Assembly: GCA_012976225.1 (NCBI GenBank)
Contig: JAAVVG010000002.1
Coordinates: forward strand, 1,178,001-1,242,000
Reading direction: 5' to 3'
Origin: Golubevia sp. BC0850
Taxonomy: Eukaryota; Basidiomycota; Exobasidiomycetes; Golubeviales; Golubeviaceae
Length of the DNA: 64,000 bases
Below are positions 1-64,000 of this stretch, in pieces (position 1 is the first letter of the stretch; each line of letters opens with the position of its first letter). The notes under the pieces were generated by a model. That model had not been told where the DNA came from, did no database searches, and was given only the letters and a program-made list of their open reading frames with translations. The translations under genes and the position numbers were made by a program.

Positions 1-255
1 CAAGCAGGAGATCCCAAGAGAGATCGAGGAGATGGGACAATATGGAGGTGGAGGCGGAAGAGGTGGACGTGGATTCAGAGGTGGTCGCGGAGGCGGTGAG
101 TTTTGGAGAGAGGTAGGGGGACAAAGTAGATTCCGCTCGAACGTCACTGACTTCTTCCTCTTCTCCACCGCCATCACTCTGCTTTCTCAGGACGTGGCGG
201 AGGAAGAGGTGGTTCAGGAGCGAACTCATATGGATCCTCCGGTTCCAGGTGGTAG
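1..255 (+). CDS. DEAD-box RNA helicase C-terminus (DBP2/DDX5-like), partial
   Basis: This is the 3' end of a gene entering from the left. The first exon reads in frame from base 2 to base 95. An intron runs 96-190 (GTGAGT donor, TTTCTCAG acceptor) and a second exon runs 191-255 to TAG. The visible residues begin KQEIPREIEEMGQYGGGG and continue as an RGG/GGR-rich tail ending SSGSRW. An acidic-aromatic linker followed by an RGG box closing on an aromatic residue is how fungal Dbp2-type helicases end; they act in rRNA processing, mRNP assembly and nonsense-mediated decay. The helicase core lies outside the window, so the family call rests on the tail alone; another RGG-tailed RNA-binding protein is possible. 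Confidence 0.6.
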
Positions 256-1032
256 ACGAGAGCGGTCGTCGGACCATTCTCTCTCAAGTCACGGTCTCCT
301 ATTTCGCCTCTCTTTTCTTTACCGTCCAGTCTACTCTCTCCTTCCCTTTGCTAGTCTATTTTATCTTCTTCAAGGTCATTCTTCCAAAATCGATGTCGTC
401 GACGTCACAACTCTTCTTTTTCTTTTATAATCCAGTATTCTTTCTCTGCTTGTAACTATCATTCCCGGTCCTCAAAATGCATATAACAAATAGAATTTCG
501 TCCATTCTCTCTCTTTCTGTATGTTATTGATCTGGTTTCACAGTCGACTGTTGTTCGAGGGAGATGAGCAATTCCGTCGATTCAAATGGCATGCTCACTC
601 TGAGGAAAGAGGAAGATTCCATTGCCTATAGTATCTTTGAAGCTGTGTGCTGTATCTCACCCCAGCTCTCAGCTCTTCCAAGAGAAGATCCCAATCGAAT
701 TTGAAGCATCTCCTGCCTTGGTATAGTTTTGACGAGCTCTCAATCTTCTTCATGCCTCTTTTTTGTTCTCCTCTGTATTACAGCTGGTATCCGTTGGGAG
801 CTTTCCAAAAGTGAAAGACTTGTTGGGTCCCCCAGCTGAAGATCTCTTCAGCGATGACAATCGCAACATCTAATGGAAGATTGTCCAAAGCATCAGGTCG
901 ATCCTTTCCTGATTTCTTCTTCGATTTTTGACTTTGAGGCGCCATCCGATTTAGAGGTGTTGGTTGTGTGAGAGCTCTTTTCCCTTTCTTCTTCTTCTTC
1001 TCTCCCCTCCCAGTCGAACCCTCGTCTTCAAA
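256..1032. other. Gap with an unresolved small gene on one strand
   Basis: The left part (256-540) is pyrimidine-rich 3' flank of the helicase gene. Two readings compete from about 560 to 945. On the plus strand an open segment ending at 720 joins in phase, across a 63-nt intron-like stretch (721-783, GTATAG donor, pyrimidine-rich TTACAG acceptor), to an exon ending FSDDNRNI and TAA at 870; no ATG exon joins it cleanly. On the minus strand an ATG at 945 opens a lysine-rich start followed by LDNLPLDVAIVIAEEIFSWG, with no stop until about 781 but no convincing donor. I cannot identify either product. Bases 946-1032 are the short 5' flank of the next gene. Confidence 0.35.
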
Positions 1033-4000
1033 ATGACGCCTTCAGATCAACCTCTGAATGGAAGGCAAGATGATCAGTACCCACCAGTTCGGCTTCCTGG
1101 CTTCATAGATGCAACTCCGTTGTTCTTACAGGCTTCAAATCGTGAGAATCGCAAAGAGTCCAGAGAGCAACACCCGACAGTTACGTTACAGCTCTTTCTG
1201 CCTCTCTCTGATGACTATACTGACTACTACCCTTCCTTTTTCGATCTGTTTCTGTTTGCACAACTCATCAAACCGCTCATCTTGCGCTTCTCACCACCAT
1301 CTTTGGCTCCATCCGCTTCTCTTGCACCAAAGAACTCGAACCTTCCCAACTCGTTCACAGCGCTGGGTTCACAATGATGGACGCAATGGCTGCAATTCAA
1401 GTGAGAAATTTTGCTTATATCGAACTCTGGACATAGTTTACGCGCTGAACTAGACAGTAGAAGCTCACTTCAACTCTCTCCTTCTTCCATCGCAGGTCTT
1501 AGATCCCAGAATGGATTCCGGAATGGATCCTCCAGTCTCGCAGGATATACAAATTCTAAATAACGTCTCTTCCAAAGATTTTGGTGTTCAGTCTACGTCC
1601 TCCGATGCTACTGGAAAGGAACCTACGCCTTTCACTGCAACTTTCGATTTAGAGAAACATCCGAACTCTGCTCTCGCCGTGGATGAGGTCTGTTGGATCA
1701 TGGACGCTACTGCCGCTAGGGAGGTGAGCATCATTCTGTTAACTTCTTTCGAGCGTTACATGAACGCGGCGCAGTGGAAAGTTACAGATTACCTGTACTC
1801 ATCTCTTCCCTCCCTCGTTTCTTTTTCCTTTCGTTCAAAGGTCGCTTTTCACCAAGGTGCCTCTTTAGCTCAAACACTTTATACATGCTTATATGTTCAT
1901 CAACTCTCTTCACCTTCAAATTCGCAAACACCACAACAGACCGGGTTCGCTTCTGCTTCTACTGATCAAGAACCTTCCAGCAGTTCTGAACCCGCAACTT
2001 TACCTCCTAAAGAACTAACGAACCTAGTGCTCTCATCTTATTTAAAAGGGCTTCTAGCTTGTCACGCTTTAGTTTGGGAAGAGCTTTGTTCTGGGAATGT
2101 GGTCGAGGTAAGTTCCTTCCACAGTTCCACATCTGTTCTCCTTCAATTGCCTCTTGGCTCTCTTCTGCCCTCCTTTCTTCCCTTTGATCCTGATCCCTTC
2201 TTCTCTTTGTCCTAACATCACTTGCTTCCTTGCCATTTCTCTCTTTCATGCTTTGCTTACCTGACTCCCGACTTAAACCAGAACGAAGATTTCAACGGAG
2301 ATCTCGCGGGACTTCCACTTCTCGAAGAATATATCGAATCTATGGGAACTCAAGGATCCCCTAAGGCAGCTAGGAAGAAAATTGAAGAGACGATCTTGGC
2401 GATCGATGAAGCTAGATTATGGGTGGAGGAGTGCAAAGGTTAGTAGCGTCAAGAAGGTTTGAATGAAAGCAAAACGCCAGAGGAATCTAGTAGGCACTGA
2501 CATTTCGGTTCGTCCAACTCTTCTTCTAAATTGATGAAATTAGATATGAAAAGTCTTTCCGAAGAAGATGCAAGAGCCTTGGAGGTCAGACTGCGATTTA
2601 GAAAGGTAAATTACAGACCTCATGAAACAACATGAGACAACTTCAGTATCGCAGTTTCTAACCTTTCTCTCTCTTTTCATTTCCATGACTCGATCTCAAA
2701 GGAGCTCCTTTTCACCATCATCGTTTCTAAACCATCGCTTCAAGTCTCCTCCGAAATCATCTCCAGAGTGTCATCGGTGCTGGAAAACCTTTCTTCAATC
2801 TATCACAATCCTCTTTCAACATCAAGGTCTCCTCCATCTTCAAGACTCCGAACCTCCCAAAGGTCGATTTTCGATCCTACTCTAGCTAGAAAGTTGCCAT
2901 CTCCGACACCTCCACGAGAAGCCATACTTCCGAACGAAAAAGAGATTGTCGCTTTTTGGAAGAAAATCTGCGAGGATTTGAAAGAGTTGGCTAAAGCCGG
3001 CGAGGTGGGAGGAATTTGGGGAGATGTTGAAGCTTGGAGAGTGAGTGTTATCTCCTCGAGAATGAAGTTTGGTCGGGTATATAGTGACTGACCTGAAGTT
3101 TCCCCTTCCCTTTCTTCCACTTCGGATAAAAGATGCTGCTCACCATGCAGGCTTGTGCTTTTCAGACTCAGCCTAGCAGTGCCTGGATTCGTTCTCTTTG
3201 GCAAGTGCGTTCTTCAAATGTCTCATCTGCATCGCCGCGTCTCGAGACTCGAGTCGAGCTGACTTTTCTCCTTTCCCCTTCCTTACCCTCTCGAAACAGA
3301 CCTTCGTCTACTCTCCAGGCACCAATTCAACAGGTGGAAATCTACCCCTGGAACATTTATCTAGCTCATTTTTCGAGTTCAAAGCTGGAGTTGAGAAATC
3401 ATTCCTAAGAAGAATAGTCTTAGGAAGTGGCAATATCTTTGAAGAAGATGGAGATGAGAGAAGGAGTATGCTAGGAAGGTCGATTGCTGGCTTCATGGAT
3501 AGAGCTTCTGGGGTGAGTAAAGAACCGCATTCTCCAAACCGTAAAAGATTATAGACTCGCTGATCTTGCCCTTTTTCTTCTTCTCTGTCGCGAACGAAAC
3601 AGCAAATGGTCAATTATTTTAGCATCTTCTCGCAGAACAGGTCAAGACAAAAGCGAAGCTTTGCGAAAGCATATGGAAGCTTGGTGGAATTGACGACTCA
3701 GGCTTCTGATCTCGGCAAACGGATCTCTGAAGTCATCTCAGTGGGTCCTTGTTATCTTGAAAGTCGATGCTGTCCATCTCTACCGTCTCACAGTTCCACC
3801 TCCCTTTCCTTTTCTACCCCTTAGCCTCTTCCATTTCATCAAGATACGATTTTTGCTTCTCTCCAGACTTTGGCTCTAGAATTAATGCAGCATTTAATCT
3901 TCTCAGGCTTTGAACTTCAACTTTATCGATTGGACGAGTGGTACTGTATCTACTGGATGGGAAACAAGGTTTTCGAAGAGCATATGCAGACTCTGAATGG

Positions 4001-4894
4001 GCTTCTGCAAGATCGAAGAGATAGGCTGAATTGGAAAGGAGGTGACGAACGAGCCGGTCTGACAGAAAAGGAAATAAGAAGCTTGGAATCAATCGACTTT
4101 CTTGAGAGCCAAGTCGAAATGATCCAGGCTCTTCATAATGCTTCTGCTGGGATGATGGAGGTGAGTTGATTTCTTCAGCCTTCTACATCTTCTAATGTTC
4201 ACTCTTCTCATTATCTTCCTCTCGCTCTATCGTCTCGTCTACAGATGCTTCGAGCCACGTCTTCATCTTCCAAACCTTCCTTCCCGCTTTCTTCCTCGTC
4301 AACCTCTTCTTCTACCTATCCTTCCTCTCTTTCGCTGGAAAAATCGACCTTTCTACTACGGTTCAAGTTTCTCAATCCGAGCTCTTCAACCCCAGCACTC
4401 AATCAAGTCGAGAACTTCTTCTGGCCTTCGTGGGTGGAAGAAAGAACGAGATCCGTTCTTGTGCAAGACTCTGAATCATTAAAACTCAGCATCAAGTTCT
4501 TCGAGGAAGCCACTGATGTTTTAGAAAAGTTGATGAAGAGGAGTGGAAGAGAGAGGAAAACGGAGCTGTGCGAAGCAAGATTCGGAGAGGTGAGTTGAAG
4601 AGACGACACTGGACGACACTATTGCGTTTAGGAATTTGCTCACCTTCTTTTCTTTGGGCTCTCTTTCTCCCAATTCATCAGCTTATGAGGGGCTTGAGAA
4701 CCACTTGCCAGAACAATCAAGAGGTCTGCAAAGAGATCGCGGAGATGAGTGAAACGAGACAAGGGCAAGGCAAGGGGTGGAAAGTCGAATGGAGTTGGGA
4801 ACCTCAAACTCGGGGAGAGGATCAAATTCAATTTCAAGCCCAACAGTTTCAGTCGCATCCTTGGTTTCCAGCCGCTAGATTGGTCAAAACCTGA
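1033..4894 (+). CDS. MAK10: NatC N-terminal acetyltransferase auxiliary subunit (MAK10/NAA35)
   Basis: Thirteen exons give 834 aa: 1033-1141, 1333-1400, 1496-1723, 1841-2107, 2282-2438, 2544-2605, 2702-3040, 3133-3204, 3300-3512, 3603-3740, 3867-4160, 4245-4589, 4682-4894. NatC acetylates N-terminal Met-Leu/Ile/Phe proteins at the ribosome; this subunit anchors the complex together with the catalytic Naa30 and Naa38. The family signature is clear: AGFTMMDAMAAIQ followed by VLDPRMDSGMDPP (family EAMSAIE-MMDPKMDAGM), then FHQGASLAQTLYTCLYVHQL and, near residue 560, FELQLYRLDEWYCIYWMGNK. Intron 3 (1724-1840, 117 nt) is a multiple of three and free of stops, so retention would add 39 residues. 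The ATG at 1033 was chosen because it leads in phase into FIDATPLFLQ, the usual N-terminal motif; a further upstream exon cannot be excluded. Confidence 0.9.
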
Positions 4895-5262
4895 ATGCCT
4901 ACAAGTGCTCTAGACACTGTTTTTCCTACTTTCCAGTTTGCTATTTTTATTCGCTCTCGAAATGAACTATACTTTGTTAAGTGTTATGTACCTTCATCTC
5001 AAGGTCACACGATTTCCAAAAGTCGTGAGCCTTTAAACCAGAAGGGGTTACCTTGGTTTCAGTTTAGTTGCTTCTCTAAGACTGAGATCGTGACCGTTGG
5101 AAAGCGGACAAGGGCGAGCAGAAAGAAATTTCAAACGACGGCCATAAAATGATAGTACAGATGAACCTTGATTAATGGGTAGCATGATGAATAGTATTAC
5201 AAATAGTGAAAACATTGACATGGACATAGACCCAGAACAGAGACGAGAGACAGAGTCGACGT
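4895..5262. other. Convergent 3' flanks of MAK10 and histone H4
   Basis: This 368-bp stretch lies between two converging stop codons. It holds AT-rich 3' untranslated sequence and short chance open frames only. I see no RNA gene or repeat in it. Confidence 0.5.
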
Positions 5263-6708
<1,446 letters not shown>

Positions 6709-7488
6709 GCACTTTCATCTTAGATCTTTTGTATTCCTTTTCCATTCTCTCTGGTGATCATTAGAAGTTCGCGTTCTTTCATACCTGTTTTGCCATCTGG
6801 TTCTATCATGTAATTTTACTCAGTCTCACAATTTATTCACCTGTCTCCATCTTTGCTTTCGACTTCGACTGATCTAGGTATTTGTGACGAAGCTTCTAGA
6901 GAACCTCATGGTGGGAGACGTTGGGAGAAGATATCGAGTCCCTGGAGGTGTAATTCGGATAGAAAGGAGAGCTCTCTTTTGGCCCAAGATGAAGTCAAAT
7001 CTCACCTTTGAAATCGAATTCTTGTTCTGTCAGCCCCGAGTCTGGCCATGAGATGAAAGCAAACTAGAGTTTGAGACAAATCGTTTGGAACTATGATGGA
7101 AAGAGAAGAATACCTTCCAGAGAATCGAGATATTCTAGTCTTTCAGGAACAGCTTTGTTCTCTTTTCTCTTTCGTTTCAGTTCCAATTTGGTTCAATTTC
7201 AAATCTGTTTACAAGTGAATTTCAGAGAGATGACCATTGATCACTTTGATAGAGATATAGTCAAGAAAGGGAGCTTCCCAAATAAAAAGGCGCTCCTACC
7301 AACACTCCCCATCTCTATTTCTTATCACTCTCCCTAGTTCTCTTCTTATAAACATCCGGAGTTTCCAATCTGTCTCCTAAAGACCACATTCCACGTTTAG
7401 CGGCTCTGAAAACCAAGACCAAACGCAAAAGATAAAGTAAAGGTCGAATCAGTAAAAAGCCTTTCCCTTTCCCCTTTTTTCTCAAAAC
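6709..7488. other. Convergent gap between H3 and LCL3
   Basis: This 780-bp stretch separates the H3 stop codon from the LCL3 stop codon. It contains AT-rich flanks and an open frame at about 7071-7337 with no recognisable motif, no intron signals and low-complexity composition. I see no supported gene here. Confidence 0.4.
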
Positions 7489-8681
7489 TCACTTGGCCTT
7501 TTTCTCAGCCCTCTCCAATTTTGCTCTCCCACTTTGAGCCTTACTGAAAAGTCTTGCGAAGAAATCTGCACTTCCATAAGCCGCGCCAGTGGCAGTATAA
7601 ACGCTTGCTAGACCTTCTTTGACTAGAGCTAGGGAAACGTTTGTTCGTCCGAAGATGTAGGGTGGGAGAAAGACGTAGGGAGTTCCTACCTGGAAGAAAG
7701 AGAAGGTTTTGAGAGATTAGTTGCAGTGGGGAAAAAGGGGGGGGAGGGAAAGGGAGGGAAGAGGGAACTTACTAGACGTTTGTATTGATCGACGTGAGAG
7801 ACCTGAGGGAGAGAGAGATAGACGAGATTAGAATCGAAGTTAGATCTTCCTTCGGAAAAGTTGAGAGTTCACTTCAAATTCGAGAGAGCTCGAGAGGAGA
7901 AACAACCTCCAAAGTATCTCCTCTCCATTCTTCAATTCTTCCCCGCTTGTTTTTCTTCGCCAATCTTCTCTAGCACCTCTCATCAACTAGCTCACTCACC
8001 TCTACCCAAACCGATCTGCCCTCTACCAGCTGTTTCAACTTTGCCTTTGCCTCCTTTGAGAAAGGTTGAGCTTCATGACCGAAATGAGCCGATTCGGGAG
8101 CGTCTGCACCTGCTAACCGTACTGAGAGTGTGTTATCCTTGAGAGCAGCTGTAGTGTTCGGAGTTCTATAAATTAGATTTCGAAGGATAGGAGGTCCTGG
8201 AGTGTGGTACTGATTGGGAGAGGGGGGAAGAAGTGAGTTGAGCTTGGCTGCTTAGAGCGATAACACACAAGGGTGTGAGACTCACTAGTCTGAATCCATC
8301 TGCATCACCAACACTATCCAAAGGATGAAAGTAGGGGTTGAAATGAGTGGCTTTCCTTCTCAAAGTGTGTTTGTTGTTGCCCTCGACTCACCTTGTAACT
8401 TTCCCAACCAACATTTTCCTCCATTTGATAACAGCAGGAGTTAGATATTCTGCATTCTTGATTCTCCTTGTATATCTCCAGTGAATTGCGAAAGCCAAAG
8501 CGGTTCCACCTGCAGAAAAGATTCCGACTACGATTGGACTTGATAAGATTGAAGAAGTGAAAGAGTTGAAATCTTTCTCTAACTTCTCAACGTCTACGTC
8601 AACTTTTGATAATTCATCCTTCACTTTTTGAACTCCTTTTGGTTTTGGATCGTTATCGGAGGTGAATGGTATCCATCCCAT
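7489..8681 (-). CDS. LCL3: Mitochondrial SNase-family endonuclease LCL3
   Basis: Five exons on the minus strand (8392-8681, 8286-8313, 8000-8209, 7773-7802, 7489-7689) give 252 aa. A membrane segment at about residues 46-66 (SSPIVVGIFSAGGTALAFAI) precedes a staphylococcal-nuclease-type domain. The family start LVGKVTSVGDADGFRLYHTP spans three exons. Candidate catalytic residues by analogy to staphylococcal nuclease are R137 and E145 in VRLAGADAPE, and R185 in DQYKRLVG. The C-terminus has the typical basic AKLERAEKKAK run. Lcl3 is a membrane-anchored, probably Ca-dependent nuclease of the mitochondrial periphery, poorly characterised. Two exons are only 28 and 30 nt. The start lies 85 bp from the divergent RFT1 start, so the two share a promoter region. 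Confidence 0.9.
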
Positions 8682-8766
8682 TGGAGTTGTGATTGGCTTT
8701 CAAGGTTTGAATTGCAGTCAAAGTGTTGCTCTCACTCTTCGTCCTTCTCCCACTCGAGTCGTCGAT

Positions 8767-10736
8767 ATGAGTTCGACTTCATCTGGAGCGATCTCTTTGA
8801 TTTTACTTCAAGTTTCTTCAAGATTAGTAACTTTCATTTTGAATCAATCTTTAGTTAGATTAACTTCACCAGCAATCTTTGGAGCAGCTAACATCCAATT
8901 GGAATTACTTCTAAGTTCAATCCTATTCCTTTCCAGAGAAGGTGTTAGATCCGCTTTACTGAGAACAAATTCGTCTGAAGCATCCTCAGCTACTTCGTTG
9001 ACTTCTTCAGATCGTTCCAAGCACAACATTGCATTCTTACCAATTCCAATCGGCGCTTTCATTTCTCTAATAGCAACTTTTCTATACACCGAGAACGCAC
9101 ACTTTTCCTTAAAGTCTCAACCCAATTTCAATCTTTCAGTTTGTTTATATGCTTTAGGTGCTTTGGTTGAGCTATGCTCAGAACCACTTTACATAAGAGC
9201 TCAAACTCAAATGAAGGTCAATCTTAGAGTTAGAGCTGAAGGTTCGGCTGTTTTGGCTAAATGCTTAGTTACTGTCATTACTGTTGCTCTTCCTAGAATG
9301 TCAACTAACAATCCCAAAGTTCAAGAAGCTGGTTTAATAGCTTTTGGCCTTGGTCAGGCCGCTTATGGTTTGGTTACTTTTGGGGTTTACCTTTTGGCAT
9401 ATCTCAAAACCGATGGATTGGAGGGTTTGAAAAATTTGCTTACGATTGAGAAGCCAGTGGAAAAATCAGAGTAAGTTCTTAATTTGCTTAAAATCTCTGA
9501 AAACGAACGATTGACCTAGAAACCTCTTCCCACTCTCAAAAGTCAACTCGTACTTTCTTATTTCGATCCTTCGACATTAAGTCTAGCATGGGCGATGGTG
9601 AAGCAATCGATTCTCAAACATCTCTTAACAGAAGGAGACAAATTTGCAGTTGCAAAACTTGCAACTTTGTCAGATCAAGGAGGTTATGCTCTAGCCAGTA
9701 ATTACGGTAAGTTCTCTCACATCGTTTCCCAGATTCAAAAAGGCCTCTCTAATCTTCTCTTCCCTTCCCTTTCACTTCACAGGTTCTCTAGTAGCTAGAA
9801 TGATCTTCCAACCAATAGAAGAATCTTCTCGCCTAGTCTTCTCCAGAGAACTAGGTTCAGTAGAATCAGAATCTACGAAAGGTTCAAGCTATTCTTTAAC
9901 CTCGCTTCAAAAATCTCAAAATCTCTTATCATCACTTTTCAAACTTCATTTTCTACTTTCTTTATTTTTCTTAACTTTCGGTCCACCGTTATCATTTCCT
10001 CTGCTTTATTTCATAGCGGGTTCAAAATGGTCTTCAACTTCTGCTCCCTCAATTTTAGAAGCTTATTGTTACTATCTTCCGATTATGGGTCTTAATGGTA
10101 TCGTAGAAGCATTTCTTCAAGCTACTGCTAACAAAAAAGATCTGGCCTTTTATTCTAAAATCCTGATTTTCGCAAGTTTGGTTTTTGGTTTCAGTCTTTT
10201 TGGTTTCAATCGATGTGGAACTTCAATTTTAGGTTTGGAGGAAACTCATCCTAAAGAAGTTTTTCTCGTTTGGTCAAGTTCGATTAGTTTGGCTATAAGA
10301 GGTACTTCTTGTTGGGCATATCTGATTAGGTTTTTCATTCATAGTAAAAGAGAACTTGGTACTGTTGATCAGAAAAGATTGGAACTGAAAGGCATTTATC
10401 CTTGGAATCCTTTACCTAGAATTCCAACTTTGATGGTGTTTTTACTTTCTAGAACTGTCTTGAATATCAATTATAGGGATTCCGGAATTCCGAAAGTTGA
10501 GGGGATCAGAGACTTGTTACCTCATTTTAAAGTTGGGGCAGGTTGTTTGGGAGCTTGTTTGATTACTTGGTGAGTTCTTTCAAATAAGGTTTCATGATCG
10601 ATTTTCTTGATGACTTGAATTGTCAATCTTATCCTTTCTTTCTTTGCTTCTCTACAGCCTCATCTTTGAAAGAAGGTCAATCATTCAAAGTCTCTCTGCT
10701 TTGAGAGGTTCTCGAACGAAGACCAAAACAGAATAG
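8767..10736 (+). CDS. RFT1: RFT1, ER oligosaccharide-lipid membrane protein
   Basis: Four exons (8767-9470, 9543-9706, 9783-10569, 10658-10736) give 577 aa. Rft1 is a polytopic ER protein needed for N-glycosylation; it has been linked to flipping of Man5GlcNAc2-PP-dolichol, although its direct flippase role is disputed. Family motifs: LILLQVSSRLVTFILNQ at the N-terminus, FGAANIQLELLLSSILFLSR, ALVELCSEPLYIRAQ, then KQSILKHLLTEGDKFAV across the first intron and CYYLPIMGLNGIVEAF further on. About a dozen hydrophobic segments are visible, as expected of the MATE/MOP fold. The ATG at 8767 precedes the first family helix; an open frame extends upstream to 8662 but lacks homology and overlaps the LCL3 promoter. 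Confidence 0.95.
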
Positions 10737-11001
10737 ATATTCAACCTTTGTAGCCTTTTACACTAGACATGTTAAACTAACATCACTCGTTCAAGCATAC
10801 GATTCTGGAGAGTTTGAAAGGCTTCTTTGTTCTTATGAGACGATATGATTTTGGATATTGACATGACACAGTTCGAGATCTTCTTTCTTTTTCCCCCATT
10901 TTTTCCGTTCTTCTTCTTTCCCTTTCCTTCTTGATCCCTTAATATCCTCTATTACACTACTGACCCTCCCTTCTCTCTCCTCCAACCCCACCAATCGTGC
11001 T
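10737..11001. other. Convergent 3' flanks of RFT1 and TSC1
   Basis: This short gap between two converging stop codons is strongly pyrimidine-rich on the plus strand from about 10880 to 11000. No further feature is visible. Confidence 0.4.
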
Positions 11002-14000
11002 TCACCCCTCTTGTTCCCCCGGTGATTCGTCTACCTTCATTTCATCTCCCGGGTCTAGCCTCTCATCGCCACCTGTCAAAGGCGTGGGCAAGTTCAAAGG
11101 AACGATCTCCTCCTCAGCAATCCCAACTGGTGGTCCACTTGCAGCCATCCTGCTACTTCCAGGAGCAGAAACCGTAACTGAGTTCCTATCGATCAAGTCA
11201 TGCAATCTCGATTGCTCTTTATCTTGATTCAAAAGCCTAATCCTAGCACTTTGATATGCCTTTTCCGCTTCCAAAGAATCAACTCTTGAACTCTTGTCTT
11301 GCAATTGAGTCGAAAGTTTCTCAATAGTAGCTCTTAATTCCAAATTTTCTTGTTGGAATTTCCTTTCATCTCCTAGATTCTTCCTTTCTTCAAGTTTGGA
11401 ATGTTGATCTTCAGCTGCTTTCTTCCTTGCTTGAGATTTGGAGAGTTCAGCAATCTTGTTCCCAGCTAGTCTAAGTTCATTTTCTAATCTATCGATTTTC
11501 CTCTCTGAAATCTCTTTCCTAGAAACTTCAATCTTGAGTCCATTTTCAGAACTGACTAACATCATTTCCATCTCTTTCCACCTATTCAAAAGAATCTCCA
11601 TTTCCTTTCTTTGCTCTTCATACTTTCTAACATCATCATCCCAATAACTTAGACAAGTTGACAATTGACTAATCTTATCCTCATAGTTCTTGATCTTCAA
11701 AATCTTAGGTTGACTCTCCTTCAATTCCGTTTCTATTTCGAAGAGATTAGCTCCAAGTTCTTGAAGTCTGTTAGTTTGATCTTTGATGATTCCTTCAGCA
11801 GTCTCGAGTTTAGCTCTACTCTCTCTGGCTTCATTAGTCCAGCTCTTCTTCTCATCTCTAAAGACCTTCAACTTGGCATTGAGTTCATTCGTCCAACTAA
11901 CTTGTCTTGCCGTCGTTCGAGTTGCTTCTGCTCTTTGTCTTTCTTGAGAAGTTAGAGCTGCAGAGAGCTGAGCTCTAAGAGATCTGACCGATTGATAAAG
12001 ATTTTGTCTCTCTGCTTCTAGAGCCGTGTCTGAAATCCTATCTCTATGTAACCTACCTATATGTCTTAGGTGTTGCTCTTTTAGGTAGAGTTCAAAGTTG
12101 AGCTCGTTTCTTAGCAACAGGTTCTCTCGTTGAAGATAAGACAGTTCAGTGTAAACTTCAGATCTTGCTGGTCTTAGTTGAGGAGAAGCTGTGACATTTG
12201 AGTGAGCATAAGTCGATAGAACTGGAGATCCATGATTCAAGACGTTCGACTGAGAAGCTGAAGCTGAAAGTGGATGAATGAAGTGATTTTTCGGTGGAGC
12301 TGCCAGAGCAGGAGCGGAGGTGAAAGTGGAAGGAGTGACGTTTGCGTATTGGATTGGATGAGACTGAGTGGAAGTTTGATTTGAAAGTAGGGACATTGCA
12401 GAGGAAAGAGATCCAGACCTGTTCCTACTTCTCCTTGGACCTATAGTTTCTCCTCCGATGGTCGGTGAAGGTGGACTCGAGACGGAGACATCTAAGTTGG
12501 TTCGGTTCGAGATGCCTCCACTCGAAGAGCTAGAGGCCGTCATGACTGGAGCAGCTAAACCAGATCTAACCTGAGGTAAGTTGGCGAGGAATTGCTGTTG
12601 AACTCCAGCGCTCGTCAGAACTCCTGATTGAATCGGAGGCAGAGAACCCCACGTCGAAGACCTACTCATGCGAGTTTGAGTTCCGGAGGCATCACTTGGC
12701 TGGTGTCCGAAGATAGGTGGAGGTGGGAAGGAAGTCCCCATACTTGTAGATGCGATTGCAGCAGCTCCTAGAGGCGGCAGGGGAGCACCAGATCGAAGAG
12801 TAGCGTACGTTGATAGAATCTCGTCTGCGTCGACAGTAGGTCTGACCCCTCGGAAAGGAGCCATGCTGTTAGAAGGTCGATGTGATTCATGAGGTCCTTC
12901 CGAAGCCTGAGAGAACTGAGAAGAGACGCTTCGCTGATGGAAGTGACCTTTCGCTCCTCCTCCGACTCTAGCCCCTCGAGGAGAAGCAGAGTGATCGAAA
13001 GACATTTCATCCGACCCTATCCTCTCCCTTTTATGACGCATTGAAGTTTCAGCAGTCGAAGTTGGAGTTGAGAGATAACCATTTCTTGGAGTTGAGAATT
13101 GATTGACTCTTGAAGAGCCTTCATTGTCTTCAATCGGTCGATGCCAACTTCCTAAATAGAGACTACTACATTCAGCAGTGATGTCAGCAGCGTCATGTTG
13201 CATCCATCTCATCTTGTCACAGATCTCACTTTCAGCGCTTAGCTGGATGAGAGCTGGATGTAAGATGTGTCTTCTTAGAATCGGAGCGCATCTAGCTTGA
13301 ATAGAGGCTTCGTCCATCAGATCCTCCCAGTCTCCTTCAAAAGGAGAATCGTCATCGTAATTTGCTTTCCTGAGATAGTCGATTGGAGCTCGCAGGAACC
13401 TGATCATGTTGCATGGGAAGAGTCCATAGAGTAAGGTGAAGAATTGAGAGGCGTCTGGAGGTGCAGTAGGAGTAGTATCGAAAGTCGATTCTGTTGAGAG
13501 AGAGCGTCGGAGCAGGAAGTCAGCAAGGCGGGAGATCGAGTGCATGTATGCAAACCTATCAATCTCAACTCACGAAGTCTTCTCCATTCTATGCCTTTGC
13601 GAATGTTCAATCTCCTTCCGATTCTTTCCATTTCACCGAATTCTTCATCGTGTTCCCTTCTCTTCCTGTCCAGGTCATCGCCATCTCCTACTCTGTCTTC
13701 CCAGCCTGGTCCTAGTCTCCTCCAGTCCACTACTCTTGCAAAGATACCCAGTAGAACAGGCAGACCTCCGGCTCCACCACTTGCGATCCAATTTGGAATG
13801 TGAGGTAGAAGAATCACCATGGCTGTTAATGCAAGAGAAGTTAGAGTTTTGCTTGTATCCAATTGAAGAGATAGGACTATGAGCACAGGCAGTCTTGTTG
13901 AAGTGATTCTATAAGCATGATTTGAGTATAATCTCAGGAAGATAGTCAATAGTAGAATTAGAGGGACTCTTGAAGAAGGTTCTGAGAAACTGTCTGCTAA

Positions 14001-15149
14001 ATGATGAAAGAATTCTGTCGGCTTCTCTTGACCATAAGTCAACAGAATAGCTTCTAGATTTCCTTTCCAAGTTGTTCCTACTAGATCCATTGGTCCAGAA
14101 GTGTCTTCTTTGAAAGGTTCCTGCGAGGCAGCCTCTTCCTCTTTCTTCCTAGCTAATTCGTCCTCGACTTGAGATTCTTTTGCGTTTCCCTCCGCCTCCT
14201 CTCTCAAATCTGCTACGTCATCGTCAGCTTGATTTCTAGATGAGGTGACTACTGCTTCCGATAGATAGAGATCGAAAATTCTTTGAGTAAACCTGAAGTA
14301 CATGTTTAACCTTTGAACTTTGGAGCCTTCGGAGGAGAGACCAGGATGAGAAGAAGATCCATTACTTGATACACTTGTCTTTGACCTGATTGGAGAAGTT
14401 GAAGAGGTCGGATAAGGTGCATCTCCTTGTTTCCTCTTTCCTTTCTTGAGACTGTCCATCATCAGCGAATTAGGCCAAGAGGCTACTGGAGGAGGTTCGT
14501 CTTTGTAAATGCTAGAAGGAGTTGAAGCCATCGATAGGGTAACCAACTGTCTAGCTCTAGCAGCAGATACGCTACTGGCTAATGGGTTCTTCAGAATTGG
14601 TCTTAGAACCAGATCCCACCATTCCATTATGATGCAACTCGGACCCAGAAGAGAGGACAATTGACGTAAGATCGTGATGAGAAACGTCAACTTGTCCAAA
14701 TCGGATTGATCCATTTCATCTGAAAAGATCTTCATCAATTCATTATTGATCCTACTCGAGACTTGAGATCTAAGAGTAGAGGTTGATTCCTTCGAAGTAG
14801 AAGATCCACCACCTTCTCCTCCCTTCCCACTCCCGCCATTTCCACCCGCCTCATTCCCTTTCCCACCAGATGCATTCCCGTTTGAGTTGATACCATTTTC
14901 ATTTCCTTCCCTACTTCCTCTCAATTGACTTTGTTGTTGAAGAGAAGGTTCTGCCAAGATGTGATTGATTGTGACAATGCATGGAGATAGATCTTCAGAT
15001 GGAGTCACTAGAAGAGTTCTTAATCTCAGAGCAAGTTCCTTTAGTAAAACTTGAACTGGTTTCGGAATTGGAACTTGTTGTTGCTGTGAATTTGAATTCG
15101 AGTTGTGAGGATCTGGGATGGTTCTAGTTCCAAAAGTTGGTGGTGGCAT
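11002..15149 (-). CDS. TSC1: TSC1 (hamartin), TORC1 inhibitor scaffold
   Basis: Two exons (13574-15149 and 11002-13490, intron 13491-13573) give 1354 aa. With Tsc2 it forms the complex that acts as GAP for Rheb and restrains TORC1 when nutrients are short. The N-terminal helical hamartin domain shows LPVLIVLSLQLDTSKTLTSL, then AMVILLPHIPNW, a WRRLG motif, and across the intron PDASQFFTLLYGLFPCNMI, a hallmark of the family. The middle is Ser/Thr-rich and disordered. Residues from about 960 to 1300 form a long coiled coil rich in Glu, Lys, Arg and Leu, the region that binds Tsc2 in other species. A Gly/Asn/Ser-rich insert lies at about residues 80-125. The length is close to that of other hamartins (about 900-1200 aa). 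Confidence 0.93.
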
Positions 15150-16469
15150 GATAAAAGATGGAAGGTTTGGATTCTATCCAAGATGAAGTTGATGCTGCTT
15201 TGCTTTTCTAGTGAAGGTGAATGTCTTGATCGTTTGAAGATGGAAAATGAGACAGTGAAAGGAGCAAGTTGGTAGGAAGGGGAAGCAAGCCTTCTGTCGA
15301 GTCAAAGATGAAAAGAAAAGATTCTCCCTTAATTGCTTTTGAATTCTTGTTTAGGTTGAAGAATCAGAGAATTGAGAATAACGATTTGTTGAGAAAGCAG
15401 TGGCCATGAGGGTGCTGTGGAAACTTTAATCAGAAGAGGTTGTGGGTTGAGGGTGAGATGTGCAGAGATGATTCGACACGCAGAATGAGCAGATATGATA
15501 AGAGAAACCCTCTTTCACCATTCGATGGACGCTGCTTTGAATTTCTCAAAGTGAAAGAAAAAAGATCTTTGGAGAAAGTGAGCACAACTTTGGGAGGAAA
15601 TCTTTTGATTTGTCTCCGAGGACCCTATAGCTCGACAGTTGAAGAAGTGGCACGAAGCCTTGAAGTTCCCCCCTCTGAGTCAACAATGCCTGAAACTTGA
15701 GTTCGAGGTATTTGTATTGAGTCGATGTATGCAAGAGTTTATCATCAAAGACAGATGCAGCCGCAGTGAAGCAGTGGGGGGCGAGGGCTCTTGTCCAAAG
15801 TCGAATGTATGCGTGCTCCTAATCTGTGGACCCGTTCGGTCCAAGATCTGGATTGTTCGAAGGAAAGCTTTACTACACTTCCTCTATTGACGAGACCTGG
15901 CCAGGAATCTGAGCGATATAGCTGGGAAAGGTCCCCAAGAAAAACCGAGTGGCAAGTGGGTTTCAAAGAGTTTTATCACCGTGCTAACCTCTACTACTCA
16001 TTGATAGCCTGCTAGATAGCAAAAACTTAATAAGCACAGCTTGAACGAAGAATCGGAGGACTCCGAAAACAGTCACTGTGGTGGAAGTGAGTAGACGGAG
16101 AAGAGCTGTAAGCATACTAGTATAGCTGGAGCTCAGAGCCACTTTTGAAATTGTCTTCTTCTCCATACTTCCTCTGTTACAAGTTTTATCTGCTTTTACT
16201 TTCAGAAAGAGTACCTTTCTGCGGAATTTTGAGGATCAGGAGGTTCCAGGGGTTTCCGAAACGCGCCTTCTCTATCCAAGTTGGGAAGTGGCTTATCTTC
16301 TCCTTCTTTCATCCTTCCAACAGTCCTTCAATCTCGTTCTCTATCATCTCCTCTCCTCTCCAATTTCAATCTTCAAGTCTTCAAAAGCAACGTCTCACCT
16401 GACCTTCCTCCGAACCAAATTCGAACGTCCTCCTCTCCTTTGTTCAAGAGCCAGCACGTCACTTTCAGA
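15150..16469. promoter_or_regulatory. Long divergent intergenic region, TSC1 / RING E3
   Basis: This 1.3-kb region separates two divergent starts and so holds both promoters and 5' untranslated parts. I find no tRNA signature, no open frame with protein-like composition, and no repeat longer than about 10 bp. The last 150 bp before the RING gene start are CT-rich with several CAG/AAG acceptors and could contain a 5'-UTR intron. Confidence 0.35.
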
Positions 16470-19400
16470 ATGGGACAACAAGCCTCATGTCCTGCTACAG
16501 AACCTTCAGATTCCAATAATCAAGATACAGAAACCATCATCAACTCAAATTCAAAGAGAGAAAGATCTGAATCCGATGACTCTGAGAATGAGTTGGCTAC
16601 TGCAGATTTAGAGACCGAAACTGAGCCCTCAAGTTCAAATAGAAGATCTACTAGAAAGCGCAAGACTGGCTCAGATTCTTCTTTGGACCTTCCAGAACAA
16701 TCTTCTTCTTCTACCAATGCCCCCACTTCAAGACGTCAATCCAGTCGTAACTCCTCCTCCTCCTCCACTCAAGCACAACAGCAACCCAAACAAACCACTG
16801 CTTCTAGATTACGCTCTCTAGCTCGTTTAGGTAGTAGTAAGAACGCTCGTCAGCAAGCAGCTGTCCAGAATGAGGATGAGGACATGAAGGAAAGAGAAGA
16901 TGAGGAAGAGGGAGTAGATGATGACATGGAAGTCGATGGAACCTCAAAGGCCAAGTCAAAAGGAAAGGGCAAAGGGAAAGGAAAGGAGAGCGAGAAATCA
17001 AACGAATCTGGTATCTCAACTCAAGGAAGAAGTTCAAATCAGAATGCAACCTATGCAGCTGAGTCAAGTCAATCAGCACCTCAAGCACCCACTTCAGATG
17101 GACCAGCATCGTCTCCAAGTTCTTCTGCAGCTAGAAGTCTAAGTGAAGGACTGGCTGCTACCTTAGCTAGACTGGCTGGTCCAAGACCAGCTTCTAGAGG
17201 TGGAGCTTCTGCTGCTTCTGCTAATGGAGCTGCTTCTTCAGGACCTTCTTCAGGCATTCCTGAAGGTCCACTCTCCGCCATAAGAGCTCTTGGAGCCCTG
17301 GCTTTAGGATTTCCAATTGTCAGTGGTTCCGCAGGAGAGGTCGGCGGTCCACTACAAGCCCTTCTAACCGACATCATGGGTCCTACGAGCCTTGCGATCC
17401 CAAGACCCACCAACCCCTTTCAATCTCAAGATGCAAGCACTGGAACAACAACCCCTCCTCAAGGTGGAGCAAGCTCGAATCCAACTGAAGCTGGAAGTAG
17501 AGCTGGATCTATGCCAGGAGAAGGAGGATCAGGGAACGCTGCTGGAGCAGGTGGGAACGGGGGTACAGCCCCTCAAAGACTCCCGGGTCAAAGAGGAGGG
17601 ACCTCTATCATCGTCCAAGGTGCTCTCATTGCAAGAGTGAGTAGACTGGGAGAAACCGGAGGAGACATTCGTCTTTTTATCTTGTTTGACGAATCCACTA
17701 GGCTTTTTCACTGATCTCATCTCTCGATCTCTTTCCTCCCACTTCCTTTCAGACTCTACCTTCGCCTGCTAATCCTACTGAACCGGAATCTCAAGAATCT
17801 GAGCTTTCGGAGGAATCCATCCCAGAAGTCACCACCGAAACCTCAGCCAGAGCTGCCAGAGCCACCCGTCGTGCTCGTCGCTCAGAGGGAGCCCCTCCTC
17901 CACCTCCGACGAACCCATCTCCTGCTCCTCAACCATACACTGCCGCGGGAGCTATTCCTTCCAACGATGGTGCCCAAGGAGGAGCTCCCCAAGCTCAGGC
18001 AGCTACGATCGAGGATCAAGCTGGAATGTTACAACGTCTTCTCTCCGTAGCCTCCTCCGCGACTGCCCTCTCTCTGATCACCTCCGATCAACAATCCGCT
18101 ATCTCTAATAGAGCGTCTCAAGCGGCCTCTAGAAGTGAAGGAGCCAGGGACGTTCGCAGTGCCGTCACTGATGCTCTGCTCGGTGCTGGAGCCCAACGTC
18201 CCATCGCCGGAAATAGTCGTACAGCTGGTGCGAATGAGCAGAGAACTCCAAGCGGATCTTCACCTACTTCAAATGACACTGCTGCCCTGGCAAGCGGTCT
18301 CAGAAACTCTCTTCGTGGACGCTCCTCTCGCGGTGAAGCGTCCGAACAAGAAGGATCTTCTCCCACCGCTCCGGAAGGTCGTGCTGCTCCTGGTTCTCTC
18401 GATCAACGTTGGGCAACCGCTCGTAGCCAAAGCAATTGCGACGAAGCAGAGGATTCTCAAGGTTCAGACGATTCTCAAGATCCAAACATGTCACCTTCAG
18501 ATCAAGCAGCTCAAAACGCATCAAGAATGGGTAGAATGCTACACGACACTCTTCGTCAAGGATTCGGAAGAATGGTCAGTGGTGATGATGCTTCTAATTC
18601 TTCAACCTCTAATTCCTCAAATCGTCAACGTACGTCAACCGCCGCTTCTTCAGCTTCTTCCACTTCTCCTCAAGCCTCTCAACTAGCAAGCATCAACGAG
18701 ACTCTAGCTGCTGCTAGAAATGGTCACATGGAGCGTGGATCTGTCGATGGAAGTTTCCAACGTTTCATGTATGAATTGGTTCAAGACTTAGGAGTTGCCG
18801 TCAGAGGAGTCAGAGGGACCAACCTCGATGGGGCAGCAGCAACAGCAGCTAATCAAGAGGGAAACAACTCCATCACTGACCCAGCTGTCAGTGAGCGTAG
18901 AGATGGAGATCTTTCAAGTGGAAGATTGTCCTTTTATCGTCTTTTCAGATTTGAAACTGCTCAACCAACTTCCAACACCTCTCCCCCACCGTTGATTCCT
19001 GCTTTGATCGTAGGAGTCCGCTCCATGGGTGCTGCAGGTGAAGGAATCGGTGCCATGTTTGGTGGTGGTGGAACTGGATCCGCTTTAGATGATGACGAAA
19101 ACGACAGCGACGAGGACGAAGAAGTAGGACAACCTGCTTTCAGATCTACCTCTTCTACTACCAATCAAGATGGAATCTCTGTAACTCAAGGAGAGAGGAG
19201 AAGTACTAGCAACAACAACAATGCAGCTGAGCAACCAACCAATCGCTTCTTGCTGTTCGTTGCTGGAGGAACTTTTAGCGAAACTCACCCCCTTTTGGCT
19301 TCGTCTAACAACGTAGCTAGAAGAGACGTTTTGGCTCTTATTGAGATTCTCTCCATCTTCAATGCTTTAGGATTGGCTACTGGTATGGTAGGTATCTTGG

Positions 19401-19996
19401 AAGGTTGGGAGAAGTCGAGCTCGTGGCATACATTCCAATCTTTCATACTGAGTGACTTTCTCCCTAATCTTTCTCCTTCATTCGGCTTTCAGGGAGGACC
19501 TCCAAAACCTCCTACTGCTACTCAAAAGGAGCTCGACCAAGCTAACTTCAAAGCCGTCTTGGGAAACGATCTCGCCGAAGCTGCCTTGAGGGGAGACATT
19601 CACGAGTCTACTGCTGAGAAGTGCCTTATCTGCTGGGAGGAGTGGAGCGTGAGTTAATATATCAATGAGTTGTTAGCTGTGGTCTGTGGCTGCTTTGAAT
19701 CTGACATCAACCAACCCTTCTCCTCTCCACAGGACGAAGATAGATGCAGAGCTTTGAATTGTAAACACGCCTTCCATCAAGACTGCATTTACGAGTGGCT
19801 GACAAAATCTTCCAATAGTTGTCCTTGTTGTTAGTATCAAGCACGCCTTGACAAGCTCCAGTCGATCCAGTACTCAGCAGCCACTCATCTCTTCTCCTCG
19901 ACTTTCCATCTCTTCTCTCTCCCCTCAGGTCGTAGACCAGCAGTGTCCAAACCGGGAGCCTCCGCTCAGTCTTCATCTCCTGTTCCAGTGATGTAA
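16470..19996 (+). CDS. Large RING-H2 E3 ubiquitin ligase with disordered N-terminus
   Basis: Exons 16470-17636, 17753-19648, 19733-19829 and 19929-19996 give up to 1075 aa. Nearly all is low-complexity Ser/Ala/Gly/Glu with basic and acidic clusters, such as KSKGKGKGKGKESEK and an Asp/Glu run near residue 150. The only recognised domain is C-terminal: EKCLICWEEWS, then CRALNCKHAFHQDCIYEWL and SCPCCRRP, a complete RING-H2 zinc-binding set that recruits an E2. The start MGQQASC fits an N-myristoylation signal with a palmitoylatable Cys, so membrane attachment is inferred. A 105-nt stretch (19388-19492) ending in a strong pyrimidine-rich acceptor may be an extra in-frame intron, giving 1040 aa. 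The RING-coding end lies within the 857-bp tandem duplication. The substrate is unknown. Confidence 0.8.
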
Positions 19997-20619
19997 GAGG
20001 TCGGATCCTAGTCCAACCTCGACCGAAAGGAGCTGGCATCTCCTATTCGACTACCTTTATTTCCGTCCCCCTTCGCCTTCACCATTGCCGTTAATAGAGT
20101 CCCACGCATTGACTACAAGCAATTGAACACACATGCATCTAGCAAAACTGAGAGCCTCAAAACACAATTGCCCCCAAAACAGAAATAAAACCCTCTTGTT
20201 CCCGTTCTCTCTTTTTTCGAACTCCATCCCTGCGCTTCCATTCTTCCCGACAACACCTGTATCTTTAACATCACAAGATTTGACTTTTTTACCAATCACG
20301 AGAGCTAAACAACAATTAGACTTTCTAGACCCTCTCGCATCACCGCGTCCTAAAGGAGCGTCCGACGTAAAGCGCTCCCGATTCAATTTTAGAGACCCGT
20401 TGCTCGCCCTGAAGGGGGCGAATTTCTTCTACTTAACGTTTTGCTTTCCATTCTTTGTCTTCCCTCTTTCTCGTTCTCATTCTTCCTCTTCTTCTCTTCA
20501 CGAGATGCCTTTCTCCAGTCCAAGGCAGATGCCGGAAGCTCTGGATCTGGCTTGTCTTCCATCAGCAGTTCCACTTCGCTTCACCAGAGAACGAGTAGAA
20601 AGTCAAAGTTCTGCAAGTG
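19763..20619. repeat. 857-bp tandem duplication, copy 1
   Basis: This copy runs from inside exon 3 of the RING gene through its last intron, last exon and 3' flank, then through the promoter and first 38 or so codons of a truncated copy of the downstream GAF gene. It matches 20620-21476 at an offset of exactly 857 bp. I found no difference by reading the two side by side. At the junction the sequences share AA, a 2-bp microhomology between the original left end (TTGTAAACACG) and right end (AGTGAATCTT). Confidence 0.93.
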
Positions 20620-20675
20620 AAACACGCCTTCCATCAAGACTGCATTTACGAGTGGCTGACAAAATCTTCCAATAG
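20505..20675 (+). pseudogene. Truncated 5' copy of the GAF-protein gene
   Basis: This is the duplicate of the first 38-39 codons of the gene that starts at 21362, with the same upstream flank. It begins MPFSSPRQMPEALDLAC and stays identical through RVESQSSASE. At the duplication junction it then runs into copied RING-gene sequence in a different frame and stops after about 17 unrelated residues. The product would be 56 aa with no domain. Its promoter is a full copy of that of the intact gene, so it may be transcribed. Confidence 0.75.
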
Positions 20676-20853
20676 TTGTCCTTGTTGTTAGTATCAAGCA
20701 CGCCTTGACAAGCTCCAGTCGATCCAGTACTCAGCAGCCACTCATCTCTTCTCCTCGACTTTCCATCTCTTCTCTCTCCCCTCAGGTCGTAGACCAGCAG
20801 TGTCCAAACCGGGAGCCTCCGCTCAGTCTTCATCTCCTGTTCCAGTGATGTAA
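20620..20853 (+). pseudogene. Truncated 3' copy of the RING E3 gene
   Basis: This fragment repeats the end of exon 3 (from within the RING domain), the last intron and the last exon of the RING E3 gene, down to the stop equivalent to 19996. It lacks any start, the first zinc-binding cysteines and more than 1000 upstream codons. It now forms part of the 5' flank of the GAF gene. Confidence 0.75.
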
Positions 20854-21476
20854 GAGGTCGGATCCTAGTCCAACCTCGACCGAAAGGAGCTGGCATCTCC
20901 TATTCGACTACCTTTATTTCCGTCCCCCTTCGCCTTCACCATTGCCGTTAATAGAGTCCCACGCATTGACTACAAGCAATTGAACACACATGCATCTAGC
21001 AAAACTGAGAGCCTCAAAACACAATTGCCCCCAAAACAGAAATAAAACCCTCTTGTTCCCGTTCTCTCTTTTTTCGAACTCCATCCCTGCGCTTCCATTC
21101 TTCCCGACAACACCTGTATCTTTAACATCACAAGATTTGACTTTTTTACCAATCACGAGAGCTAAACAACAATTAGACTTTCTAGACCCTCTCGCATCAC
21201 CGCGTCCTAAAGGAGCGTCCGACGTAAAGCGCTCCCGATTCAATTTTAGAGACCCGTTGCTCGCCCTGAAGGGGGCGAATTTCTTCTACTTAACGTTTTG
21301 CTTTCCATTCTTTGTCTTCCCTCTTTCTCGTTCTCATTCTTCCTCTTCTTCTCTTCACGAGATGCCTTTCTCCAGTCCAAGGCAGATGCCGGAAGCTCTG
21401 GATCTGGCTTGTCTTCCATCAGCAGTTCCACTTCGCTTCACCAGAGAACGAGTAGAAAGTCAAAGTTCTGCAAGTG
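20620..21476. repeat. 857-bp tandem duplication, copy 2
   Basis: This is the second copy of the unit. It starts with a 3' fragment of the RING gene and ends inside the first exon of the intact GAF gene, whose promoter and start codon lie in this copy. The lack of visible divergence in either coding or non-coding parts means a recent event, gene conversion, or an assembly error. Confidence 0.93.
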
Positions 21477-24400
21477 AATCTTTTCCCAATACCCCTCCTC
21501 CTCCTCCTCCTTCTTTCGATCCATTCTCAAGTTCAAGTCCCTCACAGCCACTCAGATCAGCAACCTCTCTTTCAGAACACAACAGAAAGAAGAGAGGGCT
21601 CTTCGGAAAGGCGAAAAAGAGTTCTCCAAATCAGTCATCCCAATTTCCAGATTCATTCACCACTCCTCCAAATCTCAAGAAGAGGTCAAACTGGCTTTCA
21701 AAACTTTCAAGTCGTCGTGGATCGGGCAATGAAGAGGATCCGAATCTTTCACTGATCAAGAGCATTCGTAATGAGCCAGCTTTCGAACGTCCACTTGACA
21801 AAGCTCAGCAAAAAGCTCAACAGGAGGCCATGATAGAATCGAAGAGGAAACTTCTACACAGAGAAGCATACGATAGTATGTTTGGATCTATTCCTATTTC
21901 TGGTTCCTCCGTCTATCCTCTCAACTCCAAAACCTCTCCCAAAGAGGTTCCCATCACGTATTCCGCATACGTCGACCTCTATCGAGTCGGTGGATTGGAT
22001 CTTTCAGACCCTCCCTCTATCCCCTTTCAAGACCCAGCAGCAAGAGCATCTGGAATCTTCACTCGCATCAAGGACAAGGATGAGAGAGAGAGATCAAATC
22101 AACTCCCTTTCCCAACCGTCGCTGGTCGTTCAGGAACGAGGTTCGTCGACCTTAGCCGTCCCAAAACTATGGATAGCTCTTTTCAGGAAACGTCCAACGA
22201 TACCTCCGCCTCTCAGTTCGTTCCCAGAGGTAGTTTCATGCCTCTCCGTCCAAGAACTGCAGAAGGCAGTGTCGGTCAAAAGCTCTCTCCTTTCAACGCT
22301 CAAGACGGATCGTCACCCTCCATTTCACCTCTTCGTCCTCTCAAGAATGCTCTTCAACTAACCGGATGCAGTAGCGATGAGGAAGGCGATGAGTATCACG
22401 GAGTACATAAGTCTTCAAGTGATGGAGGGAAGCAAGAGGTTTGGGAAATAGTCACCTCAGACAAGGAAGACGATCGTGATCGTTCAGACGGAGAGTTAGA
22501 TCTTGAGAGTAGTCCGCTCAGCAGAGATTCTGGACATAGATTTCCTTCCATCTCTTCTGGAAGACCCTCTTCTCAAAGTCTTTCTCCTTCCTTCCTGGCC
22601 ATCAAGAGAGGAATGAGAGCTCCGAGGCCAATCTTCGAGATGGAGAGGCAAGCAGAAGTGCTTCTCTACAACCCCAAGAAGTTCACGCAAGCCGTCCACG
22701 AACAAGTGGCTCCTTCTCTGATGCCGGAGTCTCCTTTGATCACCAGATCTTTAGCAGATGAGTTTCTAGAGAAGGAAACTGACCAAGCTCAGGTCGAAGG
22801 ACTTGGCAGCAAATCTCAAGGAATCGTCGAACAGCTCTGTGTGAAGATGGGAGTACCTGGAGCTAGATTTATTCTCTTGGATGATGAAGAAATGAGAGTT
22901 GTTGCTAGAAGTGACGATGGTGGATTGGGAAGCAACACTACTCGGGAACGAAGCTTCGAGGTAGGTCCGAAACAGTCGACAGTAACTCTCTAGCTTGTCA
23001 CGCCTGACCTCCTTTCTCTTTCCCATCCTCGCCCCTTATCAGTCTCACCTTATTCTCAATAGAAATGCTGGAATGGTCGTCTTGAACGCTGAAAAGGATC
23101 CTAGGTTCGCTGATAGTCTCCTGTGCTCCAGTCTTCTCGAGCCTCATCGCCGCCTCAACTTCTTTGCAGGCTTTCCAGTTCTCTCTCAAGGTGGATATCC
23201 AATCGGAGTGCTCTCTGTCTATGATTCTCAGCCTAGAACAGATTGGAAGAGTGGAGAACAGAGATATCTCAAATCTTTGGCGAGTGAGCTGGAGAAAGAG
23301 ATAGAATCGGTGCTGGAAGGCGAATATTTGCTGAGAGAGGCCAAGCTACAGAACAGTGAGTTTCATCAAAATCGAGCTCTCGTAGAGGGAAAGAGATGAT
23401 GAAGCGAGCGCTCACTCTATGCCTTTCCTTGCGCTTTCCTTTCTTAAAAAAGGCTTTGCCGTCTTTAATCGTGCTCTGAACAGATTCGGCACATCAACTT
23501 CTTCGATTGGATCGGATTCTGGCAGCTATGGACTAGGTCAATCGTTCTCCTCTACATCTCGCGGAGCTTCAAGCATGAGCAGCTCTCAGAAAAGATTCGC
23601 AAGCTCTTTGGCTGACGAAGTAGCAGAGGCAGAAATCGAAGATCTGGAATGCTCCGTCGACACGGACGATGCAGCCTCCTCTCTCTACGATTCTTCCATC
23701 ATCAATAGCTCCATCGCCGAGGACTCCACTGGGAAGAAGAGAGCTCAACCGATCTTGGATCTCGCGGTTCGTACAGTCGCAGGTGCGCTTGACATTTCGG
23801 TCTGCTACATTGCTGAACGAGATACTCTGCAAGCCAACTCTTCGTTCCAAATCGTCTCTCAGTTCGGTCTGGAGGGAAAAGGATCACTGAAGCTCGACAC
23901 GGCTGCTCATAACAGAATCGCTCTCTCTAGCGTTCCTTCCGTGTTCCAGAACGTAAGAGTAGTCAAAAGCTCAGGAGAACAACAATCGCTTCCTTGGTGG
24001 ACGGACCCTCCATTCTCTTTCCATGGTGGAGCTTTGGTATCTTGTCAATCTTTCGGAGCTACTGGAATGGTCAACGACAGGGCTAGTCTGTTCGTTCTGG
24101 TGGCGCTTACCCCTGATCATCGACGCCTGATTAGTTCGTTCGGTAAGTCGACGTGCTTGGTTTCGCCTCTCATTCGATGTTGAAGCTTACCCTTTCGCTT
24201 TCCCTTTACAGAACTCAAGTACCTCGAGCAGATGGTGGACCTTCTCATCCCGTGTCTTACCTTCACTCCTTCAGCCCCGTCTTCAGCCACTTCAACCCAT
24301 CTAATGAGCCCCCTGAGTAGAGTAGTCAGCAGAGATCATCACTCTTCTCGCGCTGCCAGCCCCAAGACAGGAAACTCTTCCAAGGCTTCTCTACCAAGTC

Positions 24401-24945
24401 CTAGCAACCTGTTCGCAGTCGCCCGTGACTCGAGAGATCCAGGTTCATCTCCTTTCGGTCTATCTCAATCTCAAACAGAGAGGAAGGAAGGAGAAGCAAT
24501 CGGACTAGGATTCTCCTCGTCTCCAACCAAAGCCATTCAACCAACGAGATCTTCAATGAGGTTCCGTAGCTCTATGGATAGAGCTCGCTCTTTCATCAGA
24601 GGCTCGAACCTGAATGAAAATGGACTTTCGAAGAATATTACTCCCAAACCTAGCTGGTCAGGAGCAGATCCTTCAGCAACCGAAAAGGAGAACGAGCTGG
24701 CAGTTTCCTCGTTCAGAACTTTCACCAGTAAGCGATCCTACTCCCTCCCTGGATCTCCAACTACAAGAGAGCCGGAAGACCCTCGTTTTGACTTTGGAGG
24801 AGAAGTTTTGAATGCAGAAAGCGAGGAGAGCTCGACCATTTCTTGGAATTTCCTCTCAAGCAAAAGAATCCAACGTTTCCGGTCGGATAAGACGTTGAAA
24901 AAGGAGAGATCCTCCAAGTCTCTGTCTCGTCAAAGATCCAGGTAG
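21362..24945 (+). CDS. Double GAF-domain protein
   Basis: Four exons (21362-22960, 23043-23355, 23453-24142, 24212-24945) give 1111 aa. The first 470 residues are disordered and rich in Ser, Pro and basic residues. A GAF domain follows at about 490-640: MGVPGARFILLDDEEMRVVA, then RLNFFAGFPVLSQGGYPIGV and LSVYDSQPRTDW, the classic GAF core. A second, more divergent GAF-like domain lies at about 730-880 (LDLAVRTVAGALDISVCYIA). The C-terminal 230 residues are again disordered and Ser/Arg-rich. GAF domains bind cyclic nucleotides, small ligands or chromophores; here no kinase, cyclase or phosphodiesterase domain is fused. Its ligand is unknown. The start codon and promoter lie in copy 2 of the 857-bp duplication. 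Confidence 0.85.
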
Positions 24946-25013
24946 AAGTCGTGTATCGAAGTCATTGGAGATGTGTGTGTATATACAACGAATTAGATTT
25001 CAAGTTGTCAGAG

Positions 25014-27438
25014 CTATCGATGAATCAAAACTTTTCCTGGTCGCTCGAGTCCGGGGTCGACTCCTGACCAATGAAAAGTTAGAGACATCAGAGAGTGGAT
25101 TTTGTTTTTCTTGTAGTGAAGACTGCGAGAAGAGAATTCGAGGATGGAGTGTCAGAAGAGAAAAAGATCGAGATGGCGCAAGTGACGACGCTCAACTTTC
25201 ATACCCGTCACCCAAGTCGGAAGGCCTGTTTCCAGCACTAGGTCTCAACTCACCTATCAGAAATATCCTGCAATTGCTTATGGACTTCCTCAGCGTCGGG
25301 ATCTGCTCCCACATCTTCAGCATGTTCAGCAAACTCTATTGAGTCTCCAGTAGTTCTTCTTCTTCCAATCAAAGCATTGCCAGAAGCATTTCTCTCAGCA
25401 ATAACTCCTCGATAGCCTTCTGCTATCCGCGCTTGTCTTTCCTTGGCTATTCGTTCTCTGATTTCGGACTTCTTCTCCTCAGCCACCTTTCCACCAGAAT
25501 CGACTGTGTCTCTTCTGATCACGTCTTCTTCTGCTTTGTTTCCATCGATTTCTTGCTTTGCCTTGGCTTCGTTTGCGCGTTTCCTGGATAAAGAGAATTG
25601 AATGAAAGTAGCCTTGCTGAAGATTGCGACCGTTTTGTGAGGGCCCACTGTAGAGCGAAAGATATGTGGCAGAAGGAAAGGATAATCACTGAAGTCCAAA
25701 TGATGACACCCAGCGAGAGTGAAGAGCCATCTTTGTCAGAGAGAGCAGGAGAGGAGAAGGGAGAAGGGATGTGAGTTCGGGTGTTGAAGCGCTGGAGTTT
25801 CAACTTTCAAGTCGCCTATCAAGGCCGCACCCTTTGTTCTCTCCATTAGCCGCTCTAGCTTCCGAAAGGATCGTCTGAAGCTTGTTGAAGTGTTCTGACC
25901 AAATTGTGAATCCTTCCGAGTTGAAGACATAGATTGGAGCTGTTGGGGCTTGAGTTTGAGAGACCTTCTGATCGTCCTCTCCTTTCTTGTCATTCTTGAA
26001 CTCAAAATCCAGATTTCCGTCCTTAGACTTGTGTTCAGCGGTGTTACTGTTAGATCTCTTCTCCAACTCTTTCTGAGTAAGCAGCGGTTCCACCCAAGGA
26101 TCCAGAGCAATACCTAGAGGGAAAGGAGAATCGCCCTTCAAAGTCTCCAGAACAGTACAGCCACCGAAAGAGTGACCAACTAGCGAAGGGAAGCTCATAT
26201 ATAGTTTATCCTTCCAGGTAGATAGCAGTTCAGGGTGTTCGTTCAGGTTTTGACTAGATTCCTTAAACTTGAACTTCTTCTCCGCTAATTTCGTTCCTAA
26301 CTTCCTTGTACTTTCTCTTGCGACTTCGGCACCTTCTCCACTATTGATTCGCTCCAATATATGTTTGCATTCCAAGATTTCTGCTTTCCTCATAGCAAGT
26401 TGAGCTCCTCTCAAAGCCAATTCTTCTTCAGAGGCATCAGGAGCGAACGATCTCAATCCTACTTGTTCGAAAACAAGATAAGGGACTGCTGCTTTCTTTG
26501 GATGTCCACCACTCTCAGAAGTCTTGGTTTTCGCTTGAGGTTCCGTTGTCTTGCTATTCCTATCGACGTGTCGGACAACGGAAGCAATCCCACTACCGTC
26601 CCGATGCTCGATAGCAGCCACGATGACTCCATGACTGGCCAGCTCACCGCAGAATTGAGAGTAGGATAGCCTGTTACCAGCTAGTCCGTGACTGAAGATG
26701 ATGACTGGGAAGGGCGATTGAGTTTCTGCTAGAGGTGCTCCAACGAGACAAGGAAAGGAGGCGTTGGCTAGACTTAGAAGGGCAGGCGAGGCGGGAATGG
26801 CGAAAGGCCCGTATTGACCAACGTACTTGAAGAAAGCACTCATACCCTTTCCTTTCGGTCTGGGTTGGTGAGAGAGCGAGGACAGGGGTAAGTCCGACAT
26901 TCTGAATGGGAACGGAGAGGTCAGCTCTATACTCACCTTCCCATCCAAGCTCCTTTTGAATAGTGTTTGGCTTCTTCCTTAGTGACACTTGATGGCTAGA
27001 GATGTAAAGAAGACGATGCCAGCGTCAGTCTTGTCCTCTGAGAGACTCATTTAGCATTTGCCAACTCACAGCATAAATTGTGAACAGCGTTGTATCGAAA
27101 TGTAGCGTAGAAGTCGATTTCTTTGATCGGAATGGATCGAATTGTTCCTCTTCGTTCTCTCCGTCTTCGTTCTGACGTCCGACTTGAGCTTTTCTAGAGT
27201 GATCTACATCATCTTTGTGAGTGACCTTCACTTTAGCTTGCTGAGTTCCTTCTCTATTCTCTTCTGAATCTGTCTGTTTTCCTTTCCTGTCTGATTTGTT
27301 TTCCTTCTTGAACTTTTTTCGATTATTGAGTTTGGTGGCTTCGACAACTCCAGAGGCGAAGTATCGTGGTTCTCTCGCTGGGATTTCGAGATCGATGCAA
27401 GTAACTTGATACTTTCCTGTGTAGGCGGGCAATCTCAT
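25014..27438 (-). CDS. PAF-acetylhydrolase-like phospholipase A2 (alpha/beta hydrolase)
   Basis: Five exons on the minus strand (27070-27438, 26937-26995, 25831-26901, 25254-25730, 25014-25122) give 694 aa. The enzyme family removes short or oxidised acyl chains from phospholipids such as platelet-activating factor. N-terminal MRLPAYTGKYQVTCIDLEIP is the family opening. VIIFSHGLAGNRLSYSQFC is the oxyanion-hole region, EHRDGSG follows, and GHSFGG near residue 387 holds the Ser nucleophile. AGCHHLDFSDYPFLLP supplies the catalytic His region. Residues 60-115 are an unusual Lys/Glu-rich insert, and about 460-600 carry further charged stretches, which makes it longer than the 400-440 aa of the animal enzymes. 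The stop is 68 bp from the converging GAF-gene stop. An upstream in-frame ATG at 27561 is possible but less family-like. Confidence 0.88.
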
Positions 27439-27666
27439 TCCTGTTGCTTGATGGTTGGCAGAAAGAGATGTAGTTTGGATTAAGATGGTGCAATGATGGA
27501 GGAACGAAGAAGAAGAACCATGATTTTTGAATTCGACTGTACATAGATTTTTGTACTCCACTTCCGCGTTGCCGAGTCCTGGACGATCTCAACCACTCAA
27601 CGTTCTCCCACTTTCCAAATCGTTGAGCATTCCAAAGAGATCATGACAAAATCAATACAAAGTAGT

Positions 27667-28819
27667 CTACAGTTTCCCACCCCGTTTGCCCTCAATCAAA
27701 TCCAGCCTAACCCCCTTTACCAATCTCTCAGCTGCTCCACAAAGAAGCTCATAGATGGCATTCCCTTCCCCTTTCTTCCTAAGTTCCTCGCTCATCTCCA
27801 TCCAACCTGAATCTCCATCTCCAAGTTTTTTCCTATCTTGATCGTCTCCGAACACGTAAACCGTGTCTCTAATCGTCCTCTCCAATTTTTGACTGACGTT
27901 AGGCAGATCCGTTCCCATAAGGATCCTCCCCTTCCTAGCTAAACCCATAACATCTTCATATGCTTCTGAACTCGGTTGAGGAAAGGGCACTGACCTAGTT
28001 ACTGTAGGAGTAGTATCGAGATAAAGATTAGAATACCTTTTTGCCAAATGAATTGCGTCCATAACTGCTGGAGATCCAGAGTGAGCTAAAATCAACTTCA
28101 ATTTAGGATGTTTCTTCAACAAGATTTCCAATTCTTCTACTTCTGGACTTGTAGTATGACCTGTGGTTGAAGTTCCTAAATGAACTACTACTGGGAATTG
28201 TATCTCTTCTGCCAGTTTCCAATAATCTGAGAAGGCTTCATGCATGACTCCATAAGAACCAACGCTGCAATGAAGTTTTGAAACTTTGGATCCTGATCTT
28301 ATAGCCTCTTTTGCGGTCTTTAATACTTCTTCTTTACCATCTGAAGGATGGCATGTGAAGCCGGCTACTGGTTCCAACCCACATTCTCGTAGCGATTCGC
28401 AAACTTCTAAGATGTCTTGATTTAACTTTCGAGACATTCCACTTTTATGAGCATAGGGTAAGACCCAGGAACCTTTTATTTTGGAATCGGATTGAATCTT
28501 TGCTAACTCTGGAATTAAAGATGACGGGTATGGAAGTTTAAAGTTGCCGTGAGATGGGAAGGAGGATTCGTCTGGGAAAGCTCCACAGCAGGTTGGAAAA
28601 GGCGCATCGTTGGTTGGAGAAGAATCTTCTTGATCTGATAAAAGAGAGATGGAGGTCTCGAAGAAGCTTCTGATCTTCGCGGCTAACCGTTCCGGGAGAA
28701 TGTCTGCGAAGGAAGAGACGGAGAAGGCAATAAGACAGAGTAGAGTGGAAAGATCACAGGTGAGAGATATAGAGATACTTACGTGTATGGGCATCTACTA
28801 TCCAAGGTTCAGAGTCCAT
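27667..28819 (-). CDS. Metal-dependent amidohydrolase (Amidohydrolase_2 type)
   Basis: Two exons (28783-28819 and 27667-28703) give 357 aa. The first exon, only 12 codons, joins in phase to make DAHTHILPERLAAK, so the metal-binding HxH pair is H11/H13. Later candidate ligands are His in VVVHLGTSTTGH, His in LILAHSGSP and Asp in LMGTDLP, the usual order for the TIM-barrel family that includes ACMSD and gamma-resorcylate decarboxylase. Such proteins hydrolyse or decarboxylate small acids; the substrate here cannot be told. The gene lies head to head with the RING-CH gene (177 bp between starts), and its stop is 228 bp from the PAF-AH start. Confidence 0.85.
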
Positions 28820-28996
28820 CAATGAGGATTAGAGAAGAAGTGAAAAAAGTTGAGAGGTTGACGTGGAAGGGAAGCAGTCTTGGCTTCTTCAAAAGGGAAA
28901 GAAAGAGTGATTAGAATCTCACCTCACACTCCACCAATCACCAAAGTCAATCATTTCAACCGATTCTCAAAGGAAAAACAAGCAGTTCCAAACAAC

Positions 28997-30792
28997 ATGG
29001 AGGCCGATCTGAATCAGAGACGACCTTTCAGAGCAGAACAAGATCAAGAAGCTGTTGGTTTAGAAGATGTCCCTCATCCACCTCTACCAAATGATGACTC
29101 CAGCAGTACAGAAGCAAACCCGAACGCAGATGCATATGATCCTTACTTGACGGAAGAGCAAAAGCAGAATAAGGAAGAAGAGGAGAAGAAGAGAAATAGT
29201 CAAGATCTTATCTGTAGAATCTGCTTTGAGGGCCGTTCCGAAGATGAGCTGGGGAAGCTGTTCTCTCCTTGCAAGTGTAGGGGAACCATGAAGGTGAGTG
29301 AATGGATTAGTTAGGAAGCTGTAATCAGTGAAACTTAGTGGGTAGAGTAGAGGGAACAAGGTGGAGAAGGAGCCGATCCCTCTATGTGTTGGTGCCTTAT
29401 AAACCCTCACGCTTCACAGAGTATGACTTGGGTTCCCTCCAAAGAAGTGCTGATGACAATAGATATCATTTGAATCATCCGTGGCGAAGGAGAACGGGAG
29501 GTTGACAGAATTCGACTGAGCTCACTGCTCGGAAGAGGGCCGTGGGTGGGACACAGTAGGAGGAAGCTCTGGCTCTGTGAATCTAAATCAGGCAGCTGTG
29601 TAGTTGAGATCCAATCCATTTTATATGTCAGAGAAAGAAGAGACTTATGCTCAAAACCGTGGTCTGGATCTGACGCCTCTCTCTCTCCCATTCCACCACC
29701 AGTACGTCCATTCTGCCTGCCTATCTCAATGGAGGAACATGTCTCAAGCCTCCAATTCCTTTGTTCGCTGCGATCAATGTCACACTCCTTACAAGTTTCG
29801 CAAGTCCAAGTTCATCGGAGTTTTAACGAACAACGCGGTTCTTCTACTGATGACAACCTTCATCTTCATCTTTATGGCCCTCTCTTCTGGGGCCATCATC
29901 AGCGCTGGCTTGGATTCCAGTGCGGTCACTCAGAATAATTGGGACGACGAGGCCTACTGTGGTTGGCTGGGTTGTGGACTCGACGATTACACTGGGCTTT
30001 CTGGTTTCTTTCACACGTTTAGGAAGATGGATTCAAAGAACCTCAACCTTCTTTCTGACAATTTGGGGAAAGTTATACCAATCAAAGGAGCAGACGATCA
30101 AGGTCAAGAAGAAATGGTTGTAGTTTTAGATGATCATTTCGTCGACATTTTGGAACTACCAGATGGTGGGAAGGTCTTTTCGGAAGAATCTAGGGAGATT
30201 CGTTGGTTTCAGAGTTTGATTTGGGAATACAAGTTTGGGAGAGGTGGAGCGTATGAAACGGAACATCTAGAACTTTTGAGAGAGGTTGAGGCTACTTCAA
30301 AGAGAAAATTGAAGGAAGGCAACAAGTCAAATCTAGCTGACGAGGATTCAACGAACCTCAAAAAAGTCGGAACAGCCAAGATCGTAGTTGAAAAGATGGT
30401 TACTCGAGAGGAGCTGAATACTTGGACTGGTAAATTGGCTAAGCAATGTGAGTACGACGGTGCAATCCTCTCCACTATCCGCTCGCTGACTTCCTCTTCT
30501 CCTGCCGGCTCTTTCCAACACAGTCTCTCTCGGATTGTCTTTCATAGGTCTCGCCTCTCTACCATTCTCAGGTTTCGGCTCACTACTTAACTTCGGGATT
30601 AATCGCTCAATCCTAAGAAGAACCCGGAGACGAGATGACGACAGCCCTTCTCAATTGGTGGCAGTTCTATTCGTCTTAGCCGTCGTAGTTGGACTGCTAT
30701 TCACGTTCTCCAAGACCTTTTCTTTCGTCAAACGTCAAACTAGGAAAGCTTTGAATGAAGTTGAAGACTTAGTTTTGGATTGGCAAGAATAG
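28997..30792 (+). CDS. Membrane RING-CH (MARCH-type) E3 ubiquitin ligase
   Basis: Three exons (28997-29293, 29703-30447, 30524-30792) give 436 aa. The RING-CH finger is split by intron 1: ICRICFEGRSEDELGKLF and CKCRGTMK, then YVHSACLSQW and VRCDQCHTPYKF, giving the C4HC3 set C73, C76, C92, C94, H102, C105, C122, C125. Membrane segments follow at about 136-165 and, in the last exon, about 353-372 and 395-415. MARCH proteins ubiquitinate membrane proteins for endocytosis or ER degradation. A 165-residue charged segment lies between the membrane parts. The first Met in frame, 28997, was chosen; the frame is open upstream to 28880 without an ATG. Intron 1 is 409 nt, long for this genome, and may host a snoRNA. 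Confidence 0.85.
29443..29528 (+). ncRNA. Candidate intronic C/D-box snoRNA
   Basis: It lies inside the 409-nt first intron of the RING-CH gene. A C-box-like TGATGA is at 29451-29456, preceded by C rather than the preferred purine. A D-box CTGA is at 29516-29519. The flanks AAGTGC (29445-29450) and GCTCACTG (29520-29527) can pair as a 4-5 bp terminal stem, as in intron-processed C/D snoRNAs. The length of about 80 nt fits. I could not match a guide to rRNA by eye. Confidence 0.3.
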
Positions 30793-31639
30793 GCAGTTTG
30801 AGACCATCTGTAAATTCCTTTCTGTATTCAATATCGGTCGTCCTGGCTCTTCATCACTTCTCAAACGTGTAATATTACTCAATCTTTTCAATTTCTAAGA
30901 ACGGTCTGCAATTAGTCTTCCGACGGGAAAGTAGTGAAAGAAGAACAGACGATCGACTGAGTGGCAAAACGAGACTTGGAGACTCTTCGTGGACCCGCTC
31001 CTTCGAGTAGTCCTTCTCTATTCTTCTCTCTGTAGAAGCGCAGACTCAGACTGATGGGGGTCTCTCGATCTCTAGGCCTGTGATCGGAACCGTGCGCAAT
31101 GCATCTAACGTCTCGATACTTTGGAGGCTGAATTCTGTCCGTCGCTCGACGCCATTGACGTCACTTTTCTATCGGCCAACCCAATAGACTGGCAGCTAAA
31201 TGTGATGGATATTTCAGTCAAAATGGTTTGGAGGTCATCGAGAGTGGAAACAAGGCGTCGATTCGTTGGGCAAACGAAAAGCATAGACGGCGAAGCAAGT
31301 TTTGAGTTGGCAAGCGGCGGTTCAGAAGCTCAGCCCTTCCAAAGCTCCAGAGATCAAATTAATCAAAGTTCCTGAAATTCGTCTTTCGGAAGAGTGAAAG
31401 AGTGACAGGGAACGAAAGGAAGGGGAGGAAGGAGAAGAGAACGCCACAGGTTAGTGCGGGTGTGGCGTCTGGCCGTAGGCAACTATGTACCCAACCGAGG
31501 ATCATCGTCGTTCGTCAACGTTCTCTAACAAACTCCACAGATAACTATCGATTTAATCTTGGAAGAAACAGGTATATAAGAGGGCCTTTTCACCTCAAAA
31601 TCCTCTCCCCCACAACTTCTCTTCTCTCTCTCACACACA
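30793..31639. promoter_or_regulatory. Intergenic region and promoter of the GH25 gene
   Basis: This 847-bp stretch has no supported gene. Near its right end a good TATA box (TATATAAG, 31573-31580) sits 60 bp before the GH25 start codon, followed by a CT-rich leader ending CACACACA. An incomplete open frame at 31121-31375 has no recognisable motif. Confidence 0.5.
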
Positions 31640-32567
31640 ATGCAACTTCAAGCTACTCTACTTCCATTAATCGTCGCCAGCCTTGCCTGGGCTTCTCCAA
31701 TCGAGAAGCGTACCCCTGCTAGCAGTGTCAAAGGAGTGAGTATCGAGAGTTTCTCGTTGAGGAACCGACACTTTTCTGACTTCCAATCGGTTCTGTTCCT
31801 CATCAGTGCGATGTCTCTCACTATCAAGCCGGAGCCAGTCTTGCTACTGCCAAAGCTAACGGAGCTTCCTTCGTTATCATCAAAGCTACTGAGGGAACCA
31901 CTTACGTCGATTCAAGCTTCTCTGACTTCTATGGACAAGCCAACAACGCCGGTTTAATCCGTGGAGGCTATCACTTTGCTCACCCTGCCGTAGGAGGGGG
32001 TGCTGCCCAAGCTAACTATTTCTTGGCTCATGGAGGGGGCTGGACTGGAGATGGAAAGACTCTACCAGGGTGAGTGCGTCAGAAGAAAGGTTGAGAAGTA
32101 AAGTCTTGACTCTGACGTCTCCCCTACTCTCTTACTTCTGCAGAATGCTTGATCTTGAGTCAGAGGGATCCTCAGGCGAGTGTTGGGGACTAAGCCAGGC
32201 TCAGATGATTGCTTTCATCAAGGACTTTGGTAACACATACAAAGCTAAGACTGGAAGACTTCCAATGCTCTACGCTAACGCCAACTGGCTCAGCACTTGT
32301 TTGAAGGGCTCAACTGAACTAGCCGATGCAGTGAGTAGATAGATACTGATGTTGGAAGGCTTGAGAGCTCGACTGATATTCTATTCTATTGAAATCTAGG
32401 GATACCCACTCGTAATTGCAGCATACAATTCCGGCGCCAACCCTTCTTCTACTCCTGGATGGCCTTATGCGACATTCTGGCAATGGGCCGACTCTGGAAC
32501 CTTCCCAGGTGATCAGGACGTTTTCCAGGGCTCAGCCGCGAACTTGGTTAAGTTTGCGACTGGTTGA
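31640..32567 (+). CDS. Secreted GH25 muramidase (lysozyme)
   Basis: Four exons (31640-31735, 31807-32069, 32144-32330, 32400-32567) give 237 aa. A signal peptide (MQLQATLLPLIVASLAWA) is followed by a Kex2-like site EKR. The GH25 barrel then begins CDVSHYQAG (D34), with FVIIKATEGTTYVDSSF, GLIRGGYHFAHP, the catalytic-type MLDLESE (D123, E125) and, at the end, PYATFWQWADSGTFPG. GH25 enzymes cleave the beta-1,4 MurNAc-GlcNAc bond of bacterial peptidoglycan; fungal members such as the Chalaropsis enzyme also accept O-acetylated muramic acid. The likely role is feeding on, or competing with, bacteria outside the cell. Fungal GH25 genes are often thought to have come from bacteria, but three introns here show long residence. 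Confidence 0.93.
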
Positions 32568-33758
32568 ATGGATTGTTGAAGCTTCCAAAACACTTTGAAA
32601 CCTTTGTACTACTTACGCTATCTTTTGCCTTGAAATTTAATATCGCGTTGAATCTTGATATCTATTTCGAGTATTCTTTGACCTCTTCGAACTAATCAGT
32701 CTGATTTGAGGCTTCCAGATAGAGGAGGAAGACAGAGAACCGAATTCCAAGTCGACGTCGACGTCGCAGCCCCTTGCTACCTCGTGGTCGTCAAAGCTTC
32801 AAAGCTTCGTCGCAACATCTGGTAGTCGGCTCCGAGCTGAAAATGGGCCATGGAACGAGATCTTTGCAGACTCGGCGAGGGAGAAACTCTCAAAGATCAG
32901 ATTTCCTCGGAGGGGTCATGCCAGAGGCAAGCCTTAGCGGATGTTCCATTCGCGAGGAGAAACCAAACAGACGAGAGCTTCATCAACCCTGGAACCTGGT
33001 CGAATTTTCAGATAAGGCTCTTTGACAGCTTTTGATTCTCATTCAGGTAAAGCGACAGGCGCGAGACGAGTGTCAAGAGTTGTGTCGTCATTTGCTCACA
33101 CACATTTACATCTTACATCTTGAGGAGCGTCTCGGAAGGTAGAATCTTGTTGAAGTTCATCTGGTCAGGGAGAATTAAAGCAATGATTAAAGTTGGATTT
33201 AGAGCTGTCCCCAATTGGGTTGGATCGAGGAAATGACTTCCGGTTGGGAGAGGATGTGATGAAAGTGAAGCAGTTACCGACCTCACAGATTGTCTGACTT
33301 CCACCTACATCCTGTCGTGGTTACTTTCCTTCTTTTGTACACAGATTGAAAGGTTTATCTACGACCAATCGACACCGAAGAGACGAGGCTGTCAGCAGAA
33401 GAGGGTGAGAGAGAGGAAGAAGCTGGGTTCCAAGTGAGCCTAACGATGCTCAAGCTTCTTCTTGAATTCTCAATTTACCTATCGATTTGTAAGACCAGTT
33501 ATGTAGACACGTCTTCCCAGAGGTACGGAGCGAATCGGTTTTCCTTCTACAGAAGAGAACGGGAGGAGAGTGTAGACGAGGAAGAGTCGATGTCTGTTCA
33601 TGTCTTATCATTTCCGTTGAAACGAGATCTTAATTCCTATCTTACTCTTGAAGCGAAAGAGTCCAATTCAACTAGGAGAGTCGAAAGGAAGAGACAATTG
33701 AAAGTGCTCCCCAAGTCTCCAACTGATCCTTCCCACCGCCAACCCAACCAACGTCAAG
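32568..33758. other. 1.2-kb intergenic stretch without a clear gene
   Basis: The GH25 3' flank occupies the left part. A short GTCGAC-type run (GTCGACGTCGACGTCGC) is near 32752. On the minus strand, 33113 to about 33250 reads as a protein-like segment (GSHFLDPTQLGTALNPTL, ending LPSETLLKM and a stop) that could be the last exon of a small gene, but I found no upstream exons. The right end is the SRP receptor promoter. Confidence 0.3.
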
Positions 33759-35492
33759 ATGGCACATCTTGGACCAGCTATGATTCCAAATGAAGAATCT
33801 GGACCGAATCCAGATAGTTGGATTCTAACTCATCTACCAGATTCGATTTCCACCTTACCGTCACCAATCCTTCTATCGCTTCCATTCCTATCCTTTCTTC
33901 TAATCTTACTCTTAACACTCCCTTCAAGGCGAACCCTCGAATCACCTCACAAAGCCAAATCAAAATCAAGAAACAGAAGCAAAAGAAGTTCAACCCCAAC
34001 AGTTCTCTTGATCGGACCAGAACAATCAGGAAAGACGAGTCTGTTTTCAAAGCTAGTCTTGAATTCAGTTCCTCTAACTCACACAAGTCAAAGAGAATCG
34101 AACTCGATCACAATCATTTCCATTGATGGAAACAAAAGATTGGAATTCCCAGATGATCCACCGCCTTCAAAGTCATCAACTTCAATTCAGCTAATCGATC
34201 TTCCAGGTCATCCAAGATTGAGACCTAGAGTTGGTGAATACATTCCAACTGCAGATGCAATCGTCTTCTGCGTTGATGCTACTTTGGCTAGTAGAGGCGG
34301 GAGTGCTAATACTGGTATAAAGAAGAGGGATGAGAGGCTGACTGATGCTGTAGAGTGAGTAGCTAGAGAGTGGGAAGGAACTGGTGGAAGGAGGTGGACT
34401 GGAAGATAGAGCCCTGATCTAGAGCAACCTCTGTGCGAGGAATAAAGATTGGAGTCATATCTATACTAGACCCTTCAAAAGTGAAGTAGAAATCGATGGA
34501 CCTGGCTGGCCACTACTCTTCCTCTAAGTGCACCCATGTCAAATTCGAGTCGCTCGACCAATCTGATTGGATCTCCCAAAAGCCTCTGAGCCGTAGTGGT
34601 GCAGAAAACAACCCCTTAGCTCACCTCTTCATTGAGGTTCGTAGCGTCTAGGCTCATCTTAATGCTCTATGGGTCTGATACGTGTTAAAGCTCAGATTCG
34701 GGCTGGCGGAAGTCGGAACCCACATCTTTTGATTTGTCTCCTTCCTTTTTCATTTTGGAAACCGCTTGCTGACCTTCTTTTTTCTCCCTGCTCTTTCGCT
34801 TCACTCTGATCTAAAGCCAACTCCACTCAGCGTTGACGATTCTCGCCAAACAGCGACTCTCGTCAAGAAACGCCAGCAATTCTACTCCTCCTTCAGTTTT
34901 GATCCTTTTCACAAGGTCTGATCTTTCACCTCTTCTCTCCTCATCAACTGAGAAGTCTACAGATCCAGATCAAAGAGCAAAGAGAAGAGCCCAACTACTT
35001 TCAAGAGCGAAAGCAGGATTGCAAGCAGAACTTGGAAGAAGAAGAGCTAACATGAGAATTGGATTGTCCTCAAGTTCATCTAATGGAGAAGCTAAAATTG
35101 GTGGATTAGACAAGGTCACAGGAGGGGGTTCAAGTAGTGGATCCAACGGAATCTTTTCGAGCATCTTATCTCTATTTGGAATCGGTTCTGGAGCTTCCTC
35201 TAGACCTGTAGCTTCGACTGACGAAGATGATGAACAGGAAGAGAACTCCGAAGAATTAGATTATGTCGATTGGAACGTTTTACAATCTCAAGCTGGTGGG
35301 AATGAATCAGGTATGGCAGCTGCTTCGACGAACTTCTCGTTGGAAAAATTGGATGAAGATGTGGTTTTGGATGGGAAGGCTGATTGTGCTCTTTCTAGCT
35401 TGTCGGAGATTGGGGATTGGGTTTCGGAGAAAATCAGTGGGGAAGAAGAAATCTTGGAATTGAAGAAGTGGTTGATTCACCTTGTAGAGTGA
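33759..35492 (+). CDS. SRP102: Signal recognition particle receptor subunit beta
   Basis: Two exons (33759-34354 and 34817-35492) give 423 aa. SRbeta is an ER-membrane GTPase that anchors the alpha subunit and helps hand ribosomes to the translocon. One membrane helix lies at about residues 34-54, followed by a basic Lys/Arg/Ser linker. The GTPase shows the P-loop GPEQSGKTS (86-94), the G3 motif DLPGHPRLR, and VFCVDATLASRG. The G4 motif is FTRSD instead of the usual NKxD. After the intron DQLHSALTILAKQRL continues the fold. An insert of about 110 Gly/Ser/acidic residues enlarges the C-terminal half beyond the usual 250-300 aa. The acceptor at 34816 (CTAAAG) was chosen because it alone keeps phase. 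The intron is 462 nt, unusually long here. Confidence 0.9.
34507..34727 (+). ncRNA. Candidate intronic H/ACA-like structured RNA
   Basis: It lies inside the 462-nt SRbeta intron. GCCACTAC (34509-34516) pairs with GTAGTGGT (34593-34600), closing a hairpin of about 90 nt. It is followed by AGAAAA (34603-34608), which fits the H-box ANANNA. A second hairpin can close with TGGGT (34670-34674) and ACCCA (34718-34722), and ACATCT (34722-34727) puts an ACA three bases from the proposed end. The overall plan resembles an H/ACA snoRNA, but short motifs like these arise by chance, and a pseudouridine pocket was not tested. Confidence 0.25.
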
Positions 35493-36168
35493 GAGTGGCA
35501 AATGAAATGGAACCTTTTTTGTGGAAGAAAGAAGTCCGTGTCGCTCGAACGTGGGTGCACTGTGTGGGCTTCTATTTCGAAAGCCTTTGGCAGTTTACTT
35601 GTGCAGCAGAGTCGCAGACATTCTGGTGAGAGCAGAGGGAGAATGGAAGCAGAAGCACGTTCGCGGCAGCCTTCCAAGCGAGAACGCCTCTCGTCTTCCA
35701 CTTTTCGTCAGTCCAAAGTCGAAGGGTGCTATGTACATACCCCCAGAAGCATCAGAAGGACAATAAATCAGAAGGAAACAACCTTTGCCACTCGAAAGAA
35801 GAAGGGAAGGAGAGGTATCGGGGTCGTAGAATTAGATTTCAAAAGCAAGTCACGAAGGCGCCGCAGCTAGGCCGCGATTAGCCTCTCGGATCGTGTCTAC
35901 CATGGACGCCATTTGACCACTTGATCAGAACCTCGCATGGAAGCAATCAAACAACTACTGGTGGGCGAACCTGATTTTCTGGGTCTGCTTATCAGCACGT
36001 TCGATAGGGCGTACATAGGAGAGGTATAAAGAGGGTTCAAGGTTTTCGAATCTTGCTTTCGAATTCCACATCTTTCCCTTTCTCGATTTCTCCCCTCCTT
36101 CCTTCCTTCTTGCCTCTGCCTTCTCGGTACCTTCTCTCTCTCCAACTTCACTCACTTTCTTTTTCAAG
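35493..36168. promoter_or_regulatory. Intergenic region and promoter of the RNase T1 gene
   Basis: This 676-bp gap has no supported gene. A TATA box (TATAAA, 36026-36031) lies about 140 bp before the RNase start and is followed by a CT-rich leader. Open frames in the left half are short and overlap on both strands without motifs. Confidence 0.5.
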
Positions 36169-36852
36169 ATGCAATTCAAACTCGCACTTCTAGCTTTAGT
36201 CGGTTCAGCTCTTGCTGCCCCTACCCTCGTCGAACGTCAAGGTTCGGTAAATGTCAAGTGTGGATCTTACTCTTACAGCGCCTCTCAAGTCAACCAAGCT
36301 ATTGAAAACGCTGTGAGTTGAACCTAAGGGCCATGCGATGTTGTTCACGATCTCTGAAGGCGCCTGTCCACGAAGTTGACCATTCTGACGTCCTCTCCAA
36401 AACGTCTCGACCTGCCTTCCCAGATGAACGGAGGAGGAGGTGACTACCCTCACCAAGTAGGTTGAAGTGTAGAGACAGAGTTCTATGTTGAAATGGCTTC
36501 TCGAGAGACGTAGGAACTAATCTAGCTCACCCCCTCGCATCTCCTCATCCCCTCGTATCTCGCAGTACAACGATTACGAAGGGTTCGACTTCTCCGACTA
36601 CTGCTCAGACCGCTCTTACCAAGAGTACCCTCTTACTAGGTCTGGATACACTGGTGGCTCTCCAGGAGCCGACAGAGTCGTCTACGGCACTCAGAGTGAG
36701 TCAGAGAGCGGGACCCCCTTGTTTTTCCTCGCTTGACTAACTCCTTCTATGTCTCCCCCTTCCATCTTCGCTCTTCATAAGGCGGGCGCTTCTGCGGCGC
36801 TATCACACATTATGGCGCATCGGGTAACAACTTTGTTCAATGTGACTATTAA
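36169..36852 (+). CDS. Secreted guanyl-specific ribonuclease (RNase T1/N1 family)
   Basis: Four exons (36169-36312, 36424-36456, 36566-36695, 36782-36852) give 125 aa. A signal peptide ([18 protein letters not shown]) is followed by a mature domain starting near [20 protein letters not shown]. By analogy to RNase T1 the catalytic set is H58 (in DYPHQ), E79 (in YQEYP), R96 (in [11 protein letters not shown]) and H112 (in [13 protein letters not shown]). Three or four cysteines allow the usual disulfides. Such enzymes cut RNA 3' of G and scavenge phosphate and nucleosides outside the cell. Exon 2 is just 33 nt. A CNT nucleoside transporter is encoded about 5 kb away, a loose functional link at most. 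Confidence 0.95.
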
Positions 36853-37451
36853 GATGTTTAGCTGTAAGCTATTTGAGCAAATGACGACGCACCTTTTCAC
36901 GACGCAATCTCGTCGCCTGCTGCCTTACCTCGTGAGCGGGACCATACAATAAAGCCTGAAGATCTTCAAAGGGTCGGGAGAGCAAATGTGTTGAGACGAG
37001 GAAAAGAGAGCCGGATTTTTTAAAAGATGCTCCTAGCCGAACCTAAGCTCCAAACCCTTCAGCGGGACTCGTTCCCAACGCAACCCCAGCTTCTTCAGCA
37101 TATCGCACTCCTAGTTTCTGATCCTCGATATCAGGCCTTCAGCTCACTTTCGAGCGTTGACCGCTCGAGCGTTGCCTCCCATTGCCGTTTGAGCTAAAGT
37201 TCGCCACCGAGAAGGAAGCACTCACTCGAAACACCAAGTCGCATGTAAGACTACGATAAATTAGATTCAAAACGAAAAAACGATATGCGAAACAAATGAA
37301 GTGCAGTCAGCTACTATGCGAAAAAGGAACTACAAAGATAAAGTTGAGAATGAGAACAAGTCGCGGATGTTTCCAGAACATAATGAGTGTGGTGGCCTCT
37401 TAGAAAGAAGGTATTACAGATGGACGAAAGTGGAAGGGTGAAATCGAAACT
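36853..37451. other. Convergent gap, RNase T1 / DUF6534-like gene
   Basis: This 599-bp gap lies between converging stop codons. It holds 3' flanking sequence with AT-rich runs (about 37250-37330) and no supported gene. Confidence 0.4.
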
Positions 37452-40291
37452 CTAGGCATCCCAAGGACAGGCTCTAGGGTTGACCTGACCGGGAGCTATG
37501 GTAACCTTTTGAGTCTTTTGTGACTTTAAAGGCTGAACTTCAGAAGCGCCAGCTGCCTTGACAGCTTTTTGAGCCTCCTTGAGAACTTGTTGATTGGCTT
37601 CGGATTTCATTCCAGAGTGAGCTAGGACTGCAGCTTCTACCGTTGATCCCATGTTGGAAGAAGCAAAAGGAGCAGGTTCAAAGAGAGCCTTAGAGCGAAA
37701 GGGGGAAGAAGAAGGCGATGTCAGGCTAGCAGATCTTTTGTCGACAGCACTTTCTTTACTTACATATGGATGAGAAGAGGGGATGCCATTGACCATCTCA
37801 TTGTCTCCATTGGCCCCCAAGACCTGTTGTGCTTTTGACGAGAAGATACTACGTGGCTTCGAAGAGGGTACGAAAGAAGTCTGAGTGGGAGGAGGAGAAC
37901 TTGGATCATCGCCAGAATGAGAAGGTCTTGCAGATTCGGATGCCCCTGCAGAATCATCCCAGCTACCTTCAGAGAAAGCTCCGGGATGAGATGACTTATG
38001 GGAGATCGACTGATGGGAGAGACAGGTCATTGCCTGGTCAGCTTGTTGAATTCGCGGACAGATTGAGTCAAAAGACACATGGTGGACTTACTCTATCGTC
38101 AGCCTTGTCGTCCATCTCGTGCTTTTCCGTCATCTCGAAGTGGACTCCGTCGGTGTCATTCTCTTCTTGATGGATAGTAGTGACTACTCCAATACCTCCT
38201 AGATCTCCGACAGGCTTTGGTCTCTTACTCTTCATCATACGCTTGATGAGAGGTTTGGCCAAAGACGAAGGCGCGTTGTCGACGACCGCTGACTTGAGAA
38301 CGTCGTCCGCCAGAGTTGGCTGGCCTCCTGCCCCTTGAACGATCTGATCTTGAGCAAGCTCCTTAGCAATCGACGGTCTAGACATGAGGGTGACTAGAAG
38401 AGAGCTGGCATGGATAGTTCCGATTGGGAGAAGGCTGAAAGGAAAGAAGAAGTGGTTAGTTAGATCCCTGAATCTTGAATGGATCTTATTTCAATGATCC
38501 ATGACTTACGTGATCAGGTAGTTGAAAGCTTCGGGAGAAGTCAAGAATAAGATCATGGTGACCAGAGAGCTACAAAAAGGGAGGTAAGAAACTCACACCC
38601 AGAAGTGTCGCAGATGAGGCGCGCGGAAAAAGACTCACAATGAAGAAGTTACAAGACATGTCTCCACAGAAAGCAGGAACAGCCTCCAAATAGCGTATCT
38701 GGTGTGCCAGAAGGGCGACTGAGGAAAGGGGTGAAAGATGAAAGTTAGAGTTGCAAGACTTAAGAAAACCTTGTGAGTCTACCTGTTTATAATTTCGAGG
38801 AACGAGTTCGACTCACCTTCATCTGCTGAAGAGAATAACAAAGCATAATGCAAAGGGTGAAATCGACAGCAGCAGCGCAACACAACCAAGTTGCGAATAC
38901 CACCGACCATTCATACCCAGTGGAGTTCGAAAGTGAAGACGCGAGCGCACTGCCCTTTACATTCGCCGCCGAGCCTTTAGGGAGGAAACGGAGAAAGGGG
39001 GTTAAAGTTTAGAAAATGATGTATAGAACTTCGCACGCCTTCTGTGACTTACCAGCTCTCAAAACCAACACTCCAGAAGCAATACCACCTGTAGCGATGA
39101 AGAATATGAGTGACCCGACGCCGACGAGGACCACAATAGATCTCTTGAAAGCGACCCAGCAACGATGAAGGTAGCTGAAAGGAAGAAGAGGGAAGATCCG
39201 AAGATCCGTCATGATACAGTCAACATAGACCCTTTCAATCAACAGTCCCTCCAATCGTCAACTCACAAACATTGGACTCCCTGGGAACGAAGAAGAGTGA
39301 TTGAAAATTGAAGTGAGTAGAAATCGAACTAGAAATCGAACTAGAAACCCAAGTAGAAACCCAAACGAGAACCCTGCGGCCCCCTTGTCCTAGCTTGCTA
39401 GCTTGCTAAGCTCTTGTGCACTATAATACATACCGCAATCATCAAGCCGGTAGTAATGTAGGTGAACCCGATCTCGTTTCCGATGCTCAATAGAGGAAAC
39501 AAGAAATCTCCAAAATTGATAACTGTTCCACAACGAGAAGGGAGAAGCGAGACGTCAACACCCGCTCATGAGAAGTAAGTTCTTGACCGCCCACTCACCA
39601 TGGATCTCGGTGATTCTATGGATCAGCGCTGCGGTCTGAGCCAAGGAAAGAATGATCAAACATCCTACTAGTATTTGAATGGCCAGTTGATCGGAATTCC
39701 TTGCTCCAAAACTGGTGAAGAGACAGAGAGGCAAGTCGAGGATTGGTTTAGCCTTCTGCACCCTTCGAGAGCTTCGCTTCACTTTTCTTAGAGACTTGGT
39801 TTTTCAAAGGTTCTCGCTCACCGTTCGAAATAATGCCATGTTTGTACTAGCAAACATCCCGCTGCGAAAACGGTCAGGATGGTTCCGAAGAAAGCTCCAG
39901 ACAGTAGCTTACTGAATCCAGCGACTGAAGTTGGAGTCGCTCTGCTTCCACCTTGACCGGTATCGACGGTTGATCCAGCCTCTGTCAGGTAAGTGGAAGG
40001 GAAGAGTCAGTCTCAATCACACCCGCTTAGGCCTCCTCCTGCTCACTCACCTTGGGCTGACTCTTCTGCACTGTCACTACCTCCATTCGTACCAGTTGAA
40101 TTCAAGTTGACAGTCACAGGATCAGATGAGCCTTGACGAGGAAGGAAGGCTTCGTGGAGAGCGAAATGTGGGCTGATCTCTCTTTTGGAAATGGAGGCCA
40201 ATGCCAGGGGTTGAGCGGTAGTAGAAGAAGAAAGTAGTAGAAGAAGGAGGATTGGAAGAAAAGACAGTATTGTTTTATGATTGAGGATCAT
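37452..40291 (-). CDS. Multi-pass membrane protein, DUF6534-like
   Basis: Twelve exons on the minus strand (40051-40291, 39822-39981, 39599-39711, 39434-39522, 39267-39280, 39053-39174, 38817-38974, 38639-38718, 38510-38569, 38092-38434, 37764-38009, 37452-37688) give 620 aa. A signal peptide (LSFLPILLLLLLSSSTTAQP) and Kex2-like KR site precede about seven membrane segments: FFGTILTVFAAGCLLVQTWH, then DQLAIQILVGCLIILSLAQ, FIATGGIASGVLVL, WLCCAAAVDFTLCIMLCYSL and TLLPIGTIHASSLLVTLM among them. The order and the Q-T-W-x-Y-F-E and VETxLVTSS patterns are those of DUF6534 proteins, common in basidiomycetes and of unknown function. The last 250 residues are a disordered cytosolic tail. Exon 5 is only 14 nt, and the 75-nt intron 37689-37763 has no stop and is in frame. 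Confidence 0.75.
39319..39366. repeat. Four 12-bp tandem units in an intron
   Basis: AGAAATCGAACT occurs twice (39319-39342), followed by the variants AGAAACCCAAGT and AGAAACCCAAAC (39343-39366). The array sits in the intron between exons 4 and 5 of the DUF6534-like gene, next to a GCTTGCTAGCTTGCTAAGC stutter at about 39395-39413. Confidence 0.85.
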
Positions 40292-41556
40292 CTTGCGAAA
40301 GAGAGAGAGAGTGCGATTGGAGAGGGAGAACGAGGGGAAACTTGCGAGGGGAAAGACCAGATGTCGATGGGGGAGGGGGTCGAGACGTCTCCTCAGAAGT
40401 TATTCGCCTTTTAAATCTTTCCTCTGGGCTCTCAGATCATAGAAATTCGATCTAGTTTAGTGGTCATGACGTACTTAGCGGAGAAAAACATCATCGATAG
40501 ATCCTACTTGGCTTGGGCCACTCTTGTCGTCAAGGTTCGAGATCAAACTTCCTAGAGTTTCTCTGGTAATCTCACTTTAAATGAATTCTTTTTAGAAACT
40601 TAAAGGTACGGCCCCCTTATCGGGGAAACTATTACTTTTCTTTGACCTCCGTGAGAGATCATCGGCCGCTTGTGGTGGCAAAAAGTGGCAGATGAGAGGG
40701 TGACGCGATTGGCAAACGACTCAATGGCTCGCGATTTTGCTCTACTTGCTCTCAGTTGCCACAAATATTTAATAAAAGAAATGTTTAAAGCCCACAAGCC
40801 CCTGCGATCTCAAGGAGCGTCAAACTTTCGAGGCAGCCAACGTCCTGAGAAAGACCTTAACCAGTCAAACGAGCGAGGTAAAGGTGCTCCTAATGGTACT
40901 CCTCCTGGATGAAAAGGCAAAATTTGAGGCCTAAGTTTCTTCAGAAAGACAAGTCAAAGTCCCTTACTCGTTCAGCTTCCAACTCTACTGCTAACTTCAT
41001 AACTGAATGAAGCTTCCTACTTCTTCTCAGTGCTGTGAACGACCACTCACCTCCCTCGAATGGACCAAAAAGCCACCGCAGTGCGCGCCCAAGTTTATTG
41101 AGAAAAGCTAGTCTAAAGCCTTACCTCCAAGAAAATGATTGTGCCCCCGAAGCGTCGCTTCACAAGACGCTTCACAATAAGACTTCGACTACCGGGCCCT
41201 TTCCGTTACCTGCAAAGAAGCTACTAATGGAATGCAAAGACTTTATCCAATCCGCCAGACACGCGTCGCAGAGACTTGAGAGCCAAGGTAAGTTTCGTGA
41301 CAGAGATTGATGCATTGCGTTTCTTCTCGTTATGAGTGACCGGGGGAGAGGAGGAAAGAATACAGGGGCAGATGAGTACAAAGAGTAGAGAGGTGGAAGC
41401 AAACGATAGCCGAAGCCCAAAAGGAGATGGTGAGAAGAAGTGAGAGGCGAGAAAGCAAGTGAGAAAAATGAAGTTACTCTGAGAAGAGGAGCCAAAAGAG
41501 TTGCGGAGAGACGATATATTTACAGGTTGCGTCCCAGCGCCAGAACTCCCAGAAGT
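40292..41556. other. 1.27-kb intergenic stretch, no resolved gene
   Basis: The left third is the promoter of the DUF6534-like gene and the right end is the 3' flank of CNT. Two plus-strand open frames (about 40670-40912 and 41035-41310) have balanced composition, and the second ends at a GTAAGT. They do not join in phase and match no family I know. A palindrome-like pair GAAGCGTCGCTTC / AAGACGCTTC is near 41150-41175. Confidence 0.35.
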
Positions 41557-44087
41557 TTAATCAGAAATCAAACCGGCGATGGCTGCTGTCTGACAAGTGA
41601 CCAAGATACCAGTGATCAAAGCAGAAGGAGCAAGCTTGACGACGATAGCAGACTAAAGAAGAAAGGAGGGGAGAGTGAAGAGGTCAGTCTCGTCTTGGAG
41701 TAGAGTTCGACCGGAAATCAACTCCAAAAAAGATTTTGAGTTTACTCACCCTCTTTGGAGCCAAAGCACTGAGGATTCCGATGTTGATTCCCATCGAAGA
41801 GATGTTACCGAAACCGCAAAGCATGTAAGAAGTGATGAGGTAGGCGCGTGGAGAAAGTGCTGTGGCTGCTTCTGCTTGCAGAGTCTGGAGGTCGAGATAA
41901 GCGACGAACTCATTGGCGACGATCTTGGTGGCTAGTAGCCTCGAGCAAACGAGCACTTCACCACGAGGAACTCCCAACAAGTAGGTTAAAGGCCATAGAA
42001 TGTAACTTCCCATGAGCTGTTGAAGAAGAAGAGCATGAGGGTTTGGGAGAAGCGGAGATCAGAACATGGCATTTTTTGATAACTGAGATTCGAAAGGCGG
42101 AAAATTAGAATCTTCTAACTCACCTCGAGGTTAAGATAATTACGTCCCAGTCCCCAGAATTGACCAATCCATTCTAGCAGCCCGTTGATAGTGTAAACCA
42201 GAGATACGATGACCAATACGTTACAGAAGATAAGACCAGCAACACGTAGACCAAACCAAGCTCCGAGAGAGTAGGCGTGAAGTAAGTTGGCAGCTTGTTC
42301 TTCATCGGTATCTTCTCCCTTATCGATGATGGCAGTCTTTCCAGCAGTGAGTGGCTTCCCAGTCTCTGGCACTCTCAATTTGGAAGCGGCGATGGATCCA
42401 GGAATGGACATGACGGAAGAAGTGATCAAATTTCTTGGTGGAACTCCTAGATTGACGTAAGCGATGAAGACGGATCCAGCGATGGTTGCGAATCCACTGG
42501 TGAGGACTTGATGGATTTCTGTAAATAGATACGGGGAATAAGGGATGGAAGGTTAGAAGGAAGCGGGTGTAGGCTTCGATGATTTGTAAATTCCAACTCA
42601 CCAGAGGCGGTGAAATGATTAACGTATGGGCGAGTCAAAACACAGTTCTCTCCTTGTCCGATGAAAGGAGAAGCGACGGCTACGACAGCTTCAGCTCCAG
42701 AGATCCCCATGGTACGGTAGAAGAACCAAGCAAGCTTTCCAATGAACCATTGGAGAACTCCTAAGTAGAAGAGAGCAATGGACAGAGCGATGAAGAAGAT
42801 GATGGCAGCGAGAGTGTTGACGAAGAAGTAATGGTTCTCGATGAATTCTTGATTCCAAAAGAAAGCACTGGAGGAAGAGTCGAAAGGGAAGAAATGTCAG
42901 CAACTTGAAGTAGAATCGCTCTCTCGACTTCCTTCGCTATACTCACGCTCCCCCAATTTCAGCTTGATGCAAAAGATCAGCAGCAGCGGTAGCAATCCAA
43001 GAGAAGAATGAGAAACCAGCTCCAGTTCTGAAAGCGAATAGACCAATGATCATTTGAAAACCTAGACCTAGAATGGTAGTTTGAGCCTTGACAGCAGAAT
43101 GTCTATGACTAGTAGCGAAAAGCCCCAAGTTGATGATAGCGATACCTCCCAAAGACCTGACTCTGTCGACGTAAGGAGAAGTCTGAGTTTCTGGTAGACC
43201 GAAACTAGCTCCAAGCCACAGTACCAAGAAAGCAGTCCATCCGACGATGAGCTTTCCGTTATGAGTGAGCATTGACCATGGTTTTCCAAAGACGGCGTTC
43301 CATCCTGTGACGAGAACACGAACGATCGGCTTCTGTGGGATGTACTTGCTCTTGTGTAAAAGGATCAAGAAGATGAAGAACTTGAAGAGGAAAGGAGGTG
43401 AGAGAGGAAGAGGGTAAGCGACTTGAGGGAGAGAGACTAGACATCGAGAATGCGATCAATTGCTCACCCAAGTCTGTTCCATTTACGAGAAAAGATAAAG
43501 AGAGAGGGGGGAAAGGAGGGGAAAGGAAAGAAGGAATAGAGATCTGAGAATACACACGCGCAAAAGTAGAAAGCAGGAGAGGATGGGCACGGGAAGGAAG
43601 AAGAAACTCACCCAAATTGAGGTTATCACCCACATATGCCTAGTGTTAGGGTTGATGATACCAGGAATCCACCAACCAAGAAGAGCTCCAATGAGGATCA
43701 TATCTCTAAGAACCGTCGCTTGCTTGGAGCTCTGAGATGATTTGAAGAAATGGAAGCGGGAACCTTCAACACCTCTCTCTCTCGGCTTCATGACGGACCC
43801 GACCTTCAAGCTTCTCACTCTGCCCAATTTTATCTTCCAATAGCACTTACCTTGAAAGCATGAAACTTTTCCATGTAAGGGTTTGGAGGACCCGAATTGA
43901 ACTCATCTACCTCATTGAGTCCAGCAGCGGGTAAGTCTCTGTCAGAGGACTGATAAGGCTGCTTCTCATCTCTAGATTCGACTGAACCATTTGAAGGTTG
44001 AAGTTCTTGATTACCGGCTGGAGCGTTCTTCTCTAGCTCTACAGGTTCTGCCCTTGTGTTGAGAGGCTGGGATGTGGAATCGACCAT
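41557..44087 (-). CDS. Concentrative nucleoside transporter (CNT, SLC28-like)
   Basis: Seven exons on the minus strand (43851-44087, 43612-43731, 42947-43380, 42602-42867, 42124-42518, 41750-42016, 41557-41652) give 604 aa. CNT proteins import nucleosides with H+ or Na+. Family motifs: MGISGAEAVVAVASPFIGQG with the following ENCVLTRPY, then SSVMSIPGSIAASKL and, near the end, YMLCGFGNISSMGINIG. About eleven hydrophobic segments are visible after an 80-residue hydrophilic N-terminus. An alternative first exon exists: ATG at 44348 codes for MATPSVLNQF, has a GTGAGT donor and joins in phase to 44066, which would replace the first seven residues. The 231-nt intron 43381-43611 is long and contains several extra donor and acceptor sites. 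Confidence 0.92.
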
Positions 44088-44348
44088 GGCGAGGAGAGGA
44101 AGAAGAAGAAGAAAAGAGAGAGATTGAAAGGATTTGCGTTGAAGTTGAAGAGAATTAGAGGGAACCGAAACAGAAGATAGAATAAGATAGAATAGAATTA
44201 AGTATAGATGAAGAAGGGAAAGAGGAATTGGGTCAGACGATAACCGACAGGACAAGAAGATTTTTGACTTGCTCCTTGCCGTGGAAAAGCAATTCTGTGC
44301 GCGTCCCTTTCAACTCACAAATTGGTTAAGGACACTTGGAGTAGCCAT

Positions 44349-45158
44349 CTTGAAATCAGTGAAAGAGAGAGAAGAGGGAGAAAGGAATGAGGAAGATAGG
44401 AGAGGATAGGGAAAAGAGGAAGAAAATAAAGAAGTGTTAAAATCCAGACTCCCATTTAAACCACAGAGACCACGAGTTCTTTATCGCTTATCGCGACGTT
44501 CCTGAGCAATCTTCGCCGAGTCCCAATTTCTGTGCAAGAGAGGGGTTCGAATTTGCCTTCTAAAGTTCGTCACACGACAAAGACGGCTCAATGCTTTCGA
44601 GAAGAGGGGGAAGCTGGAAGATAGAGAACGGATCCGCCTTCCCGTCTGGCCGATAGACATCCACAGAGGGAACGAGTTATCTGAACAAGTTCTGAAATTG
44701 AGATAGGGAGAAACCAGAAACCAACCAGAAACCAGGTGGTCTGAGACTTATCTATGTACAAAGAATGTAGAGGGATGGGAAGCAAAAGAGATGAGATACA
44801 AGGATAGAAGGGTGACGCGTGGTGACGAGTGGGTGGCGGGATGAAGAATTGAAAGAATGAATGAATCGTAAAGGTCATAACAACGTGCTATAAACAATGA
44901 TGAAAAAGTAAGTGAGTGAGAAATTGAGGCGAGGAGGTACAGAAGTGAAAGTCCTGCCTTGGCCCTAAGAGTGAGGGAGAGGACCGAGAGAGGTAGAGAT
45001 AGGAAGACCATGATACGAAGGAAGAAAACCTCCGAAATGAATTTCAATGGGACGGGATAGAAGAATTTGTTGGACCTAGTTTGCGTGAAATAGAGGAAGA
45101 CGAGGTGTTTCTGGTACAAGCAAGGGGTAGATGCTTGGTCGTTACGACGTAAGAGCCC
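44349..45158. promoter_or_regulatory. Gap between CNT start and BAR-protein stop
   Basis: About 0.8 kb between two minus-strand genes, containing the CNT promoter (AT-rich CATTTAAACC near 44452) and the 3' flank of the BAR gene. A GGGGTTCGAATTTGCC string near 44533 looks like a Pol III B box, but no tRNA fold fits around it. Confidence 0.35.
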
Positions 45159-48119
45159 TCATTTCTTAAACAACCCAAAACCAGATTTTTTCTCACTCTC
45201 CCCTCCATATTCATTCCTACTTGAATTTCCTCTGGGAAGTGGAGGTGGAGGAGGAGGATTAAGTTTCCTAGATAAGAAGCTTGAAGAACTAGGAATAGGA
45301 GGAGGTGGACCTCTTTTACCGTTTCCACTACTACTCGTAGTAAGATTTCCACTTCCTTTGAACCTTTCAATTCCATCTCCAACAATCCCAGAAGTCAAAG
45401 CCTCCTTTTCATCATATTCATCCTCTTCATCTTCAAGTTCTTCACCAAAACTACCCATTGGAGTATGTCCCAATTTCAAACCTTCTTGTAAATCTGAATG
45501 ACCCTGATCCAAAGAAATCCTAGGAGAAGGAGATCTTAACCTATTAAAAGGATCAGAACCTTCATCTGAAAAGGCGCTCAAAGAGATTCCAGTATGTTCA
45601 GGTGCTAAACCGAAACCAAGACTTTGATTTTCTGAAGGGAAATTAGAATGGCCAGTTCCAATTGTTGAAGAAGAAGTCTGATTTGGATTAAAAGATCCAT
45701 CAGAAGCGATAGATCCACCAGTATAATCAATTGAAGGTTTAAAAGAAGTCCAACCACTTTCTTGTTGATTTCCAAATCCAATCGAGTCAGAAGAAAGTGG
45801 TGAATTTGGAATAGGTGATAAAGGATTTTCTAAATTTATTGGCTTTCTCGGATTAGGTCTAATCATTGAATCATTACTCAAACTATCTCTTCCCAAAAGA
45901 ACTTGTTGACTAATTTCTCTAATTGGTTCATCTATTACCATTGAAGGTCTAGAATCGAAAAGATCAATTTCTTCCTCACTTTCAGATTCAAGTTCCTTTT
46001 TCAAAAGTTTAGGAGTGGTTCCTTTCTCTGAATTCCTTGAAGACAAAGCTGAGATTGATCTTCCTCTACCTTTTGGTCTTTCAACATTACTTGTTCCACC
46101 TACTGAAGTTCCTGAAAATCCACCACCTTCATCCATAGCTTGAAATCCATTATCTTTCTTTCTCATAAATCCAGCCCAATTACTTTTCTCGCCTGCTCCA
46201 CTGTTCTGAGAGATTGAAGTCTGAGAGTTATTAACCGAAGAATTGGAATTGGAATTTGAAGATGAAGAAGTATCTTCCTTTGAATCTTTTGTCTTGTTGA
46301 CATCCACTGAAGAATTGGTTCTATGACCCATTCCAGGAATAGCATTCCCAACAGAAGCTCCAAAACTTGCGAATCTACCTCTAGTCTTCTTCGTAACTGT
46401 ATTCTCCCTCGATTCTTCATCTTCAGTTGAAAAGGAACCACTAACGAAAGAACCATTATTTGAAGCGGTAGAAGCTAAAGAGGTACCTCCTGTTAACCCT
46501 TTCGCTGAATCTCTCTTCGGAAGAACAGGTTTAACACTTTCCATCTTAGAACCTTCAGAAGTTTTAGGTCTTCTCAAACTAGTTGATAAAATAGACTGAG
46601 ATCCATTTAAATCCTTTTCACTTTTAGAAGAAGATTTCCTACCCAAAAATGGTCTTTTAAATGAAGATTTCGATTTCTCCATTTCTACCTCTTTCGTTAG
46701 ATCTTCATCATCTCCATTTTCTTCTCTTCTAATCGTTTCACCTCCTCCACTTTTCCCACTAGCTTTAGAATCTTTCCTGTTCCTATTGCTTAATTTCCTT
46801 AAATCTAAATCGGAACTAGTTCCAGAAGGTAAACTTCCTCCAATTTCAGCTCCTCTTAAGATCAAGCTGAAAGATTCTTTGGCTCTCATCAAAGTTTCAT
46901 AGGATTGAGAAATGTAATCTAGTTGAGAATGTAGGAAATCGGTTAGGGAACCTAATTCGTAGGTTGAGTTGGAAGAAGAAGTCAAGGAGTCCAAGATGGT
47001 TTGAAGATTTGAGATGGAGTGGTCGCTGAGAGAAAGTGAGAGACGCGAAGGTAGGGTTAGATTTCTTGAGGGCTTCAAAGTCGTTTCCAATTGTGAGGTT
47101 CTGTACACAGGATGTTCGAAACGTTGGAGAGGCTCAAGCTCAAGCGTAAAGCCTTGACCTCCTCACTCTCAATGACGCCTCCTTCCATTCCTACACCGCC
47201 TCATTCTTCCATCCTACCATACTCACTAAGCAGCTCTAGCTCCTCTCTCCTCGTCTTCAGCTTCTCTCCTTTCCTTATCCTTCTTAGCAGCTTCCTTTCT
47301 CTTTCTACAACTTTCCCATTTCCCCTCATCACTTTCCATCTTCTTCTTCGCTTTTTCATAGGCTTCCAATTCCACATTAGATCTAGCCAATCGGGTTAAA
47401 AAATCTTGTAAATCGGAATGATGAGAGTTTTGAAGGTTTGAAAGAGAGAATTGAGTGGAAGCTAGGACTGATAGTGAAGAAGAATATGGATTGGAATTGG
47501 ATCTTGGATTGTCTATCGAGTTTAAAAGATTGGAAGCTGTTAACATTGAAATCCCTAAAGATTCTAATGAAGAATATTTGGTTTCTTTTGAAGTCAGGAG
47601 ATTGAGCTTTGGGAATTGAAAGGCTGAAGTTGAAGAAGTGTTGGAAGAATTTAGGCTGGAAGTTGAAGATTGAAGAGCTGAGAGTGAATCTAATTCTGAT
47701 GGCTGAACATCGAATGGTAATGGCTTCTTCTTGGCTGAAGGGTATAAGAGGGAAAGTGATGGGGGACAGAGGATAGAGAGGACGCTGCTGCTGCTGATTA
47801 GGATCCAGTCCTCCCTGACTGAGTATACTAGTACTGTTTACTAACCTATTGAAGTAGCGTAAGCGTAAGTTGCAGCTTTCAACCTCTCGTTTGTTAACTT
47901 TTGATATTGAATGAGAAGATCGGCTTGAGTTTCTTCAGAGTCAATCGATGATGAAGCTTGCTGTGTACTATCATCTTGATCTTGGCCAAGAGGAGCAGGA
48001 GCAGGAGCAGCAGCAGCAGCAGCATCTGTAGTCGTTGAAGTTGAAGTTGCGTTGAAGCCGGGCAGGCTAGAAGACCATTGCTTCACTTTCCCACTTAACA
48101 TCTTATGTACGGGGATCAA
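45159..48119 (-). CDS. BAR-domain protein with long disordered Pro-rich tail
   Basis: Three exons (47846-48119, 47227-47734, 45159-47025) give 882 aa from the ATG at 48119; the ATG at 48101 (MLSGKVKQWSSSLPGF) is the more usual start. Residues up to about 330 read as a BAR-type helical bundle: ADLLIQYQKLTNERLKAATY, SDLQDFLTRLARSNVELEAY, a Lys/Glu-rich helix ending DEERGARAAYDHSISNLQ, and FLHSQLDYISQSYETLMRAK. BAR dimers sense and bend membranes in endocytosis and vesicle traffic. The rest is Ser/Asn-rich and ends with two polyproline patches (GPPPPIPSS and NPPPPPPLP), possible SH3 ligands. A poly-Ala run in exon 1 comes from a CAG/GCA repeat (about 47997-48025). It shares a 121-bp divergent promoter with COX6. 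Confidence 0.72.
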
Positions 48120-48240
48120 TTAGAGCAAGAAGAAGAAAGAGGTCGAGGGCGGAGAGAGGCAAGAACTTGTTGTAGCCAATCCGATTCTTTCCAGCTTGCA
48201 GCTATCCCTCCCAACCTCACATCCTCATCATCCTCTCACA

Positions 48241-48822
48241 ATGTCATTCTTAACTGGAGCTCTGAAAAACGTGGCAAAGAGCACTCAAGCTCGTTCCATG
48301 ATGCTTTCAAGATCAGCTGCTGCTCCAGCTTTCACTTCCCAAGGTGAGACATCTCTTAGAAGAAGTGAAATCATGACAAACAGGAAGAATACCTCAAATC
48401 CTCAAGTCCCATCCTCAGCCTTGTATCTATCCCCCTTTAATTTAGACTAACGAATCCATCCTCTACTCTCCACACCCACTCCCTCCACAGTCCGAACCTA
48501 CTCTGCCCACGCAGAAGAGGAATCCTTCGACGCCTTCTCCTCTCGTTACGTCCAATTCTTCTCCTCAGTCGAAGACCTATTCGAATTACAAAGAGGTTTA
48601 AATAATTGTTTCGCTTACGATTTGGTTCCATCCACCGAAGTGATTGAAGCAGCCTTGAGAGCTTCAAGAAGGGTCAACGATTATTCCACTGCAGTCAGAG
48701 TTTTCGAAGGCATTAGGGAAAAAGTTGAAAACCCAAAACAATATCAACAGTACTTGGAGGCTACGAAGGAGGTTAGAGAGGAATTGGGTTTGAGCTTGAA
48801 GGAGGAACTTTATCAGGGTTAG
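48241..48822 (+). CDS. COX6: Cytochrome c oxidase subunit 6 (COX5A family)
   Basis: Two exons (48241-48343, 48491-48822) give 144 aa. This nuclear-coded subunit sits on the matrix side of complex IV. A mitochondrial presequence rich in Ser, Arg and Ala (MSFLTGALKNVAKSTQARSM) ends near VRTYSAHA. The mature part shows SFDAFSSRYVQFFSSVEDLF, GLNNCFAYDLVPSTEVIEAA and AVRVFEGIREKVENPKQY, the standard family sequence, at the usual length. The intron separates presequence from mature protein. It is divergent from the BAR gene. Confidence 0.96.
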
Positions 48823-50058
48823 AGAGGGTGACATGATGGAATGGGAGGAGGAAGGTTGAGAGAGTGGGAGGGAGGAACGAGGTGGTGGGGGAGAGAGAAG
48901 AGAAAGATGAAGGGAGGAAGAGAGGGATGAGGGTTGGAACTTTATTGACTAATTGTGAGTATCAAACAAGCCAGAAGAATAGGTCGGGAGGGCGAGAGGG
49001 GTAGTGAAAGACAATTAAGACAGGTTCGAGGTTTAGGAATGTTTCTTCCCGAAACCTCAATGAAGTAGCATCTCGAAGCATCTTTCAAGCGCTACCCTGC
49101 AAAGATCTATTTGATTAGAGGACGCAGATGGAACTGGAAAGAAGGGCTATTCACTCAGCTGCTCCCAAATGGGCAGGTCAAGACTGTGGAGCATGCCTCG
49201 GGAGCCAATGAGAGTCAAGGTAAAACCAAAGCTCTGGAGAAGGCCAGTGTAGTTCTCATCTGTTCGCTCGAAAGGGGACAACTAATCTTCTTTTGTTGGG
49301 GAGAACTCCAAACTCTGATTTGGGAAATTGAAATCCTTATCTTCTGAGAGATAAGGCGACCCAAACAATCAGAGCCAACAACTTCCTTCGTCTTCAGATC
49401 AACCTTCCTGCTCTCTTGTGGGTTTCCAAATACTCATCCAAGTTTCTTCTCTTTCTTTCCTCACTTTCACTCTTTCCCTTCGAAACAGCAGATACTCCAA
49501 CTCGCCTCTAGTTGTTCCCCTCTTCAAAACTTGTCTATCTTCCTCTTTCCTCTCTCTTCTTTCCCTCAAACACGCTACAACACAACTCTAATTCTACTCC
49601 TCTTTTCTTGAACCTTTTCTCTATTTTCTGGTCCTCATGGTTTCTTTTGACATCTCTTTTCTCTCAAAACAAATCAACCTTTCCGCTTTGTCTTCTCTCT
49701 TGATTGTTATTGTTCTTGTGTGTACCTCTGCTTGACCAAGACGAGGATTTGATGATCTGATCTGAAGCCTGAAAGTCTGACCATGGATCCTATTGAGCTT
49801 AGAATCGAGATGAGAGAATCTTTTGGAGTTAAGAAGCTTTGGTCGGGTGAGCAAGTTGTTGAATCTACGGTGATAGCGACTCGGCCTCGCATATCTTTCA
49901 ACAACTTGCTCACCCGACCAAAGCTTCTTAACTCCAAAACCCATCACCTATTCTTCTTCTTCTCTTTCTCCTCATACCTAATCAACATCAATCCACAGCG
50001 AAATCTAAAGAGCCGCCGCCATTTGCTCTTTGAAACCAATTCAATTCCCCAAACCATA
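48823..50058. other. 1.24-kb intergenic stretch upstream of the MFS gene
   Basis: The left half is COX6 3' flank, rich in G and A. The right half is CT-rich leader with the MFS promoter and a 43-bp perfect inverted repeat (49821-49939). The frame of the MFS start codon stays open upstream to an ATG at 49783, passing through the repeat, so an N-terminal extension of 92 residues is formally possible but not protein-like. Confidence 0.45.
49821..49939. repeat. 43-bp perfect inverted repeat with 33-nt spacer
   Basis: The left arm (49821-49863) starts TTTTGGAGTTAAGAAGC and the right arm (49897-49939) is its exact complement over all 43 bases. The spacer is 49864-49896. Transcribed from the MFS promoter side it would form a very stable hairpin. 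There are no flanking target duplications that I can see. Confidence 0.97.
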
Positions 50059-51820
50059 ATGACTCAATCATTGCTCATATCTTCATCCACAACCAACCTA
50101 GATGCTCCTTTCATTTCGACTTCAGATCCAGAGAAACTCACAGATTCAAAATCAGATTCGGAATCTCAATCTCATCAAGGATCTGAATCGGAGGAATTAG
50201 CTTCGAAACCAGAAGATCAACCTCCCGATGGTGGGAATCGAGCTTGGTTGGTAGCTTTAGGCTCTTTCCTCCTTTACTTCGTCGCCTTTGGGAACCAAAA
50301 TTCTGCTGGTGTTTTTCAAACTTATTATTTGAATGAATGGAAAGTCGATGGAGTGTTACAGCCTCTGGCTTCCGCCAGTGAGGTCAACTGGGCCTTGTCC
50401 TTCCAGGTGAGAATTAGCTACTGTAGGGAGTTTCGAGGGTCGGAGCAGTGAGAAGTTCAAATCTCCGGATTTCTTGTATCTTTATCTAAAGGCTCACATT
50501 TTGGAAGACGCAAAAGGAGAAAGAAACGATTGAGTCTTCTCCACTTGATTGAGTGCTTATCAACTTTCCCTCATCCTTTTCCAGGTTTTCGTCACCTATG
50601 CTTCCTCTGGTTTCGCAGGTCTAGCAATGAACAAACTCCCAGCTAGAGTCATTCTCCTAGTCGGACTATTCATTTTCGTCCTATCATTAGAGCTTCTCAG
50701 CATTTCAACCTCTTATTGGTCCGTTTTCCTCACTCAAGGACTTCTTCAAGGAATTGGAACTGGTTTACTCTTCACCCCAGCTTTAGCTTGCACTTCTCAA
50801 TATTTCAATAAGAATAGAGGTTTGGCCTTAGGAATCGTGGCTAGTGGCTCTAGCACTGGAGGAGTGTGAGTTTCTGAAAGGAAAGAACAATCAACTCAGG
50901 CTCTCGAGCTCTTCTGACTCGTTCTTTTCTTTCATGTTCAGCGTTTGGCCTATAGTAATGGATCGTCTCATTCATCATGGACCTGGGTTTGCCTGGAGTC
51001 TTAGGATCGTGGGATTTATCTCTTTAGGGATTGGTCTATTCGCAGCTCTCTTCGTTGAGAAGAGATTGGAAAACGTCAAAGAAACTCCTTTCTTTGATTT
51101 GGAGGCTTTCAAGAACAAAGGATTCTCTCTTTTGATGGCTGGGCAGTTCATTGTTTATTTCAGTCTGTTCTTCGAATGTGAGTCTCAAGAGGGGGGGGGG
51201 TTGATCTGTCCACATTTTGGATCTGTGACTTGAGTTCGATTCTCAAAACAAAATCTCAACCTCGTCCCTTTCTCCTTCTCCTCATTTTTCAAGATTATTA
51301 CCTTCCAGCAATTGGAGGCATCCAAGGAATGCCGACTACAAAGATTTTCTACTTAGCATCAGCAAGTAACGGTTGCTCTCTCATCGGTCGCATCTTAGCA
51401 GGGATCCTTGGAGATTCGATTGGAAGATTCAACATTCTCATAGCTTCAACCATAACCTGCTCCATCATCGTCTTCTCTACGATTGCAGCTGTCCATCTAA
51501 CAGGGGATTCAATCACGGCTCCTCTATTTTTGATAGCTTCTTTCTATGGATTCTTCTCAGGAGCCTTCTTTACAACTCAGACCGTCGTAGTAACCATGTT
51601 CTCAACAGATCCCAGAAGAGTTGGAACTTGGATCGGAATGCTTTATGCTGTCGTCGCGATTCCAGCTTTGTTTGGGGCTCCAGTGGGAGCGGTCCTCTTC
51701 CAGAATCACGGATTCCCTCCTGCTTTAATCTTCTCTGGAGGTATTATCTTATTAGGATCGGGTTTCTTGCTCATGAGTAGACAGGTGGCGCAGAAGAAGT
51801 TACATGGTCAAAGAATTTGA
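50059..51820 (+). CDS. MFS transporter, monocarboxylate-porter (MCT/MCH) type
   Basis: Four exons (50059-50406, 50585-50865, 50942-51177, 51294-51820) give 463 aa. A 60-residue hydrophilic N-terminus leads into PPDGGNRAWLVALGSFLLYF, the MCT opening motif. Further segments include FVTYASSGFAGLAMNKLPAR, QGLLQGIGTGLLFTPALACT, NKNRGLALGIVASGSSTGGV and ASNGCSLIGRILAGILGDSI. Twelve membrane helices fit. Fungal members of this group carry riboflavin, monocarboxylates or unknown substrates, so none is assigned. The long leader contains the 43-bp inverted repeat, which could affect translation or mRNA stability. Confidence 0.9.
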
Positions 51821-52055
51821 ATGGAAGGGGGTCAGTGCAATCGATGTAAATGTGTAAAATAATACGACGCCAGAATCATCACGCTTTATCTGAAACTCAC
51901 CCAAATCCAGGCGAATACGCTCAAAAAAGAAGAAATGGAAGGAAGAAGGAAATGCTCTTTTCCCGGGTTGTTGTTGCCGAAAGATCAGCGAATAGTGATT
52001 TTTTGCCTTTTGTAAAAGGTTCCTTCTCCAACATCAACATCATTCAAAATCAACA
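51821..52055. promoter_or_regulatory. Short gap, MFS 3' flank and MPO1 promoter
   Basis: This 235-bp stretch separates two plus-strand genes. It is AT-rich, ending in a CAACATCAACATCATTC-like leader before the MPO1 start. No other feature is visible. Confidence 0.4.
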
Positions 52056-53248
52056 ATGACTTCCTCATCTAGCAAGAATGGAATCTTTAACTTGAGATCT
52101 CAATTGGGTTTCTATGGTGCTTACCATACGTGAGTCTACCATTGGCCGGTGAGCAGAGCAGCTACTCGAGGGTAGAGCTGACCTTCTCTTCTCCTACCAT
52201 ATCCTTCTCGCTTCTCCGCTCTTTTGGAATCGAATGGAAACTATTGAATAATCTGGGATCTCATTTAGAAATCACGTCAACGTTGCGATCCACATCATTG
52301 GAGTTCCAACCATCATCCTGTGAGTTCATGAGTGGTGTCTTGTGCTGATGGACAACTAGGGTAGAAGACGGGACAAAGCAGGATGGTTGAATCAGAGTAG
52401 CTATATTCCTACTTCTTGACCTGTGTCAAACGCGGAGACACAGCATGGGGTGGATTGAAGGAACTCCAAAGGCAGTCCCGGAGGTGCTGCCCCACAGCTC
52501 GAAGAGGCCCAGTGAGAAGCTCAAGTACACACACAGAGCCCAATACTAATCACTTGTTAGCTCTATTTTACTGATTCCCTCTTCTTCAGCGGAACTCAAA
52601 TCTTCCTAGCCTCTCAAGGATCCCTAGCTCCTCAACTCTACTACCACCTCCCAAATCTAGCTCCCTACTTCAATTCTCTATCCTCAAGTCTTCCTTCTTC
52701 AATCTTCAAATATGCAGAGTTCAATTTTTCGACCATCTTCGCTTTATTCTACTGGTCGTACTACATGATCTTAGATCCAGTAGCAGCTACCATGCTAGCA
52801 CCAATTTGGTATTCAATCTTCTACGCCTCTAACTTTATCGTTCAAAACAATGGTGTTGGAAATCTTTCAGCCATGCAAATCGGAAGTGCTGCAAATGCTT
52901 TTGGGTGGATCTCTCAATTCGCTGGACATGGAATCTTTGAAGGTAGAGCTCCGGCTTTGTTTTCTAATTTGTTTCAATCGGTCGTTGCTGCACCTTTCTT
53001 TGTTTGGTTGGGTGAGTTTGATGAAAAGGTAGCTTGATGAATAGTTGAATTTCATTTGTTCTAGAGATCCAGAGGAAGCTTTGAATCTTTTGCTGACTTG
53101 AACTCTCATTTTATCTTCACTCGCAGAATGCATCTTTGCTTTAGGTTACAGACCTCAACTTCAAAAGGATTTGAAGAACGATGTAGGTCGTCAAGTCGCT
53201 GAATTCAGGAAAGCTAAGGCTGACAAATTGAGGGCTAAAACCAAGTAG
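52056..53248 (+). CDS. MPO1: MPO1-like 2-hydroxy fatty acid dioxygenase (DUF962)
   Basis: Four exons (52056-52129, 52269-52319, 52590-53011, 53127-53248) give 222 aa. Yeast Mpo1 (YGL010W) is an ER Fe(II)-dependent dioxygenase in alpha-oxidation of 2-hydroxypalmitate formed during phytosphingosine breakdown. Family sequence: NLRSQLGFYGAYHTNHVNVA, IHIIGVPTIIL, FGWISQFAGHGIFEGRAPAL and APFFVWLECIFALGYRP. Conserved His in YHTNHVN, AIHIIGVP and FAGHGIFEGR are the expected metal ligands. Four membrane segments are visible. Intron 2 (270 nt) is longer than neighbours and has hairpin-forming parts. Confidence 0.93.
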
Positions 53249-53932
53249 TCATCCATTAATGTTTTGAGTGTTTCCAAATTGCAGATATTAAAATTGCTGA
53301 AATCTCATCTACTCCTTCTCAAAAGCTCTGGTTCAAACTTATTTGAACTCAAGAATTTGAAAGAATTCCAGCGTCCCTTGGCGCTGTCACTCGAAAGGGG
53401 AAGTCTCCTGAACTTTACAGTCACGCTCGATTCGCTCCTCCCTCAATTCTCCTTGCTAATGATCTCAGATTATTGAAATCTGAAGCAGCTCTCATCGTGG
53501 ACAGCTCTTCCCTTCCAATCCATCTAGATTGACTGCAGTCTGAGGGTGTGGGCCTCGTTCTAACTCTTCCCTCTCCTCTACAGAACAACGAATTCGTTGC
53601 GTTCAATACATACCAAGGACCTCACTTCTCTCAATCTCGAGTATCGAAAAGATCGAAAGACTGTTGGTCACTTTCCGCTGGGATTAAGTGGGTGTGGTCT
53701 GTCTTGAAGTTCAAATCTTCACTCTCTGGTCATCAACCACAGACCTTCGCTGTAGCTGGCCCGCCTGGCAAAAAGTCTTTCCAGACTTCTCACATAGCTT
53801 GTAGATCGAGACCGCTTGTTCTGGGTATCGTTCGACACAGAAAGCTTTATAGACGCGTTTCTCTCAGAACCAAAAGCAGGAGGATGGGAAATGGGAGGCA
53901 AGCAGGGAACCAGAAAAAAGGGTCCAAAAAGT
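53249..53932. other. Gap between MPO1 and the tRNA
   Basis: This 684-bp stretch contains MPO1 3' flank and no supported gene. Short open frames on both strands show no motif. It begins a gene-poor region that extends to about 57.5 kb. Confidence 0.4.
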
Positions 53933-54027
53933 TGACCCAAACGGGGCTCGAACCCGCAATCTTCGACTTTGGCCCATTTTGAATGGTTATTAGAAGGTCG
54001 ACGCGATACCAATTTCGCTATCAGGCC
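53933..54027 (-). tRNA. tRNA-Arg(UCU) with intron
   Basis: Read on the minus strand from 54027. Acceptor stem GGCCTGA pairs with TTGGGTC at the other end, including three wobbles. The D arm is GCGA/TCGC, and the anticodon stem TCGAC/GTCGA encloses the loop CTTCTAA with anticodon TCT (UCU), which reads AGA as Arg. An intron of about 22 nt interrupts the loop after position 37 (about 53969-53990). The T arm is GCGGG-TTCGAGC-CCCGT, a full B box. The discriminator is A at 53933. A T-rich terminator is not obvious just beyond it. Confidence 0.85.
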
Positions 54028-55516
54028 TTTTATTGGGTATTGGCTACAACTCAGAATCAAGGTTTAGAACAGTTCGGGTCAAACATGAGATTTTTGGCCG
54101 GCGAGGTTCGGATGACCGATTCTCCCCCTTTTCTGGACGGAAATCGCCTTGGCTGAGCTCTTACTACTGTCTGAAGGTGTAGATAGTGTGTTTTTCCTCT
54201 TAAAGAAGTTTCAGCTGGAAAGCAAAGAGCATCAAGCTTTTAGACTGACTTGGATAGTTCCACCCTCAGGCCCCTGAATCTTCAAGTTCGACTCCATCAA
54301 GTCACGCACGAGCTCTTTTTTGATCTTCAATAGCAATCATGACAATCCTCTGTTCAATTGAAGGCAGGTCAGTATTGACAACTTTCCAGGAGAGGGAGTC
54401 TGGCCCATGATTTTCCCTTTTCCAGTCGACTTTTTGCTGTCACAAGCGGTAAAATACCTCTCATGGACACAAAAGAAGCGTCATTAAAAGTACGATAGAG
54501 TTTGAATGGGGTCGAGCTCGTAAGTCTTGAGGCGTCGTCAAGATTCAGAACCACGTCCCAGACGAAGAAAAGAAGGCGGGCATCTGCCGGCATGCTCGAT
54601 CATGGCCTCGTGAGCACAGCTTCTGAATACGATTTCAAAGTGATTTTCATCAAATACGAGTGATTCTGGGATTTGAGAACCAAGCCTTGCCCCTTGGCTC
54701 GCAAAGGAGATACGGGTGGCAAAGAAGGCTCAGAAAAAAATTTGCTCAGTGGAAAGACAGGCATTCCTCTGGGCAGTCTTTCAGACTCAGGTAGAGTTTT
54801 TAAGTGGGAGGACACGAGGATTCACGAGGGATAAGCTCGTCCTCCGTAAAGAAAGACCTCCTAATCTTGGTTTTCAGAAGCTTTCCTTGCTTTCAGAGTC
54901 AAGAAAAATTGAGGCAGGGAAGCTAGGACCATCTGTGATTTGTATCAACGGATTCTGTGAAGTTTAGATCAAACGACCACAAGCAAACGCGATGCATTGA
55001 CTTTTCTCTCAGTTTCACCCAAGAAGATTGACAAAAAAAGAGACATCGAAAAGTCGGCGAGCTACTTTTTAGCGGCAGAGAGCCTGTACACCAGTTGGCT
55101 TCTCCACGTTCTCTGCCCCCTTTTCTTCCAATCCAACCCCGCGGAAATTTGGCTCATTCTTTGATCTCACATCTCATACATTCCACTTTCTCGATGAAAG
55201 TTGAGAACGCGGAGCATATTCTGATTTGTTCCGACTTACAGTTCGTACAAAAGGAGCTTGCAAAGTTTTCGGATTCTATGTTTCGGAACAGACTGAGAAG
55301 GAAGGGGGGAGAGAGAGAGAATGAGAGAGAGACTGGGAAGTGTAAATCTTTTCCCTCTTCCAGTTGAGACTCGTTGGAGCCTGTCGGGGAAAGCAAGAAG
55401 CGAAGGACGTGTTCAAGACAAATCAGCTCTTCAGTCATGGAGTACCTTTGAGGATTTTCATCTTGATTGGTGGTCTACTCACATTCTCAGCTCAACCCAG
55501 GCCCTTCTTGGCCATT
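54028..55516. other. 1.5-kb stretch without a recognised gene
   Basis: Open frames occur on both strands (for example minus 54369-54593 and 54600-54815), but none shows a family motif, and I could not link them by splicing. The position next to a tRNA gene and near a gag fossil makes decayed mobile DNA a reasonable guess. Confidence 0.3.
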
Positions 55517-56729
55517 CTAACCCTCCAAATCTTGAAGCATCTCCTCCATCTCTTCGAGTTGTCTTCTGGACTTCAGCTTCTGAGTTTCGGTGAGATTTGA
55601 TCCATCAAGTTGAGCTTGGAACAGAGACCTGAACTCTCTGAGTTGAAAGTGAGCTTGTTCGATTTCTTGAGAAGTTGGAGTGGAGGGATAGGTGGAAGCT
55701 CCGTTGATGACGGAAGGACCTGGTTCGGGATTTGAATTGTTTTCTTCCTCCGTCTCTAGGTCTGTAAGATCCGATTCTGAGTCCTCTGAGTCGTCTTTTG
55801 AAGGAGAAGGCTTCTTCCTTGGAGCTCTCTTTCGTTTCTTCAGAGAAGCACTTGGAGGATCTACGACTCCTAGCTCTTTCTTGAGGAACTCTAGAGCGAG
55901 AGGGAGACACCGCCTTTGGGACCATTTATGATGAGGAATGTGAGAACCATTGGGCGGATTAGCACTAGCGTAGTTGATGGCTTTTCTCAACGCTTTGAGG
56001 ACAGCTGGAGGAAAGCCGTCTGGACCTGGAGCACCAGGTTGAATGGAAGTGAGAGTTGTCATTGCTCGTAGTGAAGAGACGACTCCTGTAGTACTCGAAA
56101 GACTAGTTGGCGACAATCCGGGTAGAGGTTCTTAAGTCAGCCACTTGCCGTTCGCCCAGAGAATTGAGATTGACCTGGCAGCTGAGAGTTTCGGACCAGT
56201 GAGACCACTTTCAGTAAGAGGGAACCTTTCGACTGGAGGGAGAAGATGGAGGAAGTCCTTCTTGCTATTTTGCTTGACTATTGAAGATGGTGGAGATTGA
56301 TAGGAAAGGAACAGAAGGTAAGTTCCCAGTGCTGAAACATTGAACGCCCGAGGCAAAGTCCAAACTGACCTCCATTCGCTGGTCGTTCCTGAAGGAGCTC
56401 TGTAGCTCTCCGATAGTCAAGACTGGATAAACCAAATACTTTGGATCCGCCTCTCCATTTTGGAGCGCTTTGACGTTCGTGGAAAGCTCTGATCAGGCTT
56501 TCACCAGATTCGAGTGGAAGAGCCCTGCACCTTCTGCGACCGACTGAGAGGCTACAGAAGCTTTGACGGCATCTTCTGGCTTCTTGAGGGAGCCGTAGCT
56601 CTTGGTCTGAATCGTGCCCAGCTTTCCGATCTGCTGGCTGATCCAAGCATCTCCACCTAAAAGCTTCGTGATTCTTCGGGCGGTACCAACTGCATTTTTC
56701 TTCTCCAGGTCCTCCAACCTTAGAAACAT
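55517..56729 (-). CDS. Uncharacterised protein locus, exon structure unresolved
   Basis: Several minus-strand segments look coding. They are 56493-56729 (start MFLRLEDLEKKNAVGTARRI), a segment about 56390-56530 with ESGESLIRAFHERQSAPKWR, one about 56132-56300 with VERFPLTESGLTGPKLSAAR, and 55517 to about 56110, which contains SIQPGAPGPDGFPPAVLKAL and IPHHKWSQRRCLPLALEFLK and has an acidic Ser-rich middle and a helical Glu/Gln-rich end (RRQLEEMEEMLQDLEG). They lie in different frames, and I could not place introns that join all of them in phase. It may be a host gene with atypical splice sites or a decayed element. No function is offered. Confidence 0.35.
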
Positions 56730-56754
56730 CGCTGAACTCGGATTAAGGACCCGA

Positions 56755-57365
56755 AGATCTGTTCAAAGCTCAAGCGAGGGCAATTCGCATCGACGTTAAC
56801 CAATTCAAGACCAGGAGCAGGAACAAAACATCAACAGCAACCTCTTTCACCAAACGCGTCCCCAATTCTCCAAAATCAATTCTATCATTCTCTTCATCCT
56901 CTTCTATCAACTCTTCCACCTTCCAACCTCGTCAAACCAATTCTCCCATCTTTCAATCTCAACCTCCTCAAGCTCAACTTCAACCTCAATACACTCATAT
57001 GGATTTGGATTCAACTATGCAAAGAAGTTCACTCTCAAGAGAACAGAAGGAGCAAACTCGCAAATTCAGATTCGACAATAATCTCTGCCTCTACTGTGGG
57101 AAAGCGGGTCACAAAGTCAAAGACCACCGATAATCACGAACTCAAGCAACAGAGACTTCAAGTCACCGAATCTAGAGTCTCCACTCACGCTATTCCCGAA
57201 ACAGAGTCTTTTCTCGAAGCTCAAGCAGCTCTCGTCTCAAGCTCTAAAGTCTCTCAGTCAAATCCACGTCAAGTCCAGTCGCTCCCCGTAACAATAATCT
57301 TCCTTTGCGTCGTCGATGCTTCAAAACATCGAGTCAAACAGCCATCGACCGACAGACCTTTATAG
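56755..57365 (+). mobile_element. Fossil Ty3/gypsy-type LTR retrotransposon fragment (gag part)
   Basis: The plus strand carries the C-terminal part of a gag-like protein: AQARAIRIDVNQFKTRSR, a Ser/Gln/Pro-rich linker, then REQKEQTRKFRFDNNLCLYC with the zinc knuckle CLYCGKAGHKVKDH (a variant CCHC). Fungal Ty3/gypsy gag proteins end this way. A further open stretch to 57365 may be adjoining element sequence. No LTRs, protease, reverse transcriptase or integrase are visible, so this is a broken remnant. Age cannot be estimated from one copy. Confidence 0.6.
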
Positions 57366-57572
57366 AGTGAAAAGTTTCGTTCGTCGTTAAGTACAGAAGG
57401 TAAATCAAAAGAGCCCAATTAATGCATCTGGAAATGTGAAGCAAGAGTAAGAGAAAGAGAAGACGTTACAAAAAGCAGGGAACCAGATTGTCGAAAGACA
57501 TAAAATGACCTGCTAGACGAGCTGGAAATCGGAAACACGAGAAGCAGAAAGTGTAAGAGAAGAATTTTTGAT

Positions 57573-60230
57573 TTACTTTTCAAGAGTTGGAGCCGGAGCG
57601 TCAGCTGTCTTCTTTTCGTCCATCGAATTGCTGTCTCCAACGTGGCTTGGAGAATCTGAACGTTGAGATTCGAGATCTTTCTGTGGAGTGGAATCGAACG
57701 GTTTCTCTCCTCTCTCTTCTGCTAGAGCTAGCTCAGGGTCGGTGAATTCAGCTCTGATGATAGAAAGCGAAAGATAGGATTTAGGTCAACTTGAGTCCTT
57801 TCCTTCGTACCTCTCGAAGCTTCCCAGTTTCAACTCACCCTTTGTATTCTTTACCCCAAACGATGACTAGGAGAATGTAGACACAGACTACACCCAACAA
57901 AATACCAGAAACTTTGGCGTAATCTGGGATGGTTGGTCCTTTCTCGCATTCTCCGAGTAAAGTACACTTCTTGTTCTCGGTTCTGAGAGATTCTCCACCT
58001 TTAGCTTCGATTTGAGCTGATGCTGAAGAGACCATGTTTCCAAGCTAGTGATAAAGGAAGAGAGGAGGGAGTGGGTCAGTATGCTTCAAGAGTTGTTCTA
58101 CATCAAGCAGATCGGTCAAATTGTGCTCACCTGGTAAGCGACTCCTGGGAAGGTAGCACGGTAGGCTGAACGAGACAGAGAGAGATATATAGGCGGAGTT
58201 GAGTCAAAACAACAACACCACATTGAGACATCTTTCAAGATCGTGCTCGCAACTCACCGATAGGGCTGATCTCAGTGAGGTAGATTGGAATGACTCCCTG
58301 CGAAATTGCGAAAAAGAAGAAGGAGATGAGTCTCGGGTATTTTTCAGTGAAGACTGATTAAACTTGATTCAAAACTCACCCAAGCTCCTTGAACTCCGAA
58401 TTCTGTAGGAGAAGAGAGAAAGAAAGGAAGTGATGGGAGTCGTCAGAAATGAGACCTTGGGAACCAATTCCTTCTAAAGACACAAACAAACTTCCTCGGC
58501 AAAACTCACGAATGAAGAAAGCACCGGCTGCGAGCCCACTGAAAGAGTTCGGTAGAATCCAAGCTGGAATCAAAGCTCCAGTCATAACGACGAACATGAC
58601 GATTGTTAGACGTCTTCCAAGGTATTGAGAAATGTAACCAGCAAGAGTACCTCCAGCGATAGCACCGCAATTACCAATGATAGTAGCCTTAGAAGCTAGG
58701 GAAGCGGCATCAGGGGATAGAGGAAGTTTGGTCTCCTTGATCATGGTTGGGTAAAGATCTTGAGAAGAGTGAGAAAGGAAGTTGAAACCGGTCATGAGGA
58801 GGATTCCGAAGACAACTCTACCCCAATGAGTCTTTAACATTTGTCCAGTTTGTTGCCAGAAGACCTTAGCTTTGTTAGCCGCTTCTCCCTTTGCTTCTCT
58901 CTCAGCCTTGACCTTTAAGAAGGCTTCAGACTCAGGTAGAACGGCACGATAAGCAGCAGCTAGTAAAGATAAACCAGTTCCTAGATAGAAGAGAATTCTC
59001 CAGTTCTCATGACCGGATCCTTGGACCCAACCAATGTTGGCTGAAGCAGCGAAGAGATAACCGAAAGCGTAACCTTGTTGAAGGATTCCACTGAGTAAAC
59101 CTCTAGCTGGCTTTGGAGCGTTTTCTAGACAAGTGGCAGTTGCCATTCCCCACTGAGAAATGCAGTTGAAAGGAGAGGAGGAGAAAGTCAGAAGGGGAAT
59201 AAGGGCAAGAAGGGGAAGAAGAAAGACAGTACTTACGATTCCTCCCATTCCAATTCCGAAGAGAGACCTGACAGCTAAGAACTGGGCGTAGGAGTTGATG
59301 GATCCACTTCCCAAGGACAAGACAGCAATGATGATCAAGTTGACGACTAGAGGCCATTTGCGTCCATAACGATCAGAGATGATTCTGGAAGAGGGAGAAA
59401 TGCTGTCAGTCAGCTTGTCTTACGACAACCTTTGATTCGTATTTGGGGAACTCACCCAAAAACAACAGCCCCGAGGGATCTAAACAAGAGAGTAAGAGTG
59501 ATGGCTGAAAGGGGGATGAAAACGGAGGTGAAAAAGTAGAGGTTTTGATTAGAACTTGATGCCGAGACGATAAGAGCCACTGTCCAATCATTTCCAAAAA
59601 GATCCACCCTCTCGTGATTGACCTGTTTGATCAATTGAGCACTTGAAAACACCATGGCGATCAGAGCAGAGCGCAGGCCGACAAACTCACCAGTTGTGAT
59701 GTCACTAATTGGCCTGTTAGTTCCATCATGGGCATTGATCGTCGCCAAAACACCAGTGGTGGATAGAGAGAGGGAGAAGAAATCCCAGGCATCCATGGTC
59801 CAGGCGAACCATCCAGAGAAGTACTGTTGAGAGATGTAGGAGAAGATGTGAGCGGGGAAGGAGGAAAGGGGTAGATGGGGAAGTGGTGGAAGGTTGGATT
59901 GGAGAAACTCACCAAAGCTCCTTGCATTGGAGTCATCATGGCCAATACTGTTGATTGTAAGATTGCAAAATAAACTTGTTAGAACTGCAAGCATCGTCAT
60001 TTCAAGAGGTTCTCCCTCATTGTCCTATGTACCCCCAAAATACTTCATTCTATCCTGCCGCCGGTCCGTTTCAAACACACCTCTCTCCACCTCAGATCCT
60101 TTCTCTCTTCCCTTCTGCAACTTCTTTCAGCTCACTCACGTTTGATAGGGTTAAGAGAAGCACCATCTCTCTCTGCTAGCCTTTCCTCTTTTGTTGGAAG
60201 CCTGAAGAGACCATTTGTGAAATCCTTCAT
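57573..60230 (-). CDS. JEN1: JEN1-type carboxylic acid/H+ symporter
   Basis: Eleven exons on the minus strand (60140-60230, 59913-59947, 59691-59823, 59456-59504, 59237-59384, 58510-59152, 58380-58402, 58258-58297, 58131-58165, 57839-58044, 57573-57753) give 527 aa. Jen1 is the plasma-membrane lactate/pyruvate (or dicarboxylate) proton symporter, repressed by glucose in yeast. Motifs: GWFAWTMDAWDFFSLSLSTT, LFRSLGAVVFG then SDRYGRKWPLVVNLII, and the transporter signature NFLSHSSQDLYPTM (from N276), matching the JEN pattern NxxS/THxS/QDxxxT. PIYLTEISPIAYRATFPG and LGNMVSSASAQIEAKGG follow. Twelve helices fit, with a charged C-terminal tail. Exon 7 is only 23 nt; five exons are under 50 nt. Confidence 0.93.
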
Positions 60231-60912
60231 GTTGGAGCGAGGTGTGGGTGCTTGAAGATGAAGGGGAAAGGAGGTGGGAGAAGAGGAGAAGAAAGACAGG
60301 AGGGAATGGAGTGGTTGGAGGAAAAGAGGAGAAAGGGAAAGAGGACAAAAATGGTTCCCTTTTTGTAGCGAACCCTCAATCCAACAGCGTTAGCCTTGTT
60401 TTGAGGCCTTTCCTCTCGCGTTGGCCACTTTAACACCGCGGCTTCGAGCGGCGGTACGTGCCTGAAAATCCTCCAGATTTCTCTCTCCATTTCTCCTTCT
60501 CTCCTTTCTCGACACCTCGTGGAATTCTAAAATCTCGAGCCAAGAACCTGCATGTTAAGATAACACGCGGTCCTATGACTATGTTGCTTGGAATCTCTTC
60601 CCATCTTTTCTCTCTTCTCTCTTCTCTTCTCTTTTCTTCTCTCTCTCCATCTATTCCCCCTCGTCCAAGCATCGGTCTCGATCAAGTCGGAAACCCGAAT
60701 GACCTTTCCGAACTCCTTCTCACCCCGCTCTGCCCAACAGGTAAGGATCGGGAACCCATGTCGATTCGGAAGAAAGTTGAAATTCAGTTTCGAAAAAAAG
60801 TTGGTCATCGTGTGAGCGCGTAAGCTCCTCCGCTTCGATACATAGCTTCAATTCAACATTTCGAAATTCAATTTCTCCATCTCCTGAGTGCATGTCTAAT
60901 GGACCAAGACTT
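60231..60912. promoter_or_regulatory. JEN1 promoter and BNA3 3' flank
   Basis: This 682-bp gap lies upstream of JEN1. A strong pyrimidine tract (about 60606-60650, CTCTTCTCTTCTCTT type) is on the plus strand, purine-rich as seen by JEN1. Some C-rich stretches (such as ACCCCGC near 60725) could be Mig1/CreA-like sites, but I cannot assign any. No gene is supported. Confidence 0.35.
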
Positions 60913-62991
60913 TCATTCGAGGTATGGGAGAAGCTTTGAGTGAGGGGGAAAAGATCGAAGAGAGATCTTTATCAGCAAAATCTCTCTCTACTTCTGTCGA
61001 CAAGCATTCTCTACCTCAAGAGGCCCCACTTCGACGTTGCAAAATTCAATTCATGCTGTGGTAACCTCCAAGTAACGTTAACTCACCTTCTTCAGTCTCT
61101 CTCCGGCCTCAGTGATCTCTTCTTTGGTCTTACAGAAACTAAACCTAATGAATTTCTCTCCAATCTTTGCATTTTCATCCGAGTAGAAAGCAGTACTCGG
61201 TATACCAACTACTCCAGCTTCAATCGCGATGAACCAAGCTGCTTTGAAGTCTCGAGGTTTCTTTTGAATCGCTTCAGGAAATTCGAAATCTTCTGGAATC
61301 TTGAGTTTGGAGATGTCGGCTAAGATGAAGTAAGCTCCATGAGGGAAAGTATGAGGAATCTTCAGAGAGATCAAGACGTTGGAAAGTAATGATCGAAGAC
61401 TGGTGTAGTTTGATAGCTGTTTTTGGAAGAAATTGTTTGAAGAACACTGTTCTAGAGCTGAGGCTACCGCTTCAGCTGCTGGAGAGTTGGTAGAGAAAAC
61501 GATTCTAGTATGAGCTGCTAAGACTGGCCGAATTAGATGAGGAGGTCCCATTGCGTAGCCGATTCTCCAGCCGGTACAAGCGAAGGACTGCGAGAGGATT
61601 GAGGGGAAGGGGTTGGGTCAGATCTGGAAGGTGAGACCTTTTAACTCTCGTACTACCAACCTTTCCAGCAGATCCAATAGTGATAGTTCTGTCGTACATC
61701 CCTGTTCGATTTGAAAGGAGAGAAGAGTTGTCATGAGTTTGATTCTTAAAGCTGAGATGCGTCGCGAGGAACAGAGAAGCTCACCTTCGAAAGATGCAAT
61801 TCTCAAATGCTTCTTGCCATCGAAAACCAGACAGTCGTAGACCTCGTCCGATATCACCAGTAGATCATTCTTGATGCAGATTGAAGAAAGCCTTTGAAGC
61901 TCTTCCTCTTCGAAGACTTTACCGATCGGATTGCTGTGAGGTGAAGACGAAACGGATCAGTTTCGAGTCTTGCGAGTTATGATCTGATCTGATCTGATCT
62001 GTTTACTTACTGAGGGGTGTTCAAAAAGATTGCTTTAATCTTTCCATCACTTTCTTCCAGCTTTCTCTCAATCAATTCCCAATCCAATTTCCATTCGCTA
62101 GCCTCGATTGGCTTTGTTGGATCTTCGTTTGAGGTAGGAGGAACGAAAGGGACGTAAACTGGGACTCCCCCCATAAAAGTAATTTCAGCTTCATACTGAT
62201 CGAAGAAAGGTTCAAAGACCATGACATGGTCACTTCGAGAGCGAGGGGAGAAGCAGGAGATTCTGTCAGTGAAGCACTCGATCCCTTCATAGAATCGAAT
62301 TGAATGGGAATTTTGTCCCGAGAGACGAAACTTAGTACTTACCCTGGATTCAACAACGCTGTCATAGAAGCGTAGATGGCTCCATTTGCGCCACTGCAGA
62401 CTTGCACTTCCGTTTCCGGATCCAATTTCCTTCCCTCGTTCTTTCGGACAGAAGGCAAATGAGTTCCTTCAAGGATTCCAGTCAGATCTTCCTCTCCTTC
62501 AGGTTTCCTGAAACCTTCAGAATAATAGTCAGAGATAGCCTTCCTCAGACGAGGTCTGCCTTTTGGGTGAGCGTATTGATTCATGATTGGAACGTCAAGC
62601 TGCTCGTGAAATGCTTCTAGGGCAAAGGTAGCCGGAGACCACGGCATGAAACCTTGACCCAGTGACAGCGCGTTTGGTAGAAGAATAGGATTGAAAAGCG
62701 ACCATACATCGGCTCCTTTGTTCAGCTCTGTATGAGAAGGATGAGGGGTCAGATGGAAGCTGCCGAACAGCAGCTGAACGAGACTCGAGAGTGTGAAGGA
62801 TGTGACTCACCAGCATGGATCCTATCAGCATGAGGTTGCTTCAAGAGACGAGTGACTTTTGAAGAAGTTTCGCCCATTGTTGAGTAGGATGCGGTCGAAG
62901 GAAGAGAAAGTGAGGAACGAAGGATTTGGCGCTGAAGTGGAAGTGAAGAAGAAGAAGAAGACGAAAAGATTGAGAGAACCTTCGATAGCAT
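60913..62991 (-). CDS. BNA3: Kynurenine aminotransferase (BNA3/KAT, PLP class I)
   Basis: Seven exons on the minus strand (62811-62991, 62343-62727, 62011-62232, 61785-61933, 61661-61701, 61087-61587, 60913-60933) give 499 aa. The enzyme transaminates kynurenine to kynurenic acid and may accept other amino acids. Motifs: LGQGFMPWSPATFA, NQYAHPKGRPRLRKAIS, VQVCSGANGAIYASM, FLNTPHNPIGKVF across an intron, ISDEVYDCLVFDG, and TIGSAGKSFACTGWRIGY, where K326 should bind PLP. The start MLSKVLSIFSSSSSSSLPLQ looks like a mitochondrial presequence; Met at 62877 (MGETSSK) would give a cytosolic form, and an ATG at 63105 a longer one. The 21-nt last exon codes for LLPYLE; unspliced, the frame would end VS. 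Confidence 0.92.
61981..62001. repeat. Pentanucleotide microsatellite (GATCT)n
   Basis: Four tandem GATCT units plus one base lie in intron 3 of the BNA3 gene, next to its splice donor. It is a simple-sequence repeat and a likely length polymorphism. Confidence 0.9.
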
Positions 62992-63189
62992 GCAAACCGC
63001 AAAGTGATCGATTGGAAAGAAAGGCGGAAAATGAGCTTTGGTTCTGAGATGTTGTGATCTGAAGGAGAGACGTCGAACAACCGATGCGAAAGGATTGCGA
63101 GTCATTCAATATTCACTTCGTTCGTTCGTCGTTCACCTCCTTGGCATTCTAACCCATCTTCATGAAGTGAGCAGTTCTATTCAATTCCA

Positions 63190-63496
63190 ATGGCTTCTGT
63201 AGTCTTCTTCAACAATGCAATTTGGCGAGGCAAAGCCAAAGCCAAAGCTAGCGGGTCACGCCAGACTTCTCCTCTGGGATTAGATCTTTCAGAATCGAGT
63301 CTCAAAGTGTCAGACTTCTACACAAAGTCGATTGAATCTTGTTTAGCTTTAAAAGGGTTAGTAAAAGGTGGAGGTAGAAGGATTGGACGTAAGTCACGAG
63401 TGAAGAGCTGCTGGTTCTTCATCTACCTTTCACCTCTATCTTGGTCAAAATCATTTGATCTTCTCAGTCAATTCAGGTAATCACGATGGATATTGA
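63190..63496 (+). CDS. Small uncharacterised protein (tentative)
   Basis: Two exons (63190-63388, 63477-63496) give 72 aa: start MASVVFFNNAIWRGKAKAKA, a middle with SLKVSDFYTKSIESCLALKG and a basic GGGRRIGRNHDGY end. The intron has a GTAAGT donor and a CAG acceptor after a pyrimidine-rich stretch, and the phases agree. It is divergent from BNA3, with 198 bp between starts. I recognise no family, so it could be a chance frame. Confidence 0.4.
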
Positions 63497-63760
63497 CCGA
63501 TTAAAATTACCTCAGTCATCGGATGCAGATAGGTTTCTCCACAGAGCGTTCACCGAGTCACACCCCGGACAATTCTTCTCACTCTTTCGCGAATGTTTTT
63601 CCAGCACTTGAAACAAAAAAACGAAAGATATCCAAAAAGGAGGAGCAGAGTTGAGAGACAAAAAGAGACACAAAATCTAAGATGAGGGTGTAAATCAAGG
63701 ATGAAATGGAGAGCTGGTGACTGAAGAGATATCTGCGGAACTCCTGAAAGAGAGACTTGT

Positions 63761-64000
63761 TCAAATTTGGTTTTCTGAAGTAGAATAGCCTCCGTTGGCT
63801 TCGCTAGGAGTAATAGCTTTAGCGTTGCTATCGGTAGCGGTCTTGCTATTACTCTGAGTGGCGAACGTCAACCTTTGATTCGGCTTGCTGGCCGGAGAAA
63901 CGCACGAAGACGAGTTGGTACTTGGGACGAAGGCATAGTATGAGGACTTGCTGACGTCTTGAGGGATCCAACCTTGGGCCCTTGCGTCTTTGTAGCTCCA
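63761..64000 (-). CDS. C-terminus of an unidentified protein, partial
   Basis: On the minus strand the frame is open from the window edge (WSYKDARAQGWIPQDVSKSS) to a TGA at 63761-63763, 79 codons. After an aromatic-rich first part the tail is Ser/Thr/Asn-rich (SNSKTATDSNAKAITPSEAN) and ends TSENQI. It looks like the hydrophilic end of a larger protein whose main part is outside the window. No family can be named. Confidence 0.55.
   Translation of the reverse strand, partial: WSYKDARAQGWIPQDVSKSSYYAFVPSTNSSSCVSPASKPNQRLTFATQSNSKTATDSNAKAITPSEANGGYSTSENQI

Follow-up and report, generated by a model that had tools for sequence, protein, structure and literature searches.

Tandem duplications that disregard gene boundaries are an established source of chimeric genes. 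In D. yakuba strains, 76 chimeric genes were reported among 1116 tandem duplications, and chimeras formed in this way occur at a lower frequency than duplicates of whole genes, a difference that the authors took to mean that they are mostly detrimental; in the same summary, raised expression is given for 24 of the 76 (PMC5460883). For fission yeast, reversible microhomology-mediated tandem duplications (MTDs) have been described (Dan et al. 2021, cited in the review PMC13207564), and by the account of that review such mechanisms are known mainly from ascomycetes. Adjacent copies in an assembly may also be false, and Ko et al. count a halved or very low read depth, and the presence of gaps separating the two members of a pair, among the main features of false duplications (PMC9516828).

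The window analysed here is a stretch of 64 kb (C22:1178001-1242000) from an assembly of 25,771,031 bases (25.77 Mb) in 64 contigs. Exact comparison showed that it contains an 857-bp unit in two adjacent head-to-tail copies on the plus strand, at 19763-20619 (copy 1) and 20620-21476 (copy 2), which agree at 857/857 bases. The perfect tandem duplication claimed by the initial annotation, identical in coding, intron and intergenic parts alike, was therefore confirmed. When the sequence was compared with itself at a shift of 857, identity extended from 19763 to 20621, so that the exact repeat measures 859 bp including a 2-bp AA overlap at the junction of the copies (20620-20621, without strand), and the bases immediately beyond these 859 bp differ. 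The whole window is free of N, and the copies meet with neither a gap nor an inserted base. A repeat scan had returned just a 300-nt family at 94% identity, because its reference copy overran the left edge, and the true extent was consequently taken from the exact comparison.

The unit bridges two genes on the same strand. The upstream gene (16470-19996, plus strand) was modelled from GT-AG splice sites and an open frame as five exons (16470-17636, 17753-19387, 19493-19648, 19733-19829 and 19929-19996), with its ATG at 16470 and its stop at 19994, and would encode 1040 aa; the last donor, GTTAGT at 19830, was chosen by eye. Its product carries a C-terminal RING-H2 domain (PF13639, zf-RING_2, E 4.1e-11, residues 977-1020), from which E3 ligase activity may be predicted, and the unit starts at a codon boundary inside this domain, after the Cys of L-N-C and before K-H-A-F-H. 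The downstream gene (21362-24945, plus strand) has an open spliced frame of 1111 aa in four modelled exons (21362-22960, 23043-23355, 23453-24142 and 24212-24945), with GT donors and AG acceptors, one of the acceptors being AAG. The stretch 23064-23352 matched the GAF domain profile PF01590 (E 1.3e-07) over positions 65-133 of the profile, and also gave one match among solved structures, to 4zmu, part of a diguanylate cyclase (E 4.1e-05); the role of this protein would be the one that its domain suggests. The right end of the unit lies 115 nt into the GAF coding sequence.

Copy 1 accordingly holds the second half of the RING-H2 domain, the last intron, the RING stop (19994), intergenic DNA, the promoter region of the GAF gene and the first 115 nt of its coding sequence. 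Copy 2, in which every inner coordinate is shifted by 857 relative to copy 1, begins with a headless RING half-exon, continues through the intron (20687-20785) and the stop (20851), and then supplies the intact GAF gene with its promoter region and its start. Since both genes are on the same strand and the unit extends from within the 3' end of the upstream gene to just inside the 5' end of the downstream gene, the RING gene is completed in copy 1 and the GAF gene begins in copy 2. The gene models and domain matches bore out the description of the unit as the 3' end of the one gene together with the promoter region and the opening codons of the other, and both full genes survive, with frames that are open through their splice sites. 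Since both copies carry the RING intron, splicing from copy 1 to copy 2 should still give the same RING message. Two hairpins were seen in the intergenic promoter part of the unit and are present in both copies (20330-20440 and 21187-21297); they fold as RNA with -31.0 kcal/mol over 111 nt, and as DNA barely better than shuffles (z -0.89).

Between the intact genes lies the predicted 56-aa chimeric ORF that had been described, at 20505-20675 on the plus strand. It starts at the copy-1 GAF ATG and has 39 residues in common with the GAF protein, 38 of them from codons lying entirely within the unit and one from a codon that the AA completes, followed by 17 out-of-frame residues from the RING exon and a stop; a Pfam search of the ORF at E up to 0.1 found nothing. 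The unit thus joins the 5' part of one gene to the 3' part of its neighbour, and both parents remain intact. In this the locus resembles the D. yakuba cases, in which duplications likewise ignore gene boundaries and fuse the 5' end of a gene with the 3' end of the gene next to it (PMC5460883), but the chimera here leaves the frame after 39 residues and is only 56 codons long. A gene-bridging, chimera-forming tandem duplication is an already known kind of event, and the 857-bp pair is a further example.

Whole-genome searches, in which the best candidates were scored, matched the unit at its two copies only, and found each flank (left, 18300-19762; right, 21477-22964) once, at its own place; with the unit and both flanks as queries, and again for the best candidates scored, a second allele of the locus was not found. 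The pair is thus a tandem duplication in the usual sense, two adjacent copies of a segment that is not found elsewhere. The local background was assessed in 264,000 contiguous bases (C22:978001-1242000), made up of the window and the 200 kb on its left; this is one contig and about 1% of the genome, and the base rate for duplications rests on it. Within this stretch the pair was the sole exact direct repeat of more than 41 bp within 20 kb, the next longest being a 41-bp repeat inside an array of 11-bp units, and an exact repeat of 857 bp is far beyond chance. Self-BLAST of the same 264 kb (E 1e-5) gave 12 pairs, among which the 857-bp pair was the only tandem one. Nine of the 12 belonged to a dispersed family, and the remaining two were an inverted repeat inside the window and a 63-bp match. 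Other tandem duplications of this size, young or old, numbered 0 in the 264 kb.

The dispersed family (C22 at about 983.5k, 1065k, 1083k and 1093k) has copies that reach about 1.2 kb, lie in both orientations and are 77-97% identical; it is perhaps a transposon relic. Short-period arrays in the window amounted to 12 rows with periods of 5-23. The window also contains an inverted repeat whose two 43-nt arms (49821-49863 and 49897-49939) pair perfectly around a 33-nt loop. It falls within the open frame 49756-50448, in its 5' part, and an MFS match (51182-51817) follows downstream. It was by far the longest perfect hairpin in the 264 kb, the next having 14 nt. A search of the genome gave no further copy, so that it does not look like a multi-copy mobile element, and a snap-back template switch is a possible origin. 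Pfam matches were obtained in six of the ten other open frames of the window, including Mak10, Rft-1 and Hamartin; judged by its eukaryotic gene content, short introns and size, the genome is most likely that of a fungus. A tRNA gene (53933-54027, minus strand) was the only Rfam match above the gathering score in the window. The 5.8S rRNA family gave no match in the whole genome; rDNA may be absent from the assembly, or the search may have missed it.

The initial annotation had noted that a 2-bp AA microhomology marks the junction and had proposed replication slippage or a template switch. Exact comparison upheld the presence of these 2 bp. They are not diagnostic, since at least 2 bp were common at 17.1% of 7,901 window positions sampled at a spacing of 857, the repeat and its surroundings (18801-21499) having been left out of the sampling. 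MTDs characteristically have longer microhomology and shorter units, and often lie inside a gene. Like the fission yeast MTDs, the pair consists of two head-to-tail copies of unique DNA in a presumed fungus, and reversion by recombination would be expected (PMC13207564). Unlike them, it has microhomology of 2 bp, within chance, and it is microhomology beyond chance at the unit ends that defines MTDs.

No homology at the breakpoints beyond the AA was found in exact register. Hairpins were considered as a cause of breakage and set aside: the inverted repeats in 19600-20700 are short, the sole perfect pair having 9-nt arms; as DNA, the stretches at the three breakpoints did not outdo their shuffles in folding (z 0.33, 0.78 and 0.47); and the promoter hairpins, about 180-290 bp from the junction, are not special by the z given above. 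In the absence of further exact homology and of folding above shuffles, slippage between pre-existing repeats is unsupported. Clean edges and head-to-tail copies of unique DNA would fit template switching or end joining between sister chromatids. On the most likely scheme a replication fork or a broken sister chromatid would have been rejoined one unit back, by template switch or end joining with pairing of at most 2 bp, and a segment of unique DNA would thereby have been copied head to tail in a single event. With copy 1 the upstream gene retains a 3' end of its own, and with copy 2 the downstream gene retains its promoter region and start, so that the only new structure is the out-of-frame remnant, 5'-GAF to 3'-RING, that is seen between the genes. 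Recombination between the repeats should reverse the duplication.

These results suggest, with a probability of about 0.6, that the pair is real and goes back to one fairly recent event in which 857 bp of unique DNA were duplicated in tandem. This is favoured by identity at all 857 positions, clean edges and the lack of N and of extra sequence at the junction, and also by the lack of any other copy of the unit, the single flanks in the assembly and the two open gene models. Boundary-ignoring tandem duplications with 5'/3' chimeras are documented in D. yakuba (PMC5460883), and a gap between the copies, described as a main feature of false duplications (PMC9516828), is missing here. However, exact identity and arbitrary edges without homology would also be seen if two contig or read ends overlapping by 857 bp had been abutted and not merged, so that a single-copy stretch was written twice. 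Homotype false duplications are described in PMC9516828, and the pair resembles them in that its copies have no haplotype differences. Neither end of C22 contained even one TTAGGG or CCCTAA unit in its 3-kb end stretch, so the contig that holds the window is not a finished chromosome; the longest telomere-type run in seven 3-kb end stretches of six contigs was three CCCTAA units, at the start of C3, and N was found in 0/7. Finding no other tandem duplication in the 264 kb counts on both sides: it gives no sign of an active duplicating process, which speaks against a real event and for an unmerged overlap, but no further pair written twice in this manner was found either. The pair differs from the homotype cases as described in PMC9516828 in having no gap or N between the copies, and we consider an unmerged overlap less likely than a real duplication, though plausible.

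The possibility that two alleles, or both nuclei of a dikaryon, were strung together had been raised by the initial annotation, and PMC9516828, a study of vertebrate assemblies, describes this heterotype kind as the main source of the false duplications in them. Copies of such an origin should differ at heterozygous sites, but 0/857 differences were found, an outcome with a Poisson probability of 0.42 at an assumed heterozygosity of 0.1%, 0.18 at 0.2%, 0.014 at 0.5% and 0.0002 at 1%. No second allelic copy of either flank was found among the best candidates scored. With no differences, no gap and no second allele found, this version of the artefact is disfavoured and seems very improbable; only a very low heterozygosity would make a haplotype merge credible. 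The pair might, alternatively, be an older duplication held identical by gene conversion, perhaps because a doubled GAF promoter is useful. Identity by itself bounds the age only to less than about 1.7-8.7 million generations, and conversion would preserve identity for longer, but nothing here shows selection, and neither the half-RING copy nor the chimeric ORF has a recognised domain of its own (by Pfam search for the ORF). Tandem repeats also tend to be lost, and we regard an old, conversion-maintained pair as improbable.

As to the age of a real duplication, the lack of any difference over 857 sites puts the divergence at no more than 0.35% (upper 95% bound), and the bound in generations is obtained with assumed mutation rates of 1e-9 to 2e-10 per base per generation. 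Long tandem pairs such as one of 857 bp tend to recombine away, which counts against a real pair unless its origin is recent. The view that the duplication is very recent is favoured by the expected instability of the repeat; identity alone sets a loose age bound and is no proof. RIP was also considered, and copies without any change tell no more than that they have not mutated since. The genome has two matches to cytosine methyltransferases (PF00145; C6:489442-490215 and C44:1059284-1059769).

A real duplication of this layout is probably close to neutral, although this is weakened by the D. yakuba data, in which chimeras were by the authors' reading mostly detrimental and 24/76 had raised expression (PMC5460883). 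An effect on the GAF gene may be envisaged. In one scheme, to which we give very little credence, the duplicated promoter would act as a built-in regulatory switch that can be reversed: transcripts started in copy 1 would run through the chimeric upstream ORF and on into the second promoter, and so dampen or alter the GAF gene, recombinational loss of one unit would reset it, and a culture would contain two expression states.

If the pair is an artefact, it shows once more that perfect tandem copies should be backed by reads before a draft assembly is trusted on them. If it is real, it would be a clean and fresh case of a single repair accident that puts a second promoter before a gene and creates a chimeric frame while both neighbours stay whole, in a setting that, over the 264 kb, has no other local duplication apart from short-period arrays, and the 857-bp pair could then act as a natural reporter for repeat loss.
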